Origin: Gluconobacter wancherniae NBRC 103581
GTDB taxonomy: Bacteria; Pseudomonadota; Alphaproteobacteria; Acetobacterales; Acetobacteraceae
Direction: 5' to 3'
DNA length: 64,000 bases
Assembly (NCBI RefSeq): GCF_007988885.1
Contig: NZ_BJUZ01000001.1
Location: 1,426,001 to 1,490,000 of the forward strand
Positions 1 to 64,000 of the stretch are shown here, piece by piece. The notes under the pieces are model-generated. The model had not been told where the DNA came from. It made no database searches and worked only from the letters and a program-made list of their open reading frames with translations. Every line of letters starts with the position of its first letter. The first letter of the stretch is position 1. The translations under genes and the position numbers were made by a program.

Positions 1-1
1 C

Positions 2-1048
2 GGCGCGTCCCGCAACATGTTCATTTTCAAACAGGTTTTCTTTCTGGCACTTGCCGGGGTGATCGTGCTTGCCACGTCATACCTGTCGCGGTCTGGCATC
101 AGAAAACTGGCCCTCATCGGTGGAATTCTTGCCCTTGGGGCAACATTCATGACGCTTGTGCATGGGATTGAAATCAAGGGCGCAAGGCGATGGATCGCTT
201 TGCCTATGATGTCCGTGCAGCCATCTGAATTTCTAAAACCGTGCTTTGCGGTGATTACAGGCTGGCTTCTCTCTGCAAGACGCACGAAAGTCCTGCCGGG
301 TAACATCGCTTTCCCGGGGCTTCTTCTGGCGTTTGGTGCATTCGCGCTCATTCTGGCCCTCCTGAAGTCACAGCCCGATATCGGAATGCTTTCCGTCATC
401 ACTATGGTTTTCATGACCCAGCTTTTCGTGGATGGCCTGAAGCTGTATTTCGTTGGCCTTGGCGTCGCGATCATGGCTGGCGCATTCGCAATGGCTTACG
501 TTGTTTTCCCACACGTCCAGTCCCGTGTTCAACGCTTCCTTCATCCGGATGTTGGCGATCACTATCAGATTGATACGGCGCTCCGTGCCTTTGGAAATGG
601 TGGTCTGTTAGGCAGAGGGCCCGGCGAAGGCCGCGTGAAAGACCTGCTGCCAGATGCACATGCGGACTTTGTCTTTGCCGTCGCAGGTGAGGAATATGGT
701 CTGCTTCTGTGCTGCGGGATCATTATGATTTTCGCCCTGATCGTCCTGCGGACGCTCCTGAAGCTGACACGTGAAGACGACCCCTTCGTGATCGTCTCGA
801 CAGCAGGCCTCATTACGGGCTTTGGGCTTCAGGCCTTCGTCAATATGGGGTCGACATTACATCTGATCCCCACGAAGGGCATGACGCTCCCTTTCATTTC
901 CTATGGCGGCAGTTCTGCCATTTCTGTGGCACTGACAATTGGCATGGTCCTCGCACTCACGCGCCATCAGGTCGGCAGAAGCGATATCGGTCGCTATCGC
1001 GACGTGTCTTACAACGACCAATCAGTCCTCGAAAGAAACGCACAATGA
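2..1048 (+). CDS. ftsW: FtsW, septal peptidoglycan polymerase (5' end cut by window)
   Basis: SEDS-family membrane glycosyltransferase that polymerises lipid II at the division septum. The reading frame is open from base 2, so the true start lies upstream; about 348 residues are visible. Family marks seen: QPDIGML near the middle, the GLLGRGPGEGRVKDLLPDAHADF region followed by the AGEEYG segment, and the C-terminal IPTKGMTLPFISYGGSS signature. Several hydrophobic helices are evident. Its TGA overlaps the murG start (ATGA), which indicates translational coupling within the dcw cluster. The septal rather than the elongation (RodA) paralogue is inferred from the dcw context. Confidence 0.96.
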   Translation, partial: GASRNMFIFKQVFFLALAGVIVLATSYLSRSGIRKLALIGGILALGATFMTLVHGIEIKGARRWIALPMMSVQPSEFLKPCFAVITGWLLSARRTKVLPGNIAFPGLLLAFGAFALILALLKSQPDIGMLSVITMVFMTQLFVDGLKLYFVGLGVAIMAGAFAMAYVVFPHVQSRVQRFLHPDVGDHYQIDTALRAFGNGGLLGRGPGEGRVKDLLPDAHADFVFAVAGEEYGLLLCCGIIMIFALIVLRTLLKLTREDDPFVIVSTAGLITGFGLQAFVNMGSTLHLIPTKGMTLPFISYGGSSAISVALTIGMVLALTRHQVGRSDIGRYRDVSYNDQSVLERNAQ

Positions 1049-2142
1049 GTCGCCCGATCGTTATTGCTGCCGGTGGAACGGGTGGTCATTTCTTTCCCGC
1101 AGAAGCCGTCGCAGGCATTCTCGCAGAGCGTGGCTATAATCTGGTTCTCATGACGGATGCCCGCCACGGTCGCCGCGAAAATGGTGTGTTCCAGGATCGC
1201 CCCCAATATGTGCTGGATGGTGCAGGCGTTGCAGGCAAAGGTGTTGCAGGCAAAATTCGTGGTATCACCGCGCTTCTCAAAGGCGTGATCGCAGCGCGCA
1301 GAATTCTGTCTACGCTGGATGCTTCGGCAGTTGTTGGCTTCGGTGGCTACCCATCCGTTCCCCCGCTACTTGCTGCCAGATTTCTTCCAAAATCCTCTCG
1401 TCCTGCGATCGTCATTCACGAAGGCAATGCGGTCCTCGGGCAGGCCAACGCTCTGCTTTCCCGTTTTGCGACAGCAATCGCGACGTCCTATGCCACCGTT
1501 GCCCGATTGCCCAAAGATGCAAGAACAACGCTCACGGGCATGCCCGTACGTTCAGGGATTGAGGCGCTCGCAAACCATTCCTACGAGCCTCCGACAGAAA
1601 CCATTCGCGTTCTTGTATGGGGAGGGTCTCTGGGAGCGCGGGTTTTTTCAGATATCGTTCCCAAAGCTATGGCTGCTCTTCCTGCAGGCTTTCGTACGCG
1701 CCTCGAAGTCACACAGCAGGTCCGTGATGAAGATGCCCCCCGGGTCAGGGAGATTTACACAGAAGCCGGTATCACGATTAATGCCGCGCCCTTTTTCAAC
1801 GATGTTCCCGACCGCCTGAAAAATGCCCATCTGGTGATCGGTCGGGCTGGAGGGTCGTCAGTGGCGGAAATCGCGATGGCAGGTCTCCCATCAGTGCTGG
1901 TTCCACTGCCGATTGCGGCCTCGGATGAACAGGGCGCAAACGGACAGGACCTTCAGGAAGCCGGTGCTGCCTGGATGATCCGCCAGCCGGATTTCACACC
2001 CGAAGCCCTGACCACCCTACTGACTGATCTTTTCGGCCATCCTGAACGCCTTAAATCTGCGGCAAATGCCGCACGAGGCTTCAGTCGTCCCAATGCTGCC
2101 GCAAAACTGGCGGATCTGATTGAATCCGTTCTCAGATCCTGA
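1045..2142 (+). CDS. murG: MurG, UDP-GlcNAc:undecaprenyl-PP-MurNAc-pentapeptide GlcNAc transferase
   Basis: GT28 enzyme that adds GlcNAc to lipid I to make lipid II on the cytoplasmic face of the inner membrane. The N-terminal [10 protein letters not shown] loop, the mid-protein [10 protein letters not shown] loop and the C-terminal donor-binding stretch [20 protein letters not shown] followed by DEQGANGQ are all present. At 365 residues it is of normal length. The start overlaps the ftsW stop by four bases. It supplies the lipid II that the upstream FtsW polymerises. Confidence 0.97.
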
Positions 2143-2188
2143 TCAGTCATTGTCTCTATCAATCGCCCATCGCGAGAGTTTTTTATCC

Positions 2189-3625
2189 ATGCGTGCCCTA
2201 CCCCTGAACATTGGAACAATTCATTTCGTCGGGATCGGCGGCATCGGCATGTCCGGTATCGCCGAAGTCCTGCATATGCTGGGCTACAAGGTCCAGGGGT
2301 CCGATATTGCCGAAAGTTCGAATGTCCAGCGCCTGAGACAGGCTGGCATCGAAATCCATATCGGCCATGACGCATCCAATCTCGGACATGCTCAGGTTGT
2401 CGTAACGTCAACAGCAGTCAAAAAGGACAATCCGGAAGTCGTTGCTGCGCGTGCAAAACTCATTCCAGTAGTTCGCCGCGCCGAAATGCTGGCAGAACTG
2501 ATGCGCCTGCGGTGGTCGGTCGCTATTGGTGGCACACATGGCAAAACCACCACGACGAGCCTTGTGGCATGCGTTCTGGAGCAGGCCCGCCTGGACCCGA
2601 CCGTCATCAATGGTGGCATCATCGAGGCATACGGCACGAATACCCGTATGGGTTCCGGCGACTGGATGGTTGTGGAAGCCGATGAAAGTGACGGATCTTT
2701 CCTGCGTCTTCCGGCTGTTATTGCCGTTATTACCAACATGGACCCTGAGCATCTGGACCACTGGGGCACAGAAGAGGCCATGCAGGCGGGCTACGACCAG
2801 TTCGTCTCCAACATTCCTTTTTATGGATTTGCCGTCCTCTGCGTTGACCATCCTCAGGTCCAGCAGATGATTCCACGCCTGTCCGATCATCGCATCATCA
2901 CCTACGGCTTCAGCCCGCAGGCAGATGTTCGCGCTGAAAAAGTTGTCATGGACAAACGTGGCGCAACTTTTGAAGTCGTAGTCACAAACCGCGCCCGCAA
3001 CCGCACACGTCGGGCTGGCCCTTTCCGTCTACCCATGCTGGGGCATCATAACGTCCTCAACTCTCTGGCCGCGATTGCCGTTGCCATGGAAATGGAAATC
3101 AGTGATGCAACGATTGCCGATGGTCTGGCGTCCTTCAAGGGCGTAAAACGCCGCTTTACACGGACCGGTGAATATAACGGCATTTCAATCATTGATGACT
3201 ATGGCCATCATCCCGTTGAAATTGCAGCAGTTCTGAAAGCAGCACGACAGGCCGGAGCTCAGAATGTCATTGCAGTCGTTCAGCCACATCGCTATTCGCG
3301 CCTGAAAGCGCTGTTCAACGATTTCTGCACATGCATGAACGACGCTGGCACAGTTATCGTAGCGGATGTTTATGCAGCGGGCGAAACTCCGATCGAAGGT
3401 GCGGACCGTGACGCACTCGTTGAAGGTCTGCGTGATCGCGGACATCGATCAGTCGTTCCCCTCCCAGAGCCTGGCCATCTGCCCGAAATGATCAGCGCGA
3501 TTGCCAAGCCGGGCGATTATGTCGTCTGCCTTGGTGCAGGCACCATTACGCAATGGGCTCAGGCCCTTCCGGAGCAGCTTGTTGCACTCAATGCGAAGTC
3601 TTCTGCCAGCGAGAAGGCTGTATGA
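2189..3625 (+). CDS. murC: MurC, UDP-N-acetylmuramate:L-alanine ligase
   Basis: Cytoplasmic Mur ligase adding L-Ala to UDP-MurNAc. The start chosen is the ATG at 2189 (478 residues), because homology begins only with the UDP-binding [12 protein letters not shown] segment and the frame upstream overlaps murG with unrelated residues. The ATP-binding P-loop [11 protein letters not shown], the EADESDGSF motif and the [10 protein letters not shown] motif of the C-terminal domain are seen. The shine-dalgarno in front of 2189 is weak. The stop codon overlaps the murB start. Confidence 0.96.
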
Positions 3626-4536
3626 CTTCACAGGTTCCAATTACGGGCCTTCGGGGACGTCTCACTCCCAATGCCCCCCTTGGACCGAGAGCATGGTTCC
3701 GGACCGGTGGCCCGGCAGACTGGCTCTTTGTCCCGGAAGACCTCGACGATCTCGCACATGCACTGCGTGAAAAGCCTCAGGATCTTCCCCTAACAGTTCT
3801 CGGCGCATGCTCGAACGTCATTATCCGTGATGGCGGGATAGCCGGTCTGGTTGTGCGCCTTGCTCGTGGGTTCACGGAAATTACCGTCGAAAACGATGGC
3901 ATTATCGCTGGGGCCGCGGCGCTGGATATTACAGTTGCCGAGCATGCGGCGGCTTCCGGTCTGGCTGGACTGGAGTTTCTTGCGGGCATTCCCGGTTCGA
4001 TCGGCGGCGCGATCCGGATGAATGCGGGCGCCTATGGTTCTGATATCAACGCCGTTCTCGACTGGGCTGAAATTCTGACGAAGGACGGCGTATTAAAGCG
4101 ACTCTCCTGTGAAGAACTGCATTTTTCCTATCGCCACTCAGAACTGCCCGCAGATTCGATTGTTGTACGGGTCCGCTTGAGAGCAACAAAGGACACGGCA
4201 GATGCCGTAAGAGCCCGCATTGTTGAGATCCGGGCTTCTCGAGAGGCCTCCCAACCCGTGAGGGCTCGCACAGGCGGATCGACATTTCGCAACCCGGAAG
4301 GTCACAGCGCATGGGCGCTGATTGACGACGCCGGATGCAGGGGCCTTAAACTCGGTGACGCACAAGTCAGCGAGAAACATTGTAATTTTCTGCTGAACCT
4401 GGGGGCAGCCCGCAGCCGGGATCTTGAACAACTCGGTGAGACAGTGCGCCAGAAGGTTCTCGCCAAGGCAGGCATTGAGCTTCACTGGGAAATCCGCCGG
4501 ATCGGGCGCGAAGAAAATGGACAGGAGACGGTATGA
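3622..4536 (+). CDS. murB: MurB, UDP-N-acetylenolpyruvoylglucosamine reductase
   Basis: FAD-dependent reductase giving UDP-MurNAc. The ATG at 3622 overlaps the murC TGA and follows a GAGAAGG ribosome site, giving 304 residues; a longer frame from 3553 would run through murC. Seen: [11 protein letters not shown] at the N terminus, the FAD-binding [18 protein letters not shown], the [11 protein letters not shown] segment with the catalytic serine, and a C-terminal glutamate in [10 protein letters not shown]. Short type I-like MurB fits the length. Confidence 0.96.
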
Positions 4537-5444
4537 AGGTCGCAGTTCTCTACGGCGGTATCTCCAGCGAGCGCCCCGTCAGCCTGAGCAGTGGTAACGC
4601 GATCATCAGCGCACTCATGGAAGCGGGGCATGACGTGACACCAGTGGATGTTGGCGCTGATATTGCGACCACGATCAGCGCACTTCGTCAGGCTGCACCA
4701 GATGTCGTTTTCAACGCACTTCATGGACCCATGGGTGAAGATGGCGCTATTCAGGGCGTGTTGGAATGGCTGAAATTGCCATACACACACTCTGGAATAC
4801 GCGCCTCAGCCGTAGCGATGGACAAGGGTGCGACACGCACTCTGCTGGCAGCGGCGGGATTGCCGATTGCCAACGGGCGCGTAATCGCCGTGAGCGAACT
4901 CTTTCACGCTGATCCGCTGCCCGCACCATATGTTATCAAGCCGATTGCCGAGGGATCTTCGGTGGGCGTCGAAATTATCCGCCCGGCAGACAATCGCCGA
5001 GCCGAAATCGCACAAACATGGCGCTTTGGTGACGAGGCTCTTGTTGAGAGCTTCATTCCCGGACGGGAGCTGACAACCGCGGTACTCGGCGACCGTTCGC
5101 TCGCCGTAACGGATATTCTGCCCGCGGACACCACAAAATTTTATGATTTTGATGCAAAATATTCGGTAGGGGGATCACGCCACGTCATTCCTGCCGAATT
5201 ACCAGACGCTGTTACCCAAAGAGCCCTCGATCTGGCCCTCAAGGCACATCGGGCGCTGGACTGTAAGGGCGCGAGCCGTACCGATTTTCGTTATGACGAC
5301 GAGACTGATCAACTGATCATCCTTGAAGTAAACACACAACCCGGAATGACGCCTACTTCTCTTCTTCCCGAACAGGCCGCCTATTGCGGAATTTCATATC
5401 CGGAACTCTGTGACTGGCTCGTACGGGACGCTTTGACACACTGA
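4533..5444 (+). CDS. ddl: D-alanine:D-alanine ligase
   Basis: ATP-grasp ligase making D-Ala-D-Ala for the muropeptide stem. The 303 residues include the HGPMGEDGAIQG N-terminal motif, the ATP-binding VIKPIAEGSSVGVEI stretch and the metal/product site ILEVNTQPGMTPTSLLPEQ. It overlaps murB by four bases (ATGA) and ftsQ by one base (TGATG), as in many alphaproteobacterial dcw clusters. I cannot tell DdlA from DdlB by sequence alone; position fits ddlB. Confidence 0.96.
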   Translation: MKVAVLYGGISSERPVSLSSGNAIISALMEAGHDVTPVDVGADIATTISALRQAAPDVVFNALHGPMGEDGAIQGVLEWLKLPYTHSGIRASAVAMDKGATRTLLAAAGLPIANGRVIAVSELFHADPLPAPYVIKPIAEGSSVGVEIIRPADNRRAEIAQTWRFGDEALVESFIPGRELTTAVLGDRSLAVTDILPADTTKFYDFDAKYSVGGSRHVIPAELPDAVTQRALDLALKAHRALDCKGASRTDFRYDDETDQLIILEVNTQPGMTPTSLLPEQAAYCGISYPELCDWLVRDALTH

Positions 5445-6364
5445 TGCGACACGATCCCCGCTTCGACGGCTCTGACCCAAGGCGTAATACACCGCCCTAC
5501 GGTTCTGGCAGGCCGGACCTTCCACCCCAGTTCGGGGACCGTCCATCACGGATGCGTCTTTTCTGGCGACGACAGAAGAGGCTTGTTCGCCCGGCTATCG
5601 TGACATTGGGCGTTCTGGGAATTCTGGCAGTCGGCGGGCGTTTTTTCTATGATGCTGCTTCGGAAAAGCGCTTTGCCCCCCTGCGGGCCAAGCTCGTTCA
5701 GATGCAGCCACTCCAGATCCGCCACGTCATTATCAATGGGCGTGGCCTGACAACCGAAACCGAAATCAATGAGGCTCTCGGAACAGGCATTGGGCATCCG
5801 ATTTTCGGTTTTTCCGTTGAGGCCGCTCGCACTCGGATTGATGCCCTGCCATTCGTGGACCACGCAACTGTTGAACGTCATATGCCGGATACGGTCGTGA
5901 TCAACATCACGGAACGTACCCCGATCGCCGTATGGCAGGATCACGGACATTTCTCGCTCATCAATCGTGCGGGCGAGGAAGTCCCGGATCAGGGCCTGAC
6001 GGGCAAAAATGCAGAAGCTTTCCTGCGCCTGCCACTGGTGGTGGGAGATGGCGCGAATTCTGCCGCGGCCTTCATGATCGACGCTCTCTCCGCCCAGCCT
6101 GTCGTCAAATCACAGGTGACAGCACTGATACGAGTGGGGAGCCGCCGTTGGGACATGACATTGCGTGATGGCACGACAATTCTGTTGCCTGAGGGCGCAG
6201 AAGCAGCTGCACTTGCCCGGTTGGCACAATATGAAGGCAGTATGCGTCTGTTAGAACGCCCGGTGCCTTCAATTGATCTGCGCCTTCCTGACCGGATGGT
6301 GATTCATCAAGCTCCACCACCTCCTCCATCGCCCCCCACTCCGGACGCTCAGAAACAGCCATGA
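5444..6364 (+). CDS. ftsQ: FtsQ, divisome bitopic membrane protein
   Basis: Single-pass inner-membrane protein linking cytoplasmic and periplasmic divisome parts. A basic, proline-rich cytoplasmic tail of about 45 residues is followed by one hydrophobic segment around residues 47-66 and a POTRA-like start (LQIRHVIINGRGLTTETEI). A periplasmic domain of about 200 residues ends in a proline-rich tail. 306 residues is normal. It overlaps ddl by one base and ftsA by four. Confidence 0.93.
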   Translation: MRHDPRFDGSDPRRNTPPYGSGRPDLPPQFGDRPSRMRLFWRRQKRLVRPAIVTLGVLGILAVGGRFFYDAASEKRFAPLRAKLVQMQPLQIRHVIINGRGLTTETEINEALGTGIGHPIFGFSVEAARTRIDALPFVDHATVERHMPDTVVINITERTPIAVWQDHGHFSLINRAGEEVPDQGLTGKNAEAFLRLPLVVGDGANSAAAFMIDALSAQPVVKSQVTALIRVGSRRWDMTLRDGTTILLPEGAEAAALARLAQYEGSMRLLERPVPSIDLRLPDRMVIHQAPPPPPSPPTPDAQKQP

Positions 6365-7764
6365 ACGATCTTACAACGCCATTGTCCGATCTTCCGGCTT
6401 TTCGCCGCCGCCGTGGCTTGAGAGGGCGATCACTGATCCCTGTGGGTGGAGAACGCGAAGCCGGAAGTGGACGCGATCCAAGGGATATTCTGCCCCTGCC
6501 ACCGCCGGATGAGCCCCGCTCTACCCGGACATGGAAACCAGGAGTTTTTGGCGCGCTGGATATCGGCTCCACCAAAATGACCTGCCTGATCGGGCGCGGG
6601 GAGCCAGACGGTTCACTCCGTGTTCTGGGATATGGCTGGAGGCGGTCACGTGGCATCCGTTCCGGGTCAATCGTCGACATTCGTGAAGCCGAAGCTGCAA
6701 TCCGGGCTACTGTCGGGCAGGCTGAAGAAGCCGCTGAGCGCCGTATGGATTCACTGGTCGTGAACCTTTCATGCGGACATCCGCAGAGCCGCCTCATTGA
6801 CGCACGCATGCAGATTGGAGGCCGGGAAGTCACTGATGGCGACGTGCGACGCCTTATGAATGAGGGACAGGCTCGCGCGTGGTCCGAAGGTCGGGAAGTC
6901 ATGCACACGCTGCCCGTGGGTTTTGCCGTGGATAATGTGCCTGGTGTGGTCGATCCCCGGGGGCACCAGTGTGATCAACTGGCCGCGAAGCTTCATGTCA
7001 TCGACATGAATGCAAGTTCTCTCAGAACGCTTGATGCCGTCATGCATCATGCCGAGCTGAAAATGGGTGGACTGGTCTCAAGCCCGCTCGCATCGGGCCT
7101 GGCAGTCCTTGATGAAGACGAACGCGAGCTCGGTGCAACTGTTGTGGAAATGGGTGGCGGGACGACGTCGCTTGCAGTGTTCTGCGAGGGAAAGCTGCTT
7201 CATACTGCGCAGTTGCCGGTTGGTGGCCTGCATGTCACGCGTGACCTCGCAGGTGTGCTTTCCACTTCCATCGAAACGGCCGAGCGCATCAAAACGATGC
7301 ACGGTGCGGCACAGATGGCATCAGACGACGAGCGCGAAATGCTTTCTGTCCCGTTGATCGGCGAAGGCAGTCATCAACTTTGCAGGATCCCACGCTCACG
7401 CGTCATTTCCATTATCGAGCCGCGTATCGAAGAAACACTTGAGATGGTGCGCCACGCGCTGGATACAGCGGGCCTTGGACGACTGGCGAATGGTCGCGTC
7501 GTCCTGACAGGAGGCGCATCCTTGCTGGATGGTGTTGGACCGCTGGCCGCGCGCATTCTCGGGAGGCAGATCCGTATGGGCAAGCCACTCGACATCATTG
7601 GCCTGCCGGAAAGCGCTTCTGCATCAGCGGGTTTCTCGACCTCCGCCGGCCTTCTGGCATGGGCCGCAGGTGCAGATCGCGATTACGGTGATATTGACGC
7701 TTCTGACACACGCCCCAACAGTTTTCTGAAACGTATCGTGGGCTTCATACGTAATAACGTGTAA
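6361..7764 (+). CDS. ftsA: FtsA, actin-like membrane anchor of the Z ring
   Basis: Actin-fold ATPase that tethers FtsZ to the membrane. Phosphate-binding loops GALDIGSTKMTCLIGRG and VVEMGGGTTSLAVF and the adenosine motif VVLTGGASLLDGV are visible. The 467 residues include an N-terminal extension of about 60 residues, proline/arginine-rich, before the actin core; such extensions occur in alphaproteobacteria. The C-terminal end FLKRIVGFIRNNV is a plausible amphipathic membrane-targeting helix. It overlaps ftsQ by four bases; a 55-base gap separates it from ftsZ. Confidence 0.95.
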   Translation: MNDLTTPLSDLPAFRRRRGLRGRSLIPVGGEREAGSGRDPRDILPLPPPDEPRSTRTWKPGVFGALDIGSTKMTCLIGRGEPDGSLRVLGYGWRRSRGIRSGSIVDIREAEAAIRATVGQAEEAAERRMDSLVVNLSCGHPQSRLIDARMQIGGREVTDGDVRRLMNEGQARAWSEGREVMHTLPVGFAVDNVPGVVDPRGHQCDQLAAKLHVIDMNASSLRTLDAVMHHAELKMGGLVSSPLASGLAVLDEDERELGATVVEMGGGTTSLAVFCEGKLLHTAQLPVGGLHVTRDLAGVLSTSIETAERIKTMHGAAQMASDDEREMLSVPLIGEGSHQLCRIPRSRVISIIEPRIEETLEMVRHALDTAGLGRLANGRVVLTGGASLLDGVGPLAARILGRQIRMGKPLDIIGLPESASASAGFSTSAGLLAWAAGADRDYGDIDASDTRPNSFLKRIVGFIRNNV

Positions 7765-7819
7765 GCTACACAGTTACCAATGCTTCTTTTTTCGCCTTGC
7801 AGCAGTCCGGACCTGATAA

Positions 7820-9367
7820 ATGACGCTGAACCTTACCCCCACTCCCAGCTCTCACGTTGAACTGACACCGCGAATTACGGTCATCGGTGTTGGAGGGGGT
7901 GGCACAAACGCGGTCAACAACATGATCGCAGCCGAACTCAAAGGGGTAGAGTTCGTCGTCGCCAATACCGATGCCCAGCAGCTCGCATATTCGCGCGCCG
8001 AACGTCGAATCCAGCTTGGCCCCCACCTCACCCGCGGACTGGGTGCTGGCGCCAAACCGGAAATCGGGCGTGAGGCAGCAGAAGAAGCTGCAGAGGAAAT
8101 TGGTCGCCATCTTGAAGGTGCCAACCTTGTTTTCATCACGGCTGGCATGGGCGGTGGTACAGGCACCGGAGCAGCACCAGTCATCGCGCGCATGGCAAGA
8201 GAACGCGGTGTTCTTACTGTTGGTGTGGTCTCGAAGCCTTTTCAGTTTGAAGGTCGGCGGCGATCTGCTGCGGCCGAAAATGGTATCGCTGAACTGCAAA
8301 AATATGTAGATACGCTGATCGTCATCCCCAACCAGAACCTGTTCAACACGGCAAACCAGCAGACAACGTTCAAAGAAGCCTTCAAAATGGCTGACGACGT
8401 TCTGCGGACCGGTGTTGGCGGCATTACCGACCTGATGGTCTCCCCCGGCCTCATTAATCTCGACTTTGCGGACGTGAAAGCCGTGATGGAAGAGATGGGC
8501 AAGGCTATGATGGGCACCGGCGAGGCCGATACGGACTCTGAGGGCGAAGAGCGCGCTATCGTTGCCGCGGAACGTGCGATTTCCAACCCTCTGCTGGAAG
8601 AGACGTCAATGGCCGGCGCGCGCGGCCTGATCATCAACATCACAGGCGGCGAAGATTTGACGCTTTACGAGGTGAACGCCGCTGCCGAACGCATTCGCGA
8701 CGAAGTATCCGAAGAAGCGAACATCATTTTTGGTGCTCTGATTGATGAAAAGCTGAATGGCAAGATCAGGGTCTCTGTTGTCGCAACGGGTATTGATTCC
8801 CAGCCGCTTGCCGCTGAGCCTGCCCCCGTCGAGCATCAGCCTGTACAGACGTCGGCAGCGCCTGCCGCTGCACCGCGCGAAAATTCGACCAGCCGTGCTG
8901 CGCCTCAGTCTTTCCAGCCAGGATCGACTTATGCAGGAGGACCTCGTCCGAATTTCCAGCTTGATCCACAACAGGTAGCTGCACAGCAGCAGCCCGTTGC
9001 AGACGCAGCAACAGCTGCTGCTGCTCCTGACGGCCCGTCTGCCCCTCCGGCACATAGCGTCCCTACTCAGGTTCAGCCGCAGGTACAGACACACGCTCCG
9101 TCGCCACGTTCGGGGCTTTTTTCCGAGCCTCCCAGAAGCCAGCCCCAGGAACAGCCTCGCAGTCTGTTTGGCCTTGTAACCGGAGCATTCCGTAGCCGCC
9201 CGCCTCAGCCCGCTGAACAGTCAGCGCAGCGTTCAGAGCCGACTGGTACGATTTATAACAACCAGAAGCCCGCCGCACCTCAAGCGATGCCGGAGCCTCG
9301 CCACGAGCAGAATGCCCCGCAAAGCGAAGAGTCTGATCTGGATATCCCAACCTTCCTGCGCCGCTAA
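7820..9367 (+). CDS. ftsZ: FtsZ, tubulin-like division GTPase
   Basis: Polymerising GTPase that forms the Z ring. The globular domain carries [14 protein letters not shown] and the tubulin signature [15 protein letters not shown]. From about residue 325 a long Gln/Pro/Ala-rich linker of about 170 residues follows, ending in the conserved peptide [10 protein letters not shown] that binds FtsA. At 515 residues it is longer than the enterobacterial protein because of this linker, which is typical of the class. A large hairpin (9380-9448) follows the stop. Confidence 0.97.
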
Positions 9368-9379
9368 ATCGGGAATATT

Positions 9380-9448
9380 ATTGTTGCCACATTTGCCTGA
9401 TTTCCGCCCATTTTTTAGGTGGGAATCAAGGTAATATCTGGCAACAAT
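9380..9448. other. Long inverted repeat between ftsZ and lpxC
   Basis: A perfect 10-base inverted repeat (ATTGTTGCCA at 9380-9389, TGGCAACAAT at 9439-9448) encloses a second imperfect stem (TGATTTCCGCCC at 9398-9409 with GTGGGAATCA at 9419-9428) around a T-rich loop. The RNA would fold into one long hairpin of about 69 bases on either strand. No T-run follows on the plus strand, so it is not a textbook intrinsic terminator. It may end or process the dcw transcript, or protect the ftsZ mRNA 3' end. TTGACT at 9451 just after it could be a -35 element for lpxC, but no good -10 was seen. Confidence 0.55.
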
Positions 9449-9516
9449 CCTTGACTGGAACTGTTCTACCCCCTGCGCTCTATTGCACCAGAGCAAACAT
9501 CAGGTCAGGGGATATC

Positions 9517-10548
9517 ATGCAGGGCATTATTGCGAAGGGCAGCGAACATGGTTCTGTGAAAACAGCCATGCCTCCCATACGCCGCTCTGTAACTCCCAAT
9601 AATAATTCCCCATTCCTGCCCTCCGGAGAGTTTCCCCTGCAGACCACACTGGCCAACGCCATCAGCTGCCGCGGAATAGCGCTACACAGTGGCCTTGAAG
9701 TAAATCTCACCCTAAGCCCTGCAGCAGAAAATACAGGGATCAGGTTTCAGCGCACCGACTGCACTGGCACCCTTCCGTTCCCTGCCCTGTATGACCGGAT
9801 TATAGATACCCGCCTTTCTACTGTCGTCGCGTCTCCTGAGGATCCAACAGTACGGGTGGCGACCATCGAACATCTGATGGCAGCGCTGCATGCCTTGGCT
9901 ATCGACAATGTTCTCGTGAGCGTCGATGGGCCTGAACTTCCAGTGTTGGATGGCTCTTCGGAAGCGTTCGCTTTTCTGATCAAATGCGCAGGCGTCACGA
10001 CTTTGGATGCGCCGCGCAAAATTATCGAAATTATGCGCCCGGTTCGCGTTGAATATCCTAATGGAGCCTTCGCGGAACTCTGCCCGTCACGTCAGGACCT
10101 TTCCCTGGCGGTGTCCATTGATTTTGATGCTGAGGCAATAGGCCATCAACAATATGCAATGATCCTTGATGAAAAGCATTTTCTGAACGAAATTTCGTGC
10201 TGCCGTACATTCGTCTGCAAAAAAGATATTGAAGCACTGCAGCAGATTGGTCTTGCACGCGGTGGGTCTCTCGAGAATGCAATCGTAGTTGATGGCGCTG
10301 AAATCCTCAATCCAGCAGGCCTTAAGGTCACGGATGAGTTTGTACGCCACAAGATTCTCGATGCGGTAGGAGACCTGTACTGCTCCGGGCACCGCCTGCA
10401 GGCGAAGTTTGTGGGCCACAAATCCGGACACGAAATAAACAATCAGCTTTTGCGTGCAGTTTTCGCAGATCAGGCCAACTGGCGTTTCGTTGGCACAGCA
10501 ACAATCCAACGCTCCCGTCAAGCGCGTCGCGCCCGCGTTGCAGCCTGA
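9517..10548 (+). CDS. lpxC: LpxC, UDP-3-O-acyl-N-acetylglucosamine deacetylase
   Basis: Zinc deacetylase, committed step of lipid A synthesis. The start at 9517 has AGGGG six bases upstream and gives 343 residues; an earlier in-frame start at 9451 lies in the hairpin region and has no ribosome site. The core begins near residue 45 (QTTLANAISCRGIALHSG). The zinc-binding EHLMAALHALAIDN motif and the VRHKILDAVGDLYCSGH ... GHKSGHEINN region with zinc ligands and catalytic histidine are present. The roughly 45-residue N-terminal extension is unusual; ATG 9568 is an alternative start. Confidence 0.94.
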   Translation: MQGIIAKGSEHGSVKTAMPPIRRSVTPNNNSPFLPSGEFPLQTTLANAISCRGIALHSGLEVNLTLSPAAENTGIRFQRTDCTGTLPFPALYDRIIDTRLSTVVASPEDPTVRVATIEHLMAALHALAIDNVLVSVDGPELPVLDGSSEAFAFLIKCAGVTTLDAPRKIIEIMRPVRVEYPNGAFAELCPSRQDLSLAVSIDFDAEAIGHQQYAMILDEKHFLNEISCCRTFVCKKDIEALQQIGLARGGSLENAIVVDGAEILNPAGLKVTDEFVRHKILDAVGDLYCSGHRLQAKFVGHKSGHEINNQLLRAVFADQANWRFVGTATIQRSRQARRARVAA

Positions 10549-10615
10549 CATAACAGCAGGCCTTTCGTCCGGGCGGTCTCATGATATAAGACACACGTCC
10601 ACGGGAAGAGCAGGT

Positions 10616-11497
10616 ATGGCAAGCAGCACTCAGCATCGTTTCGAAACAGCGTCCGCTCCGGGCAAGGCCTTACTTCAGGCTACGGCCATCAGTGGTCTGC
10701 TTCTGATGTCGGGGTGCTCGTATTTCTCGAACCATGCCTCACATCAGGCGCCCAAAATGGCGGATGCAGAGACCCTGTACAATTATGGCATCGATGCTTT
10801 GCATTCCGGCCATTATGAAGTGGCGGGGGGTGAATTCGAGCTTTTACAGCAGAATTATCCCTATTCCGGCTACACCGGCAACGCAGAACTGATGGAAGGC
10901 TACGCCTACTATCTTCAGAGCGAATATGCCCTGTCAGTCCAGCAGCTTGAGCGCTACCTGCAGCTTCACCCGACAAGCCCTGATGCCGCATACGCTTTCT
11001 ACCTGCGCGCACTGTGCTTCTACGAACAGATTGCGAGCGTCCAGCGCGACCAGCAGGGTACGGTAGAAGCGCTCGAAGCACTCGAGGAAGTCGTTACGCG
11101 CTTCCCGCAGACAGCTTACGCTCGTGATGCGCAGCTCAAGATCGATCTATGCCGCGATCATCTTGCCGGCAAAGAAATGCTCGTAGGTCGTGCATATCAG
11201 CAGCAGCGCAATTACGAGGCTGCCCTAAACCGCTATCAGCGCGTCGTGCAAGACTTCCAGACGACAAACCACGCTGCAGAAGCTCTGGAGCGACTGGTGG
11301 AGGTTTATCTGGATCTGGGACTGAAGGACGAAGCCCGCAGAACTGCTGCGGTTCTCGGATACAACTACCCTGACAGCCAGTGGTACCGTTACGCATATGA
11401 AAACCTGCGTGACAACCACTTGCTCCAGAGTGATCTGAAGCGCCCGAACAGCAAGCCTCGTGGCTTTGTCACCCGCATGTGGGAATCCGTTTTTTAA
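10616..11497 (+). CDS. bamD: BamD, outer-membrane assembly lipoprotein
   Basis: TPR lipoprotein of the Bam complex that inserts beta-barrels in the outer membrane. The start at 10616 follows GGGAAGAGCAGG and yields a lipoprotein signal peptide with lipobox LMSGC (cysteine near residue 34). TPR-like helices follow (ETLYNYGIDALHSGHYEVA; QLERYLQLHPTSPDAAYA). 293 residues. It sits between lpxC and recN, a common alphaproteobacterial order. Confidence 0.93.
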   Translation: MASSTQHRFETASAPGKALLQATAISGLLLMSGCSYFSNHASHQAPKMADAETLYNYGIDALHSGHYEVAGGEFELLQQNYPYSGYTGNAELMEGYAYYLQSEYALSVQQLERYLQLHPTSPDAAYAFYLRALCFYEQIASVQRDQQGTVEALEALEEVVTRFPQTAYARDAQLKIDLCRDHLAGKEMLVGRAYQQQRNYEAALNRYQRVVQDFQTTNHAAEALERLVEVYLDLGLKDEARRTAAVLGYNYPDSQWYRYAYENLRDNHLLQSDLKRPNSKPRGFVTRMWESVF

Positions 11498-11542
11498 GGC
11501 ACAGCGTTTGACACGCACTCACATGCCACCAACATTCCCGTC

Positions 11543-15305
<3,763 letters not shown>

Positions 15306-15306
<1 letters not shown>

Positions 15307-15515
15307 AATTATTTGAGGGTGGCTGCCCGTGCGGAGCCACCCGCCGTGGGACACTCGTCATTGATTCCCACGAGACGTTTTGCCCGGACTGTGGCTCCCC
15401 ACTGTTTTATGATTACGCGGGAGGTCGCAATATCACCCTGACACTCGGTTCATTGGCTGCCCCTCTTGTGTTTCCCCCGGTGGAGCACAACGGAGCAGAA
15501 AATCGCCTTCCCTAG
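15306..15515 (+). pseudogene. Internally deleted GFA-family (glutathione-dependent formaldehyde-activating-like) gene
   Basis: Directly after ligA, a frame of about 69 codons reads EGGCPCGATRRG and then almost at once FCPDCGSPLFYDYAGGRNIT, followed by LTLGSLAAPLVFPP and a terminal NRLP. These are the N-terminal CxCG zinc site and the C-terminal CxxCGSPLFY plus LGSL ends of GFA-domain proteins. The middle of the family, about 50 residues with the CHC..C motif, is absent. An in-frame ATG exists only inside ligA (15267). It is most likely a remnant; a tiny zinc-ribbon protein is the alternative. Confidence 0.6.
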
Positions 15516-15647
15516 CTTTGCTAAGCTTCTGACCTCCCGGGTCACCCGACAGGCACCTAAAATGCCCACCGACAGAGCTGACATGTGTGACACGGGCAAG
15601 TCCCCCGATGGCGCAATCCGTCGGTTCTGGTCTATGATCAGACCCGC

Positions 15648-16994
15648 ATGTCTTTACCATCCCCCTCCCAGCATCTGATTGTTCTTTTCCTGCTGGGCCT
15701 GACCGCCATGGCCGCGCTGATCGCCGTCTCGGTCCTTATTTCCCTGTCCGAAATATCGTTTGCCGCTGCACGTGACGTCCGGCTGCGCGCCAAGGCAGAG
15801 GCTGGAGACAGACGTGCTGTCGCGTTTCTGAAGCTTCGCCGGAACAGCGGGCAGGTTATTACCGTTCTCCAGATCTGCCTGAATGCCGTGGGCGTGCTCG
15901 GCGGCGTCATTGGCGAATCGATGTTGAGCGATCCGCTTGGTGAAACTTTTATGGCAATAGGCCTTTCAGGCACGTTGGCCCACCAGATTGGATCTGTCTC
16001 CGCATTTGTGCTCGTGACCGGCCTTTTCGTTCTGTTTGCAGATCTGCTTCCAAAGCGCGTCGCCATGAACGCCCCAGACCGGGTCGCGCTCATGGTGGGC
16101 TGGTTCCCTGCTCTTGCACTCAAAGTGCTTTATCCCGCGGTCTGGGTTTTTTCAAAAATTTCGGACGTTCTTCTGCGGCTCATGCGTATCCCTGCTGCTG
16201 CCACCGTGGAGCCTGTTACCCCTGAGGACCTTCGGGCCATCCTCGCGGCCGGTACGGCATCTGGCGTCCTGCTGGAGCAGGAACATCAGATGATCCAGAA
16301 TGTTCTGGGTCTTCAGGATCGCTCCGTCACGTCGGCCATGACGCCTCGTGACGAGATCGTATATCTCGACGTACAGGAAAGTCTGGAAAGTCAGCGCGAC
16401 AAAGTCCGGGTCCGACCATATTCCCGCTATCCACTATGCGATGGCGGGCTAGACCGCGTTATTGGCTCCATCCGCGCCGAAGACGTTCTTGTGGCAGTCG
16501 TGGACGAACCTGGCACGCTCGATGCGACCACTCCGATTACGAGCCAGATTTTCAAAAGACGCCGCGATGTTCTCTCCCTGCCAGACACACTCAATCTGTG
16601 GGAAACACTCGCGCAGTTTGATGCGCATTCCGCAGGCTTCGCATTAATCGTTAATGAATACGGGCTTGTAGTAGGGCTGATCACTTACAAGGATATCATG
16701 GGTGCACTGATGGACGGGCTCGTAAGCCCGTTCGAGGAGCAGGCCATTGTTCGCCGTGATGAACATTCATGGCTGATTGATGGAGCAGCCCCCATCGGAG
16801 ATGTTATCCGTGAACTCGATATCCCTATGTTTGAAGACGCACAGAATTTTGACACCGTTGGCGGCTTTGTCATGAACAGGCTGCGGCGGATGGCAAGAAA
16901 AGCTGATCGGGTTGAGTCTTCAGGGTTTCGTTTTGAAGTGGTGGACGTCGAAGGCTTTCGTATCAATCAGCTTCTGGTTTCTCGCATACCATGA
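15648..16994 (+). CDS. CNNM/HlyC-CorC family CBS-domain membrane protein, PaeA/YtfL-like
   Basis: Inner-membrane protein with an N-terminal CNNM (DUF21) region of about four helices (SLSEISFAAARDVRLRAKAE), two CBS domains (about 205-330; SAMTPRDEIVYLD; VNEYGLVVGLITYKDIMGAL) and a C-terminal CorC_HlyC domain (about 360-448). The line-up resembles E. coli YtfL (PaeA), reported as a cadaverine/putrescine exporter, better than CorC; substrate here is inference. 448 residues. No partner gene is evident. Confidence 0.85.
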   Translation: MSLPSPSQHLIVLFLLGLTAMAALIAVSVLISLSEISFAAARDVRLRAKAEAGDRRAVAFLKLRRNSGQVITVLQICLNAVGVLGGVIGESMLSDPLGETFMAIGLSGTLAHQIGSVSAFVLVTGLFVLFADLLPKRVAMNAPDRVALMVGWFPALALKVLYPAVWVFSKISDVLLRLMRIPAAATVEPVTPEDLRAILAAGTASGVLLEQEHQMIQNVLGLQDRSVTSAMTPRDEIVYLDVQESLESQRDKVRVRPYSRYPLCDGGLDRVIGSIRAEDVLVAVVDEPGTLDATTPITSQIFKRRRDVLSLPDTLNLWETLAQFDAHSAGFALIVNEYGLVVGLITYKDIMGALMDGLVSPFEEQAIVRRDEHSWLIDGAAPIGDVIRELDIPMFEDAQNFDTVGGFVMNRLRRMARKADRVESSGFRFEVVDVEGFRINQLLVSRIP

Positions 16995-17033
16995 CGCTTC
17001 CCTAACAACGTGTTGCAAGACTAGGATGTGCAA

Positions 17034-18734
17034 ATGAAGCACATTCTTGTTCTTGCAACCCTGCTTTCCGCGGGAACCGTCTCTGGCGGCCCGGCGAGTG
17101 CTGCCTCTCTGGCTGAAATTGCCCGTGCTCATTACCATGCAGAATGGGCCGCTGACCCTGTCGATGCCACCATGGAAGGTGTGCATGATGGTGATGCACG
17201 TCTCAATGACGTTTCAGAGCAGTTTATTGCCACGCAGACACTCAGGCTCCATGCAGAACAGGAAGAACTTCAGGCACTCGACATGTCTGGTGCGTCGCTG
17301 CAAGAAAAAGATGACCGCGACATTCTGCTTGCCAGCCTGAAAGGTGAGCTCCTCCTGAACGAGGTCATAAAGCCTTATCGGCATGATCCAGACCATTACA
17401 TTTATCTTGTAACGAACTCGCTGTACGGGCTGATTGCACGTAACTACGCAACGCCTGAAGCACGCATGAAAGCGGCGATAGCGCGCCTCAGACAGTTTCC
17501 AGCCTTTTTGTCTGCCGCCCCCAGACAACTAGACCACGTACCAGCAGTTTTTATCGAAGTGGCGGATGAAGATCTTCTGGGCGCTCTGGGATTTATCGGC
17601 AACGATGTTCCTACGGCCTTTTCTGACGTCCATAATCCGCAATTGCAGAGTGAGCTGGCCAATGCTGGCCGTGATGCCGTGGCCGCCCTTCAGCATTTCC
17701 GGTCTTTTTTGTTGCAGCTGAAGCCGGATGGAAATTTCGTTCTTGGGCGCGAAGCAATGAAAACCCTGCTCGCAGCCGATATGGTGGATACCCCACCTGA
17801 GACAATCATCTCATTGGGTGAACAGAATCTGGAGAAAGACAGAGCAGATTTCCTACAAGTTGCAGCTCAAATAGATCCGAAGCATCCGATGAGCGCGTTG
17901 CAGGAGATCCGACAGGACCATCCCTCCCTCCAAAACCTCATTCCCACAGCGTTAAGCCAGTTGAAGGAATTGCAGGATTTTGTGATTGCCCACCACCTTG
18001 TAACGCTGCCATCGCTGGTTTTGCCCGAAGTCGTGGCGACACCGCCTTTCGAGCAGGCCCTTATTTCGGCCGCAACCGAATGGCCCGGACCATTCGAAAA
18101 AACGTTCCTGCCATCATTTTACGACATCACGCCGCCCTCCCCAGCCCTCACACCATTGCAGGCTGAAGAAGCCCTGGAGGATTTCAATCGCCCCGCGCTC
18201 CTGAACACCACCATTCACGAAGTTATGCCCGGTCATTTCGTGCAGGGGCTTTATCTGTATGCACATCCGGAGTGGTCGTTGATTCGCAGAGGCGCAAATT
18301 CCTACACCACAACGGAAGGATGGGCGCATTATGGCGAGCAGATGATGGTGGAACAGGGCGCAGATGATCACAGCCCCGCCCTTCACCTGATGCAATTACA
18401 GGATGCTGTGCTGCGTGATTGTCGCCTTCTGGTATCGTTTGGAATGCATATGCAGGGCATGTCCCTGCTGCAGGCGACACAGATGATGGAAACCCGTTGT
18501 TTTCAGTCACCGGCGGCAGCTTACAGGGAAGCACGGCGCGGTACCGTCGATCCGGGATATTTTTCCTATACATTGGGAAAACTGATGATCCTGAAACTCC
18601 GTAAAGATCTGCAGCAAAAACAGGGAAACAGCTTTTCACTACAGAAATTTCATGATGCCATTATGGGATCAGGCCTCGTACCGCTCAGAGCAATCCGCCG
18701 CGAGATGACAGGTCAGGACGGAGACCTCCTTTGA
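17034..18734 (+). CDS. DUF885 family secreted zinc-peptidase-like protein
   Basis: The start at 17034 follows AGGA seven bases upstream and gives a signal peptide (MKHILVLATLLSAG ... ASAA). 566 residues. The zinc-binding TIHEVMPGHFVQG motif (HExxxGH) near residue 400 is the DUF885 hallmark, with further TEGWAHYGEQMM downstream as a candidate third ligand region. Related proteins are thought to be metallocarboxypeptidases or dipeptidases; the substrate is unknown. Its stop overlaps the pncA start, implying coupling to a nicotinamidase, a pairing with no obvious biochemical logic. Confidence 0.85.
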   Translation: MKHILVLATLLSAGTVSGGPASAASLAEIARAHYHAEWAADPVDATMEGVHDGDARLNDVSEQFIATQTLRLHAEQEELQALDMSGASLQEKDDRDILLASLKGELLLNEVIKPYRHDPDHYIYLVTNSLYGLIARNYATPEARMKAAIARLRQFPAFLSAAPRQLDHVPAVFIEVADEDLLGALGFIGNDVPTAFSDVHNPQLQSELANAGRDAVAALQHFRSFLLQLKPDGNFVLGREAMKTLLAADMVDTPPETIISLGEQNLEKDRADFLQVAAQIDPKHPMSALQEIRQDHPSLQNLIPTALSQLKELQDFVIAHHLVTLPSLVLPEVVATPPFEQALISAATEWPGPFEKTFLPSFYDITPPSPALTPLQAEEALEDFNRPALLNTTIHEVMPGHFVQGLYLYAHPEWSLIRRGANSYTTTEGWAHYGEQMMVEQGADDHSPALHLMQLQDAVLRDCRLLVSFGMHMQGMSLLQATQMMETRCFQSPAAAYREARRGTVDPGYFSYTLGKLMILKLRKDLQQKQGNSFSLQKFHDAIMGSGLVPLRAIRREMTGQDGDLL

Positions 18735-19303
18735 TCATCACCGCGCATGATGCCCTGCTCATTATTGACGTGCAGAACGACTTTCTTGACGGTGGGGCCC
18801 TTGCTGTGCCGAACGGCACCGAAGTTGTTGAACCGATCAATAGACTGGCCCACGAGCCGTTCGGAGCGATTATCGCAAGTCAGGACTGGCACCCAGCGCG
18901 ACACTGCTCCTTCAAGGAACAAGGGGGCCCATGGCCGGTGCATTGTGTTGCAGGCACATCAGGGGCGAAATTTCCGCTGTTGCTGGATGAGCGTCCCATC
19001 ACACAGATCATACGGAAGGGTACATCCCCAAGTCGGGACAGTTACTCCGCTTTTCTGGATAATGACCGCGAGACAAAAACCGGTCTTGACGGGCTTTTGA
19101 AAAACCTCGGCATACAGCGAGTTTTCATCACGGGTGTGGCCTTGGATTACTGTGTCGCAGCAACAGCCTTCGACGCAGCGAATCTAGGCTACGAAGTCCA
19201 TGTCATCCCCGAAGCCTGCCGGTCGATCGCAGACGATTGCTCCGATCTTTTTTCAAAATTTGAGAAAGCTACGATTCGGCTAACCGACCTCGCGAAAATC
19301 TAA
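18731..19303 (+). CDS. pncA: Nicotinamidase (PncA type)
   Basis: Converts nicotinamide to nicotinate for NAD salvage. The catalytic triad is visible: Asp in LLIIDVQNDF, Lys in IIRKGTSP, Cys in GVALDYCVAAT. Metal ligands are in SQDWHPARHCSF and GPWPVHC. 190 residues, normal. The start is a TTG at 18731 preceded by GGAG and overlapping the stop of the DUF885 gene; no in-frame ATG lies near, so TTG is well supported. A hairpin terminator lies about 90 bases downstream. Confidence 0.93.
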   Translation: MIITAHDALLIIDVQNDFLDGGALAVPNGTEVVEPINRLAHEPFGAIIASQDWHPARHCSFKEQGGPWPVHCVAGTSGAKFPLLLDERPITQIIRKGTSPSRDSYSAFLDNDRETKTGLDGLLKNLGIQRVFITGVALDYCVAATAFDAANLGYEVHVIPEACRSIADDCSDLFSKFEKATIRLTDLAKI

Positions 19304-19390
19304 TTTTTTCTGAAGAACTTACCGAATCAGCTAAAGACCTGAGGCGCCGCAGGCGATACACGATTCGCAAGGGCGGACCCAGCTCTCAGA

Positions 19391-19419
19391 AAAAGCCAAT
19401 TGCCCGCATTCAGGGCAAT
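19391..19419 (-). terminator. Intrinsic terminator of the tRNA-Pro/tRNA-Arg transcript (possibly bidirectional)
   Basis: Inverted repeat ATTGCCC / GGGCAAT with a 7-base loop. On the minus strand it is followed by TGGCTTTTTC, a T-run for the tRNA transcript. On the plus strand a run of seven T lies 11 bases beyond (19432-19438), so it may also end the pncA transcript. Confidence 0.6.
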
Positions 19420-19471
19420 CAAACAATAAGGTTTTTTTCGTATTGGATCTGACGAGGAAAAAGCGCGAAGA

Positions 19472-19548
19472 TGGTGCGCCCTGATGGACTCGAACCATCG
19501 ACCCACAGCTTAGAAGGCTGTTGCTCTATCCAGCTGAGCTAAGGGCGC
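19472..19548 (-). tRNA. tRNA-Arg (anticodon TCT)
   Basis: Cloverleaf read on the minus strand: acceptor GCGCCCT with AGGGCGC, D-arm AGCTC..GAGC, anticodon loop CTTCTAA, T-arm GGTTCGAGTCC, CCA encoded. 77 bases. It lies 18 bases downstream of tRNA-Pro in the same direction and is probably co-transcribed with it. Confidence 0.96.
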
Positions 19549-19566
19549 AGCAATATCCTCTGTGAC

Positions 19567-19643
19567 TGGTCGGGGCGCCCGGACTCGAACCGGGGGCCTC
19601 TTGTACCCAAAACAAGCGCGCTACCAGGCTGCGCCACGCCCCG
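19567..19643 (-). tRNA. tRNA-Pro (anticodon TGG)
   Basis: Minus-strand cloverleaf with acceptor CGGGGCG pairing CGCCCCG, anticodon loop with TGG flanked by the CTTGT/ACAAG stem, T-loop GGTTCGAGTCC and encoded CCA. 77 bases. First gene of a two-tRNA unit. Confidence 0.96.
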
Positions 19644-19654
19644 AACCGAAGCGG

Positions 19655-19683
19655 AACCTAGGGGCTAAGTTCCGGATAAGCAA
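19655..19683 (-). promoter_or_regulatory. Candidate sigma-70 promoter for tRNA-Pro/tRNA-Arg
   Basis: On the minus strand TTGCTT, exactly 17 bases, then TAGGTT, with the -10 box ending 12 bases before the tRNA-Pro 5' end. Good spacing, imperfect boxes. Confidence 0.4.
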
Positions 19684-19693
19684 GAGGGTTTTT

Positions 19694-20218
19694 TCAATCT
19701 TCTTCGCTTCTTACGAGCGGAGGAACAAAAAGTGGTGCTGTATCCCACGGAAACAGCACCCAAGTATCCTGTGCGACCTCAGTTACGAAGTGATCGGTGT
19801 GTGGTTTTCCGTCAGGTTTTGCATACAGGCATGCAAAAACAGCCTTTGGCATCAGTTCGCGGACAAGCTTTGCCGTGATTCCAGAATCGACGAGATCGTC
19901 TACAATCAGAAAACCTTCTCCATCGCCAGCAGCAGGCGCAGGCTTCACAACCTTTGGCTTGTGCTGGGAGCCTTCTTCTTCGGCATAGCTGATGACGGAA
20001 ATGCTCTCGATAAGCCGGCATCCCATCTCACGACCGAGAATCGCAGCAGGAATGAGGCCGCCTCGCGTGATCGCAACGATCCCGCGGAACGGACCGTGTT
20101 CTTTCATCAAAGATGCAGCGAGCTGGCGTGCATCACGATGGAGCTGGTCCCATGTAACTGTAGCGTAGGTGATGGGCATGGATGGTTTCGCTGTCTGTGT
20201 GGCTGTCATGCTCATCAT
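19694..20218 (-). CDS. gpt: Xanthine (xanthine-guanine) phosphoribosyltransferase
   Basis: Purine salvage enzyme attaching xanthine/guanine to PRPP. 174 residues closely follow the E. coli Gpt pattern: YATVTWDQLHRDARQLA, GIVAITRGGLIPAAILGREM, the PRPP loop GFLIVDDLVDSGITAK, FACLYAKPDGKP, and the end DTWVLFPWDTAPLFVPP. The start region is ATG ATG AGC ATG with GGAGGG just before, so initiation could be at 20218 or 20215. Confidence 0.94.
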   Translation of the reverse strand: MMSMTATQTAKPSMPITYATVTWDQLHRDARQLAASLMKEHGPFRGIVAITRGGLIPAAILGREMGCRLIESISVISYAEEEGSQHKPKVVKPAPAAGDGEGFLIVDDLVDSGITAKLVRELMPKAVFACLYAKPDGKPHTDHFVTEVAQDTWVLFPWDTAPLFVPPLVRSEED

Positions 20219-20280
20219 CTGCCCTCCACAGCGCGATTTTGCAATAAACTTGCGTCACTGAATTGCCTATAGATACTCAA

Positions 20281-21507
20281 ATGACTGACCCGGCTTTACG
20301 CTCCCTCCCAGGCCTTCCGGCCCTTATCGTCGGAAGAATTTTCTCGCAGCTATCCGCGACCACGATGACCATCGCTATCGGGTGGCAGATCTACACGCTG
20401 ACACACAGCGTTGCCGCCCTTGGTTATCTGGGGCTGGTCCAGTTCCTGCCAATGGTTCCACTGACCTTCGTCTCTGGCCACGTTGCAGACCGCTTCAACC
20501 GGCGCACGATCGTTCTTCTCTGCCAGATCGTCGAAATCCTCAGCACGGCAGCTATTGCTCTTGCTGCATGGATGCATGCCCTGACCCCGATCATGATCTA
20601 TCTTTTCGCGGCGATGTATGGCGCGATCCGAAGCTTTGAAATGCCCTGCCAGCAGGCTTTCCTGCCAGCCATTGCCCCCCCGGCACTCCTGCCACGCGCT
20701 CAGGCTCTGATGTCGTCCCTGTTCATGACGGCTTCGATCGTAGGGCCGAGTCTCGGGGGGCTCCTGTACGGGCTGGGACCTTTTACCTGCTACAGCATTT
20801 CCACACTGGGCTTTGTCATTGCCTTTTGCGGCACACTTGCCCTGCGCCTGGATCACACCCCTCCCCCGAAAGCTCCCATCACGCTGGCATCCGTATTTGC
20901 TGGTATGGGATTTCTAAACAAACGTCGCGACCTTCTGGGCGCTATTTCAATGGATCTGTTTGCGGTCCTGCTGGGCGGGGCAACCGCGATGCTGCCGGTA
21001 TATGCTGACAGTATCCTGCATGTAGGCCCGGTTGGGCTTGGCCTGCTCCGCGCTGCACCCGCTATAGGCGCGCTGTTGATGTCATGGTGGCTCTCTACGC
21101 GCCCCCTCGGACGTCACGCAGGGCGCACCATGACGATTTCAGTCGTGGTGTTCGGAATTGCCACAATCGTCTTTGGTATCTCTCATGTTGCGTGGCTTTC
21201 GATTCTGGCACTGTTGGTTCTTGGGGCATCTGACGTCATCAGCATGGTGATTCGTGGATCGCTCATACAACTCGCTACGCCCGATTCGATGCGTGGACGC
21301 GTATCAGCAGTAAATGCCCTGTTCATTGGCTCGAGTAACCAGTTGGGCGAATTCGAAAGCGGAATGCTTGGAACGGCCATAGGCCCCGAAGCAGCGGTCG
21401 TCGCAGGCGGTATCGGGACAATCGTCGTCGCAATAACGTGGATCCCAATGTTCCCACGCCTGTGGAAGCTGGATAGACTGGAAGACGTAAAGCCTGAGGA
21501 AGTCTAA
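20281..21507 (+). CDS. MFS transporter, EntS-like (MFS_3)
   Basis: Twelve-helix major facilitator of 408 residues from ATG 20281. Loop 2-3 motif GHVADRFNRRTIVLLCQ, and the PDSMRGRVSAVNALFIGSSNQLGEFESG segment, which is typical of the EntS/MFS_3 branch. Members export siderophores or drugs or have unknown substrates. It is divergent from gpt with about 60 bases between. No biosynthetic neighbours hint at the cargo. Confidence 0.85.
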   Translation: MTDPALRSLPGLPALIVGRIFSQLSATTMTIAIGWQIYTLTHSVAALGYLGLVQFLPMVPLTFVSGHVADRFNRRTIVLLCQIVEILSTAAIALAAWMHALTPIMIYLFAAMYGAIRSFEMPCQQAFLPAIAPPALLPRAQALMSSLFMTASIVGPSLGGLLYGLGPFTCYSISTLGFVIAFCGTLALRLDHTPPPKAPITLASVFAGMGFLNKRRDLLGAISMDLFAVLLGGATAMLPVYADSILHVGPVGLGLLRAAPAIGALLMSWWLSTRPLGRHAGRTMTISVVVFGIATIVFGISHVAWLSILALLVLGASDVISMVIRGSLIQLATPDSMRGRVSAVNALFIGSSNQLGEFESGMLGTAIGPEAAVVAGGIGTIVVAITWIPMFPRLWKLDRLEDVKPEEV

Positions 21508-21540
21508 AAAACAAACAGCCTTTGCTCAGGCGAAGGCTGT
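21505..21540 (-). terminator. Intrinsic terminator for the first tRNA-Asn copy
   Basis: ACAGCCTT (21515-21522) pairs with AAGGCTGT (21533-21540) around a 10-base loop. Read on the minus strand the stem is followed by TTGTTTTTT, a proper T-tract. It sits between the convergent MFS gene stop and the tRNA-Asn 3' end. Confidence 0.75.
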
Positions 21541-21583
21541 GCTTCGTCTAAGGCTAGTACATATCAGTTTCATGAAAAAGCTG

Positions 21584-21659
21584 TGGCTCCCGAAGTAGGA
21601 CTCGAACCTACGACCCAGCGATTAACAGTCGCTTGCTCTACCAACTGAGCTATTCGGGA
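21584..21659 (-). tRNA. tRNA-Asn (anticodon GTT), copy 1
   Basis: Minus-strand cloverleaf: acceptor TCCCGAA/TTCGGGA, D-arm AGCTCAGTTGGTAGAGC, anticodon loop CTGTTAA, T-arm GTAGGTTCGAGTCCTAC, discriminator G, CCA encoded. 76 bases. Identical to the copy 230 bases away. Confidence 0.97.
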
Positions 21660-21671
21660 CCAGCGAGGGCT

Positions 21672-21700
21672 TATCTAGCCAAACGAGTTCGGCGGGTAAA
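21672..21700 (-). promoter_or_regulatory. Promoter of tRNA-Asn copy 1
   Basis: TTTACC, 17 bases, TAGATA on the minus strand, 12 bases before the mature 5' end. The same boxes and spacing recur before copy 2 although the spacer sequence differs, which supports function. Confidence 0.6.
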
Positions 21701-21813
21701 CCCCTTATACAAAGGTTTTTTTACACGGATTCCCTGCGAGATCTCTTTATTGCGCAGAAGACCTAAAAGCTCTTTAAAAAGCCATGTAAAAGCAAATTTT
21801 TAGGAGAAAAGGC

Positions 21814-21889
21814 TGGCTCCCGAAGTAGGACTCGAACCTACGACCCAGCGATTAACAGTCGCTTGCTCTACCAACTGAGCTATTCGGGA
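21814..21889 (-). tRNA. tRNA-Asn (anticodon GTT), copy 2
   Basis: Base-for-base the same 76-base gene as copy 1, encoded CCA included. Its own promoter lies upstream, so each copy looks like an independent unit. Confidence 0.97.
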
Positions 21890-21901
21890 CCAGCGAGGGC
21901 T

Positions 21902-21930
21902 TATCTAGCCAATGCTGCCGGGCGGGTAAA
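21902..21930 (-). promoter_or_regulatory. Promoter of tRNA-Asn copy 2
   Basis: TTTACC, 17 bases, TAGATA on the minus strand, at the same distance from the tRNA as in copy 1. Confidence 0.6.
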
Positions 21931-21988
21931 GCCCCCTCTCCCGGATTTTTTTACATTTCAGAGAAAATTTCGCGAAAAGCCTGATTAT

Positions 21989-22441
21989 TCAGAGGTTTTC
22001 ACGGCCTTTCGTCGCCAGAACATCAACGCGTTCGTTATTTTCATCGCCTGAATGTCCCTTGACCCACAGCCATTCGATATCGTGCGGCTTTGCTGCATCC
22101 AGAATACGGCGCCAAAGATCCATATTCGCAACAGGGTCGCCCGCAGCATTACGCCAGTTACGACGGACCCAGCCCGAGTGCCAGCGCGTAATTCCGTTTC
22201 TAAGATACTCGCTGTCAGTATGAAGCTGGACCTTGCAAGGACGTGTCAGAGCTTCCAGTGCCTCTGCCGCTGCAGTCAGTTCCATCCTGTTATTGGTTGT
22301 CTCAGGATGACCACCGAGCATTTCTCGCTCTTTGCCTTTGCACCGTAGGAGCACCCCCCATCCGCCTGGTCCAGGATTTGGCTTACAGCCACCATCCGTC
22401 CAGACTTGCACGAATGTCTGATCCGAATCAGTTTCAGACAT
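21989..22441 (-). CDS. rnhA: Ribonuclease HI
   Basis: Degrades RNA in RNA-DNA hybrids. Catalytic acidic residues are visible in [17 protein letters not shown] (Asp), [15 protein letters not shown] (Glu), [12 protein letters not shown] (Asp) and NNERVDVLA (Asp), with the flexible-loop histidine in WVKGHSGDE. The start at 22441 (150 residues) overlaps the thrB stop (TGATG). A longer frame from 22531 is only thrB shadow. Confidence 0.96.
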
Positions 22442-23385
22442 CAGTGCCGCCCCTGAAAATGTCGTAACCGCCAGAGATACGCGAGCGGATCCTTCCGGGT
22501 TACGAGCGCGTTGGCGGGGGTATTGATCCAATCATAAAGTCTGGTCAGCAGAAAACGCATCGCAGCCCCCTGACACAGGATCGGAAGCGCATTTTTCTCA
22601 GCGGCAGACAATGGGCGGACTGCTTCATATCCTTCCAAAAGAGCCATAAAGAACGCAGAGTTAAAAATACGCTCATCCGTGAACGTCCATGCGTTGAGAC
22701 AGATCGCCAGATCATACGCAAGGAAGTCGGTGCATGCGAAATAGAAGTCAATCAGACCAGATACCTGCCCGTCCCTGAAAAACACATTATCAGGGAATAG
22801 GTCCGCATGGATTTGTCCCGTAGGGAGTGCATCCTTCGCAGGCCATTCAGCAACGATCCGTTCCAAACCCTGCTCCAACTCAGATGTAAGGCCCGGCAGA
22901 ATCGTATCGCCCGTTCCACTGCAGCTTCGAAGGAGCGGTCCCCATGCGTCAGGTGCAAGAGCATTTCGACGCGTGGCACTATAGCCTTTGCCAGCAAGAT
23001 GCAGCTTCGCAAGCGCCGCACCGAGTTCCCGGCAAAGCCCCTCATCCAGAACAGACGCAGATACACCGGGAAGAAACGTGGTGATTGCCGTTGGCCGTCC
23101 CGCAAGAATCTTCAGGGGTTTCCCCTCCCGGTCATTCACCGGGAGAGGGCATGTCAGCCCTGCTTGGGCCAAATGCTGCATGAGCCCCAGAAACCACGGC
23201 AGTTCCGATGCCTGAACGCGACGCTCGAACAGGGTGAGAATAAAATCCCCCTGCGTTGTCCGCAGGAGAAAGTTACTGTTCTCAACGCCTTCAGCAATCC
23301 CGTGAAACGAGACAAGCTGACCTATGTCGTATGTGGCAAGAAACGCCTCAAGCGTCTCGGCCGCCAGTTCCGTATAGACGGCCAC
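22441..23385 (-). CDS. thrB: Homoserine kinase (ThrB, aminoglycoside-phosphotransferase fold)
   Basis: Phosphorylates homoserine for threonine synthesis. It is the alphaproteobacterial APH-fold form: N-terminal [20 protein letters not shown], catalytic loop [13 protein letters not shown], metal site [13 protein letters not shown]. 314 residues from a GTG start at 23385, six bases after the ispH stop. ispH-thrB-rnhA form one tight minus-strand unit, an order common in alphaproteobacteria. Confidence 0.94.
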
Positions 23386-23391
23386 GACAGA

Positions 23392-24411
23392 TCAGGCTTC
23401 GTCCGCGCTGGCCAGCGGGCCAGGAAGGCGGAAGTTAATGTTTTCTTCCTTCACGATCCGCTCTTCGATCTTCAGCGTATAACGCTCGGCAAGTGCGTTC
23501 ACCATTTCCTGCACCAGACTTTCCGGAGCAGAAGCACCAGCACTGATACCAAGCGTGTTCACACCCTCAAGAACGCTCCAGTCCAGATTAGACAGCTTCG
23601 GGATCAGTAGCGCACGACGGGCACCTGAGCGCTCGGCCACTTCTCGCAGACGCTGGGAATTGGAGGAGTTGGGAGAACCGATGACGATCACCAGATCACT
23701 CTCTGGTGCAATTGCCTTCACAGCTTCCTGGCGGTTCGTCGTGGCGTAGCAGATGTCTTCGCGCTTCGGACCTTCGATCAGCGGGAATCGATCACGCAGA
23801 ATGTCCACAATCTCGGCCGTATCATCCACAGACAAGGTGGTCTGGGTGATGAATGCGAGGCGTGTGGGATCTGCTGGCTGGATCGTGCGCGCTTCTTCTG
23901 CATCATTGATCAGCGTTACGGCGCCAACGGGCAACTGCCCCATCGTCCCAACAACTTCCGGATGCCCGGCATGACCGATCATCAGGATATGGCGCTGATT
24001 CGGCCCGCCATCGGCAAAGTGGCGCTCGGCTTCGCGGTGAACCTTGGAAACCAGCGGGCAGGTTGCATCCAGATAGAGCAGGTTACGGCGCTGGGCCTCG
24101 GCTGGCACGGCTTTCGGCACACCATGCGCTGAGAAAACGACGTGGCCGTCTTCTGGCACTTCATCGAGTTCCTCAACGAAAATGGCGCCTTTTTCCTCAA
24201 GGCCTTCCACAACCGTGCGGTTGTGAACGATCTCGTGTCGCACATATACGGGCGCGCCATACCGGCGCAGAGCCTCTTCAACGACGCGGATCGCACGGTC
24301 CACGCCTGCGCAGAAGCCACGCGGACCGGCCAGCAGGACACGGAGAGTTTTCTGGGATGCTGCCGTGGCGCCGTCGGCACTGGCGGAGGCAAAAATCGTC
24401 TGATCTGACAT
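23392..24411 (-). CDS. ispH: IspH, 4-hydroxy-3-methylbut-2-enyl diphosphate reductase
   Basis: [4Fe-4S] enzyme of the last MEP-pathway step giving IPP and DMAPP. The three cluster cysteines are in [27 protein letters not shown] and [26 protein letters not shown] is the substrate loop. The start at 24411 (339 residues) is chosen since the longer frame to 24768 overlaps the divergent lipoprotein gene and carries no family sequence. Confidence 0.96.
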
Positions 24412-24513
24412 GGTGTTCCCCAAGCGGGCGTAGTTCGATAATGTAGGACCAGTATCGGACGGATTGCCATTCGTCGCAACGTCCGGCCTGCTTTCTGGGA
24501 GTTTCTTCAGCAG

Positions 24514-25104
24514 ATGCCAGCCTTCCGGCGCCTTGCCCCGTCCTTCTTCATCCCGGCATTCGCCGTGATGGCGCTCTCGACCCTGGCCGGTTGCGACGAA
24601 TCCAACCAGAGCTTTTTTGCTCCCGCATGCCCGGCGCTCGAAATGCCTGGCGTCGCATCGGACCGCTTCGTCTATGACGGACGGGGCCTCGATGTGGGAA
24701 GTCTCGTCAGCCATACCCAGATCACATCTCTCTCTGGCAACTGCGAACGCGGCCCTGATGGCCCGCACAAGCAGTCAATGGTTCGCACCCGCCTGAGCCT
24801 TGCCATGAACATTACCCGTGGCCCGGCTGAAAAGGACGGCTCCATTGATGTTCCATATTTCGTGGCGGTGATGCGTGACGGAAAGATCGTCGACAAGAAA
24901 ATCTTTACCGACACTTTCCAGCTTGCCCCGAACGTGAGCACCCAGCAGATCCGCACGGACCTGAGAATCATCGACCTCCCGCAGAGTTCAAACCCTCAGG
25001 CAAACCCGTACACCCTAGAAGTTGGCTACCAGCTGACACGGGATGAGTTGCAATATAACCGCCAGCATCTCCCTCCGGTTTCGTTTCACTCTCATTCCGA
25101 ATAA
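24514..25104 (+). CDS. Conserved lipoprotein of unknown function
   Basis: 196 residues with a lipoprotein signal (lipobox LSTLAGC, cysteine near residue 27), then a beta-rich-looking domain containing two further cysteines ([16 protein letters not shown]). I do not recognise a named domain. It lies divergent to ispH and 32 bases before the porin-like gene, so an envelope role is likely. Start at 24514 has GGAG about 12 bases upstream. Confidence 0.75.
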
Positions 25105-25136
25105 GCTGACCGGATTTCCTCAAGCCGGAACTGGTC

Positions 25137-26840
25137 ATGAAGCAGCGTAGACGGTCTTTTTCTTCTCATCGTTTCACCAAAAGCCGTCCGCTGCGCGTTA
25201 TCTGTACGACAGGGTTCTGCATGTCCTTCTCTGAAGGATATACGGCCGAAACACCCTCAAGCGCTGCAGCTTCCGAAGAACGAATCACAGTTCATCACGC
25301 CGAACGTCCCGCAATACAGAACTTCCCCCGCGCAGGCTTTATTGAGCAGGCCCGAAGGCTGACTGCCAGTCAGAACATTGCACCGGTGGGGCAGCAGCCA
25401 AAATGGGGTAACTTCAATCGCGGAAACGGCGAAGGCAGCGGATTCGGTCCAGTTGGCCGATACGGAATTGCGCCTTGGGCAGAAGACTGGTCGTACCTGC
25501 GGGACAAACGGACCCGGAAAGATTTTTTCGACCCTCTGAAGTTTATTGCACTGAATAGAGATGGCACGATCTGGCTCTCTCTCTCAGGGCGCAGTCGCGC
25601 GCGCAACTGGTACAACCAGTTTCCGATGCTGGGCGCAAATACACATTCTCATTCTGGCCGCTTCACGACACGTAACATGGTGGGTGCCGACCTCCATATC
25701 GATAAACATGTGCGGATTTTCGGGCAACTCATCAACGGCACGGCGGCCGGCTGGTCAGGCTACGGTTACAACAGTACGTTTCGAAAACGTCTCGATGTGG
25801 GACAACTTTTTGCCGAATACCAACAAACCATTGGCAACGCTCGCACAGGCGTCATCTTCGGGCGGCAGCAGTTTCTCGATGCACCGTCTTACATCATGTA
25901 TGATCGTGAAACACAAAATGTCCAACTAACGTGGAATGGCCCAAGAGCCTACGCCGTGTTCCCTCATGTGCGTTTTGACGCCTACGATTTCGTCGGCACA
26001 AATATTACGCCGCGCGCAATGCTTCATGATAATCAGGACTGGACAACAAGACTTTACGGCCTTGATACTACCTTCGACGTCCCAGCCTTCAATATTGGAA
26101 ACCAGCATATACGATCCTATCTGGATCTTTTCTGGATCGGATTTCATCTGGGCGGGAAAAGCGGCACGCTGACCAACATCTCCTCGTCAAATATTCCATC
26201 CACGATCACAGGCGCCACAACCCGCAACAATTTGGGTTTTCGTTGGTACGGAACAGCCCATAATCTCGAATATGCGCTGGGTGCACTTTGGCAAGGCGGC
26301 CGATTTACACAATACGCTTCAACATATAGCCGGAACGTTTCGGCATATGCCATCAACACAACACTGGGTTACCGATATCCGGCAGGCCCTCTGCACCCCT
26401 TCGCAGGACTTCAGACAGATCTGTATTCCGGCGGAAACGAGACGCGCAGCGAGGGTAAGGTCAATACGTATATTGCACCATTTTCCCCTCAGAATCCTTA
26501 TCTGGATTACACTGGATATGTGGGTGCCGGAAACCTTGTCAGCGTCGCTCCGGTTCTGATCGGAAGTCCCGGGGGTTCTGTCTCGCTGAAAATCAAGGCA
26601 CCTCTCCTTTGGCGGCAAAAACATGGGGGCAGCCTCTATTCCGTCAATTCTGCTTACAATCTACCAAAATTCCATGGGCATTTCGTAGGCATCGCACCGA
26701 ACGGACTGTTCACCTGGGCGATTTCCCCACACCTGAACTGGGTTCAGGATTTCGCATGGTTCGAAGCCTCTCGCGGTATCCGCAGAGCTGGCGGTAAAAG
26801 CGGTGCCTTCTATCAGTCCACTTTCTCCTTCGCCTTCTGA
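25137..26840 (+). CDS. Alginate-export-family outer-membrane beta-barrel
   Basis: 567 residues. After an N-terminal arginine-rich leader and a weak signal region, the characteristic WAEDWSYLRDKRTRKDFFDPLK box (about 118-140) and alternating aromatic strands through to the C-terminal phenylalanine (TFSFAF) identify the AlgE-like alginate_exp family. In acetic acid bacteria such porins are often unconnected to alginate; the substrate is unknown. The signal peptide is atypical (MKQRRRSFSSHRF ... SFSEGYTAETP), so the start could lie later, for example at the Met near residue 29. Confidence 0.8.
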   Translation: MKQRRRSFSSHRFTKSRPLRVICTTGFCMSFSEGYTAETPSSAAASEERITVHHAERPAIQNFPRAGFIEQARRLTASQNIAPVGQQPKWGNFNRGNGEGSGFGPVGRYGIAPWAEDWSYLRDKRTRKDFFDPLKFIALNRDGTIWLSLSGRSRARNWYNQFPMLGANTHSHSGRFTTRNMVGADLHIDKHVRIFGQLINGTAAGWSGYGYNSTFRKRLDVGQLFAEYQQTIGNARTGVIFGRQQFLDAPSYIMYDRETQNVQLTWNGPRAYAVFPHVRFDAYDFVGTNITPRAMLHDNQDWTTRLYGLDTTFDVPAFNIGNQHIRSYLDLFWIGFHLGGKSGTLTNISSSNIPSTITGATTRNNLGFRWYGTAHNLEYALGALWQGGRFTQYASTYSRNVSAYAINTTLGYRYPAGPLHPFAGLQTDLYSGGNETRSEGKVNTYIAPFSPQNPYLDYTGYVGAGNLVSVAPVLIGSPGGSVSLKIKAPLLWRQKHGGSLYSVNSAYNLPKFHGHFVGIAPNGLFTWAISPHLNWVQDFAWFEASRGIRRAGGKSGAFYQSTFSFAF

Positions 26841-26911
26841 ACAATGTTGCGATGCCAGACCGCACATCGTAAGGCCCCAGTAACAGAACGTATGGTTGGG
26901 ACACTTCCGGA

Positions 26912-28804
26912 ATGAATTATATGGACGGCAAAGAACTGACCATCCGCGGCATCGTGCTTGGCGCGCTCATTACCGTAATCTTCACGGCTGCGAATGTGTA
27001 TCTTGGGCTGAAGATTGGCCTGACGTTTGGCTCGTCAATTCCCGCCACGATCATCTCAATGGCCCTGCTTCGCCTGATGGGAGGCGGCACGACCCTCGAA
27101 AACAACATGGTCCAGACGCAGGCTTCCGCCGCTGGAACACTTTCCTGCGTTTTTGCAGCCCTACCTGCGTTGATCATGGTCGGATACTGGCACGAATTTC
27201 CCTATTTCGTGACCTTCCTCGTAACCATGGCTGGTGGAATGACCGGCGTGCTCTTCACCATTCCGCTTCGTCGGGCCCTGGTCACCAACTCTGACCTTCC
27301 CTACCCCGAAGGAACAGCCTGCGCTGAAATCCTCAGAGCCTCCTCTCCAGAAGGGGACGCTGACAGTCTGCGCGCCTTGACTGCAGGCAGCCTGGTATCA
27401 GCTGGTGTCGCGTTTGCAACATCCGGCCTACGCATCCTGTCCGATGGCTTTTCCGTTGCAACGACAGCAGGAAGTTCTGCCTTCAGGCTGACAGGCTCGT
27501 TCTCACTTGCCCTGCTCGGCACTGGTTATCTGGTAGGAATTGGCGGCGGCATTGCAATGCTGGTCGGCGTTCTGATGGCATGGGGTGTCATGGTGCCTGT
27601 TCTGGGTCATCTGACCCCTTCGGCAGCACCACTGGCCGCAGCCTCAGGGATCTGGCTACATAAAGTGCGCTTTATTGGCGCAGGCGCTATCGCCGTCGCA
27701 GCAATCTGGACGCTCCTCACACTGGCTGGCCCAGTCGCAAAAGGGCTTCGGGAAGCCCTTTCTATCAGTCATCGCGCGACTGAAGACGAAACCGACCGCG
27801 ATCTTTCTCCCCGAATCATGATCACCTTAAGCGTCGGTGTGGCCATCATACTCACTGGCCTTTTCACGAACTTCCTGTGGCCAGTCATGTCGCATGGTGC
27901 TCCGTTGCTCACGCTGGTGGCTCTTGGTGTGATCGCATGTTTTGGTCTGGGTTTCCTGGTTGCCAGCGCCTGCGGTTACATGGCCGGTATTGTAGGCTCG
28001 TCTTCGTCACCGATTTCGGGCGTCGGGATTATTGCAATCATCATTATTTCGCTCTGCCTCTGGGGACTTGAGAGCAGCGGAATACTGTCTGTGACCCAGC
28101 GCCCTCTCGCCATCGCATTCGGGCTTTTCATGCTCTCGGCAATCACTGCCTCTGCCGCGATTTCCAACGATAACCTGCAAGACCTCCGCACAGGTCAACT
28201 CGTTGGCGCCACGCCGTGGAAACAGGAAATCGGGCTGCTGATTGGCTGCGTTACCGGCGCCCTGGTTATTCCTTGGGTCCTGCAAATTCTTTATCAGGCT
28301 TATGGATTTGTGGGCGCCATGCCACATGACGGCATGGACCCCGCACACGCGCTGGCAGCACCCCAGCCCGCTCTGATGGCAGCCATTGCCACAGGTATCC
28401 TGACCCGTAGTCTTGACTGGAATATGCTGGAAATTGGAGCCCTACTGGGCATCGGCATGATCGTCGCAGACCTGATACTACGCCGCAGAAAGCTGGCAAT
28501 GCCACCACTTGCCGTCGGGATGGGAATTTATCTTCCCCCGGAGGTCTCCGTCACGATCGCAATCGGTTCCGGTCTGGTCTGGCTCTTGCGCCGCTTCCCA
28601 CAGGAACGCGGAACAATGATCGCTTCAGGCTTTATCGTTGGAGAAAGTCTGGTGGGTGTCGCACTGGCAGCCATGACAGGCGCGACCGGCAGTGCTGACA
28701 CAATTGCCATTTCCCTCCCCGCCCTGATGAGATCCGGACTGGGGTGGGCTGTCTTCGCTGGTGTCTGTCTGTGGTTTGCAAGGAAGGTCAGGCAATCCGC
28801 CTGA
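26912..28804 (+). CDS. OPT-family oligopeptide transporter
   Basis: 630 residues, about 15 hydrophobic helices. N-terminal KELTIRGIVLGALITVIF followed by NVYLGLKIGLTFGSSIPA, and PYPEGTACAEILRA are OPT-family marks. It imports peptides or metal chelates with protons. ATG 26921 with CCGGA upstream is as likely as 26912. It is convergent with the coiled-coil gene, only seven bases apart. Confidence 0.88.
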   Translation: MNYMDGKELTIRGIVLGALITVIFTAANVYLGLKIGLTFGSSIPATIISMALLRLMGGGTTLENNMVQTQASAAGTLSCVFAALPALIMVGYWHEFPYFVTFLVTMAGGMTGVLFTIPLRRALVTNSDLPYPEGTACAEILRASSPEGDADSLRALTAGSLVSAGVAFATSGLRILSDGFSVATTAGSSAFRLTGSFSLALLGTGYLVGIGGGIAMLVGVLMAWGVMVPVLGHLTPSAAPLAAASGIWLHKVRFIGAGAIAVAAIWTLLTLAGPVAKGLREALSISHRATEDETDRDLSPRIMITLSVGVAIILTGLFTNFLWPVMSHGAPLLTLVALGVIACFGLGFLVASACGYMAGIVGSSSSPISGVGIIAIIIISLCLWGLESSGILSVTQRPLAIAFGLFMLSAITASAAISNDNLQDLRTGQLVGATPWKQEIGLLIGCVTGALVIPWVLQILYQAYGFVGAMPHDGMDPAHALAAPQPALMAAIATGILTRSLDWNMLEIGALLGIGMIVADLILRRRKLAMPPLAVGMGIYLPPEVSVTIAIGSGLVWLLRRFPQERGTMIASGFIVGESLVGVALAAMTGATGSADTIAISLPALMRSGLGWAVFAGVCLWFARKVRQSA

Positions 28805-28811
28805 CCCCACT

Positions 28812-29381
28812 TCAACCCTTAAGCCACCACTGAACGGGCTCAGGCTCAGCCTTGGCTTTCACCGGAACCGAAACGGCTACCGGCGCTTCATCAATTACCG
28901 GCTGTTCAGGGCGTTCCTTGCGGGGACGCCCAACCGGGCGCGGAGAACGCTGCGCTGCCGTAGCTGCGAGTTCACGTGCCTGATGCACCTGCGCCTTGAG
29001 CGTCTGAATAATGTCCTGATGCTCGCGCAATTCCTTGCTGAGCTCAGTAACTTGAATACGCGTGTGAGCCGCACGTGTTTCCAGAACCTTAATCTGGGCA
29101 CGAGCTTCCCCCAGATGACGCTCTGATTCTTCGCAACGGCGCTGCTCGCGCTTGACCGACTGTTTCAGGCGCTCAATTTCGTCCTGATCGTCCTGAATTG
29201 CAACGCGAGGCGCTGCGTTGCGACTGTTCTGGTGCTCCACCACAACCTGTCCATCACGCACAAAACGCCTGCGACGCTCCTGTGGCTGCTGGGCATGGCG
29301 TGCATTCTGGGAGCGACCGGAGCCCAGACGCGACAGCGCCTGGCGCAGTGCGTCTTCGGTGACCTGATGATCGTCCTGCAT
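28812..29381 (-). CDS. Coiled-coil protein with an AT-hook-like tail, function unknown
   Basis: 189 residues from ATG 29381 (a TTG at 29399 would add six). Basic Gln/Arg-rich N terminus, a long coiled coil about residues 70-135 (EIERLKQSVKREQRRCEESE...), then RSPRPVGRPRKERPEQP, an AT-hook-like GRPRK core, and a short acidic/Pro linker ending PVQWWLKG. It could bind DNA or RNA; nothing in the sequence proves it. It has its own promoter 168 bases upstream and a structured leader. Confidence 0.75.
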   Translation of the reverse strand: MQDDHQVTEDALRQALSRLGSGRSQNARHAQQPQERRRRFVRDGQVVVEHQNSRNAAPRVAIQDDQDEIERLKQSVKREQRRCEESERHLGEARAQIKVLETRAAHTRIQVTELSKELREHQDIIQTLKAQVHQARELAATAAQRSPRPVGRPRKERPEQPVIDEAPVAVSVPVKAKAEPEPVQWWLKG

Positions 29382-29548
29382 TCTTTGTTCTTCAACCAAA
29401 TATAATGATCTGCATGTATCGGTAGCCAGACTGCCCGTTTGATACGGACGAAAGGTCGATCAGGAAATTCCCGATCGACAGCAGCATGGCCTGGCTACAG
29501 GGTGAAAAGCTGGAAATATCTGAATTTTCAGACATTCGAACTGGGCGC

Positions 29549-29577
29549 AATATAACAGCGAATTTTGCCCCTGTCAC
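29549..29577 (-). promoter_or_regulatory. Sigma-70-type promoter for the coiled-coil gene
   Basis: On the minus strand GTGACA, 17 bases, TATATT. The transcript would have an untranslated leader of about 160 bases containing the inverted repeat GTCGATC (29455-29461) / GATCGAC (29473-29479). Confidence 0.5.
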
Positions 29578-29598
29578 CAAAACAATAGGCTTCTTTGC

Positions 29599-30183
29599 CT
29601 AGTCTCCAGTATTTATTGCATCGTTTTTCCACGTCCCCGGCTGCCATAAAATATCATCCCGTCCGTCATTATTGGCATGGCGCCCAAACACGAAGAAATA
29701 ATCCGATAGCCGGTTCAGAAAACGCATACCCCCAACAGGGGCATTTTCCATTTGAACGAGCGCCCGCTCGGCCCGGCGCGCAACCGTTCGCGCAAGATGG
29801 GCATGCGCTGCTACGAGCGACCCTCCTGGCAAAACAAAGCTGCGCAATTCAGGCTGGGACAATCGCAGAGCTTCAATCCGCGCCTCCAGCCAACGCACAG
29901 CTTCAGATGGAAGTGAAGACGGGCGCCCGGTGACTGGCATGCAAAGATCCGCACCAAGATCGAAAAGACACGACTGAAGGCGCGCGATATCTGCCACGTG
30001 GACAGAAACAAGACGATCATGCTCCACGTGGTAACGCAAAAGGCCTAAGGTCGCATTGAGTTCATCAATGCTCCCCATCGCCTCTATTCTCGCACTTCCC
30101 TTCGAAACACGAGTGCCGTCTCCGAGGGAGGTTTCTCCCCCGTCGCCGCCCCGTGTCACCACGCGATCGATGCGGATATTCAT
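29599..30183 (-). CDS. Cob(I)alamin adenosyltransferase, PduO type
   Basis: Transfers adenosyl from ATP to cob(I)alamin to make coenzyme B12. PduO-family marks: N-terminal VTRGGDGGETSLGDGTRVSK, IEAMGSIDELNATLG, and the C-terminal ARTVARRAERALV and RFLNRLSDYFFVFGR. 194 residues from ATG 30183. The frame upstream runs into the DUF4142 gene 10 bases away. The presence implies use of adenosylcobalamin, though no B12-dependent enzyme is in the window. Confidence 0.93.
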   Translation of the reverse strand: MNIRIDRVVTRGGDGGETSLGDGTRVSKGSARIEAMGSIDELNATLGLLRYHVEHDRLVSVHVADIARLQSCLFDLGADLCMPVTGRPSSLPSEAVRWLEARIEALRLSQPELRSFVLPGGSLVAAHAHLARTVARRAERALVQMENAPVGGMRFLNRLSDYFFVFGRHANNDGRDDILWQPGTWKNDAINTGD

Positions 30184-30193
30184 TCCCGAAACC

Positions 30194-30787
30194 TCAGGAA
30201 TGGCGGCCAAAGCTGTGGTGATGACCACGGATCGTATGATCACCCATCAGATCGCGAGCACGGCCAACATGTGACTGCTCCATCTTTACCGTGTCCGCTG
30301 CCAGCGTCTTTACATCGGCTGAGGAAGCGCTCTGAGCTTCACTGCTGGCGGCAGTATCAAAAGCTGCACCATTCCCGCTGACAACTTCACGTAGGAAAAG
30401 GCGGTCGAATGATGAACCATAAAGATGCGCGAAGGAATCAATGTGAGCCTGATCAGCCGTATCGATCTTGCCGGAGACAGTCAGGTTTGATGTTGAGGCG
30501 ATCTTAGCAACAGCAGCGCGGCTGGTTGTATGATCAGCAACAACAGTAGCAGCAAATGCCTTCAGAGTGTCACTGTTGCTATGTGTCGCCGCGAGACCCG
30601 CAATCGCAATCTGCTTCATGTCCATTTCATCAACCTGCTGAATGAACGCAGCATCAGCCGTGCTCAGAGATGCCTTCGCTGCGGATGGAAGCGGCGGGGC
30701 TGGCGGCGGATTCGGAGCAGTACAGGCGGCAAGAGCACAGAGCATTGCAGTTGAAGCAGCAAGTGCCGCACGTGAGATGATCGTCAT
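30194..30787 (-). CDS. DUF4142 lipoprotein
   Basis: 197 residues with a lipoprotein signal (lipobox LCALAAC, cysteine near residue 22), Pro-rich linker, then a helical DUF4142 domain: DAAFIQQVDEMDMKQIAIAG, LKAFAATVVADHTTSRAAVA, ending in a histidine-rich tail (RGHHHSFGRH). DUF4142 belongs to the ferritin-like superfamily; periplasmic function unknown. RBS GGAG-like (AAGGAGAAG) precedes 30787. It lies just upstream of the adenosyltransferase in the same direction. Confidence 0.85.
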   Translation of the reverse strand: MTIISRAALAASTAMLCALAACTAPNPPPAPPLPSAAKASLSTADAAFIQQVDEMDMKQIAIAGLAATHSNSDTLKAFAATVVADHTTSRAAVAKIASTSNLTVSGKIDTADQAHIDSFAHLYGSSFDRLFLREVVSGNGAAFDTAASSEAQSASSADVKTLAADTVKMEQSHVGRARDLMGDHTIRGHHHSFGRHS

Positions 30788-30912
30788 TGGAAACTTCTCC
30801 TTAGTGAAACAGGATACGGAGAGGACACACATGACGAGGACACTCTCCCGGAAGACGAGGCAATGCCACAGGTCAGCTCTTCCTTCACGTAAAGACATGC
30901 TACATTGCAGCC

Positions 30913-31353
30913 ATGTCCGCAAACACCACGACAACGCAGCATGATCGTTTCTTTCGAGGTATCCTTGTCTTTGCAGCTTTTGCTGCTGGGACTGGCGTAG
31001 CTCTTGGAGCCTTGTCCGCACACCTGCCTGACAAAGCGTTCGCGCTTCCATCTGGCCGGGGCATGCTTCACTCTGCCGTCGAAATTCAGATGTGGCACGC
31101 CATTGCCCTTTGCGCGCTGGCCCTTGGCAGAGATCGTCTGGCACGCTGCTGGGCACGTTGGTCGTGCTCAATGATGGCGGCTGGAACGCTCATTTTCTGC
31201 GTGTCGGTAATAACGCTCGCTTTTACGAATCTGACATTCGACAAGGTTTCAGTAGGAAGAGTAGCACCATACGGTGGCACCCTACTGATCCTGTCCTGGG
31301 CGGCCACAGCAATGGCCGCAATAAAGGCTCCGCACCGCAAGAGCTCGGACTAA
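30913..31353 (+). CDS. DUF423 small membrane protein
   Basis: 146 residues, four hydrophobic helices. GTGVALGALSAHLPD near the N terminus, MWHAIALCALAL, and VAPYGGTLLILSWA near the end are the YgdD/DUF423 pattern. Function unknown. It is convergent with the next small membrane gene (three bases apart) and divergent from the DUF4142 gene. Confidence 0.88.
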   Translation: MSANTTTTQHDRFFRGILVFAAFAAGTGVALGALSAHLPDKAFALPSGRGMLHSAVEIQMWHAIALCALALGRDRLARCWARWSCSMMAAGTLIFCVSVITLAFTNLTFDKVSVGRVAPYGGTLLILSWAATAMAAIKAPHRKSSD

Positions 31354-31356
31354 TGC

Positions 31357-31686
31357 TCAGGTCCGTTTACGGAAAATCCTGATCAGCCATAGCCCGATAA
31401 ACTGGGCCAGAAGTGCCAGTGCGAAGCAAACCAACATGACCGCAGTCAAAATCAGCTGCTCGCGGCCAAGCCCCGAGTTTATATGAAAAAAGCCATAAAG
31501 CGATTGCCACGCACCGGTCCCGGCAACTTTCTGCATGCCATGAATGGCAGGCTTCCAGAAACGAAAGATCGCCATAAACGCCAGCGTGAGGCCAATCAGA
31601 ATCGCTGTTCTGATGAGCGTTACGGCAACGCTGACTTCCTTCTGACCCTTGTTTTTATTGTGTTTTAACCGATCTTCTGAAGACAT
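31357..31686 (-). CDS. Small hypothetical membrane protein
   Basis: 109 residues: a charged N terminus (SSEDRLKHNKNKGQKE), one helix about 22-42, a loop with GWQ/GFFHINSGLG character, and a second long helix about 77-102 followed by RIFRKRT. No family recognised. Good coding length and clean placement between two supported genes. Confidence 0.65.
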   Translation of the reverse strand: MSSEDRLKHNKNKGQKEVSVAVTLIRTAILIGLTLAFMAIFRFWKPAIHGMQKVAGTGAWQSLYGFFHINSGLGREQLILTAVMLVCFALALLAQFIGLWLIRIFRKRT

Positions 31687-31759
31687 GATATTCCGACTGA
31701 ACTGAGGTTTAATCGTCGTGATCCCGAACCTGCGTTATGACATGCAGCAGGCAACATCA

Positions 31760-32284
31760 ATGAAAGCCTTGTTTATGCGTACATTCCTATTCGCCGCAGC
31801 CACCGGATTCGCCCTCGCCGCAGGGACACTCGCATCAGCATCTGCTGCGACGCCTGCCCCAAAACTCACGGAGACATCTGCGCCTCCGGTTGCGGAGCCA
31901 TACCCCGATACGTCCCTCGCTCATACCCAGGTACAGGAAGCGTTCAAGACAGCCGCAAAAACGCACCGCCGCGTTCTGCTCGTTTTCGGCGGAAATTGGT
32001 GCCCGGATTGCAAGATGCTCGCAGGGATTTTTGCACTTCCTGATGCTGCACAATGGCTGGAAAACCAGTTCGTCATTGTTCCTGTCAATGTTGGGCGCAT
32101 CAATACCAATCTGGACCTGGCCCAGAAATATGGCGTGACGATCAAAGCTGTCCCAACCGTCATCATCATTACGCCAGAAGGTCATGCACTGAATGGCGAT
32201 GGATCAACAGCTCTGGGGAATGCTCGCAGCATGTCTCCTCAGGCAGTAATCGATCTGATTTCTGAGTGGAACAGCCGCAAGTGA
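31760..32284 (+). CDS. Periplasmic thioredoxin-like protein
   Basis: 174 residues from ATG 31760 (AGG upstream), with a signal peptide ending near ASAATPAP. The thioredoxin-fold domain has LLVFGGNWCPDCKMLAG, an active-site CPDC motif, and the cis-proline segment IKAVPTVIIITPEG. Probably a periplasmic disulfide reductase or redox protein of the Thioredoxin_7 kind. A start at 31775 is possible. Confidence 0.82.
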   Translation: MKALFMRTFLFAAATGFALAAGTLASASAATPAPKLTETSAPPVAEPYPDTSLAHTQVQEAFKTAAKTHRRVLLVFGGNWCPDCKMLAGIFALPDAAQWLENQFVIVPVNVGRINTNLDLAQKYGVTIKAVPTVIIITPEGHALNGDGSTALGNARSMSPQAVIDLISEWNSRK

Positions 32285-32289
32285 ACTGC

Positions 32290-32313
32290 ATCCCCGGCAT
32301 AAAACCCGGGGAT
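32290..32313. terminator. Hairpin between convergent thioredoxin-like and pepF genes
   Basis: ATCCCCGG / CCGGGGAT, perfect 8-base stem with an 8-base loop, located just after the thioredoxin-like stop and just before the pepF stop on the other strand. No clear T-run on either side, so termination is inferred from position. Confidence 0.4.
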
Positions 32314-32331
32314 CATCGCTTCCACGTCCTG

Positions 32332-34026
32332 TTATCCCAACAGGACGTGCTCAGCTTCCTGAACGACCTCAGCAAGTGCATCTGCCTCGAACGGTGAGGC
32401 AAGACCGGCTTCCGCAACAAGCTCCGAAAATGGCTTGGAACCACCTTTTGCACATAAAGCGCGATAGGTTTCCAAAGTGCCCGCACTGTCAGCACGAGAG
32501 TGCAGCCAAAGCTGCAATGCACAGCACTGAGCGAGTGCATAATCAATATAATAGAATGGCAGTCGGTAGATATGCAGTTGCGCCTGCCAGCGGCCACCCT
32601 TCGCGGGATATGCCAGATCGCCCCAGTCGCGCCACGGCATGTAGAGCTTCTCAAGCCTCTGCCACGTCGCATGACGCTCTTCAGCGCTCATCTGTGGTTT
32701 TTCATAAACTTCGTGCTGAAAATGATCGACACAGACGCCATACGGGAAAAACGCCAGACTTCCGATCAAATGCATGCGCCGATAACGCTCAGCCGCACCA
32801 TCTTCGACCAGTTCTCCTATCTGTGGCCAGGTCAGAAATTCTAGCCCCATGGAATGAATTTCAGCAGCTTCCATGGTGGGCCAAATCTGATCGATCCAGG
32901 GCAGATCACGGCTTTTCCAGTTCTGGAACGCATGACCCATCTCGTGGGTAAACACCCCGATGTCATTATGTGTGCCGTTAAAATTGGCAAAAATATATGG
33001 CGTCCCTTCCGTCGGAAATGACGTGCAGAACCCGCCGCCTGCCTTGCCGTCCCGATTTTTGAGGTCGAGATAATCCTCATCGCGCATCCGGGCGTAAAAA
33101 CCGGCCATTTCTCCGCTAGCATCAAGATCACGGAACATTGTCTCCGCACGCTCGACCAGCAGATCATATCCTCCCGCAGGAACAGGGTTGCCTTTAGGGT
33201 CGATCAAGGCTTCGTCCCATGCCCGGAGGCGGTCCCAGCCCATTTCCAGGCGCCTGCGCTCCAGAATGGACTGGATCAGCGGGGTAACGTGGGTCAGCAC
33301 CTTTTCCCTGAATGCCGCGACCTGCGTGGGCCCATAATCCGTGCGCCGCATCCGGCGATAGCCCAGAGCGGTGTAGTTATCGAAACCTAAGGTTTTAGCC
33401 ATCCGGTCACGCAAAGAGACAAGCTTGCCATAAAGCTCATCAAGGGCCGCTCCATTTTCCTCAAAGAATGACCAGCGGGCTGTCTCAGCCGCATGCCGGA
33501 CATCGCGGTCCAAGCTTTCAAGGTAAGGCACGAGCCCTGAAAGGTTGAGCGACTTTCCATCAAACGGAATTTTCGCCGACGCGAGCAACGCGGTGTATTC
33601 GCCCGTCAGACGTGCCTCTTCCTCAAGGTCATGACTGATCCGCGGATCGAAAGTAGTTGTATCGGATTCCCACAACCGCACCACATGCGGCGTCACAATC
33701 TCCATCAGCCCTGCCCGATCAGGGTCCGCAAGAAGGCGCTTCTTGATTGTGATTTCGTGGTCTGTGGCAACAGGCGAAAGCCTGTCTGCGTAGTCACGTT
33801 CTGCCTTGGCAGCTTCATCCTGCGTATTACGCGAGAACTGGAGGTAAACGTGAGACGCCCAAGACTCATATTCCCTGCGTACGACGTCAAACGCCTGCAA
33901 AGCCTCCAGCCTGTGACCTGCATCCAGATATGCCGCGACTGCTGCATATCGTTCACGCAGAAAAACTTCGTCAGGACGCTGAAAAGAAAGAGTTGAGAAC
34001 GGAGGAATTGTTTGTGTCATGAACAC
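32332..34026 (-). CDS. M3-family oligoendopeptidase (PepF-like)
   Basis: Cytosolic zinc oligopeptidase of 564 residues. Zinc site GVFTHEMGHAFQNW (HExxH) and the third ligand region EAAEIHSMGLEFLTW about 25 residues on. N-terminal oligopeptidase_F domain precedes it. GTG 34026 has GGAGGA 11 bases upstream; ATG 34020 is the alternative. It may hydrolyse peptides imported by the OPT carrier nearby, which is inference. Confidence 0.92.
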   Translation of the reverse strand: MFMTQTIPPFSTLSFQRPDEVFLRERYAAVAAYLDAGHRLEALQAFDVVRREYESWASHVYLQFSRNTQDEAAKAERDYADRLSPVATDHEITIKKRLLADPDRAGLMEIVTPHVVRLWESDTTTFDPRISHDLEEEARLTGEYTALLASAKIPFDGKSLNLSGLVPYLESLDRDVRHAAETARWSFFEENGAALDELYGKLVSLRDRMAKTLGFDNYTALGYRRMRRTDYGPTQVAAFREKVLTHVTPLIQSILERRRLEMGWDRLRAWDEALIDPKGNPVPAGGYDLLVERAETMFRDLDASGEMAGFYARMRDEDYLDLKNRDGKAGGGFCTSFPTEGTPYIFANFNGTHNDIGVFTHEMGHAFQNWKSRDLPWIDQIWPTMEAAEIHSMGLEFLTWPQIGELVEDGAAERYRRMHLIGSLAFFPYGVCVDHFQHEVYEKPQMSAEERHATWQRLEKLYMPWRDWGDLAYPAKGGRWQAQLHIYRLPFYYIDYALAQCCALQLWLHSRADSAGTLETYRALCAKGGSKPFSELVAEAGLASPFEADALAEVVQEAEHVLLG

Positions 34027-34062
34027 GATGTTGGCATTCCTCCGCCCACGCGTCCATGCCTC

Positions 34063-36509
<2,447 letters not shown>

Positions 36510-36567
36510 CTACCCGCCAGACATCGACTTTGACCACACCCCAATTGCATAGCAGGCAACCTGAACA

Positions 36568-36607
36568 GCAAAATATAACCCGGCAGAATACGCATCCCAC
36601 CGGGGTT
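36568..36607 (-). terminator. Probable terminator after leuB
   Basis: On the minus strand AACCCCGG and CCGGGTT form a stem (one bulge, 16-base loop) followed by ATATTTT. It closes the ribosomal-leu operon, nine bases after the leuB stop. Confidence 0.45.
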
Positions 36608-36615
36608 CTTTAACT

Positions 36616-37725
36616 TTAGGCGAGCTTTTCCATTTCACGCAGAACAGCTTGACCCATCATTTCGGTACCAACACGTGCCATGCCCGGAGACATGATATCA
36701 GCCGTACGCAAACCTGTCGCAAGGACGTTGGAAACAGCCTGCTCAATGAGATCTGCATCATCAGAACGGTTCAGTGAATAACGCAGGAGCATTGCAAACG
36801 ACAGGATTTGAGCCAGAGGATTAGCAATCCCCTGCCCTGCGATATCGGGCGCGCTACCATGAATTGGCTCGTAAAGCGCATTACGCTTGCCGTCTTCCCG
36901 CACAACGCCAAGCGTTGCAGATGGAAGCATGCCCAAAGACCCGGTAAGCATGGAAGCCAGATCGGAAAGGATATCGCCAAAGAGATTACCGGTCACGATC
37001 ACATCAAACTGGTTCGGATTACGAACCAACTGCATGGCACAGTTGTCCGCCAGCATGTGGGACAATTCAACGTCCTGATACTCGCGCTTGTGCAGATCAG
37101 TCACGACCTCCTTCCACAGAAGGCCGCTTTCCATCACGTTACATTTCTCTACGGAGCACACACGGTTGTCGCGTTTGCGTGCGAGATCAAAGGCCACACG
37201 AGCAACGCGCTCAATTTCCGCCGTCGTATAAACTTCAGTATTGATACCGCGGCGGCCGCCATCCGGGAGCGTCTCGATACCGCGAGGCTCACCAAAATAG
37301 ATCCCGCCAACCGTCTCGCGAACGATCATAATATCGAGCCCGCGCACGACATCTGCCTTCAGGGCAGATGCATCGATCAGCGCATCGAAAAGCTGAGCAG
37401 GACGCAGATTTGCAAAAAGCTCAAGCTCCTTACGCAGCTTGAGAATAGCCACTTCGGGGCGCTTGTCGAAACCTACGTGACTCCATGCCGGATCTCCGAC
37501 AGAGCCAAACAGAATAGCATCGGACTGCTTGGCAAGATCGATGACTTCGTCACGAATGGGAACACCGTGTGCAGCAAGGGAAGCCGCACCAACCAGTTCT
37601 TCCGTAATCTCAAGACGGAGCCCGCGGTTAACACCAAGCCAATGCACAATACGTGCGACTTCGCGCATGACCTCGGGGCCAATACCGTCTCCGGCAAGAA
37701 CGAGAAGCTTGTGGGCTTCACTCAT
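36616..37725 (-). CDS. leuB: 3-isopropylmalate dehydrogenase
   Basis: Oxidative decarboxylation step of leucine synthesis. [12 protein letters not shown] at the N terminus, [11 protein letters not shown], the substrate/NAD region [21 protein letters not shown]. 369 residues from ATG 37725, overlapping the leuD stop by four bases. Confidence 0.96.
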
Positions 37726-38348
37726 TTCGTTGTCTCCATGGTGATGGACGGCACCCATGCCCGGCTTGCCTGATGCTCGAATGTATTGATGGCGTCGTCG
37801 TGAGCCATGGTCTGCCCGATATCGTCCAACCCTTCGAGCAGAAGGTGGCGACGGAAAGGGTCAACGTCAAACGATACAGTTTCTCCATCCGGGCGAATAA
37901 TAACCTGCTTCTCAAGATCAACCGTCAGGCGGGAGTTGCTACCCTGCCGCGCATCATCCATCAGCATTTCGCAGATTTCACGTGGCAGACGGATCGGCAG
38001 AATGCCGTTCTTGAAGCAGTTGTTATGAAAAATATCTGCAAAACTCGGCGCGATGACGCATCGGATACCAAAATCCAGCAACGCCCAAGGAGCATGCTCA
38101 CGCGAAGATCCACATCCGAAATTATCGAGCGTAATCAGGATTTCCGCATGCCGGTATGGTTCCTGATTCAAAACAAACTCAGGCCGCTCAGCACCATTTC
38201 CGTCGTAGCGCTGGGCTGCAAAAGCATTTTTCCCAAGACCCGTACGCAGGATCGTCTTGAGAAAACGCGCAGGAATGATCTGATCGGTATCGATGTTTTC
38301 GTTCGGCATGGGCGCCGCAATGGCTGTCAGTTGCGTGAACTTATCCAT
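37722..38348 (-). CDS. leuD: Isopropylmalate isomerase small subunit
   Basis: 208 residues. [15 protein letters not shown] near the N terminus and the swivel-domain signature [16 protein letters not shown]. Forms the isomerase with LeuC. One-base overlap with leuC and four-base overlap with leuB. Confidence 0.96.
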
Positions 38349-39775
38349 TACACAGGCTCCCTGATCAGTTCCCTGACGTCACACAGCACGCCCGTAACAG
38401 CTGCTGCCGCAGCCATCGCGGGTGAACATAGATGTGTGCGACCGCCTGGCCCCTGCCGCCCCTCAAAATTTCGATTGGATGTAGAAGCACAACGCTGCCC
38501 CGGCGTCAGACGATCTGGGTTCATACCCAGACACATCGAACAACCCGCTTCCCGCCACTCAAAACCCGCGTCAAGGAAGATCTTGTCCAAACCCTCAGCT
38601 TCAGCCTCGCGCTTCACCAGACCAGAACCTGGAACGATCATCGCACGTACATTTGGCGCGACATGCCGCCCACGAACGATATCCGCGGCTGAGCGCAGGT
38701 CCTCGATCCTGCTATTCGTGCAGGAGCCAATGAACACCACATCAACAGGCGTACCTGCAATTTTCTGCCCTGCCTCAAGACCCATGTAATCCAGCGCACG
38801 TTGGACTTGAGCGGCTTGAGCTGGATCCTTGAAATCAGCTGGAGACGGGATAATCCCATCAACAGGAAGAACATCCTGCGGGCTATTTCCCCACGTTATC
38901 GACGGAACAATGTCTTCCGCACGCAGTGTAACTTCAGTGTCAAAATGAGCACCGTCATCTGACGCCAGTGTTCTCCAATACGCGCACGCCTGCTCAAACG
39001 CTTCACCCTTAGGTGCAAACGGACGGCCCTTCACATAGGAAAACGTTGTTTCATCCGGCGAAACCAGTCCAGCGCGCGCACCAGCCTCAATGGACATGTT
39101 GCAAAGCGTCATGCGCCCGGCCATGTCCAGATCCCGGATTGCAGAACCGGCAAATTCAATCACATGTCCCGTGCCGCCTGCGGTACCAATTCTGCCAATA
39201 ATGGCAAGCATGATATCCTTGGCAGTGACACCCACGCCTGTTTTGCCTTCCACGAACACACGCATGTTCTTTGCGGGACGCTGTAAAAGCGTCTGCGTCG
39301 CAAGAACATGTTCGACCTCGGAAGTACCGATACCGAAAGCAAGGGAACCCATCGCACCATGCGTTGAGGTATGACTGTCGCCACAGACGATGGTCATACC
39401 TGGCAGAGAGATTCCCTGCTCTGGCCCGACAACGTGGACAATCCCCTGCGAGGCAGACAGTAACGGAAAATAGGGAACGCCGAATTCGGCGACATTGCGC
39501 TCAAGCGTTTCGATCTGAAGGCGGCTTTCCGGCTCTTCAATCGGCTTAGAACGGTCCGAGGTGGGGACGTTGTGATCAACCACCGCAACTGTTGCATCCG
39601 GACGACGCACAGGGCGCCCGGCCAACCGCAGGCCTTCGAAGGCCTGCGGGCTTGTCACCTCGTGAACAAGATGACGGTCGATGTAGAGGATGCATGTCCC
39701 GTCTTCGAGACGTTCTACAATGTGATCGTCCCAGATCTTGTCAAAAAGTGTTCTGGGCGAATTCGAAACCTGCAT
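38348..39775 (-). CDS. leuC: Isopropylmalate isomerase large subunit
   Basis: 475 residues, aconitase family. [20 protein letters not shown], the [4Fe-4S] cysteines in IGSCTNSR and [10 protein letters not shown]. It begins only 17 bases after the rplS stop, so leucine genes appear to ride on the ribosomal-protein/tRNA-methylase operon. No leader peptide or T-box was seen between them. Confidence 0.96.
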
Positions 39776-39792
39776 CCTGTCTACTCCCGACT

Positions 39793-40185
39793 TTACGAGG
39801 CGGCCTTGGCGCCATCCTTCGGTAGATCGCGCGGACGCTCCGCAATACGTGCGGACTTACCCGAACGACCACGCAGATAATAAAGCTTTGCACGACGAAC
39901 CTTACCACGACGAACAACTTCGATGCTCGCAATGGACGGTGCATAAAGCGGGAATACGCGCTCGACGCCTTCACCGTTAGAAATCTTGCGAACCGTGAAG
40001 TTGCTGTTCAGCGCCTTGTTGGAACGGGCGATAACAACGCCTTCGAAGGTCTGCACGCGCTCACGCGTGCCTTCGACAACGCGAACGCCAACGCGCACGG
40101 TGTCACCAGCGATGAACTCGGGAACGGCACGGATTGCGGAAAGACGCTCGATCTCGCGCGCCTCATACTGCTGGATAATGTTCAT
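39793..40185 (-). CDS. rplS: Ribosomal protein L19
   Basis: 130 residues from ATG 40185: [52 protein letters not shown]. The Ala-rich C-terminal tail is an alphaproteobacterial feature. Located between trmD and leuC. Confidence 0.96.
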
Positions 40186-40210
40186 GACCAAACTCCTGAA
40201 AACAAAACTC

Positions 40211-40915
40211 TTAATGAATCTGCTGCCGCGCAAGATACGCATCCCAGAGGTCCGGGCGACGTGCCTTTGTGACGGCGATTGACTGCTCGTGACGCCAGTT
40301 TGCAATGGCGCCATGATGACCGGAGAGCAGGACTTCAGGCGTTTCTCGCCCTTCCCACACTGCCGGCTTGGTATATTGCGGGTACTCTAGCAGACCGTCC
40401 GTGAAGCTCTCGTCCTGACCGCTGATATCAGATCCCATGACACCCGGCAGAAGCCGGACGCATGCATCAAGCAGCGCCAGTGCAGGAATTTCACCGCCGG
40501 ACAATACGAAATCACCCATGCAGAACTGGTCGATTCCATGCTTTTCGAGCACACGCTCGTCCACACCTTCAAATCGACCACAGAGGACAACCACGCCTGG
40601 CCCGACGGAAAGACGCTCCGCATCCTCGTGCGTCATGCGACGGCCGCGGGGGGTGGGATAGACGATTGGACGGCCATCAAGCGCAGGAAGCGCATTAAGG
40701 GCTGAATCCAGAACATCTGCCCGCATCACCATGCCCGCACCACCGCCAAAGGGCGTATCGTCAACTGCACGGTGGCGCCCAAGTCCATGCATACGCAGAT
40801 CATGCGCTTCGCAGGACCAGATTCCGCGCTCAAGTGCTCGTCCAGCGAGAGAAAACCCCAGCGGCCCCGGAAACATATCCGGGAACAGGCTGAGGATATC
40901 CGCTCGCCAGCTCAT
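40211..40915 (-). CDS. trmD: tRNA (guanine37-N1)-methyltransferase
   Basis: SPOUT methylase modifying G37. 234 residues: [22 protein letters not shown] at the start, the trefoil-knot segment [18 protein letters not shown], and [14 protein letters not shown] with [14 protein letters not shown] near the end. Four-base overlap with rimM. Confidence 0.96.
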
Positions 40916-41454
40916 GCGCGCACCTGCACGTCGCCATCAAGGTCACCCTCGACTTCAACCATCGGCGGCGGGATCACCACAACCTGACGGCCTGCAAGAT
41001 CAACATGCGGGACACAGGCCATCGTGAACGGTATGATCAATCCACGATCAATTTCGATGCTGACCCCAGCACCATAATCGTGAACGATTACGACCGTACC
41101 AAGCTCATCTCCAGCCTCGGAAACGGCGACCATACCAATCAGATCAGTATGATAGAATTCGTCTTCCTCGGCGGCGGGAAGCTGCTCACGCGCCACATAC
41201 AAACGACGGTTGACCACGCGCTCCACAGCCGTCCGGTCCGAAACGGTCTGACCGTTCCGATCCGTCAGCGCAGCAACACCAGGCGATACCCACCGAACAA
41301 CCCATTCTTCACCCTGCTCATCATGCAGCGTACCGAATTCCTCGACCGAAACCGGATCATCAGTGGCTGCATGCAGACGCACAAGGCCACGCACACCATG
41401 GGGGCGACCAATAGTGGCGACCAGTACATCGCTTTCAGGGTTAAAACGGGTCAT
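40912..41454 (-). CDS. rimM: 16S rRNA processing protein RimM
   Basis: 30S maturation factor. 180 residues with N-terminal [18 protein letters not shown] and a C-terminal PRC-barrel ([20 protein letters not shown] ... [16 protein letters not shown]). In the conserved rpsP-rimM-trmD-rplS order. Confidence 0.95.
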
Positions 41455-41485
41455 TGCTCAGGCAGCCTACAAGATCAATGAATGA

Positions 41486-41830
41486 TCAGGCTGCAGCAGC
41501 GGCAGAAGCAGCAGCGGCACGCTCCTGGGCGCGTTTCTTCGGAGCAGACTTCTTCGGCTGCTCACGATATTCCGGCTTCGGAGCCAGACCAGCGTTACCA
41601 AGAAAACGTGCAACGCGATCAGTTGCCTGTGCGCCATTGGAGAGCCAGTGCTTGATGCGCTCATCATTCAGGTTGATGCGATCTGCATGATCAGAAGGCA
41701 GCATCGGGTTGTAGGAACCAACCTTCTCAATGAAACGGCCGTCACGTGGGCTACGGCTGTCTGCAACAACGATGTGATAGTAAGGGCGCTTCTTGGCACC
41801 GGCGCGGGAAAGACGAATCTTGAGGCTCAT
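41486..41830 (-). CDS. rpsP: Ribosomal protein S16
   Basis: 114 residues: [42 protein letters not shown], and an Ala/Lys-rich C-terminal extension common in this class. First gene of the ribosomal part of the operon, with AGGAGTTTTTC just upstream. Confidence 0.96.
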
Positions 41831-41872
41831 GAAAAACTCCTGAACGATTAATTTTAAAAAACTATGGGCTGA

Positions 41873-43288
41873 TCAGACGAAGGGAGGACGCCCACCGGGC
41901 TTACCCATCCCCTTCATCATATCACCCAGACCACCTGCCCCGCCCATGCTCCGCATCAGACCAGAAAGACCCATCTTGCTGATCCGCTTCATCATGGTGG
42001 ACATATCGTCAAACTGCTTGAGCAAGCGGTTGACTTCCGGAACGGTGGTACCCGCCCCAGATGCAATCCGCTTCTTGCGAGATGCCTTGATGATCCCAGG
42101 AGTTTTGCGCTCCTGTTTGGTCATCGAAGAGATGATTGCCTTGTGACGCTTGAAGATCGACGTATCGATCTCCTTGTCACCCAACGCATCCTTGAGCTTC
42201 CCCATTCCAGGCAACATACCAAGAATGCCCGAGATCGATCCCATGCGATTGATCTGATCGATCTGGGAGACATAATCATCCAGATCAAACTTTCCGGCGA
42301 GCATCTTCTTGGCAACGCGCTCGCCTTCCTCGTGATCGAGCGTTTCAGACGCACGCTCCACGAGACCGGCGATATCACCCAACCCAAGAATACGGCCAGC
42401 CACACGCTCTGGGTGAAACTCCTCAAGAGCCTCCAGCTTTTCGCCAGAACCCGTCAGCTTGATTGGCGCACCCGTAATCGCCTTCATGGAAAGTGCGGCA
42501 CCACCACGGGCGTCACCATCCATACGGCTCATAACAACGCCAGTAATTCCAACAGCCTCGTTAAAGGCTTTGGCGGTATTTACAGCGTCCTGCCCCGTCA
42601 TGGCGTCAACGACCAACAGCGTTTCTGCCGGGTTCGTGACGGCCCGCACCTGACGGACCTCATCCATCAAAGTCTCATCGATAGACAGACGACCTGCCGT
42701 ATCGAGAATGACGATGTCATATCCTTCGCGCCGACCAGTCTCCAGTGCGCGCTTCGCGATATCAACAGGCGATTGCTCGGCGACGATTGGCAGCGACACA
42801 ACCAAACCGGTCTGCGCATTCACACGCTCAGCAAGTTGCTGAAGCTGGAGCTGAGCCGCAGGTCGCTGAACGTCCAAACTGGCCAGCAACACTTTCTTGC
42901 GTTCGCGCCCAGAAAGACGCAGCGCGATCTTGCCCGATGTGGTGGTTTTACCAGAACCCTGCAAACCAACCATCAACACCGGGACCGGCGCTGTTGCAGA
43001 CAGATTCAGAGGAACTGCCCCTGCCCCGCCAAGAGCATCAATCAGTGCATCATTGACAATTTTTGCGACGGCTTGACCTGGAGAGACGCTTTCCAGCACC
43101 TCATGGCCGACAGCCCGTTCCCGCACTTTATTGACGAAATCACGAACAACAGGAAGCGCAACGTCTGCCTCAAGCATCGCCAGACGGACTTCGCGCATTG
43201 CCTCAGTGACATCACCTTCAGAGAGCTTTCCATTCTTGGAAAGTCCTTCGAGGACACCGGACATCTTGCCTGAAAGTTGTTCGAACAA
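41873..43288 (-). CDS. ffh: Signal recognition particle protein Ffh (SRP54)
   Basis: GTPase binding 4.5S RNA and signal sequences. N domain, G domain with GLQGSGKTTTSGKIA, DTAGRLSIDE and TKLDG-equivalent (VMSRMDGDARGGAALS), then a Met-rich M domain ending GGLGDMMKGMGKPGGRPPF. 471 residues from a TTG at 43288, because the conserved MFEQLSGKMSGVLEGL start aligns with it; the next ATG (43264) would cut the N domain. AGGGTGG precedes the TTG. Confidence 0.94.
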   Translation of the reverse strand: MFEQLSGKMSGVLEGLSKNGKLSEGDVTEAMREVRLAMLEADVALPVVRDFVNKVRERAVGHEVLESVSPGQAVAKIVNDALIDALGGAGAVPLNLSATAPVPVLMVGLQGSGKTTTSGKIALRLSGRERKKVLLASLDVQRPAAQLQLQQLAERVNAQTGLVVSLPIVAEQSPVDIAKRALETGRREGYDIVILDTAGRLSIDETLMDEVRQVRAVTNPAETLLVVDAMTGQDAVNTAKAFNEAVGITGVVMSRMDGDARGGAALSMKAITGAPIKLTGSGEKLEALEEFHPERVAGRILGLGDIAGLVERASETLDHEEGERVAKKMLAGKFDLDDYVSQIDQINRMGSISGILGMLPGMGKLKDALGDKEIDTSIFKRHKAIISSMTKQERKTPGIIKASRKKRIASGAGTTVPEVNRLLKQFDDMSTMMKRISKMGLSGLMRSMGGAGGLGDMMKGMGKPGGRPPFV

Positions 43289-43302
43289 CGGGCCACCCTA
43301 TG

Positions 43303-43348
43303 ACAAACAAAAACACGCCACTGCGCGAGCCTTCGCGATGTGGCGTGT
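43303..43348 (-). terminator. Intrinsic terminator after the Spy/CpxP-like gene
   Basis: On the minus strand ACACGCCAC pairs with GTGGCGTGT (18-base loop with a small inner stem), followed by TTTTTGTTTG. It separates the Spy/CpxP-like gene from ffh, which starts 15 bases further on. Confidence 0.8.
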
Positions 43349-43414
43349 CCGAAAACAGGACCGATTTACTGCCTGCCGCAATATACGTCAAGCAGATTGA
43401 TCCTTACCCCCCGA

Positions 43415-43927
43415 TCAGGGAGCTTCAGGCTCTGGCGTATCGCTTTTTTTCATCAGCGCCCAGAGCTGTTCGTGCAGCGCCTTCATCTTATCTGCAGTCT
43501 CACGCGCCTGCTTTCTCTGAGCAGGCGTCAGCAGATCATGCAGCTTTTCCATAATCTCTAGCCTAGCCTGCTCTTCACGAACATGGAGAGCGTTTTCCTG
43601 ACGCAGAAGATCCGCAAGCTTGGTGCGATCAAGTGCCCCTTCAGACATCAAGGCGTCCCCAATCTGCTCGTGCAGCGCACGGCCATCCTTGCGCAGTCCT
43701 GCATCATCTTTCTTTGCCTGCTCACTGATAATACGCCATTGCACCTTCTGCTCTGCCGTCAATTCAACACCCGGTGGCACAGGAAGATGGCCATGAGGCC
43801 CCATACCAGGGCCTCGCCCCCCCATCATCGGCGGTGGCACATCCTGCGCCGCAGCCATTACTGGCAGAAATGCCGTTCCAGCCAGCAGAAGGGCACTCCC
43901 CATGCCCATAAGAAATTTACCAGACAT
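43415..43927 (-). CDS. Periplasmic Spy/CpxP-like (LTXXQ) protein
   Basis: 170 residues from ATG 43927 with a signal peptide ending VMAAAQ. A Gly/Pro/His-rich linker follows (MMGGRGPGMGPHGHLPVPPG), then an all-helical domain with two LTXXQ-type motifs (ELTAEQKVQWRI; LLTPAQRKQARE). Such proteins act as periplasmic chaperones or metal/stress sensors. The linker could bind metal; this is inference. Own terminator downstream. Confidence 0.8.
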   Translation of the reverse strand: MSGKFLMGMGSALLLAGTAFLPVMAAAQDVPPPMMGGRGPGMGPHGHLPVPPGVELTAEQKVQWRIISEQAKKDDAGLRKDGRALHEQIGDALMSEGALDRTKLADLLRQENALHVREEQARLEIMEKLHDLLTPAQRKQARETADKMKALHEQLWALMKKSDTPEPEAP

Positions 43928-44115
43928 GATACGCTCCAGTTTATGCAAAACATTAGGGCACGCCACCGCGCCCTCCCCCCGAAGGTAAGCATGAAACCCT
44001 GTTACAGAGCTGCCACCCCCCGGTTTCGAAATGTGATCGTGCTGATTTTATGTAACTAACTGACATATCCTCCGAATTCCCCACTTGACGCTCCGGGCAA
44101 GACATAGCAAACCAC

Positions 44116-44155
44116 GCCTCGTCGCCCACGAGGCGCGACTCCAGTCCTACTGGAG
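44116..44155. other. Two small hairpins in front of tRNA-Ser
   Basis: GCCTCGT (44116-44122) / ACGAGGC (44128-44134) and CTCCAG (44139-44144) / CTGGAG (44150-44155). The second ends two bases before the tRNA 5' end. They may be leader structures processed by RNase P or remnants of an earlier junction. Confidence 0.4.
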
Positions 44156-44157
44156 AT

Positions 44158-44247
<90 letters not shown>

Positions 44248-44485
44248 TATAAATCAAAAAATCCCAAATTTTTCAGGTAGTTATCTGATTTATCAAATCC
44301 ATCCCACCTTGGGTTCCATCTTAAAAAATGCGTCATTGTCCGCCGCTTGGACGCGATATACGTCGTCTTGTAAATTTATCGATGCGGCTTGGAGGGTTCG
44401 AGGCACCGTAATTTACGAATTTTTTGGCAGTCAACTGGGATTAAGGTTCCAGATGATGATTTTCGCTCTGCGATTTAAGCAGGAC

Positions 44486-45373
44486 GAGGGTTTCATGCTC
44501 TGGGTTGCTACGAGGCCGCGTTAATCCGCTCCAGAAAGAGGAAGCGGCGCATGTTGTAGACGATATTGGCCAGTCCGATCCTCATGGTGGCCCGGCTGAT
44601 GCCGACTGTTCCGATAAATAGTCCGGCCTGTGATTTCTGATCGATGGAAACATGCAATTTGTGGCCAAAGAACGGAATGGCATGATCCGTTGACGGGATC
44701 GTCCCATCATCCTGCCGTTTTGCTTTGGTGAACTTCAGTGTCCAGCGCGCATGGCGATCCTTGTGGGACAATCTGGATGGCTTATCTTGCCAGCCTTCAG
44801 GAATACGCCCTGCCCGGAGGTCGGCTTCCTCAGTGTTGGTATTGCGCTGCTTTGGAGCGGCTACCACTGTTGCATCTAGGATCTGCCCCGACATCGGCAG
44901 ATAGCCTGCGTTCCGCAGGGTTGTATCAAAGCGATTGAACAGTCTTTCAATAACTCCCGCCTGAGTCAGACGTTCACGGAACAGCCAGACCGCTTTGGCA
45001 TCAGGCACCCGGTCCGACAGCCCCAGGCCAAGGAAACGCATGAATGACAGACGGTCGTTGATCAGATATTCCGTCCGTTCATCAGACAAATTGTTCAGCG
45101 TCTGGATCACCAGGATTTTTAATATCAGCACCGGATCAAATAGCGGTCGTCCGCCCTTGCTTCCATCGGAATACGCCAGGGTCTTTTCCTGATCAGGACG
45201 GAACGTTTCAAAATCCACAGTCCGGGAAAACGCTTCGAGCTGATCGCCAAGCCCGCTCAACCGAGCAAGCCGCTCTTCAACATCAAAAAATCCCGCCTGC
45301 TTCACGATCCATACTCCAATCAACGCAAGGAAAATGGAATCACAGAGCAGACCTCAAAACCAGAGGGTTTTTC
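44486..45373 (-). mobile_element. IS5-family insertion element with a shortened transposase
   Basis: The ends carry imperfect inverted repeats: around CTCTGGGTTG on the left (44498-44507) and CTCTGGTTTTG read inward on the right (about 45356-45366). Homologous copies of the right end recur at 47060. The element is about 890 bases; full relatives with a complete transposase would be near 1.1-1.2 kb. The difference fits the missing transposase middle. Boundaries are approximate. Confidence 0.75.
44508..45305 (-). pseudogene. IS5-family transposase with an internal in-frame deletion
   Basis: GTG at 45305 starts VKQAGFFDVEERLARLSGLG; the DUF772-type N-terminal domain (GRPLFDPVLILKILVIQ; RLSFMRFLGLGLSDRVPD) and the first catalytic Asp in GQILDATVV are present. 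After FFGHKLHVSIDQKS the sequence jumps to QAGLFIGTVGISRATMRIGL, the extreme C-terminal end. About 85 residues with the second Asp and the VEHVFA Glu region are absent. The 265-residue product cannot have a full DDE site, so the copy is probably inactive unless helped in trans. Confidence 0.8.
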
Positions 45374-45486
45374 GAACCATCCACCTTGAGGCATTCATGA
45401 TATCGTGCCCTAATCAAGGCTGAAATGTTTAATCTTTACCATTCTTTATTTTTACACCTGTAAAAACAACAATCAGGAGATAAAAT

Positions 45487-46926
45487 ATGAATAATTATGT
45501 TAATTTGCGGAATAATTACTTATATCAACAGGAGATATCAACGTTTTCAGAAACACCAATCGATCATAGAAAAAACGGCAACTACAAATATAAAAAATCA
45601 TTAGTCGCCTGCGCACGATGGGAAAATCAGTATATTGTCGAATGGGTTAATTATCATAAATCCATTGGATTTGATCATATATATATATATTGCAATGATG
45701 ATGATCCTTCTTCTCTTTATGATAAACTAATTCCATTCCTATCTGGAGACAATCCATTCATAACATTCGTCCACTATAACTTAGTCGGATTACAGTTCCA
45801 AATGTATTTTCATTTTCTTTGGAAATATTCAACAGAAAATGAATGGATAATGTTTTTTGATATAGATGAATTCTTACTACTTAGAAACGTAGATAATATT
45901 GATAAATTTATTGTTAATTATGATAAATATGATGCGATATACTTTAATTGGTGCTCATTCGGAAATAACGGATACGAAACAAGACCAGAAGGAAGTGTAT
46001 TAATCAATTACACAAAAAGGGAAGATGGAGCAACTCCATTTACAAAAATATTAATAAAAACAAATTCTATTCCATATAAAAAAATATATCAAATACCAAA
46101 CGCACCTATAAATCATGACTATGTCGGATTAGATAAAGAAATAATTAGCTGCAATGTTCTCCATGAGGATATGCAAAATTATTATGAAAATTTTCCTGAT
46201 TCCGCGTGGGAATATTTAAATAAAAATAACCGGAGACAAAGAATTATTGAAAAGGGATTTGTTGCTCATTTTAATATAAAATCAAATCAAGATTTTGAAC
46301 TAAGAGTGAGTCGAAGTTTGGGAGGATCTTTTGCAACCCAAAAAATCTGGGGCCAACTGACAGAAGAGCAAAAAAAATCACACCATGCGATGACCAATGC
46401 TATTGAAGATAAATATCTCCACAATTATTGGCAATCTTATGTGAACAAAGCTTGGGATCATTCTCTTTTTCTACCTTCCGAATGGACGTTAATCTCCAAG
46501 GGGAAAAAAGCTTCTCAATCATCGACTGAGCATAATCGAACGATTGAAGAAGACGCTGAGGCTATCATCAGTGGTGAAATTTGGGCACGTGCTCAAAACC
46601 ATACAAAATATGAAAAAAATCCATGGTGGGAAATAGATCTTCTTAATCATTTTAACGTACATGAAATCAGAATTTTCAACCGTATGGATGGTTGCTTAGA
46701 AAGAGTTAGTAACTTTTCGATAGAGATATCCACAGACCGACTTACATGGCATGAAATACATAGAAAAAATGATAATTTAATATATGGTGGAGCTGATGGA
46801 TTTCCATATATATGGAGAAGCATTTCTGGTTATACTGCAAAATATTTGAAGATAATTATCATTGCTCCGGATGGCGGATATCTGCATTTTGATCAAGTTG
46901 AAATATACGGAAACATCATATCGTGA
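45487..46926 (+). CDS. Glycosyltransferase (GT2-like, DUF/Glyco_tranf_2_4-GT92 type) with C-terminal F5/8C-like domain
   Basis: 479 residues, strongly AT-rich with A/T-ending codons, unlike the chromosome. AGGAG lies upstream of the ATG. Residues about 35-310 match the family with WENQYIVEWVNYHKSIGFDH and a metal-binding FFDIDEFLLL (DxD-like). From about 335 a discoidin (F5/8 type C) fold is likely: KKASQSSTEHNRTIEEDAEA, NPWWEIDLLNHFNVHEIRIFN, ISTDRLTWHEI, YLKIIII ... HFDQVEIYG. A sugar transferase joined to a carbohydrate-binding domain; the product is unknown. Flanked by IS sequence on both sides, so horizontal gain is likely. Confidence 0.8.
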   Translation: MNNYVNLRNNYLYQQEISTFSETPIDHRKNGNYKYKKSLVACARWENQYIVEWVNYHKSIGFDHIYIYCNDDDPSSLYDKLIPFLSGDNPFITFVHYNLVGLQFQMYFHFLWKYSTENEWIMFFDIDEFLLLRNVDNIDKFIVNYDKYDAIYFNWCSFGNNGYETRPEGSVLINYTKREDGATPFTKILIKTNSIPYKKIYQIPNAPINHDYVGLDKEIISCNVLHEDMQNYYENFPDSAWEYLNKNNRRQRIIEKGFVAHFNIKSNQDFELRVSRSLGGSFATQKIWGQLTEEQKKSHHAMTNAIEDKYLHNYWQSYVNKAWDHSLFLPSEWTLISKGKKASQSSTEHNRTIEEDAEAIISGEIWARAQNHTKYEKNPWWEIDLLNHFNVHEIRIFNRMDGCLERVSNFSIEISTDRLTWHEIHRKNDNLIYGGADGFPYIWRSISGYTAKYLKIIIIAPDGGYLHFDQVEIYGNIIS

Positions 46927-47045
46927 ATTCTATTATTTAAGACCATTCCAAACTTATCGGATTGAATTCCAAAGAAAAGTCGGAATGTGCGTAAAGCTTC
47001 AAAAGAATACAAGCGAGCAGACAAAGCTTTGGATTGCAGTGACTT

Positions 47046-47058
47046 GGGGGGGGGGGGG
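47046..47058 (+). repeat. Run of 13 G
   Basis: Uninterrupted G homopolymer directly at the edge of the degenerate IS copy. It is a likely slippage site and also a place where length could be misread. Confidence 0.9.
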
Positions 47059-48190
47059 CAAAAAACCTCTGGTTTTGAGCCTCCATGTGCAATTCCATTC
47101 CCCTGGCGTTGATTGGAGTATAGATCACAAAGTAGCCTGACTTCTTAGCAGTTGACAAACGGCTTGCGCGATTGAGCAGAAACGATAATTAACTTGAAGC
47201 GTTTTCTATAACTGTGATTTTTTAAGTCTTCCGTCCGGATCTGAACAAGGCTCTTGCATGTTCGAACGAAAACAGAAGAGGGGCACTCTTCATTCGATCG
47301 CTTTGATACGACCCTGAGCAACGCTGATTATCTACCAATGTCAGGCCAGATTTTAGACGTGGTACTAGTGGTTACTCCAAAGCAGCAACAATACCAACGC
47401 CTAGAAGGCAAATCTGCTTGAAGGGCGTATCCCACAAAACTAGGGCCTGCTAGGCCTTAAATAACAGAACGGACAGCATAGCTGCTTATGATGAGCATGG
47501 TGCAACCTGTCTTGTCTGATACCGCACGGTCCGCCTGAGGGCCTCTCATCGAAAAAAGTTCGTCCGAAGGGAAAAACCCCACCGAAGAGCCTTAGACGGA
47601 CGATATCGATGATTTCTGGCGCCATCAAGACGGCGCGAAATGGCGTGCCACTGGAGTTTGGGCCATGGTGGATCGCGGCACAATTGTTCATTCGATGGTC
47701 GAAGCTCAGTGTATAGCAATGCATCTTTAACAAGATCAAAGATGAGGATCAGGCTCTGGGCATGCCCTTTCTTGATGGCACTACAACCCATGCTCACCAC
47801 AAAGGGGCTATAGAGGACGCCGCAGAGATCGTAAGGCGCTTGGCCGGTCTACTTGGAGGCTTTGACTCCAAAGTCTGTGTAGCCGCGGATGCGCTTACAG
47901 GCATCGGCATCTGGTCGAAAACCTGTGGGCAAGGATCAAGGCATGATGGGCTGGCGCGACCTAATATAAGAAAACCCCCGCATCCTTCCTTTTCGTCATC
48001 CTCATCGCTGCCACAGCAGACTATATCAAACCTACCGGCGCCTAGCAGGGCAAGCCTTCAAAGCTATATCACAAAAATCGCTATGCGGGCTGGACACTGA
48101 AGTTTACCAAAGCCAAACGGCAAGATGGCGGAACGGTCCTCACAACGTATCTTGCTATTTTGTTCTTTGGCTACAGGTCGCATCTTTGCA
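47059..48190 (+). mobile_element. Degenerate copy of the same IS5-type element, interrupted by a second IS remnant
   Basis: Opposite orientation to the 44.5-kb copy. 47060-47120 matches its terminal repeat and the stretch before the transposase start; 47120-47220 matches the first codons with stops; 47300-47430 matches the RFDTTLRNAGYLPMSGQILDA region and on to the GRIP codons. Similarity then stops and resumes at about 48041 with GKPSKLYHKNRYAGWTLKFTK, corresponding to DKPSRLSHKDRHARWTLKFTK. Many stops and deletions; not functional. Confidence 0.75.
47441..48040 (+). mobile_element. IS5-family (IS427-like) remnant nested inside the older IS
   Basis: Between the two halves of the older element. 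Fragments of a two-frame transposase are readable: ISGAIKTARNGVPLEFGPWW, IRWSKLSV, then MPFLDGTTTHAHHKGAIED and GGFDSKVCVAADALTG, equivalent to the first-ORF HTH region and the Asp/GRS(R)GG-TKIHA region of IS427-type elements. Imperfect inverted ends CTAGGGCCTGCTAGG (about 47441) and CCTACCGGCGCCTAG (about 48029). Stops and frameshifts throughout. Confidence 0.6.
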
Positions 48191-48533
48191 TAGAGCGCAA
48201 ATTTTGGCTGGCCCGGAAATGGAAGACGATGGAGACCCCCTCCTGGAGAGGGTGAGCGCGTAGTAATCCAGCGTGGGTGTCCCCGATCTGCTCAAAATGC
48301 AAAGTGCAGATCAGCACAAAGCCTTAAAATTCAGATTTTTTAAGAAAATCTCAAGCCAACCGCAAAGTCCATTTAAACGGAAAGACGATCATCAACATTA
48401 AAAATATTAACTAATACCAATATTATATCTATAATTAATTTAAAATTATTGATTAATGATCAAAAGTGAAAATATATCGAATTTTTAAATAATTTTTCAT
48501 ATATTCATTGATGTTTTCTTAGATATTATTTCA
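48191..48533. other. Gene-free AT-rich stretch
   Basis: No coding frame seen. It holds one hairpin, GATCTGC / GCAGATC (about 48289-48316, 14-base loop), with a T-run some 20 bases on, and an AT-rich tail from about 48400. It separates IS debris from the AIM24-family gene on the other strand. Confidence 0.6.
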
Positions 48534-49280
48534 TTATCTTTTGGTTAATGACCCTATAATTGCTCCAATACCCGCTACCTCTGCGTTGCCCTCAGTCGAC
48601 TCTACCAGGTAAGGTGAAAGTGCATGAGCTAAACCAGCAATTGTCATAGTTTGCAGCCAGACCCGGCCTGGACCCGTTAAGCGAGCCATGAAGAAACCAT
48701 CCCCGCCAAACAACTTGTTGCGGATGCCCGGAATCATGGTGATATCAAACTCGACGCTTTCCTCGAACATCCCGACATGCCCGGGATGTACATCGATCTG
48801 CTCACCCGGAGCCAGATCATGGGGGATGACTTCTCCACCCAACATCGACCAGAACTTACCCTGACCAGAAACACGTTGAAGGCGGAAACCGTCTCCTCCA
48901 AATATTCCAGCCCCCAGACGACGCTGAAAAGCCAGTTCGAGACGAACATTGCCGATACCGGCCATAAAACCATGTCGATGTACGAGATAAGCACCATTAC
49001 TTAGGTCGTGTTCGGTAATATGCCCGGGTATTTTCGCGGCAAATGCCACCAGACCAGGACCTCCCTCAGCAGAGAACTGCGTCATGAAAAGCCCCCCACC
49101 CGCTACGACGCGCGAAATGACCCCGAATAATCCACTTTGTCCCGCGCCTGACATTGTGGTCTGAAGGGTTACGTTAGGACTTTTCCAAGAAAGCTCACCC
49201 GTCTCCGCAACAAGGCGCTCGCCCGGCTGAAGCATAACCCGCAGCACGGGCATATTTGTACCATCAATCGAACTTTGCAT
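48534..49280 (-). CDS. AIM24/TIGR00266-family protein
   Basis: 248 residues from ATG 49280, with AAGG eight bases upstream. A longer frame to 49358 would start inside the terminator of the helicase gene, so it is rejected. Pattern: MPVLRVMLQPGERLVAETGEL, GGGLFMTQFSAEGGPGLVAF, FGGDGFRLQRVSGQG, FGGDGFFMARLTGPGRVWLQT. The fold is a beta-roll related to mitochondrial AIM24; molecular role unknown. Confidence 0.88.
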   Translation of the reverse strand: MQSSIDGTNMPVLRVMLQPGERLVAETGELSWKSPNVTLQTTMSGAGQSGLFGVISRVVAGGGLFMTQFSAEGGPGLVAFAAKIPGHITEHDLSNGAYLVHRHGFMAGIGNVRLELAFQRRLGAGIFGGDGFRLQRVSGQGKFWSMLGGEVIPHDLAPGEQIDVHPGHVGMFEESVEFDITMIPGIRNKLFGGDGFFMARLTGPGRVWLQTMTIAGLAHALSPYLVESTEGNAEVAGIGAIIGSLTKR

Positions 49281-49340
49281 GGCGACGACCTTATTCCCAG
49301 ATAGCAATAAAACACTGCCATCGAAAACCGTCGAAATGCA

Positions 49341-49374
49341 ACAAAAGGGACAGCCCATAAGGCTATCCCTTTTG
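49341..49374 (-). terminator. Intrinsic terminator of the DEAD-box helicase gene
   Basis: Minus strand: AAAAGGGATAGCC pairs with GGCTGTCCCTTTT (5-base loop, one G-T pair), followed by TTTTGTTGC. It begins 12 bases after the helicase stop. Confidence 0.8.
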
Positions 49375-49386
49375 TGAATTTAGTTC

Positions 49387-50715
49387 TTAGCGCGGACGGG
49401 ATGCCCCCCCTGAACGACCACCGCCGCCACGGCGCTGTCCACCACCATGGGAAGCCCCCCCACGGGAGCCCCCGGAAGGCGCGCCGCCCGGGCGACCACC
49501 GCCACCACGGCGCTGACCACCGCCACCTCCTCGACCACCACCCAACACTGGAGGACGCTGCGTGGAAGCCTGCGCCGTGTCAGAATGATAGGGATGATCG
49601 GTCACAACCGGGATCGGCTTACCAATCTTCTTTTCGATATCCTTGAGCCACGCCCGCTGTTCCGCATCACAAAGCGATACAGCCCAACCTTCACGTCCCG
49701 CACGAGCTGTACGACCGATACGGTGCACATACGATTCCGGAACATTCGGCAGATCATAATTGAAAACGTGCGTCACATCGTCAACGTCAATACCGCGCGC
49801 AGCGATATCCGTTGCAACAAGAACCTTAACATTCCCATTACGAAAACCACTCATGGCACGCTCGCGTGCGCCCTGAGACTTGTTGCCATGAATGGCTTCA
49901 GCTGTAATGCCCTTCTTGTTCAGAAATTCGGCAACCTTGTTTGCTTCATGCTTCATCAGCGTGAACACAACTGCACGCACAACCTTCGGGTTGTCCACCA
50001 GCATCAGGGTCGCGTCTTTTTTGTTCTCTGCATCAATGAACATGACAGCCTGACGGATACGATCAACCGTACTGGATTCAGGAGTTACCTGAACCGTGGC
50101 TGGGTTTTTCAGCAGCGAGTGAGCCAATTCGTTGATGGACTGTGGCATTGTTGCTGAGAACAGGAGCGTTTGACGCTTTTCTGGTAGCAGCGCCATAATG
50201 CGACGAATATCACGCACGAAGCCCATGTCGAGCATCCGGTCGGCTTCGTCGAGAACCAGTATTTCGAGCGTGGAAAGATCGATATATCCCTGCCCGATGA
50301 GGTCGAGCAGACGCCCCGGTGCTGCAACAAGAACATCAACGCCACGGCGCATTGCCTCGACCTGACGTCCCTGCCCCACACCACCAAAAATTACGGCATG
50401 CGTGAGTTTCATATGCCGTGCATATGCCGCAAAACTATCGTCGATCTGCGATGCAAGCTCACGCGTTGGCGCAAGAACCAGCACTCGCACACCTTTGGGG
50501 GCAGCCGGACGACGGTTCTTCAGAAGATAATCGAGAATAGGAAGCGCGAAAGCTGCCGTTTTTCCCGTACCCGTCTGCGCAAGACCAAGAAGATCACGGC
50601 CATTGAGAAGATGAGGAATAGAGCCAGCCTGAATAGGTGTTGGCGTTACGTAACCCTCTTCTGCGAGAGCCTTCTGGATGGGCTCAGCAAGGCTAAGCTC
50701 TGCGAAACTGGTCAT
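49387..50715 (-). CDS. DEAD-box RNA helicase, RhlE-like
   Basis: 442 residues from ATG 50715 preceded by TTTAGGAGAGG. Motifs in order: Q motif TPTPIQAGSIPHLL, I AQTGTGKTAAF, Ia PTRELASQI, II LDEADRMLDMGF, III LFSATMP, V/VI DIAARGIDVDDV and YVHRIGRTARAGREG. The tail from about residue 385 is Gly/Arg-rich (GGGRGG repeats), typical for RNA binding. Likely in ribosome assembly or cold adaptation. Upstream leader is long and structured. Confidence 0.93.
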   Translation of the reverse strand: MTSFAELSLAEPIQKALAEEGYVTPTPIQAGSIPHLLNGRDLLGLAQTGTGKTAAFALPILDYLLKNRRPAAPKGVRVLVLAPTRELASQIDDSFAAYARHMKLTHAVIFGGVGQGRQVEAMRRGVDVLVAAPGRLLDLIGQGYIDLSTLEILVLDEADRMLDMGFVRDIRRIMALLPEKRQTLLFSATMPQSINELAHSLLKNPATVQVTPESSTVDRIRQAVMFIDAENKKDATLMLVDNPKVVRAVVFTLMKHEANKVAEFLNKKGITAEAIHGNKSQGARERAMSGFRNGNVKVLVATDIAARGIDVDDVTHVFNYDLPNVPESYVHRIGRTARAGREGWAVSLCDAEQRAWLKDIEKKIGKPIPVVTDHPYHSDTAQASTQRPPVLGGGRGGGGGQRRGGGGRPGGAPSGGSRGGASHGGGQRRGGGGRSGGASRPR

Positions 50716-51077
50716 GACCTCTCCTAAAGAACGGCAGCGCCCGCTTTGCGCGGCCCGAGGAACACGCTCATTGCGCTTCGGATCGCCTTCTTCGTCGTGC
50801 CTGATGGGCGAGTACTCATTTGAGTATCTCGCGCTAGCTGGGTGATACCGCCAGAGGTCGGGTGTGCCGACGTAGTACGGGGACGGATTCGTGGCTGTGT
50901 CGTCTTGCATCTGACTGAACAGATGCCAAAGGAACGAAAAAGCACCAAAAATCCTTCAGCGCTCCACTGGAAGTAGGAACGCCTTGGTCCTAATAGTAAG
51001 TAGCTTCATCACACTCCACAAGAGTGCGGTGAAAGATAATTTTAAAAAAGTTCTTTATATTACTATATATTTCTTAA
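50716..51077. other. Leader region of the helicase gene and nitroreductase 3' region
   Basis: No convincing gene. On the minus strand the first roughly 200 bases before the helicase ATG have open frames but no recognisable protein. A near-perfect hairpin GCGAGTACTCA / TGAGTATCTCGC lies at 50808-50832. Around 51010-51035 a small stem (ACTC/GAGT) and an AT-rich stretch follow the nitroreductase stop. Confidence 0.5.
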
Positions 51078-51686
51078 TCAGGAGAAGAAATCCCTTTTAA
51101 CTACTTCATCGAGCGGCAAGAAGCCGCCACGCGGCGATGGCGCAGAGAGCTGCTTTCCTAAAGCTACGAACATGACCAACTCATGATCCGCAGGAAGATT
51201 AATGATCTCTTTTACGCGCTCAAAGTCGAAACCATCCATCGGGCACGTATGCAAACCGTGCGCGTGTGCGGTCATCATCAACGCATAAGCGGCCAGTCCA
51301 CAAGAGCGAAATCCCTCATCGCGCTGTACCTGCTCATGACCGGCATAATATTGCTGGATCATATGAACATACTGATCCTGCACGGCTGTGGGTGCATCGC
51401 GCCAGTAACGCGCAGGGTCTTTCTCCCATGCCTTAATATCGGCGCACATTACGATGAGCGCGGAGCAGTCATCAATCTGCGGCTGATCCCATGCAGCCTC
51501 CCTTATTAGACGACGCTGCTCCCGATCCTGCACAACCAGAAAACGCACATTTTGAATATTGAACGCCGTAGGCGCATGACGGGCAGCCTCCAAAATAGCT
51601 GAAAGCTCTGCCTCCGGAATAATGTGAGATGGATCGAATTTCTTGGTGGCACGACGTGAGGTAATCGCACTTATGATTTCATTCAT
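51078..51686 (-). CDS. Nitroreductase-family flavoprotein
   Basis: 202 residues from ATG 51686: MNEIISAITSRRATKKFDPS, the FMN-binding ARHAPTAFNIQNVRFLVV, RSCGLAAYALMMTAHAHGL and the substrate/FMN end FVALGKQL. NAD(P)H-dependent FMN oxidoreductase; natural substrate unknown. The longer frame up to 51866 overlaps metW and is not used. Confidence 0.88.
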   Translation of the reverse strand: MNEIISAITSRRATKKFDPSHIIPEAELSAILEAARHAPTAFNIQNVRFLVVQDREQRRLIREAAWDQPQIDDCSALIVMCADIKAWEKDPARYWRDAPTAVQDQYVHMIQQYYAGHEQVQRDEGFRSCGLAAYALMMTAHAHGLHTCPMDGFDFERVKEIINLPADHELVMFVALGKQLSAPSPRGGFLPLDEVVKRDFFS

Positions 51687-51801
51687 GGGCCTGTCTCTCC
51701 GTATTATATAGTCAGCTTGCTGCCGTGAGCCAGAAAGGGCACGCAAAATCAGAACATACACCACACCGGGAAGTGTTCGTGGCCACACAGATGTAGGAAC
51801 A

Positions 51802-52416
51802 TCAACGGATAGAAGCACTACCCTTGTGCAGCATGAACATGGCTTGTTCACCAAAAATATTTGCAAGTCTTATAGAGCGCCTCCACGGCGCCTTGGCACC
51901 GCCCTCATCAATGGCGAGCCAGCGCTCAATTACATACCCCTCCTCCTCACACAACGCCAGAAAGTCTCGAATCGTGCATGGATGAATGTTAGGCGTAATA
52001 TACCAAGGCGTATTCCAGACTGCGGTCATGGGCATACGGCCACTCGTTAGAAGTTGAAGCCTTAACTTCCAGTACCCAAAATTGGGAAATGAGACGATAA
52101 CATGGCGTCCGATACGCAACATCTGTCGTAACACCTCCCGTGGACGCTCCACCGCCTGCAATGTTCTTTGAAGAACAACATAATCGAAAGTATCGTCTGG
52201 ATAATACGCAAGGTCATGGTCCGCATCACCATGCATAACAGGGAGCCCATGTGCCACAGACTGTGTCACGTCCTGCATGTTGATCTCGATCCCTCGAGCA
52301 TCACACGCACGAGTGCGAAAGAGATGCTCGATCAAGGCACCGTCACCACTTCCAACGTCCAGCACCCTGGAGCGGGGTTCAATCATCTCCGCAATGAGTC
52401 TCTGATCAACGCGCAT
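51802..52416 (-). CDS. metW: MetW, methionine biosynthesis methyltransferase-like protein
   Basis: 204 residues, SAM-binding VLDVGSGDGALIEHL then FDYVVLQRTLQAVERP and FPNFGYWKLRLQLL, the MetW pattern. In alpha- and betaproteobacteria MetW partners MetX and is needed for its acyltransferase activity. It starts at the stop of metX (one-base overlap), as expected. Confidence 0.94.
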   Translation of the reverse strand: MRVDQRLIAEMIEPRSRVLDVGSGDGALIEHLFRTRACDARGIEINMQDVTQSVAHGLPVMHGDADHDLAYYPDDTFDYVVLQRTLQAVERPREVLRQMLRIGRHVIVSFPNFGYWKLRLQLLTSGRMPMTAVWNTPWYITPNIHPCTIRDFLALCEEEGYVIERWLAIDEGGAKAPWRRSIRLANIFGEQAMFMLHKGSASIR

Positions 52417-53603
52417 CAGATTTGTCCCGCCTTCAGACCCGCATGCTCGGCCGCCCCGTTCAGAAAGCCTGTGATCGTACGGTCAAAATCCGGCTCATCC
52501 AGCAAGAAGGCGTCATGACCACGATCACTGTCAATTTCAACAAATGAGACGTTCGCTCCCGCACGATTTAATGCACGCACCAGAAGGCGCGACTGCGACG
52601 TTGGGAAGAGCCAGTCAGAGCTAAAGGAAACAACGCAGAACCGGGTTTCAGAGCTCCGGAAAGGGCTGGCCAGATCTCCATCATGCTCAGCGGCGAGATC
52701 AAAATAATCCATTGCGCGCGTAATGGTCAGGTACGAATTTGCATCAAATCGTCTGACAAATGTCGATCCCTGATGTCGAAGATAGCTTTCAACCTCAAAC
52801 ATTTCCCCGAAAAGCGAAGGGCTGGATGCGGCTGGCTGCGCTGTCGCGCCATCGCGCCTTACGCGACGTCCGAATTTTCGGCTGAGAGCTTCCTCAGAGA
52901 GATACGTGATATGAGCCATCATTCGTGCCACCGCCAGACCACGCGCGGGTATGGCGTCAAAATCCCGATAATGACCATCATGCCACTGCGGGTCTGCAAA
53001 AATGGCCTGACGGCTGACTTCATTAAACGCAATATTCTGCGCAGAGTGAAAAGGTGATGTGGCAATTGGCATAGCTGCGAAAACACGTTCGGGAAAATCT
53101 GCGGCCCAGGTCGTTACCTGCATGCCTCCCATCGAGCCACCGATGACAGCAAAGAGTCGTCCTACTCCCAGATGATCAATCAGCTTTGCCTGAGCTGCGA
53201 CAATGTCGTGCATCGTGATGGGCGGAAATTCCGTAGCCCAGGGCTTTCCTGTCTCCGCACAGATCGATCGCGGACCAGTAGAGCCCATACACCCGCCGAG
53301 AACATTGGAGCATATAACAAAAAAACGATCTGTATCGATCGGTAGTCCGGGGCCCACCATTCGGCTCCACCAGCCCGGCTTTCCGGTAAAAGGATGGGGT
53401 TCAGCAACATATTGATCACCGGTCAGGGCGTGACATATCAGTATGGCATTGTCTCTGGCTTGCGAGAGCTTGCCATATGTCCGGTAAGCAATTTCCAGCG
53501 GCGCAATATGAACACCGCACTCCAGAGCCATACCCTCTTCCAGATGGACGGCCTGATGACAATACCCTTCTCCAGGGACATTCGATGATGTGCTGCAGTC
53601 CAT
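52416..53603 (-). CDS. metX: Homoserine O-acyltransferase (MetX type)
   Basis: Alpha/beta-hydrolase making O-acetyl- or O-succinylhomoserine. 395 residues from ATG 53603 with GAGGA six bases upstream. Nucleophile in [15 protein letters not shown], Asp in [12 protein letters not shown], His in [20 protein letters not shown] and PFTGKPGWW are MetX marks. I saw no recognisable SAM riboswitch in the 150-base leader. Acetyl versus succinyl preference cannot be read safely. Confidence 0.94.
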
Positions 53604-53757
53604 CAGTTCCTCGCGGGATCTCCGTCGTATGACGACACGCCATCTGTCGGGCACGCCGATATGGCATTCCCATCCCTACACTGCAAATATGCCATTTCCA
53701 TTAACGATTAATTAACGTATCCATTGATCCTCACAAAGGCTCAAAAAAAGCAAACAC

Positions 53758-56700
53758 ATGCCTGACACAATTCTCCTGCCCGTTTCTCATGACTGCACCG
53801 GAACCCAGAACACTGTTCCTGCTGATGGAAACAACGCTGTGAGGCATGGAGTTCCGCCGATACATTTACTAGGGCACTCCGGCACATTTGAACCGGCATA
53901 TTACCTGCAAAATCACCCGGACCTGATGCATCTCGGTACGGGTATACTCGAACATTATCATCAACATGGATGGAAAGAAGGACGTAAACCCAATCCTTTC
54001 TTTGATCCCCACTGGTATCTGGAACATAATAGAGAAGTCGTCGGTGATCCTCTATTGCATTATGTACTCCACGGAGAAAGTGAAGGACGTCGCCCAATAG
54101 CGTGGTTTGACCCCGTCTGGTATCGGAAAAACTACCCAGTACCCGATGGCATGCTCGCCCTGACGCACTTTCTACGTAACCGACATTCCAGCGCTTTCCG
54201 GCCAATCCCGGAATTTGATCCTGCATTTTATCTCAACGCTTACCCTGATGTAGCAGCATCGGGGTTAGACCCACTTGAGCATTACATGATTCAGGGCTTT
54301 CGCGAGATCAGAAAGCCATTCGAAGGATTTGATCCTGTTTATTACAGGAAACGATATCTGCGCCACTCACATGACGCTAACCCACTCCTTCATTACCTTG
54401 AAAACAAACATCGAGCGGGCATTCACCCAGCACAACCTGCAAATGAACTGTCCCCCTTCAGAGAATCACAACGAAGGACAGCCCCTAATCCCCTATTCGA
54501 GGAACAGCGGGCAATACCCCCGAATGCCCTCCTGCGGGCACGGATTTGGGCGTATTATCTGCCACAGTTCCATGCAACAGAAGAGAATAATGCTTGGTGG
54601 GGCACTGGCTTTACAGAGTGGACGAACATTTCTCGCGGAATGCCAAGATTTGCGGATCACTATCAGCCACGCATCCCACGTGATTTAGGTCATTACACCC
54701 TTGATAATCCTGACATTCTCAAGCGTCAGGCAAAAATGGCAAAAAAAGCAGGGATAGAAGGCTTTATATTTTATTTTTACTGGTTCAACGGTCGCAGACT
54801 TCTAGATGGTCCATTAAAGTTATTATTGGCCAACCCTGAAATAGAACTACCATTCTGCCTAATGTGGGCAAATGAAAACTGGAGCCGGAGATGGGACGGA
54901 TCAGACGATGATGTCCTTATCACTCAAGACTACCACGAAGACGACGACATAAGCCTAATAGATTGCTTTGTTCAGTATCTTCAAGACCCGAGATATATAC
55001 ATATCGCGGGTAGACCAGTGCTTATGGTTTATAGACCAGGCAGTATACCCAACAGTCAGGCAGCATTCCTGCGGTGGCGGGAAATTTTCAAAGAACGCCA
55101 CAACCTGAACCCTATTTTCGTTATGGGGCAAGCGTTTGGTGACGAAGATCCAACACAATTCGGCTTGGACGGAGCAATTGAATTTCCTCCGCATAAAGTT
55201 GTTTCCGGCTGTCGATTATTGAATCAGGATATGCATATTTTTGATCATGATTTCGAAGCTCATATTTATGATTATTCTGAAGTGGTCAATAAAAGCTTAA
55301 GCTACCCTAAAACTAGTTATCCACTTATACGCACAGCGGCCCCCTCATGGGATAACGACGCCCGCAGACAAGGCAAAGGCCTCGTTCTGCATGGATCTAC
55401 ACCCACACTATATGAGCGTTGGCTCCATGGATTAATAGATCAAGCCAGCGAAAATCCTTTTTTCGGCGAAACTATAGTTTGCGTTAATGCATGGAACGAA
55501 TGGGCTGAAGGTGCCTATCTGGAGCCAGATGTGCACTTTGGCAGCGCTTACCTAAACGCGACAGCACGAGCCAATATGAAGTTTGAGGGAGCGAGACAAA
55601 AAACTCGCCTGCTACTCATAGGTCATGATGCATTCCCGGCCGGCGCCCAAAAACTTCTTCTCGAACTGGGGCGCAGCATCCAACGAAACCACGATGCGGA
55701 AATACGATTTATTCTTCTAGATGGTGGAGAATTATTTTCGCAATATCAAGAAGTGGCTCCAAGCGAAATTTTGACCGCTAACTCACCTGAAGCTGAAGAA
55801 CGTCTCCAGGCACTCAAAAAAGAAGGCTTTTTCTCGGCGTTAGTAAACAGTGCAGCATCATCACCAATAACAACTCAATTATATGAATTAAACATTCAAT
55901 ATTTTATCTCGATCCATGAACTGGAAGGCATTATAAAAGATCGAAACTTATTTACCAGCTTAAAAGAAGCATGTGAGAATGCTAGAAAAATTATTGTTCC
56001 ACATGATGAAATTTCTAAACGTCTAAAAATCAAACAAAAAGAAAAAATAATAGTTTGCCCTCAAGGTCTCTATAATCCAAAAATATTAGATATAAAATTA
56101 AGAAATAGAGTTAGGAAAAATTTATCTATAAATAATGATGAAATTTTGATTGTCAGCGCAGGATATGGCGACAAGAGAAAAGGTTTCGATATTTTTTTAG
56201 AATGTTGGGAGCATTTAAATGAACAAAATGTACATATGGTCTGGGTTGGAAAAATAGATTCTCAATTAAAATATTCCCTGAATCAAAAAATTAATAAAGC
56301 ACTCGATAGCGGAAAATTTCATCTCGTCGGCCAAGTAGAAAACATTTATCCTTTTCTATGTGCTGGCGACGTATTCCTATTAACCTCCCGCGAAGACCCC
56401 TATCCATCTGTAATACTGGAAGCACTAGCAAGCGGTTTGACATGCTGTGTATTTGAAAATACTGGAGGAATTCCGCACCTCCTAAAAACAATGAACGCGC
56501 ATAAAAAACATAACCATAAAATTATAGAATTTGGCAAAAGCACCGATATCATAAAAAGTGCTATCAAATGTGGAAAAGAATCAATTAACTATAAATTTTC
56601 AAAAAGACAGTTAAATTCGGTCTATTTTTCATTCGATTCATATGTAAATACCATTTACAAAATATCAAAAGAATTGATTCCAAAAATATCGGTTGCTGTA

Positions 56701-57459
56701 ATTTCATATAATTACTCGGATTATATAAGAGAAAGGTTAATATCTATTTTTTCTCAAACTTTTCCAATTTCTGAAATAATATTCGTTGATGATTCTTCCA
56801 GCGATAATAGTGTTGAAATTGCAATTAATATCGCGCGTTTGTGGAATAAAAAAATAAAAATATTTAGGAATAATAAAAATTCAGGATCTGTGTTCCATCA
56901 ATGGGAAATTGCAGTAAACTCCGCACAAGGCGATCTAATTTGGCTTGCTGAAGCAGATGATCTTGCAGATAGCGATTTTTTAGAAAAAATGGCAAATAAA
57001 ATGCTAAGAAATCATAACATCGTTATGTCTTTTTCAGACAGCAAAACTATTGACCATAATGGCAACACCATAGAAAAATCATATCGACCATACTATAAAA
57101 CCGTATCAAAAAACTCTCTCGAAATCGATAAATATTTTAATGGAATCAATTTCATAAAAGAATTTCTATCAGAAAATAATTTAATATTGAACGTGAGTAG
57201 TGCATTATTTTTACGCAACAATCTTTCTATTGCCATAGAAAAATCAAAATCGGACTTGAAATTTTTACAGCTTGCTGGAGATTGGAGAATCTACCTAGAA
57301 ATCCTTCGACAAAAAAATGCAAAAATTTATTATGACAGCTCTAATTTAAACTCTCATCGTAGGCACGCTAAATCTGTGACTCATTCTATAGAAAAAAATA
57401 TCCACATTCGAGAAATACAAATCCTAAAAGACATAGCAAAATCAATAAATATATATTGA
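53758..57459 (+). CDS. Mosaic multidomain glycosyltransferase (repeats + WbsX-type + GT4 + GT2)
   Basis: 1233 residues. Residues about 38-232 hold five imperfect repeats of 35-48 residues, each beginning F(D/E)PxxY (FEPAYYL, FDPHWYL, FDPVWYR, FDPAFYL, FDPVYYR) and ending with an HY..G..E.R(K/R)P-like turn. From about 261 a WbsX-type domain (YYLPQFHATEENNAWWGTGF; FCLMWANENWSRRWDG; CVNAWNEWAEGAYLEPD). From about 617 a GT4 transferase (LLLIGHDAFPAGAQKLL; SREDPYPSVILEALASGL). From about 975 a GT2 domain (VAVISYNYSDYIRERLISIF; IIFVDDSSSDNS; LAEADDLADSDF). The 5' half has chromosome-like codons; the 3' half from about 55.85 kb is very AT-rich. Probably surface polysaccharide assembly. Confidence 0.85.
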   Translation: MPDTILLPVSHDCTGTQNTVPADGNNAVRHGVPPIHLLGHSGTFEPAYYLQNHPDLMHLGTGILEHYHQHGWKEGRKPNPFFDPHWYLEHNREVVGDPLLHYVLHGESEGRRPIAWFDPVWYRKNYPVPDGMLALTHFLRNRHSSAFRPIPEFDPAFYLNAYPDVAASGLDPLEHYMIQGFREIRKPFEGFDPVYYRKRYLRHSHDANPLLHYLENKHRAGIHPAQPANELSPFRESQRRTAPNPLFEEQRAIPPNALLRARIWAYYLPQFHATEENNAWWGTGFTEWTNISRGMPRFADHYQPRIPRDLGHYTLDNPDILKRQAKMAKKAGIEGFIFYFYWFNGRRLLDGPLKLLLANPEIELPFCLMWANENWSRRWDGSDDDVLITQDYHEDDDISLIDCFVQYLQDPRYIHIAGRPVLMVYRPGSIPNSQAAFLRWREIFKERHNLNPIFVMGQAFGDEDPTQFGLDGAIEFPPHKVVSGCRLLNQDMHIFDHDFEAHIYDYSEVVNKSLSYPKTSYPLIRTAAPSWDNDARRQGKGLVLHGSTPTLYERWLHGLIDQASENPFFGETIVCVNAWNEWAEGAYLEPDVHFGSAYLNATARANMKFEGARQKTRLLLIGHDAFPAGAQKLLLELGRSIQRNHDAEIRFILLDGGELFSQYQEVAPSEILTANSPEAEERLQALKKEGFFSALVNSAASSPITTQLYELNIQYFISIHELEGIIKDRNLFTSLKEACENARKIIVPHDEISKRLKIKQKEKIIVCPQGLYNPKILDIKLRNRVRKNLSINNDEILIVSAGYGDKRKGFDIFLECWEHLNEQNVHMVWVGKIDSQLKYSLNQKINKALDSGKFHLVGQVENIYPFLCAGDVFLLTSREDPYPSVILEALASGLTCCVFENTGGIPHLLKTMNAHKKHNHKIIEFGKSTDIIKSAIKCGKESINYKFSKRQLNSVYFSFDSYVNTIYKISKELIPKISVAVISYNYSDYIRERLISIFSQTFPISEIIFVDDSSSDNSVEIAINIARLWNKKIKIFRNNKNSGSVFHQWEIAVNSAQGDLIWLAEADDLADSDFLEKMANKMLRNHNIVMSFSDSKTIDHNGNTIEKSYRPYYKTVSKNSLEIDKYFNGINFIKEFLSENNLILNVSSALFLRNNLSIAIEKSKSDLKFLQLAGDWRIYLEILRQKNAKIYYDSSNLNSHRRHAKSVTHSIEKNIHIREIQILKDIAKSINIY

Positions 57460-57905
57460 TGAGATATTTTAAAATTTGACACCCTATCATGCCATATATT
57501 ACATTAATTGCAATGACATGACTACCAGAATGTTAGTTATTTTAAGGTTATCATTGGTCCTGCTAAATTTGTCGAAGAAGACGTTTACGATACATCAACG
57601 AGCCGCCATCACGCAGAGGAACTGCTCACTATCACGAGCGTGACATCGGTTTCCTCGGAATTCACGCCACATATCTTTGACGTGGGGACACTACAGGCGC
57701 TCTGCACAACGGATATCCGTGCCAATCCAGTAAAAAATTAAATATCCCTTCCTATCTATGATTTTTAGGCGGCGAAGAACCGTCGATTGATGCGACTTGT
57801 TCCTAATTTCTGTGTCTTGATGGACTGATTAATGGTTGCCGTGGTGGCATTCGTTCTACGTTTTGAGTAGATCTGGGAAGATCACCCGCTGGATAGCTAC
57901 GCGCC
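57460..57905. other. Gene-free stretch after the mosaic glycosyltransferase
   Basis: Contains a possible promoter at 57476-57505 (TTGACA, 17-18 bases, TTACAT/TACATT) on the plus strand. About 70 open codons to a TAA at 57739-57741 read ...GPAKFVEEDVYDTSTSRHH... without a start codon or family I recognise. The remainder resembles nothing I can name; it probably belongs to IS debris. Confidence 0.45.
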
Positions 57906-58240
57906 TGCGTTCAACCTTTCGAAGAAGGGAAGCGGCGTATATTATAGGCGATATTGGCTAGCCCGATCCTCATAATGGTCTGGGGGATACAGACAATTCA
58001 GATGAAGCGCCCTTTATTTCCTAAAGACGTGTTCAACCTCGACACGGAATCGGATGGTGGCTTTCCGGGCGTTGGAATGCTGGATCTATCGTAGCACAGG
58101 TTTGGGATGAGGTTTTTACGAGGGCTTGATGAGGCATTTCCGTTTTTCGACGAACGACAAGCACGCCCTACGTTATCAGGACGCTGGCATTTTCGAGAAG
58201 TTTTTAGTTTAGAGTATTTATGGTTGCAGGGACACACAAC
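57906..58240 (-). mobile_element. IS5-family transposase C-terminal remnant
   Basis: 57911-57985 matches the transposase 3' end of the 44.5-kb element (bases around AGGAAGCGGCGCATGTTGTA and GACGATATTGGCCAGTCCGA). On the minus strand, shifted frames give ARKATIRFRVEVEHVFR, the Arg and catalytic Glu segment of IS5 transposases, followed by a stop. This is just the part absent from the 44.5-kb transposase. Multiple stops; non-functional. Confidence 0.65.
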
Positions 58241-58466
58241 CAAAGAAAACTGCTATTAGAAAGCGCTTTGATTAAACAGTTCTAAAACTTCTTTAAAAAC
58301 ATTTATTATTTAAATATATTGAGTAAAGGAACCACTCTGAGACAATTCACAGCTGAATTTTCGTTATCGTTTATTTTTGAAAGAAATCTGTGGAATTGCT
58401 ACAAATTTTTAGATTTTCCCTCGGATTATCTATTCCTAAATTGTACTGTAAAGACTCGGACAGATC

Positions 58467-59404
58467 CTAAATACATACCCCTGCATGAACCAGTCGCAAG
58501 GGGCGCAGCCCCCCCCCCACCACCCAGTAAGACGGTTCATGCGGGCCCGTTACATCCCACAGCGCCATATCCGCCTGCATCCCCTGACGCAGCACACCCA
58601 CCTGCTGCCCCAGCCCCAGAGCCCGTGCGCCCACAGACGTCACCGCCCGGAAACTCTCCTCGGGCGTCAGACGAAACAGCGTGCATCCCATGTTCATGAC
58701 CGCTGTCAGGCCCAGAACAGGTGACGTCCCCGGATTGCAGTCTGTCGCCAGACCGATACCCACACCATGCTCACGCAGCAATGCGACAAGCGGAAGCTGC
58801 TTTTCTTCGTGAAGAACCGGCAGAACTTCTTCGTCCAGAAACGTCACATACGCGTCCGCACGCCCCTGATATTCGGGCGGTACCGCATGCGCGCCTAGAA
58901 ACGTCTTGTGCACACGGACCGGCAGATGCTCAACGATGGCCCGCACCACCCGCAACTGTTTGAGTTCGTCCGCAAGGGTCAGTCCGTAGCCTGACTTCAC
59001 TTCCAGAGTCGTGGTGCCTTCACGGATCACCGTACGCACCCGCTTGAGGGACACCTCCAGAAGCTCCTGCTCCGATACCGCGCGCGTCGCCGCAACCGTC
59101 GAGAGAATACCGCCGCCCTTACGCGCAATCTCCTCATAGGACGCACCATTCAGCCTTTCCGCGAACTCACGACTGCGATCGCCCGCAAACACAGCATGCG
59201 TATGCGCGTCGATCAGCCCCGGCGTCAGCCAGCCGCCACGCCCGTCCTCAATCTGGATGGCCAGATTTTCCGGCACATCCGGCAGATCGCCCCGTCGCGC
59301 ACGCCTACGGCACCATTGCTGATACAGCCATCCCCATTCCCGGCCGTGACAAGAGCCTCATCACCCGTCGCAAGATGGACATTGAGCCAAAGGACGTCCC
59401 ACAT
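58467..59404 (-). pseudogene. hutI: Imidazolonepropionase remnant (frameshift plus internal deletion)
   Basis: Third enzyme of histidine breakdown. ATG 59404 begins [19 protein letters not shown] ... GAVGVRDGA as in HutI, then the frame shifts near 59290 so that [16 protein letters not shown] continues in another frame. The metal site [19 protein letters not shown] and [10 protein letters not shown] are intact, but [12 protein letters not shown] joins directly to [13 protein letters not shown]. About 100 residues including the KLHADQ and SADHLE histidines are gone. A 10-base C run (58509-58518) lies near the 3' end. Total coding length is about 310 codons against about 400 normally. Confidence 0.85.
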
Positions 59405-59438
59405 GGTTCTTCTCCGAATTGTTCCGGTTGTGGTGATG

Positions 59439-59452
59439 TATGTATATACATA
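59439..59452. promoter_or_regulatory. Candidate HutC operator between hutI and hutF
   Basis: Perfect 14-base palindrome TATGTATATACATA in the divergent hutI/hutF intergenic space. Known HutC sites in other proteobacteria have a TGTATATACA-type core; the match and the location support an operator controlling both directions. Confidence 0.65.
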
Positions 59453-59524
59453 TCAGTCAATCCTATCATGATCTTGGCCGGATCACGGAACCTGCTTTCC
59501 CCTCGTGCAACCTGGAATTTCGTG

Positions 59525-60159
59525 ATGACCGAAGTGTTTGCAAAACAGGCTCTCCTGCCACAGGGGTGGCGCCGCAACGTCCAGATCACCATCGCCGCTG
59601 ACGGGACGTTCGCCTCCCTCACCCCCGAGAGTAAACCCGGCCCGGATATGCAGCTTCTGGAAATGGTCGTGCCTCCGCAGATCAGCCTGCATTCCCACGC
59701 CTTCCAGCGCGCCAGGGCTGGCGGAGCGGAGACAGAACCCGAACGACACCTTCTGGACATGGCGCACGCGCATGTACCAGCTTGCAACACCGCATCTCCC
59801 CGAAGCAGATGCAGGACGTGGCCGGTCTCTGCCCGATCACGGAAGCCAATCTGGGAGACGGCATTTTCCCGTTCGAAGCCTATGTCGCGCAATCAGGTCG
59901 CTTCGGCATAGGGAGCGACAGCAACGTCCTGCTCAGTTCGTGGGAAGAACTCCGCCTTTTGGAATATGGCCTGCGCCTGCAAAGCCAGAAACGCTGTGTG
60001 GCCCTCCTCCCGGACCACAAGGGGCCAATCGGCGCGTGGCTGTATCGCCAGAGCCTTGCCGGGGGCGCGCAGGCCAGCGGCCTGCCCCTCAGCGGCCTGC
60101 AACCCGGCGCCCGCGCCGATCTGTGCGTCCTCGACAAGCAGGCCCTGTCCCGATCCTGA
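59525..60159 (+). pseudogene. hutF: Formimidoylglutamate deiminase remnant
   Basis: Three frames are needed. Frame 1 from ATG 59525: FAKQALLPQGWRRNVQITIA to LHSHAFQRA. Frame 2 from about 59720: GLAERRQNPNDTFWTWRTRM then YQLATPHL. Frame 3 from about 59800: QMQDVAGLCPITEANLGDGI, GRFGIGSDSNVLLSSWEELR and LAGGAQASGLPLSGLQPGAR. The central 230-250 residues, with the metal-binding and catalytic histidine segments, are missing, and the C-terminal end after ADLCVLDKQAL is cut short. About 210 codons remain of about 450. Confidence 0.85.
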
Positions 60160-60904
60160 TCACAATCCCCCATGCGGGCGACCATCTGGCGCCGGGCATG
60201 GAAGAGCGTATAACCCCGCGCGGCAGAAAACTGCCCGATACCGACTGGTACATGGAGCATCTCTATGCCTTCGCGCTGTCAAAAGGGATCGACATCCTGC
60301 GCGCGAATTTCTCCCGCTATGTCGTGGACCTGAACCGAGGCCGGAATGACGCCGCCCTCTATGCCGGACGGCCCAGCACGGGTCTGGCGCCACTGCTGGG
60401 CTTTGACGGACAGCCTATCTATCAGGACGGTCAGGAGCCGGATGCCGACGAAATTGCCGCACGGACAGACCAGTACTGACAGCCCTATCACGACGCCGTA
60501 TAGGCCGAACTGACGCGCCTCCGGGAACAGTCCTGTGGGATGCCCATTCCATCTGCTCGGAAATCCCCAGACTGTTCGAAGGGCGCCTGCCGGACCTGAA
60601 CTTCGGCACCAACAGCGGGGCCTCCTGCGCACCCTCACTGGCCGAAGCGCTTCTCGCCCGCGCAGAAACCCTCACCGCCTACACCCATGTCCGCGATGGC
60701 CGATTCAAAGGCGGCTACACAACGCCCCATTACGGCCAGCCAGCGGACAACATCCACGCCACCCAGCTCGAAATCGCCCAGTCCACCTATCTCGCCTCAG
60801 AGCAGGCCCCCTGGCCCATCGACCTTCAGGCCGCCGCCAGCCTCTCGGCCGCCATCGAACCCCTGTTGGCAACAGCCTCAGACTGGCGCCCCGAAAGCTC
60901 CTGA
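60147..60904 (+). pseudogene. hutG: N-formylglutamate amidohydrolase remnant
   Basis: PVPILITIPHAGDHLAPGM, LPDTDWYMEHLYAFA, FSRYVVDLNRGRNDAALY are normal for HutG. At 60477-60479 a TGA replaces the expected Trp of YWQPYHD, and at 60497-60499 a TAG follows in YHDAV*AEL. After TRLREQ a frameshift leads to VLWDAHSICSEIPRLFEGRL ... FKGGYTTPHYGQPADNIHAT to the natural end. The 5' end runs directly out of the shortened hutF, so the junction also lost bases. Confidence 0.85.
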
Positions 60905-60907
60905 ACA

Positions 60908-61492
60908 TCAGCCGGGGGCAACGCAATACAAAAGGCCGTCCCCGGCCGATTCCAGCCGCCCGACACTCCCTTCCGGCAGCACCAGATACGCCCCGGCCAC
61001 GCAGGTCCGGGGCTGCCCCGACGCTCCCTCAAACACCCAGCACCCCCGTGCGACAACCATCGCGCGCGCCGCAGACACTTCAAAACCCGAAGCATCCCCG
61101 CCCCGAACCGCCTCCATCCGCCACGGGCGGTCCGCAGGATGCATCAGGTTCACCACCTGAACCGGCCCGCCCACAAGAATGGCCTCCACATCCAGATCGC
61201 CGGAAAACGTCAGAATTTCCCCGGCCCGGACGACTTCCCGCTCCGTCCCGTCCGAAAGACGAAGCCGCACGCCCCGCCCCGTCAGCAGCGCAATCTGCCT
61301 CGAAATCCCCGGAAACCGCGAGAAAGCACCATCCTGCGTAATCTCCGCAACGCTCAGACGCCACTCTTCGCCAGAAACAATGACCCGCGTCAGGCCACCA
61401 CCGTTTTTCCACGCCTGCGCGACAAGGTTTTCAACCGGCTGCGGCCCACGGGACAACGGGAAAAGATTGTCATTTTCCGGATCCGGCTTCAT
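60908..61492 (-). CDS. hutD: HutD/Ves-family cupin-like protein
   Basis: 194 residues from ATG 61492. WKNGGGLTRVIVSGEEWRLS, AEITQDGAFSRFPGISRQIA and LLTGRGVRLRLSDG are the HutD pattern; bicupin fold is expected. HutD limits hut expression and has been proposed to bind a pathway intermediate such as formylglutamate or urocanate. It is convergent with hutG and divergent from hutC, and shows no damage. Confidence 0.88.
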   Translation of the reverse strand: MKPDPENDNLFPLSRGPQPVENLVAQAWKNGGGLTRVIVSGEEWRLSVAEITQDGAFSRFPGISRQIALLTGRGVRLRLSDGTEREVVRAGEILTFSGDLDVEAILVGGPVQVVNLMHPADRPWRMEAVRGGDASGFEVSAARAMVVARGCWVFEGASGQPRTCVAGAYLVLPEGSVGRLESAGDGLLYCVAPG

Positions 61493-61525
61493 ATGGTCAT
61501 ACGCCTGCTTAGGGGTGTGTCTCAT

Positions 61526-61537
61526 ATGTAAGTACAA
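61526..61537. promoter_or_regulatory. Candidate HutC operator between hutD and hutC
   Basis: ATGTAAGTACAA, an imperfect palindrome related to the TGTATATACA core, lies 20 bases before the hutC start in the divergent hutD/hutC gap. It suggests autoregulation. Confidence 0.45.
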
Positions 61538-61556
61538 CAACCCAGCAGGATCAGAA

Positions 61557-62342
61557 ATGCTCTCCCGCCCACAGAGGGCAGACCAGTCCTCAAGAGAAGA
61601 AAAGGCAGCGGGCGCCGTGTCGCAGATCCTGGACAAGACGAAGACCATCGCACGTTACGAGCAGGTGAAAGCCTTCATCATCGAGCGGATCGACTGCGGG
61701 GAATGGAAAGTCGGCCACCGCCTCCCCTCCGAACATGAATTCGTCGAACAGCTCGGCATTTCCCGCATGACGATCCACCGGGCACTGCGGGAACTGACGG
61801 CCGAAGGGATCGTGCGCCGCGCACAGGGGGTCGGAACTTTCGTGGCCCAGCCCGCCAAACGCGTCGAACTGCTGGAAATCCGCGATATCATCGACGACAT
61901 CGTCGCCAGCGGCCACCAGCACCGTGCCGAAGTCATCGCCGTGGAGACGGTGCGGGCCGACAGCGATCTGGCCACGGCGTTCGAACAGCGCCCCGGCACG
62001 CGTCTGTTCCGCTCCCTAATCGTCCATTACGAAGACGATGTGCCCCTTCAGCTTGAAGAGCGCTACGTCTCTCCGCATTTCGCCCCGGATTATCTGGAAC
62101 AGGATTTCACCCGCATCAATCCTCACCGCCATCTTTACGGCATCGCCGGGCCGGAAGAAATCGAACATGTGGTCTTTGCCGTCACGCCCCCGCAGGAGAT
62201 CTGCACCCTTCTGCAACTCGACGAACCGGAAGCCTGCCTGCAACTGATGCGCCGCACATGGGTCGACGGACGCGTCGTCATGAAGGGCATCTTCACCTAT
62301 TCCGGCAACCGCTACAGCTTCGGCGGGCGCTATCGCCCCTGA
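61557..62342 (+). CDS. hutC: HutC, GntR-family repressor of histidine utilisation
   Basis: 261 residues from ATG 61557 with AGGA eight bases upstream. N-terminal winged helix about residues 33-100 (RLPSEHEFVEQLGISRMTIH; REL..GIVRRAQGVGTFV), then a UTRA ligand domain (DDIVASGHQHRAEVIAVETV; YEDDVPLQLEERYVSPHFAP; RRTWVDGRVVMKGIFTYSG). HutC binds urocanate. No lesions seen. The first roughly 25 residues before the HTH are low-complexity. Confidence 0.93.
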   Translation: MLSRPQRADQSSREEKAAGAVSQILDKTKTIARYEQVKAFIIERIDCGEWKVGHRLPSEHEFVEQLGISRMTIHRALRELTAEGIVRRAQGVGTFVAQPAKRVELLEIRDIIDDIVASGHQHRAEVIAVETVRADSDLATAFEQRPGTRLFRSLIVHYEDDVPLQLEERYVSPHFAPDYLEQDFTRINPHRHLYGIAGPEEIEHVVFAVTPPQEICTLLQLDEPEACLQLMRRTWVDGRVVMKGIFTYSGNRYSFGGRYRP

Positions 62343-62390
62343 AGACAACGTCCGGCGGATTGACGCCCCCGACACGCCGCCTCTAAAGTT

Positions 62391-62416
62391 CTCTCTTGTA
62401 TAGACAACCAAGAGAG
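62391..62416. promoter_or_regulatory. Candidate HutC operator / inverted repeat before hutH
   Basis: CTTGTATAGACAA (62395-62407) resembles the HutC core. It sits inside a perfect 8-base inverted repeat CTCTCTTG (62391-62398) / CAAGAGAG (62409-62416) that ends five bases before the hutH start and overlaps its ribosome-binding area. Confidence 0.5.
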
Positions 62417-62421
62417 CCGCC

Positions 62422-63930
62422 GTGACCGAACTCCTGCTCGATCAGCCTTTCTCTCCGCAGGACATCTGCGACATCGCCCGGAACAGAAAAACGGTCCGGC
62501 TGTCGCAGGCGGCGCGGAAACGGCTTGAAGACGCCAACAGGCGCCTGCGCGTTCTGGTCGAAAGCGAGGGCGCCGCTTACGGACTCAATACGGGCGTCGG
62601 CGGCCTGTCGGACACGCGGATCACGCCCGAAAAACAGTCCACACTCTCCCGCAAGATCCTCTTCAGCCATGCCACGGGCCTTGGCGCCCCCCTCAGTACC
62701 GAAGCAACCCGCGCCATCATAGCCTGCGCTGTCAACCAGTACTGTCTGGGTTATTCCGGCCTGCGCGCGGAGATCGTCGACCGCCTCGTCGCCCTCCTCA
62801 ACCACGATTGCCTGCCAATCGTGCCGAGTGACGGATCGGTCGGATATCTCACACACATGGCCCATATTTCCCTGACCCTGATCGGTCACGGAACGCTCCG
62901 GACCAATGGCACGGAACACCCCGCCGCCAAGGTACTGGAACGGCTCGGCTTTCCACCGCTCGTTCTTGAAGCCAAGGAAGGGTTGTGTCTGGTCAACGGC
63001 CTCTCCTGCGCATCCGGAATTGCCAGCCTCGTCACGGAAGAAGCCGCCACCTGCCTCCACTGGGCAGACAGGATCGCCGCTGCGACCTTTGATGTCCTTG
63101 GCGGACAACAGCGCGCCTTCGATCCACGCTTGGCAAACCTCCGCATCCCGCCCGGCCATCGCGCCGTCTCACAGGCCCTCAACCAGAATCTGGCAGGCTC
63201 GACTAGGATCGCAGACGCCCGAGGCCAGCGCACACAGGACGCCCTGAGCCTGCGCGCCATCCCCCATATTCATGGATCGGTCCACGACGCCCTGACCGGC
63301 ATCCGCCACACCGTCACACAGGAATTGCAAAGCCTGTCCGACAACCCCGCCATCATTGAGGACGAAACAGGCATCGGCGCTTTCTCCGAAGCCCATGCCG
63401 TCGGTGCCAGCATTGCCCGCGTCATGGACGAAGCCGCCATCGCGCTAGCCTCTCTGGGCGCTGTCTCCGAACGCCGTCTGGACCGCATGGTCAACCCCCT
63501 GCTCAGCCCGCTCCCGGCGTTCCTGTCGAGCGATTCCGGTACGGGAAGCGGCTTCATGATCGCGCAATACACGGCAGCCTCGCTTGTCAGCGCCAACCGC
63601 CGCAATGCCCTCCCCGCCAGTCTGGATGGCGGCATTACCTCAGGTCTTCAGGAAGACATTCTCGTCCACGCCACACCAGCGGCTCTCAAGGCACGGGACG
63701 TTGTCGCCAATACGCGATCCATTCTCGCGATCGAACTCCTGGCCCTCTGTCAGGCTGTGGACCTCGCCGGCCTCACCGGAGAAATTTCCCCCCGCACGCT
63801 GGAGCTTTACAACAGCGTGCGGGCCATCCTTCCCCTTTACGAGGAAGACCACCCGCTGGCGGACGATATCACCCGACTTGAAGTCCTGATGCAGGCCGAC
63901 CCTCCGTGCCGGACGCCCGGATCTCCCTGA
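62422..63930 (+). CDS. hutH: Histidine ammonia-lyase-like protein lacking the MIO Ala-Ser-Gly
   Basis: Family deaminating histidine to urocanate. 502 residues from GTG 62422, full family length and no stops. YGLNTGVGGLSD, FDPRLANLR, SLSDNPAI and SGFMIAQYTAASLVSANR follow the aromatic amino acid lyase fold. At residues 138-146 the sequence is GSVGYLTHM where canonical enzymes have GSVGASGDLAPLAHM, so the Ala-Ser-Gly that cyclises to the MIO electrophile is absent. The C-terminal motif ASLDGGITSGLQEDILVHAT also differs from typical HutH. Either a divergent subfamily or an enzyme that has lost classic chemistry. Confidence 0.85.
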   Translation: MTELLLDQPFSPQDICDIARNRKTVRLSQAARKRLEDANRRLRVLVESEGAAYGLNTGVGGLSDTRITPEKQSTLSRKILFSHATGLGAPLSTEATRAIIACAVNQYCLGYSGLRAEIVDRLVALLNHDCLPIVPSDGSVGYLTHMAHISLTLIGHGTLRTNGTEHPAAKVLERLGFPPLVLEAKEGLCLVNGLSCASGIASLVTEEAATCLHWADRIAAATFDVLGGQQRAFDPRLANLRIPPGHRAVSQALNQNLAGSTRIADARGQRTQDALSLRAIPHIHGSVHDALTGIRHTVTQELQSLSDNPAIIEDETGIGAFSEAHAVGASIARVMDEAAIALASLGAVSERRLDRMVNPLLSPLPAFLSSDSGTGSGFMIAQYTAASLVSANRRNALPASLDGGITSGLQEDILVHATPAALKARDVVANTRSILAIELLALCQAVDLAGLTGEISPRTLELYNSVRAILPLYEEDHPLADDITRLEVLMQADPPCRTPGSP

Positions 63931-64000
63931 GGAGAACAGGCAGCCCGAACGGAAGGCTGACCACACAGGCCACACACCCGGCAATGCCAAGCATCGTGAA
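63869..64000 (-). CDS. Partial membrane protein C terminus (possible transporter)
   Basis: An open minus-strand frame of 43 codons enters from the window edge (TMLGIAGCVACVVSLPFGLP then VLLREIRAS) and stops at 63869, overlapping the last 62 bases of hutH. It has one hydrophobic segment and a basic tail, as in the last helix of a transporter. Too short to identify; a hut permease would fit the context. Confidence 0.35.
   Translation of the reverse strand, partial: FTMLGIAGCVACVVSLPFGLPVLLREIRASGTEGRPASGLQVG

Follow-up and report, generated by a model that had tools for sequence, protein, structure and literature searches.

Eroding hutI, hutF and hutG genes in an apparently acquired island of Gluconobacter wancherniae, with a complete second hut locus on the same contig

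That genes can be lost through deletions between short direct repeats has been described in maize (PMC2893956). In that work, the homeologs undergo fractionation, whereby redundant copies are removed piecemeal by deletions, many of them repeat-flanked (10 of 16 gaps, with repeats of 3-24 bp). The locus described here appears to be trimmed likewise, with repeats of 4-8 bp at four of its seven deletions; unlike the polyploidy of maize, the setting is bacterial and the redundancy would have come through horizontal transfer. A closer parallel in lineage comes from the same family: the gut Acetobacteraceae possess mosaic pathways in which acquired genes and erosion together lead to mixed pathways (PMC6558740). 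The present case differs in that two versions of one pathway stand in one genome, each having lost parts complementary to those lost by the other. A third described system is ergothionase (PDB 6s7j/6s7q), an ergothioneine trimethylamine-lyase that belongs to the HAL family but has no MIO, as is the case for hutHx, a HutH paralogue without the corresponding triad (PMC13405746). The kinds of event involved are already known, and the case is a clear snapshot of them, in which an acquired catabolic island appears to be caught in mid-trimming: redundant steps erode, and parts that the host does not cover persist.

The window, that is the whole stretch of DNA analysed, comprises 64,000 nucleotides of G. 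wancherniae NBRC 103581 (C1:1426001-1490000) from a genome (G000) of 2.78 Mb in nine contigs. Among the papers listed by literature searches on HutH without MIO, on relatives of ergothionase and on Gluconobacter hut pseudogenes, none dealt with the window locus.

Lesions and selection at the window locus

The genes are ordered hutI (-), hutF (+), hutG (+), hutD (-), hutC (+) and hutHx (+), followed past the window by an MFS transporter (-), hutU (-) and a TonB receptor (-). Three of them, hutI, hutF and hutG, are broken, and the others are open. The features are as follows.

57889..58006, minus strand: decayed tail of a presumably IS5-type transposase (blastn, 74% over 119 bp against the transposase ORF at 44508-45323, likewise presumed to be IS5)
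58500..64000, no strand: left part of the apparently acquired island (collinear at 89.9-94.4% nucleotide identity with G002 C11:48058-86324; core recN-ligA 72%)
58467..59404, minus strand: hutI remnant in two pieces (TIGR01224, 276.9 bits, below the cut-off of 298)
58799..58805, no strand: junction of the 273-bp deletion in hutI, repeat GCTTTTC
59282..59288, no strand: junction of the 25-bp deletion in hutI, repeat GCAGATC
59441..59450, no strand: putative HutC operator TGTATATACA between hutI and hutF, perfect match
59525..60151, plus strand: hutF remnant, 3' end missing (alignment with relatives)
59817..59824, no strand: junction of the 564-bp deletion in hutF, 8-bp repeat
60148..60151, no strand: junction of the 233-bp deletion fusing hutF to hutG, repeat TCCC
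60148..60904, plus strand: hutG remnant with TGA at 60477, TAG at 60501 and a 13-bp deletion after 60530
60908..61648, minus strand: hutD-like gene, open (Ves family, 34.9 bits, far below the cut-off of 292; no indel relative to L209)
61557..62342, plus strand: hutC1, intact repressor (TIGR02018, 268.6 bits, above the cut-off of 220)
62397..62406, no strand: putative HutC operator upstream of hutHx, one mismatch (motif comparison)
62422..63930, plus strand: hutHx, HutH paralogue without the MIO triad (TIGR01225, 430.9 bits, below the cut-off of 539.15)

The lesions were defined against the intact syntenic locus L209 of genome G002, in which hutI, hutF and hutG are all full length; full-length intact orthologues occupy the same place in L211, L026, L215, L216, L217 and L272 as well. 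The hutI gene lacks 273 bp, an in-frame loss of 91 codons where an earlier, sequence-only reading had put about 100 residues, and a further 25 bp near the 5' end, which that reading had not noted and which cuts the native start off from the remaining gene. In hutF, 564 bp (188 codons) and 5 bp are lost and 1 bp is gained, in agreement with the frame changes read there. The 230-250 residues counted as missing from hutF correspond to two separate deletions. A single event of 233 bp took both the 3' end of hutF and the beginning of hutG and fused the two genes. The earlier picture of genes keeping both ends and losing their centres holds for the central losses, frame changes and stops, but not for these two gene ends. 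The TGA, the TAG and the frameshift (the 13-bp deletion) of hutG are as had been read. In addition, 13 bp are missing from the hutI/hutF intergenic stretch, and 6 bp are inserted in a C run close to the end of hutI. The list of lesions covers the sequence from 58500, left of which there is no homology, to 61700, where the compared stretch ends; within it the deletions are confined to 58805-60530, and hutD and hutC up to 61700 have none.

Short repeats, sought at the deletion end points, are present at the four largest deletions: 7 bp at each of the hutI deletions (273 and 25 bp), 8 bp at the 564-bp deletion in hutF and 4 bp at the 233-bp hutF/hutG deletion. The repeat at the 273-bp junction measures 0 bp as first aligned and 7 bp once the junction is shifted 2 bp to the left. 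At the three small deletions, the repeats measure 2 bp (hutF, 5 bp), 1 bp (hutG, 13 bp) and 1 bp (intergenic, 13 bp). When breakpoints are placed at random in this region, a repeat of at least 4 bp turns up in 1.8% of cases (P=0.018) and one of at least 7 bp in 0.27% (P=0.0027). The decay of the three genes is real and its mechanism is ordinary; the description of the pattern as unusual gives way, as the maize work already describes deletions at short direct repeats (PMC2893956).

Substitutions tell the broken genes from their neighbours. Window-only changes were called where two or more of the outgroups L210, L211 and L026 set the polarity; gapped codons and those lacking agreement of two outgroups were omitted. 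On the window branch, hutI, hutF and hutG accumulated 35 synonymous against 34 non-synonymous or stop changes, and hutD, hutC, hutHx, the MFS transporter and hutU, pooled, 114 against 14 (Fisher p=6e-9), which indicates relaxed selection on the former. The corresponding figures for the L209 branch are 16:4 and 48:11, and for hutI, hutF and hutG the two branches differ (p=0.02). The TonB receptor, counted likewise, gives 30:6 on the window branch and 27:1 on that of L209; hutD taken alone gives 2:2, too few changes for judgement. In the window, hutC, hutHx, the transporter, hutU and the TonB receptor are under continuing constraint.

The island, the resident locus and their regulation

Collinearity with G002 begins at the left island edge (58500) and extends past the window to about 95610, at 89.9-94.4% identity (mostly about 94%). 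Contig C1 ends at window coordinate 95677, and the right side stops with the contig, so that the length of at least 37 kb is a lower bound. Identity to G002 of about 94% stands against 72% in one core stretch, recN-ligA, whose identity to the remaining 24 members of the genus that were examined is 67-73%. Composition is foreign as well: GC3 is 0.66-0.76 in five island genes, against 0.51-0.57 in four core genes and 0.51-0.59 in the second hut locus, and recN plus ligA of G002 have 0.68. A search of the G000 genome for the sequence next in line in G002 returned short pieces at 75% identity or less. The window locus apparently begins a horizontally acquired island, to judge from these comparisons derived from another acetic acid bacterium.

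The second locus (L003) lies on the same contig, about 350 kb off, and comprises complete hutG2, hutF2, hutI2, hutU2 and hutH2, with NCBIfam scores of 317 bits (cut-off 279), 567 (413), 448 (298), 960 (375) and 703 (539), respectively; hutH2 has the Ala-Ser-Gly triad. Second copies of hutI, hutF and hutG, sought in the genome, are therefore present and intact, and the window locus is a spare one. Beside these intact enzyme genes, hutC2 (L003:10440-11259) is broken by an in-frame TAA that replaces a tyrosine codon and, compared with genome G158, has a 7-nt gap within the DNA-binding part. Its best open frame begins at profile position 14, the first 13 positions being missing, but as it still scores above the cut-off (236 bits against 220), residual function is possible. 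With hutC2 broken, the decay looks reciprocal, the loss of the resident regulator being complementary to the erosion of the apparently imported enzymes. Of the genomes compared with the second locus, G158, which belongs to a different genus, is closer to it than are the two members of the genus, G011 and G002, and 'resident' accordingly means long-resident by composition only. Directly downstream of hutH2 there is a TonB receptor in pieces (L003:14605-15848).

The broken genes are probably part of a horizontally acquired island, as redundant copies eroding beside the resident pathway. The source would be a high-GC relative of G002, from which a block of 37 kb or more would have passed into a lower-GC member of the genus whose own hutG-F-I-C-U-H operon was already complete. 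Duplicating resident functions, the imported hutI, hutF and hutG would have eroded through deletions at 4-8 bp repeats, small indels and stops, while imported hutC1, hutHx, the MFS transporter, hutU1 and the TonB receptor would have been kept by purifying selection, being non-redundant or for other reasons. What we infer here is that redundancy caused the decay, that the transfer ran in this direction and that regulation acts in trans. A counterpoint to redundancy is hutU1, which is equally redundant (88% amino acid identity to hutU2) yet kept. A trimmed island next to a complete resident pathway is the more interesting content of the window.

With resident hutC2 broken, both loci may now be under the control of the imported HutC, by way of an operator that they share. 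The palindrome TGTATATACA, which we take to be the HutC site and which fits its positions, occurs perfectly between hutI and hutF in the window, L209, L026, L211 and L216, and also upstream of hutU2 in the resident locus. The site upstream of hutHx has one mismatch and that between hutD and hutC two; none was seen just upstream of hutU1. The hutF2/hutI2 site has three mismatches, no better than chance, and its G158 counterpart has one. None of 3000 random 130-bp pieces, drawn from the window at large, contained the operator with 0 or 1 mismatch, the consensus having been picked after the window site was seen. Action of the imported HutC on the resident hut genes is plausible on these grounds.

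hutHx, a HutH paralogue without the MIO triad

In the window and in the best 80 of 577 relatives, which belong to several proteobacterial genera, hutHx has a Tyr and a three-residue gap in place of Ala142-Ser143-Gly144, keeps the residues aligned with HAL Tyr53, His83, Asn195, Arg283 and Glu414, and carries Leu for Tyr280 and Ala for Phe329 (in numbering presumed to be that of Pseudomonas putida HAL). Lacking the triad, it is not expected to act as an MIO lyase. It also scores under the hutH equivalog cut-off (TIGR01225), and is, like the MIO-less trimethylamine-lyases of the ergothionase kind, a member of the HAL family without MIO. The name 'histidine ammonia-lyase' for 62422-63930 would come from similarity alone. 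The regulator, hutD and 'hutH' had all been read as open, and open they are, but 'hutH' is without the Ala-Ser-Gly of histidine ammonia-lyase; as evidence for a histidine route it was dropped, and the window locus may not be such a route at all, eight relatives with the same locus having likewise given no canonical-type HutH among the candidates scored.

The best guess from these comparisons is that hutHx would work in the manner of ergothionase and release trimethylamine from a histidine betaine. Such an activity would explain the presence of hutU, hutI, hutF and hutG at loci without canonical HutH; uptake of urocanate itself would be an equally good explanation. As a point of difference, hutHx scores higher against a HAL structure (7tqr, 277.7 bits) than against ergothionase (174.8 bits). 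In a search with the MIO region, ergothionase ranked 26th of 39. The setting differs too, in that hutU at the hutHx locus scores as a urocanate, not a thiourocanate, hydratase; HutU1 reaches 964 bits as the former and falls below the cut-offs of both thiourocanate hydratases, so that hercynine is favoured over ergothioneine. Within the DNA fetched around the best 80 of 577 hutHx loci, hutU occurs in 17, hutF in 16, hutI in 13 and hutG in 12, and such low counts would argue against hutHx serving the hut pathway in general. Several acetic acid bacteria have hutHx as the only close HutH relative reported by the searches, next to hutU, hutI, hutF and hutG, so that the question of its substrate lends itself to testing.

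The readings weighed here are not mutually exclusive, and the erosion of redundant copies could be extended to a composite regulon. Imported HutC would govern the resident enzymes, hutHx would make urocanate from a histidine betaine (e.g. hercynine) and resident HutU, HutI, HutF and HutG would finish the pathway, only the imported front end being kept; this extension is possible but rather doubtful.

Relatives and the rival explanations

Among 26 genomes of the genus, hutHx is present in five (G000, G002, G014, G017 and G019) and canonical-type HutH in nine; both occur together in one, the window's own G000. The canonical-type hits are 36-38% identical to hutHx and, outside G000, have Ala-Ser-Gly in 8/8 cases. 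A third HutH-like type without the triad (GSIGCADVGLM; weak hits at 26%) is seen in G013, G017, G002 and G019 (L149, L150, L151 and L152). The family search covered 397 genomes, with the three best candidates scored per genome; among the matches listed, hutHx is 62-80% identical in G147, G356, G314, G377 and G367, and 48-49% in G202 and G270. Full-length hutI, hutF and hutG adjoin hutHx in seven genomes (G002, G017, G019, G147, G356, G314 and G377); canonical-type HutH was not reported in these seven or in G014, on the basis, for the family part, of the top three candidates per genome among the matches listed. In G314 and G377 the second HutH hit is of an MIO-less type.

In G367, canonical HutH with Ala-Ser-Gly lies on one contig, hutU, hutC, hutI, hutF and hutG on another, and hutHx at a third place with none of these genes within 17.5 kb. 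Such a canonical hut set, with hutHx apart, parallels the window strain. G202 and G270 have hutHx without hut genes in about 18 kb, and one further HutH hit of G202, on inspection, was of another MIO-less type. A second MIO-less type (GSVGYLVAT/GSVGYLIAT) is seen in G314, G202 and G377 (L217:15217-16653, L270 and L272), and a frameshifted copy in L028. The 21-kb loci L057 and L067, from Acetobacter nitrogenifigens and Acetobacter sp. DsW_063, have a TonB receptor, an MFS transporter and hutHx, but no hut genes. The co-occurrence of hutHx, hut genes and canonical HutH is presented as an apparent pattern, with no claim of statistical association.

The decay could be unrelated to the second locus, a substrate or niche having been lost or hutI, hutF and hutG simply breaking often. 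In G014 hutF has a 1-bp frameshift within a C run, and Acetobacter okinawensis L028 has hutHx plus a frameshifted hutG, with no canonical HutH reported in either; hutD, moreover, has stops in G017 and G377. The lesions in G014 hutF and L028 hutG either reflect errors in the sequence or show decay in genomes that have no second locus. Such a cause is nonetheless unlikely, as hutC, hutHx, the transporter, hutU and the TonB receptor of the window are still constrained, and the seven relatives keep hutI, hutF and hutG at full length beside hutHx, with no canonical-type HutH hit among the candidates scored. Redundancy as the cause would rest on the window genome together with the G367 parallel.

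More improbable still is an assembly chimera or contamination, in which a 37-kb block from another strain near G002 would have been joined at the contig end. Identity does shift sharply at 58500, and the block stops where the contig stops. The ORF starts of the island past hutU look catabolic or transport-related by eye, not like core markers, and a contaminant of this kind could therefore escape marker-based estimates. The contamination estimate is nevertheless 0.27%, and a recN-ligA search found a single copy in G000. Across four segments, about 21.6 kb in all, that were compared between the window, G002 and G014, window-only changes are GC>AT:AT>GC 404:173 and G002-only changes 160:148 (p=1.7e-7). 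By segment the ratios are 128:56, 137:64, 91:32 and 48:21 for the window and 65:35, 64:68, 25:35 and 6:10 for G002; in the first, hutC-TonB, the G002 branch leans toward AT too and the contrast is weak. Some substitutions will be misassigned, as G014 is 81-92% identical in the compared stretches. An AT-leaning window branch is what is expected in a low-GC host; it fits an island drifting toward its host and speaks against contamination. The reverse assignment, with the second locus as the import and the window genes decaying after duplication inside a native locus, was considered and is turned round by core identity, GC3 and substitution bias.

That the strain has lost histidine catabolism, its last three steps gone, which the deletions, frameshifts and stops in hutI, hutF and hutG had suggested in the form of a predicted failure to grow on histidine by this route, is scarcely credible given the full resident set of five enzymes over NCBIfam cut-offs on the same contig; decay of a pathway in a single window does not by itself imply that the trait is gone.

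The region between the core genes and the island includes AT-rich genes at 45487-46926 (GC 0.32) and 53758-57459 (GC 0.40), the latter glycosyltransferase-like by eye. The transposase at 44508-45323 lies near these genes, and its decayed counterpart at 57889..58006 sits 0.5 kb outside the island edge.
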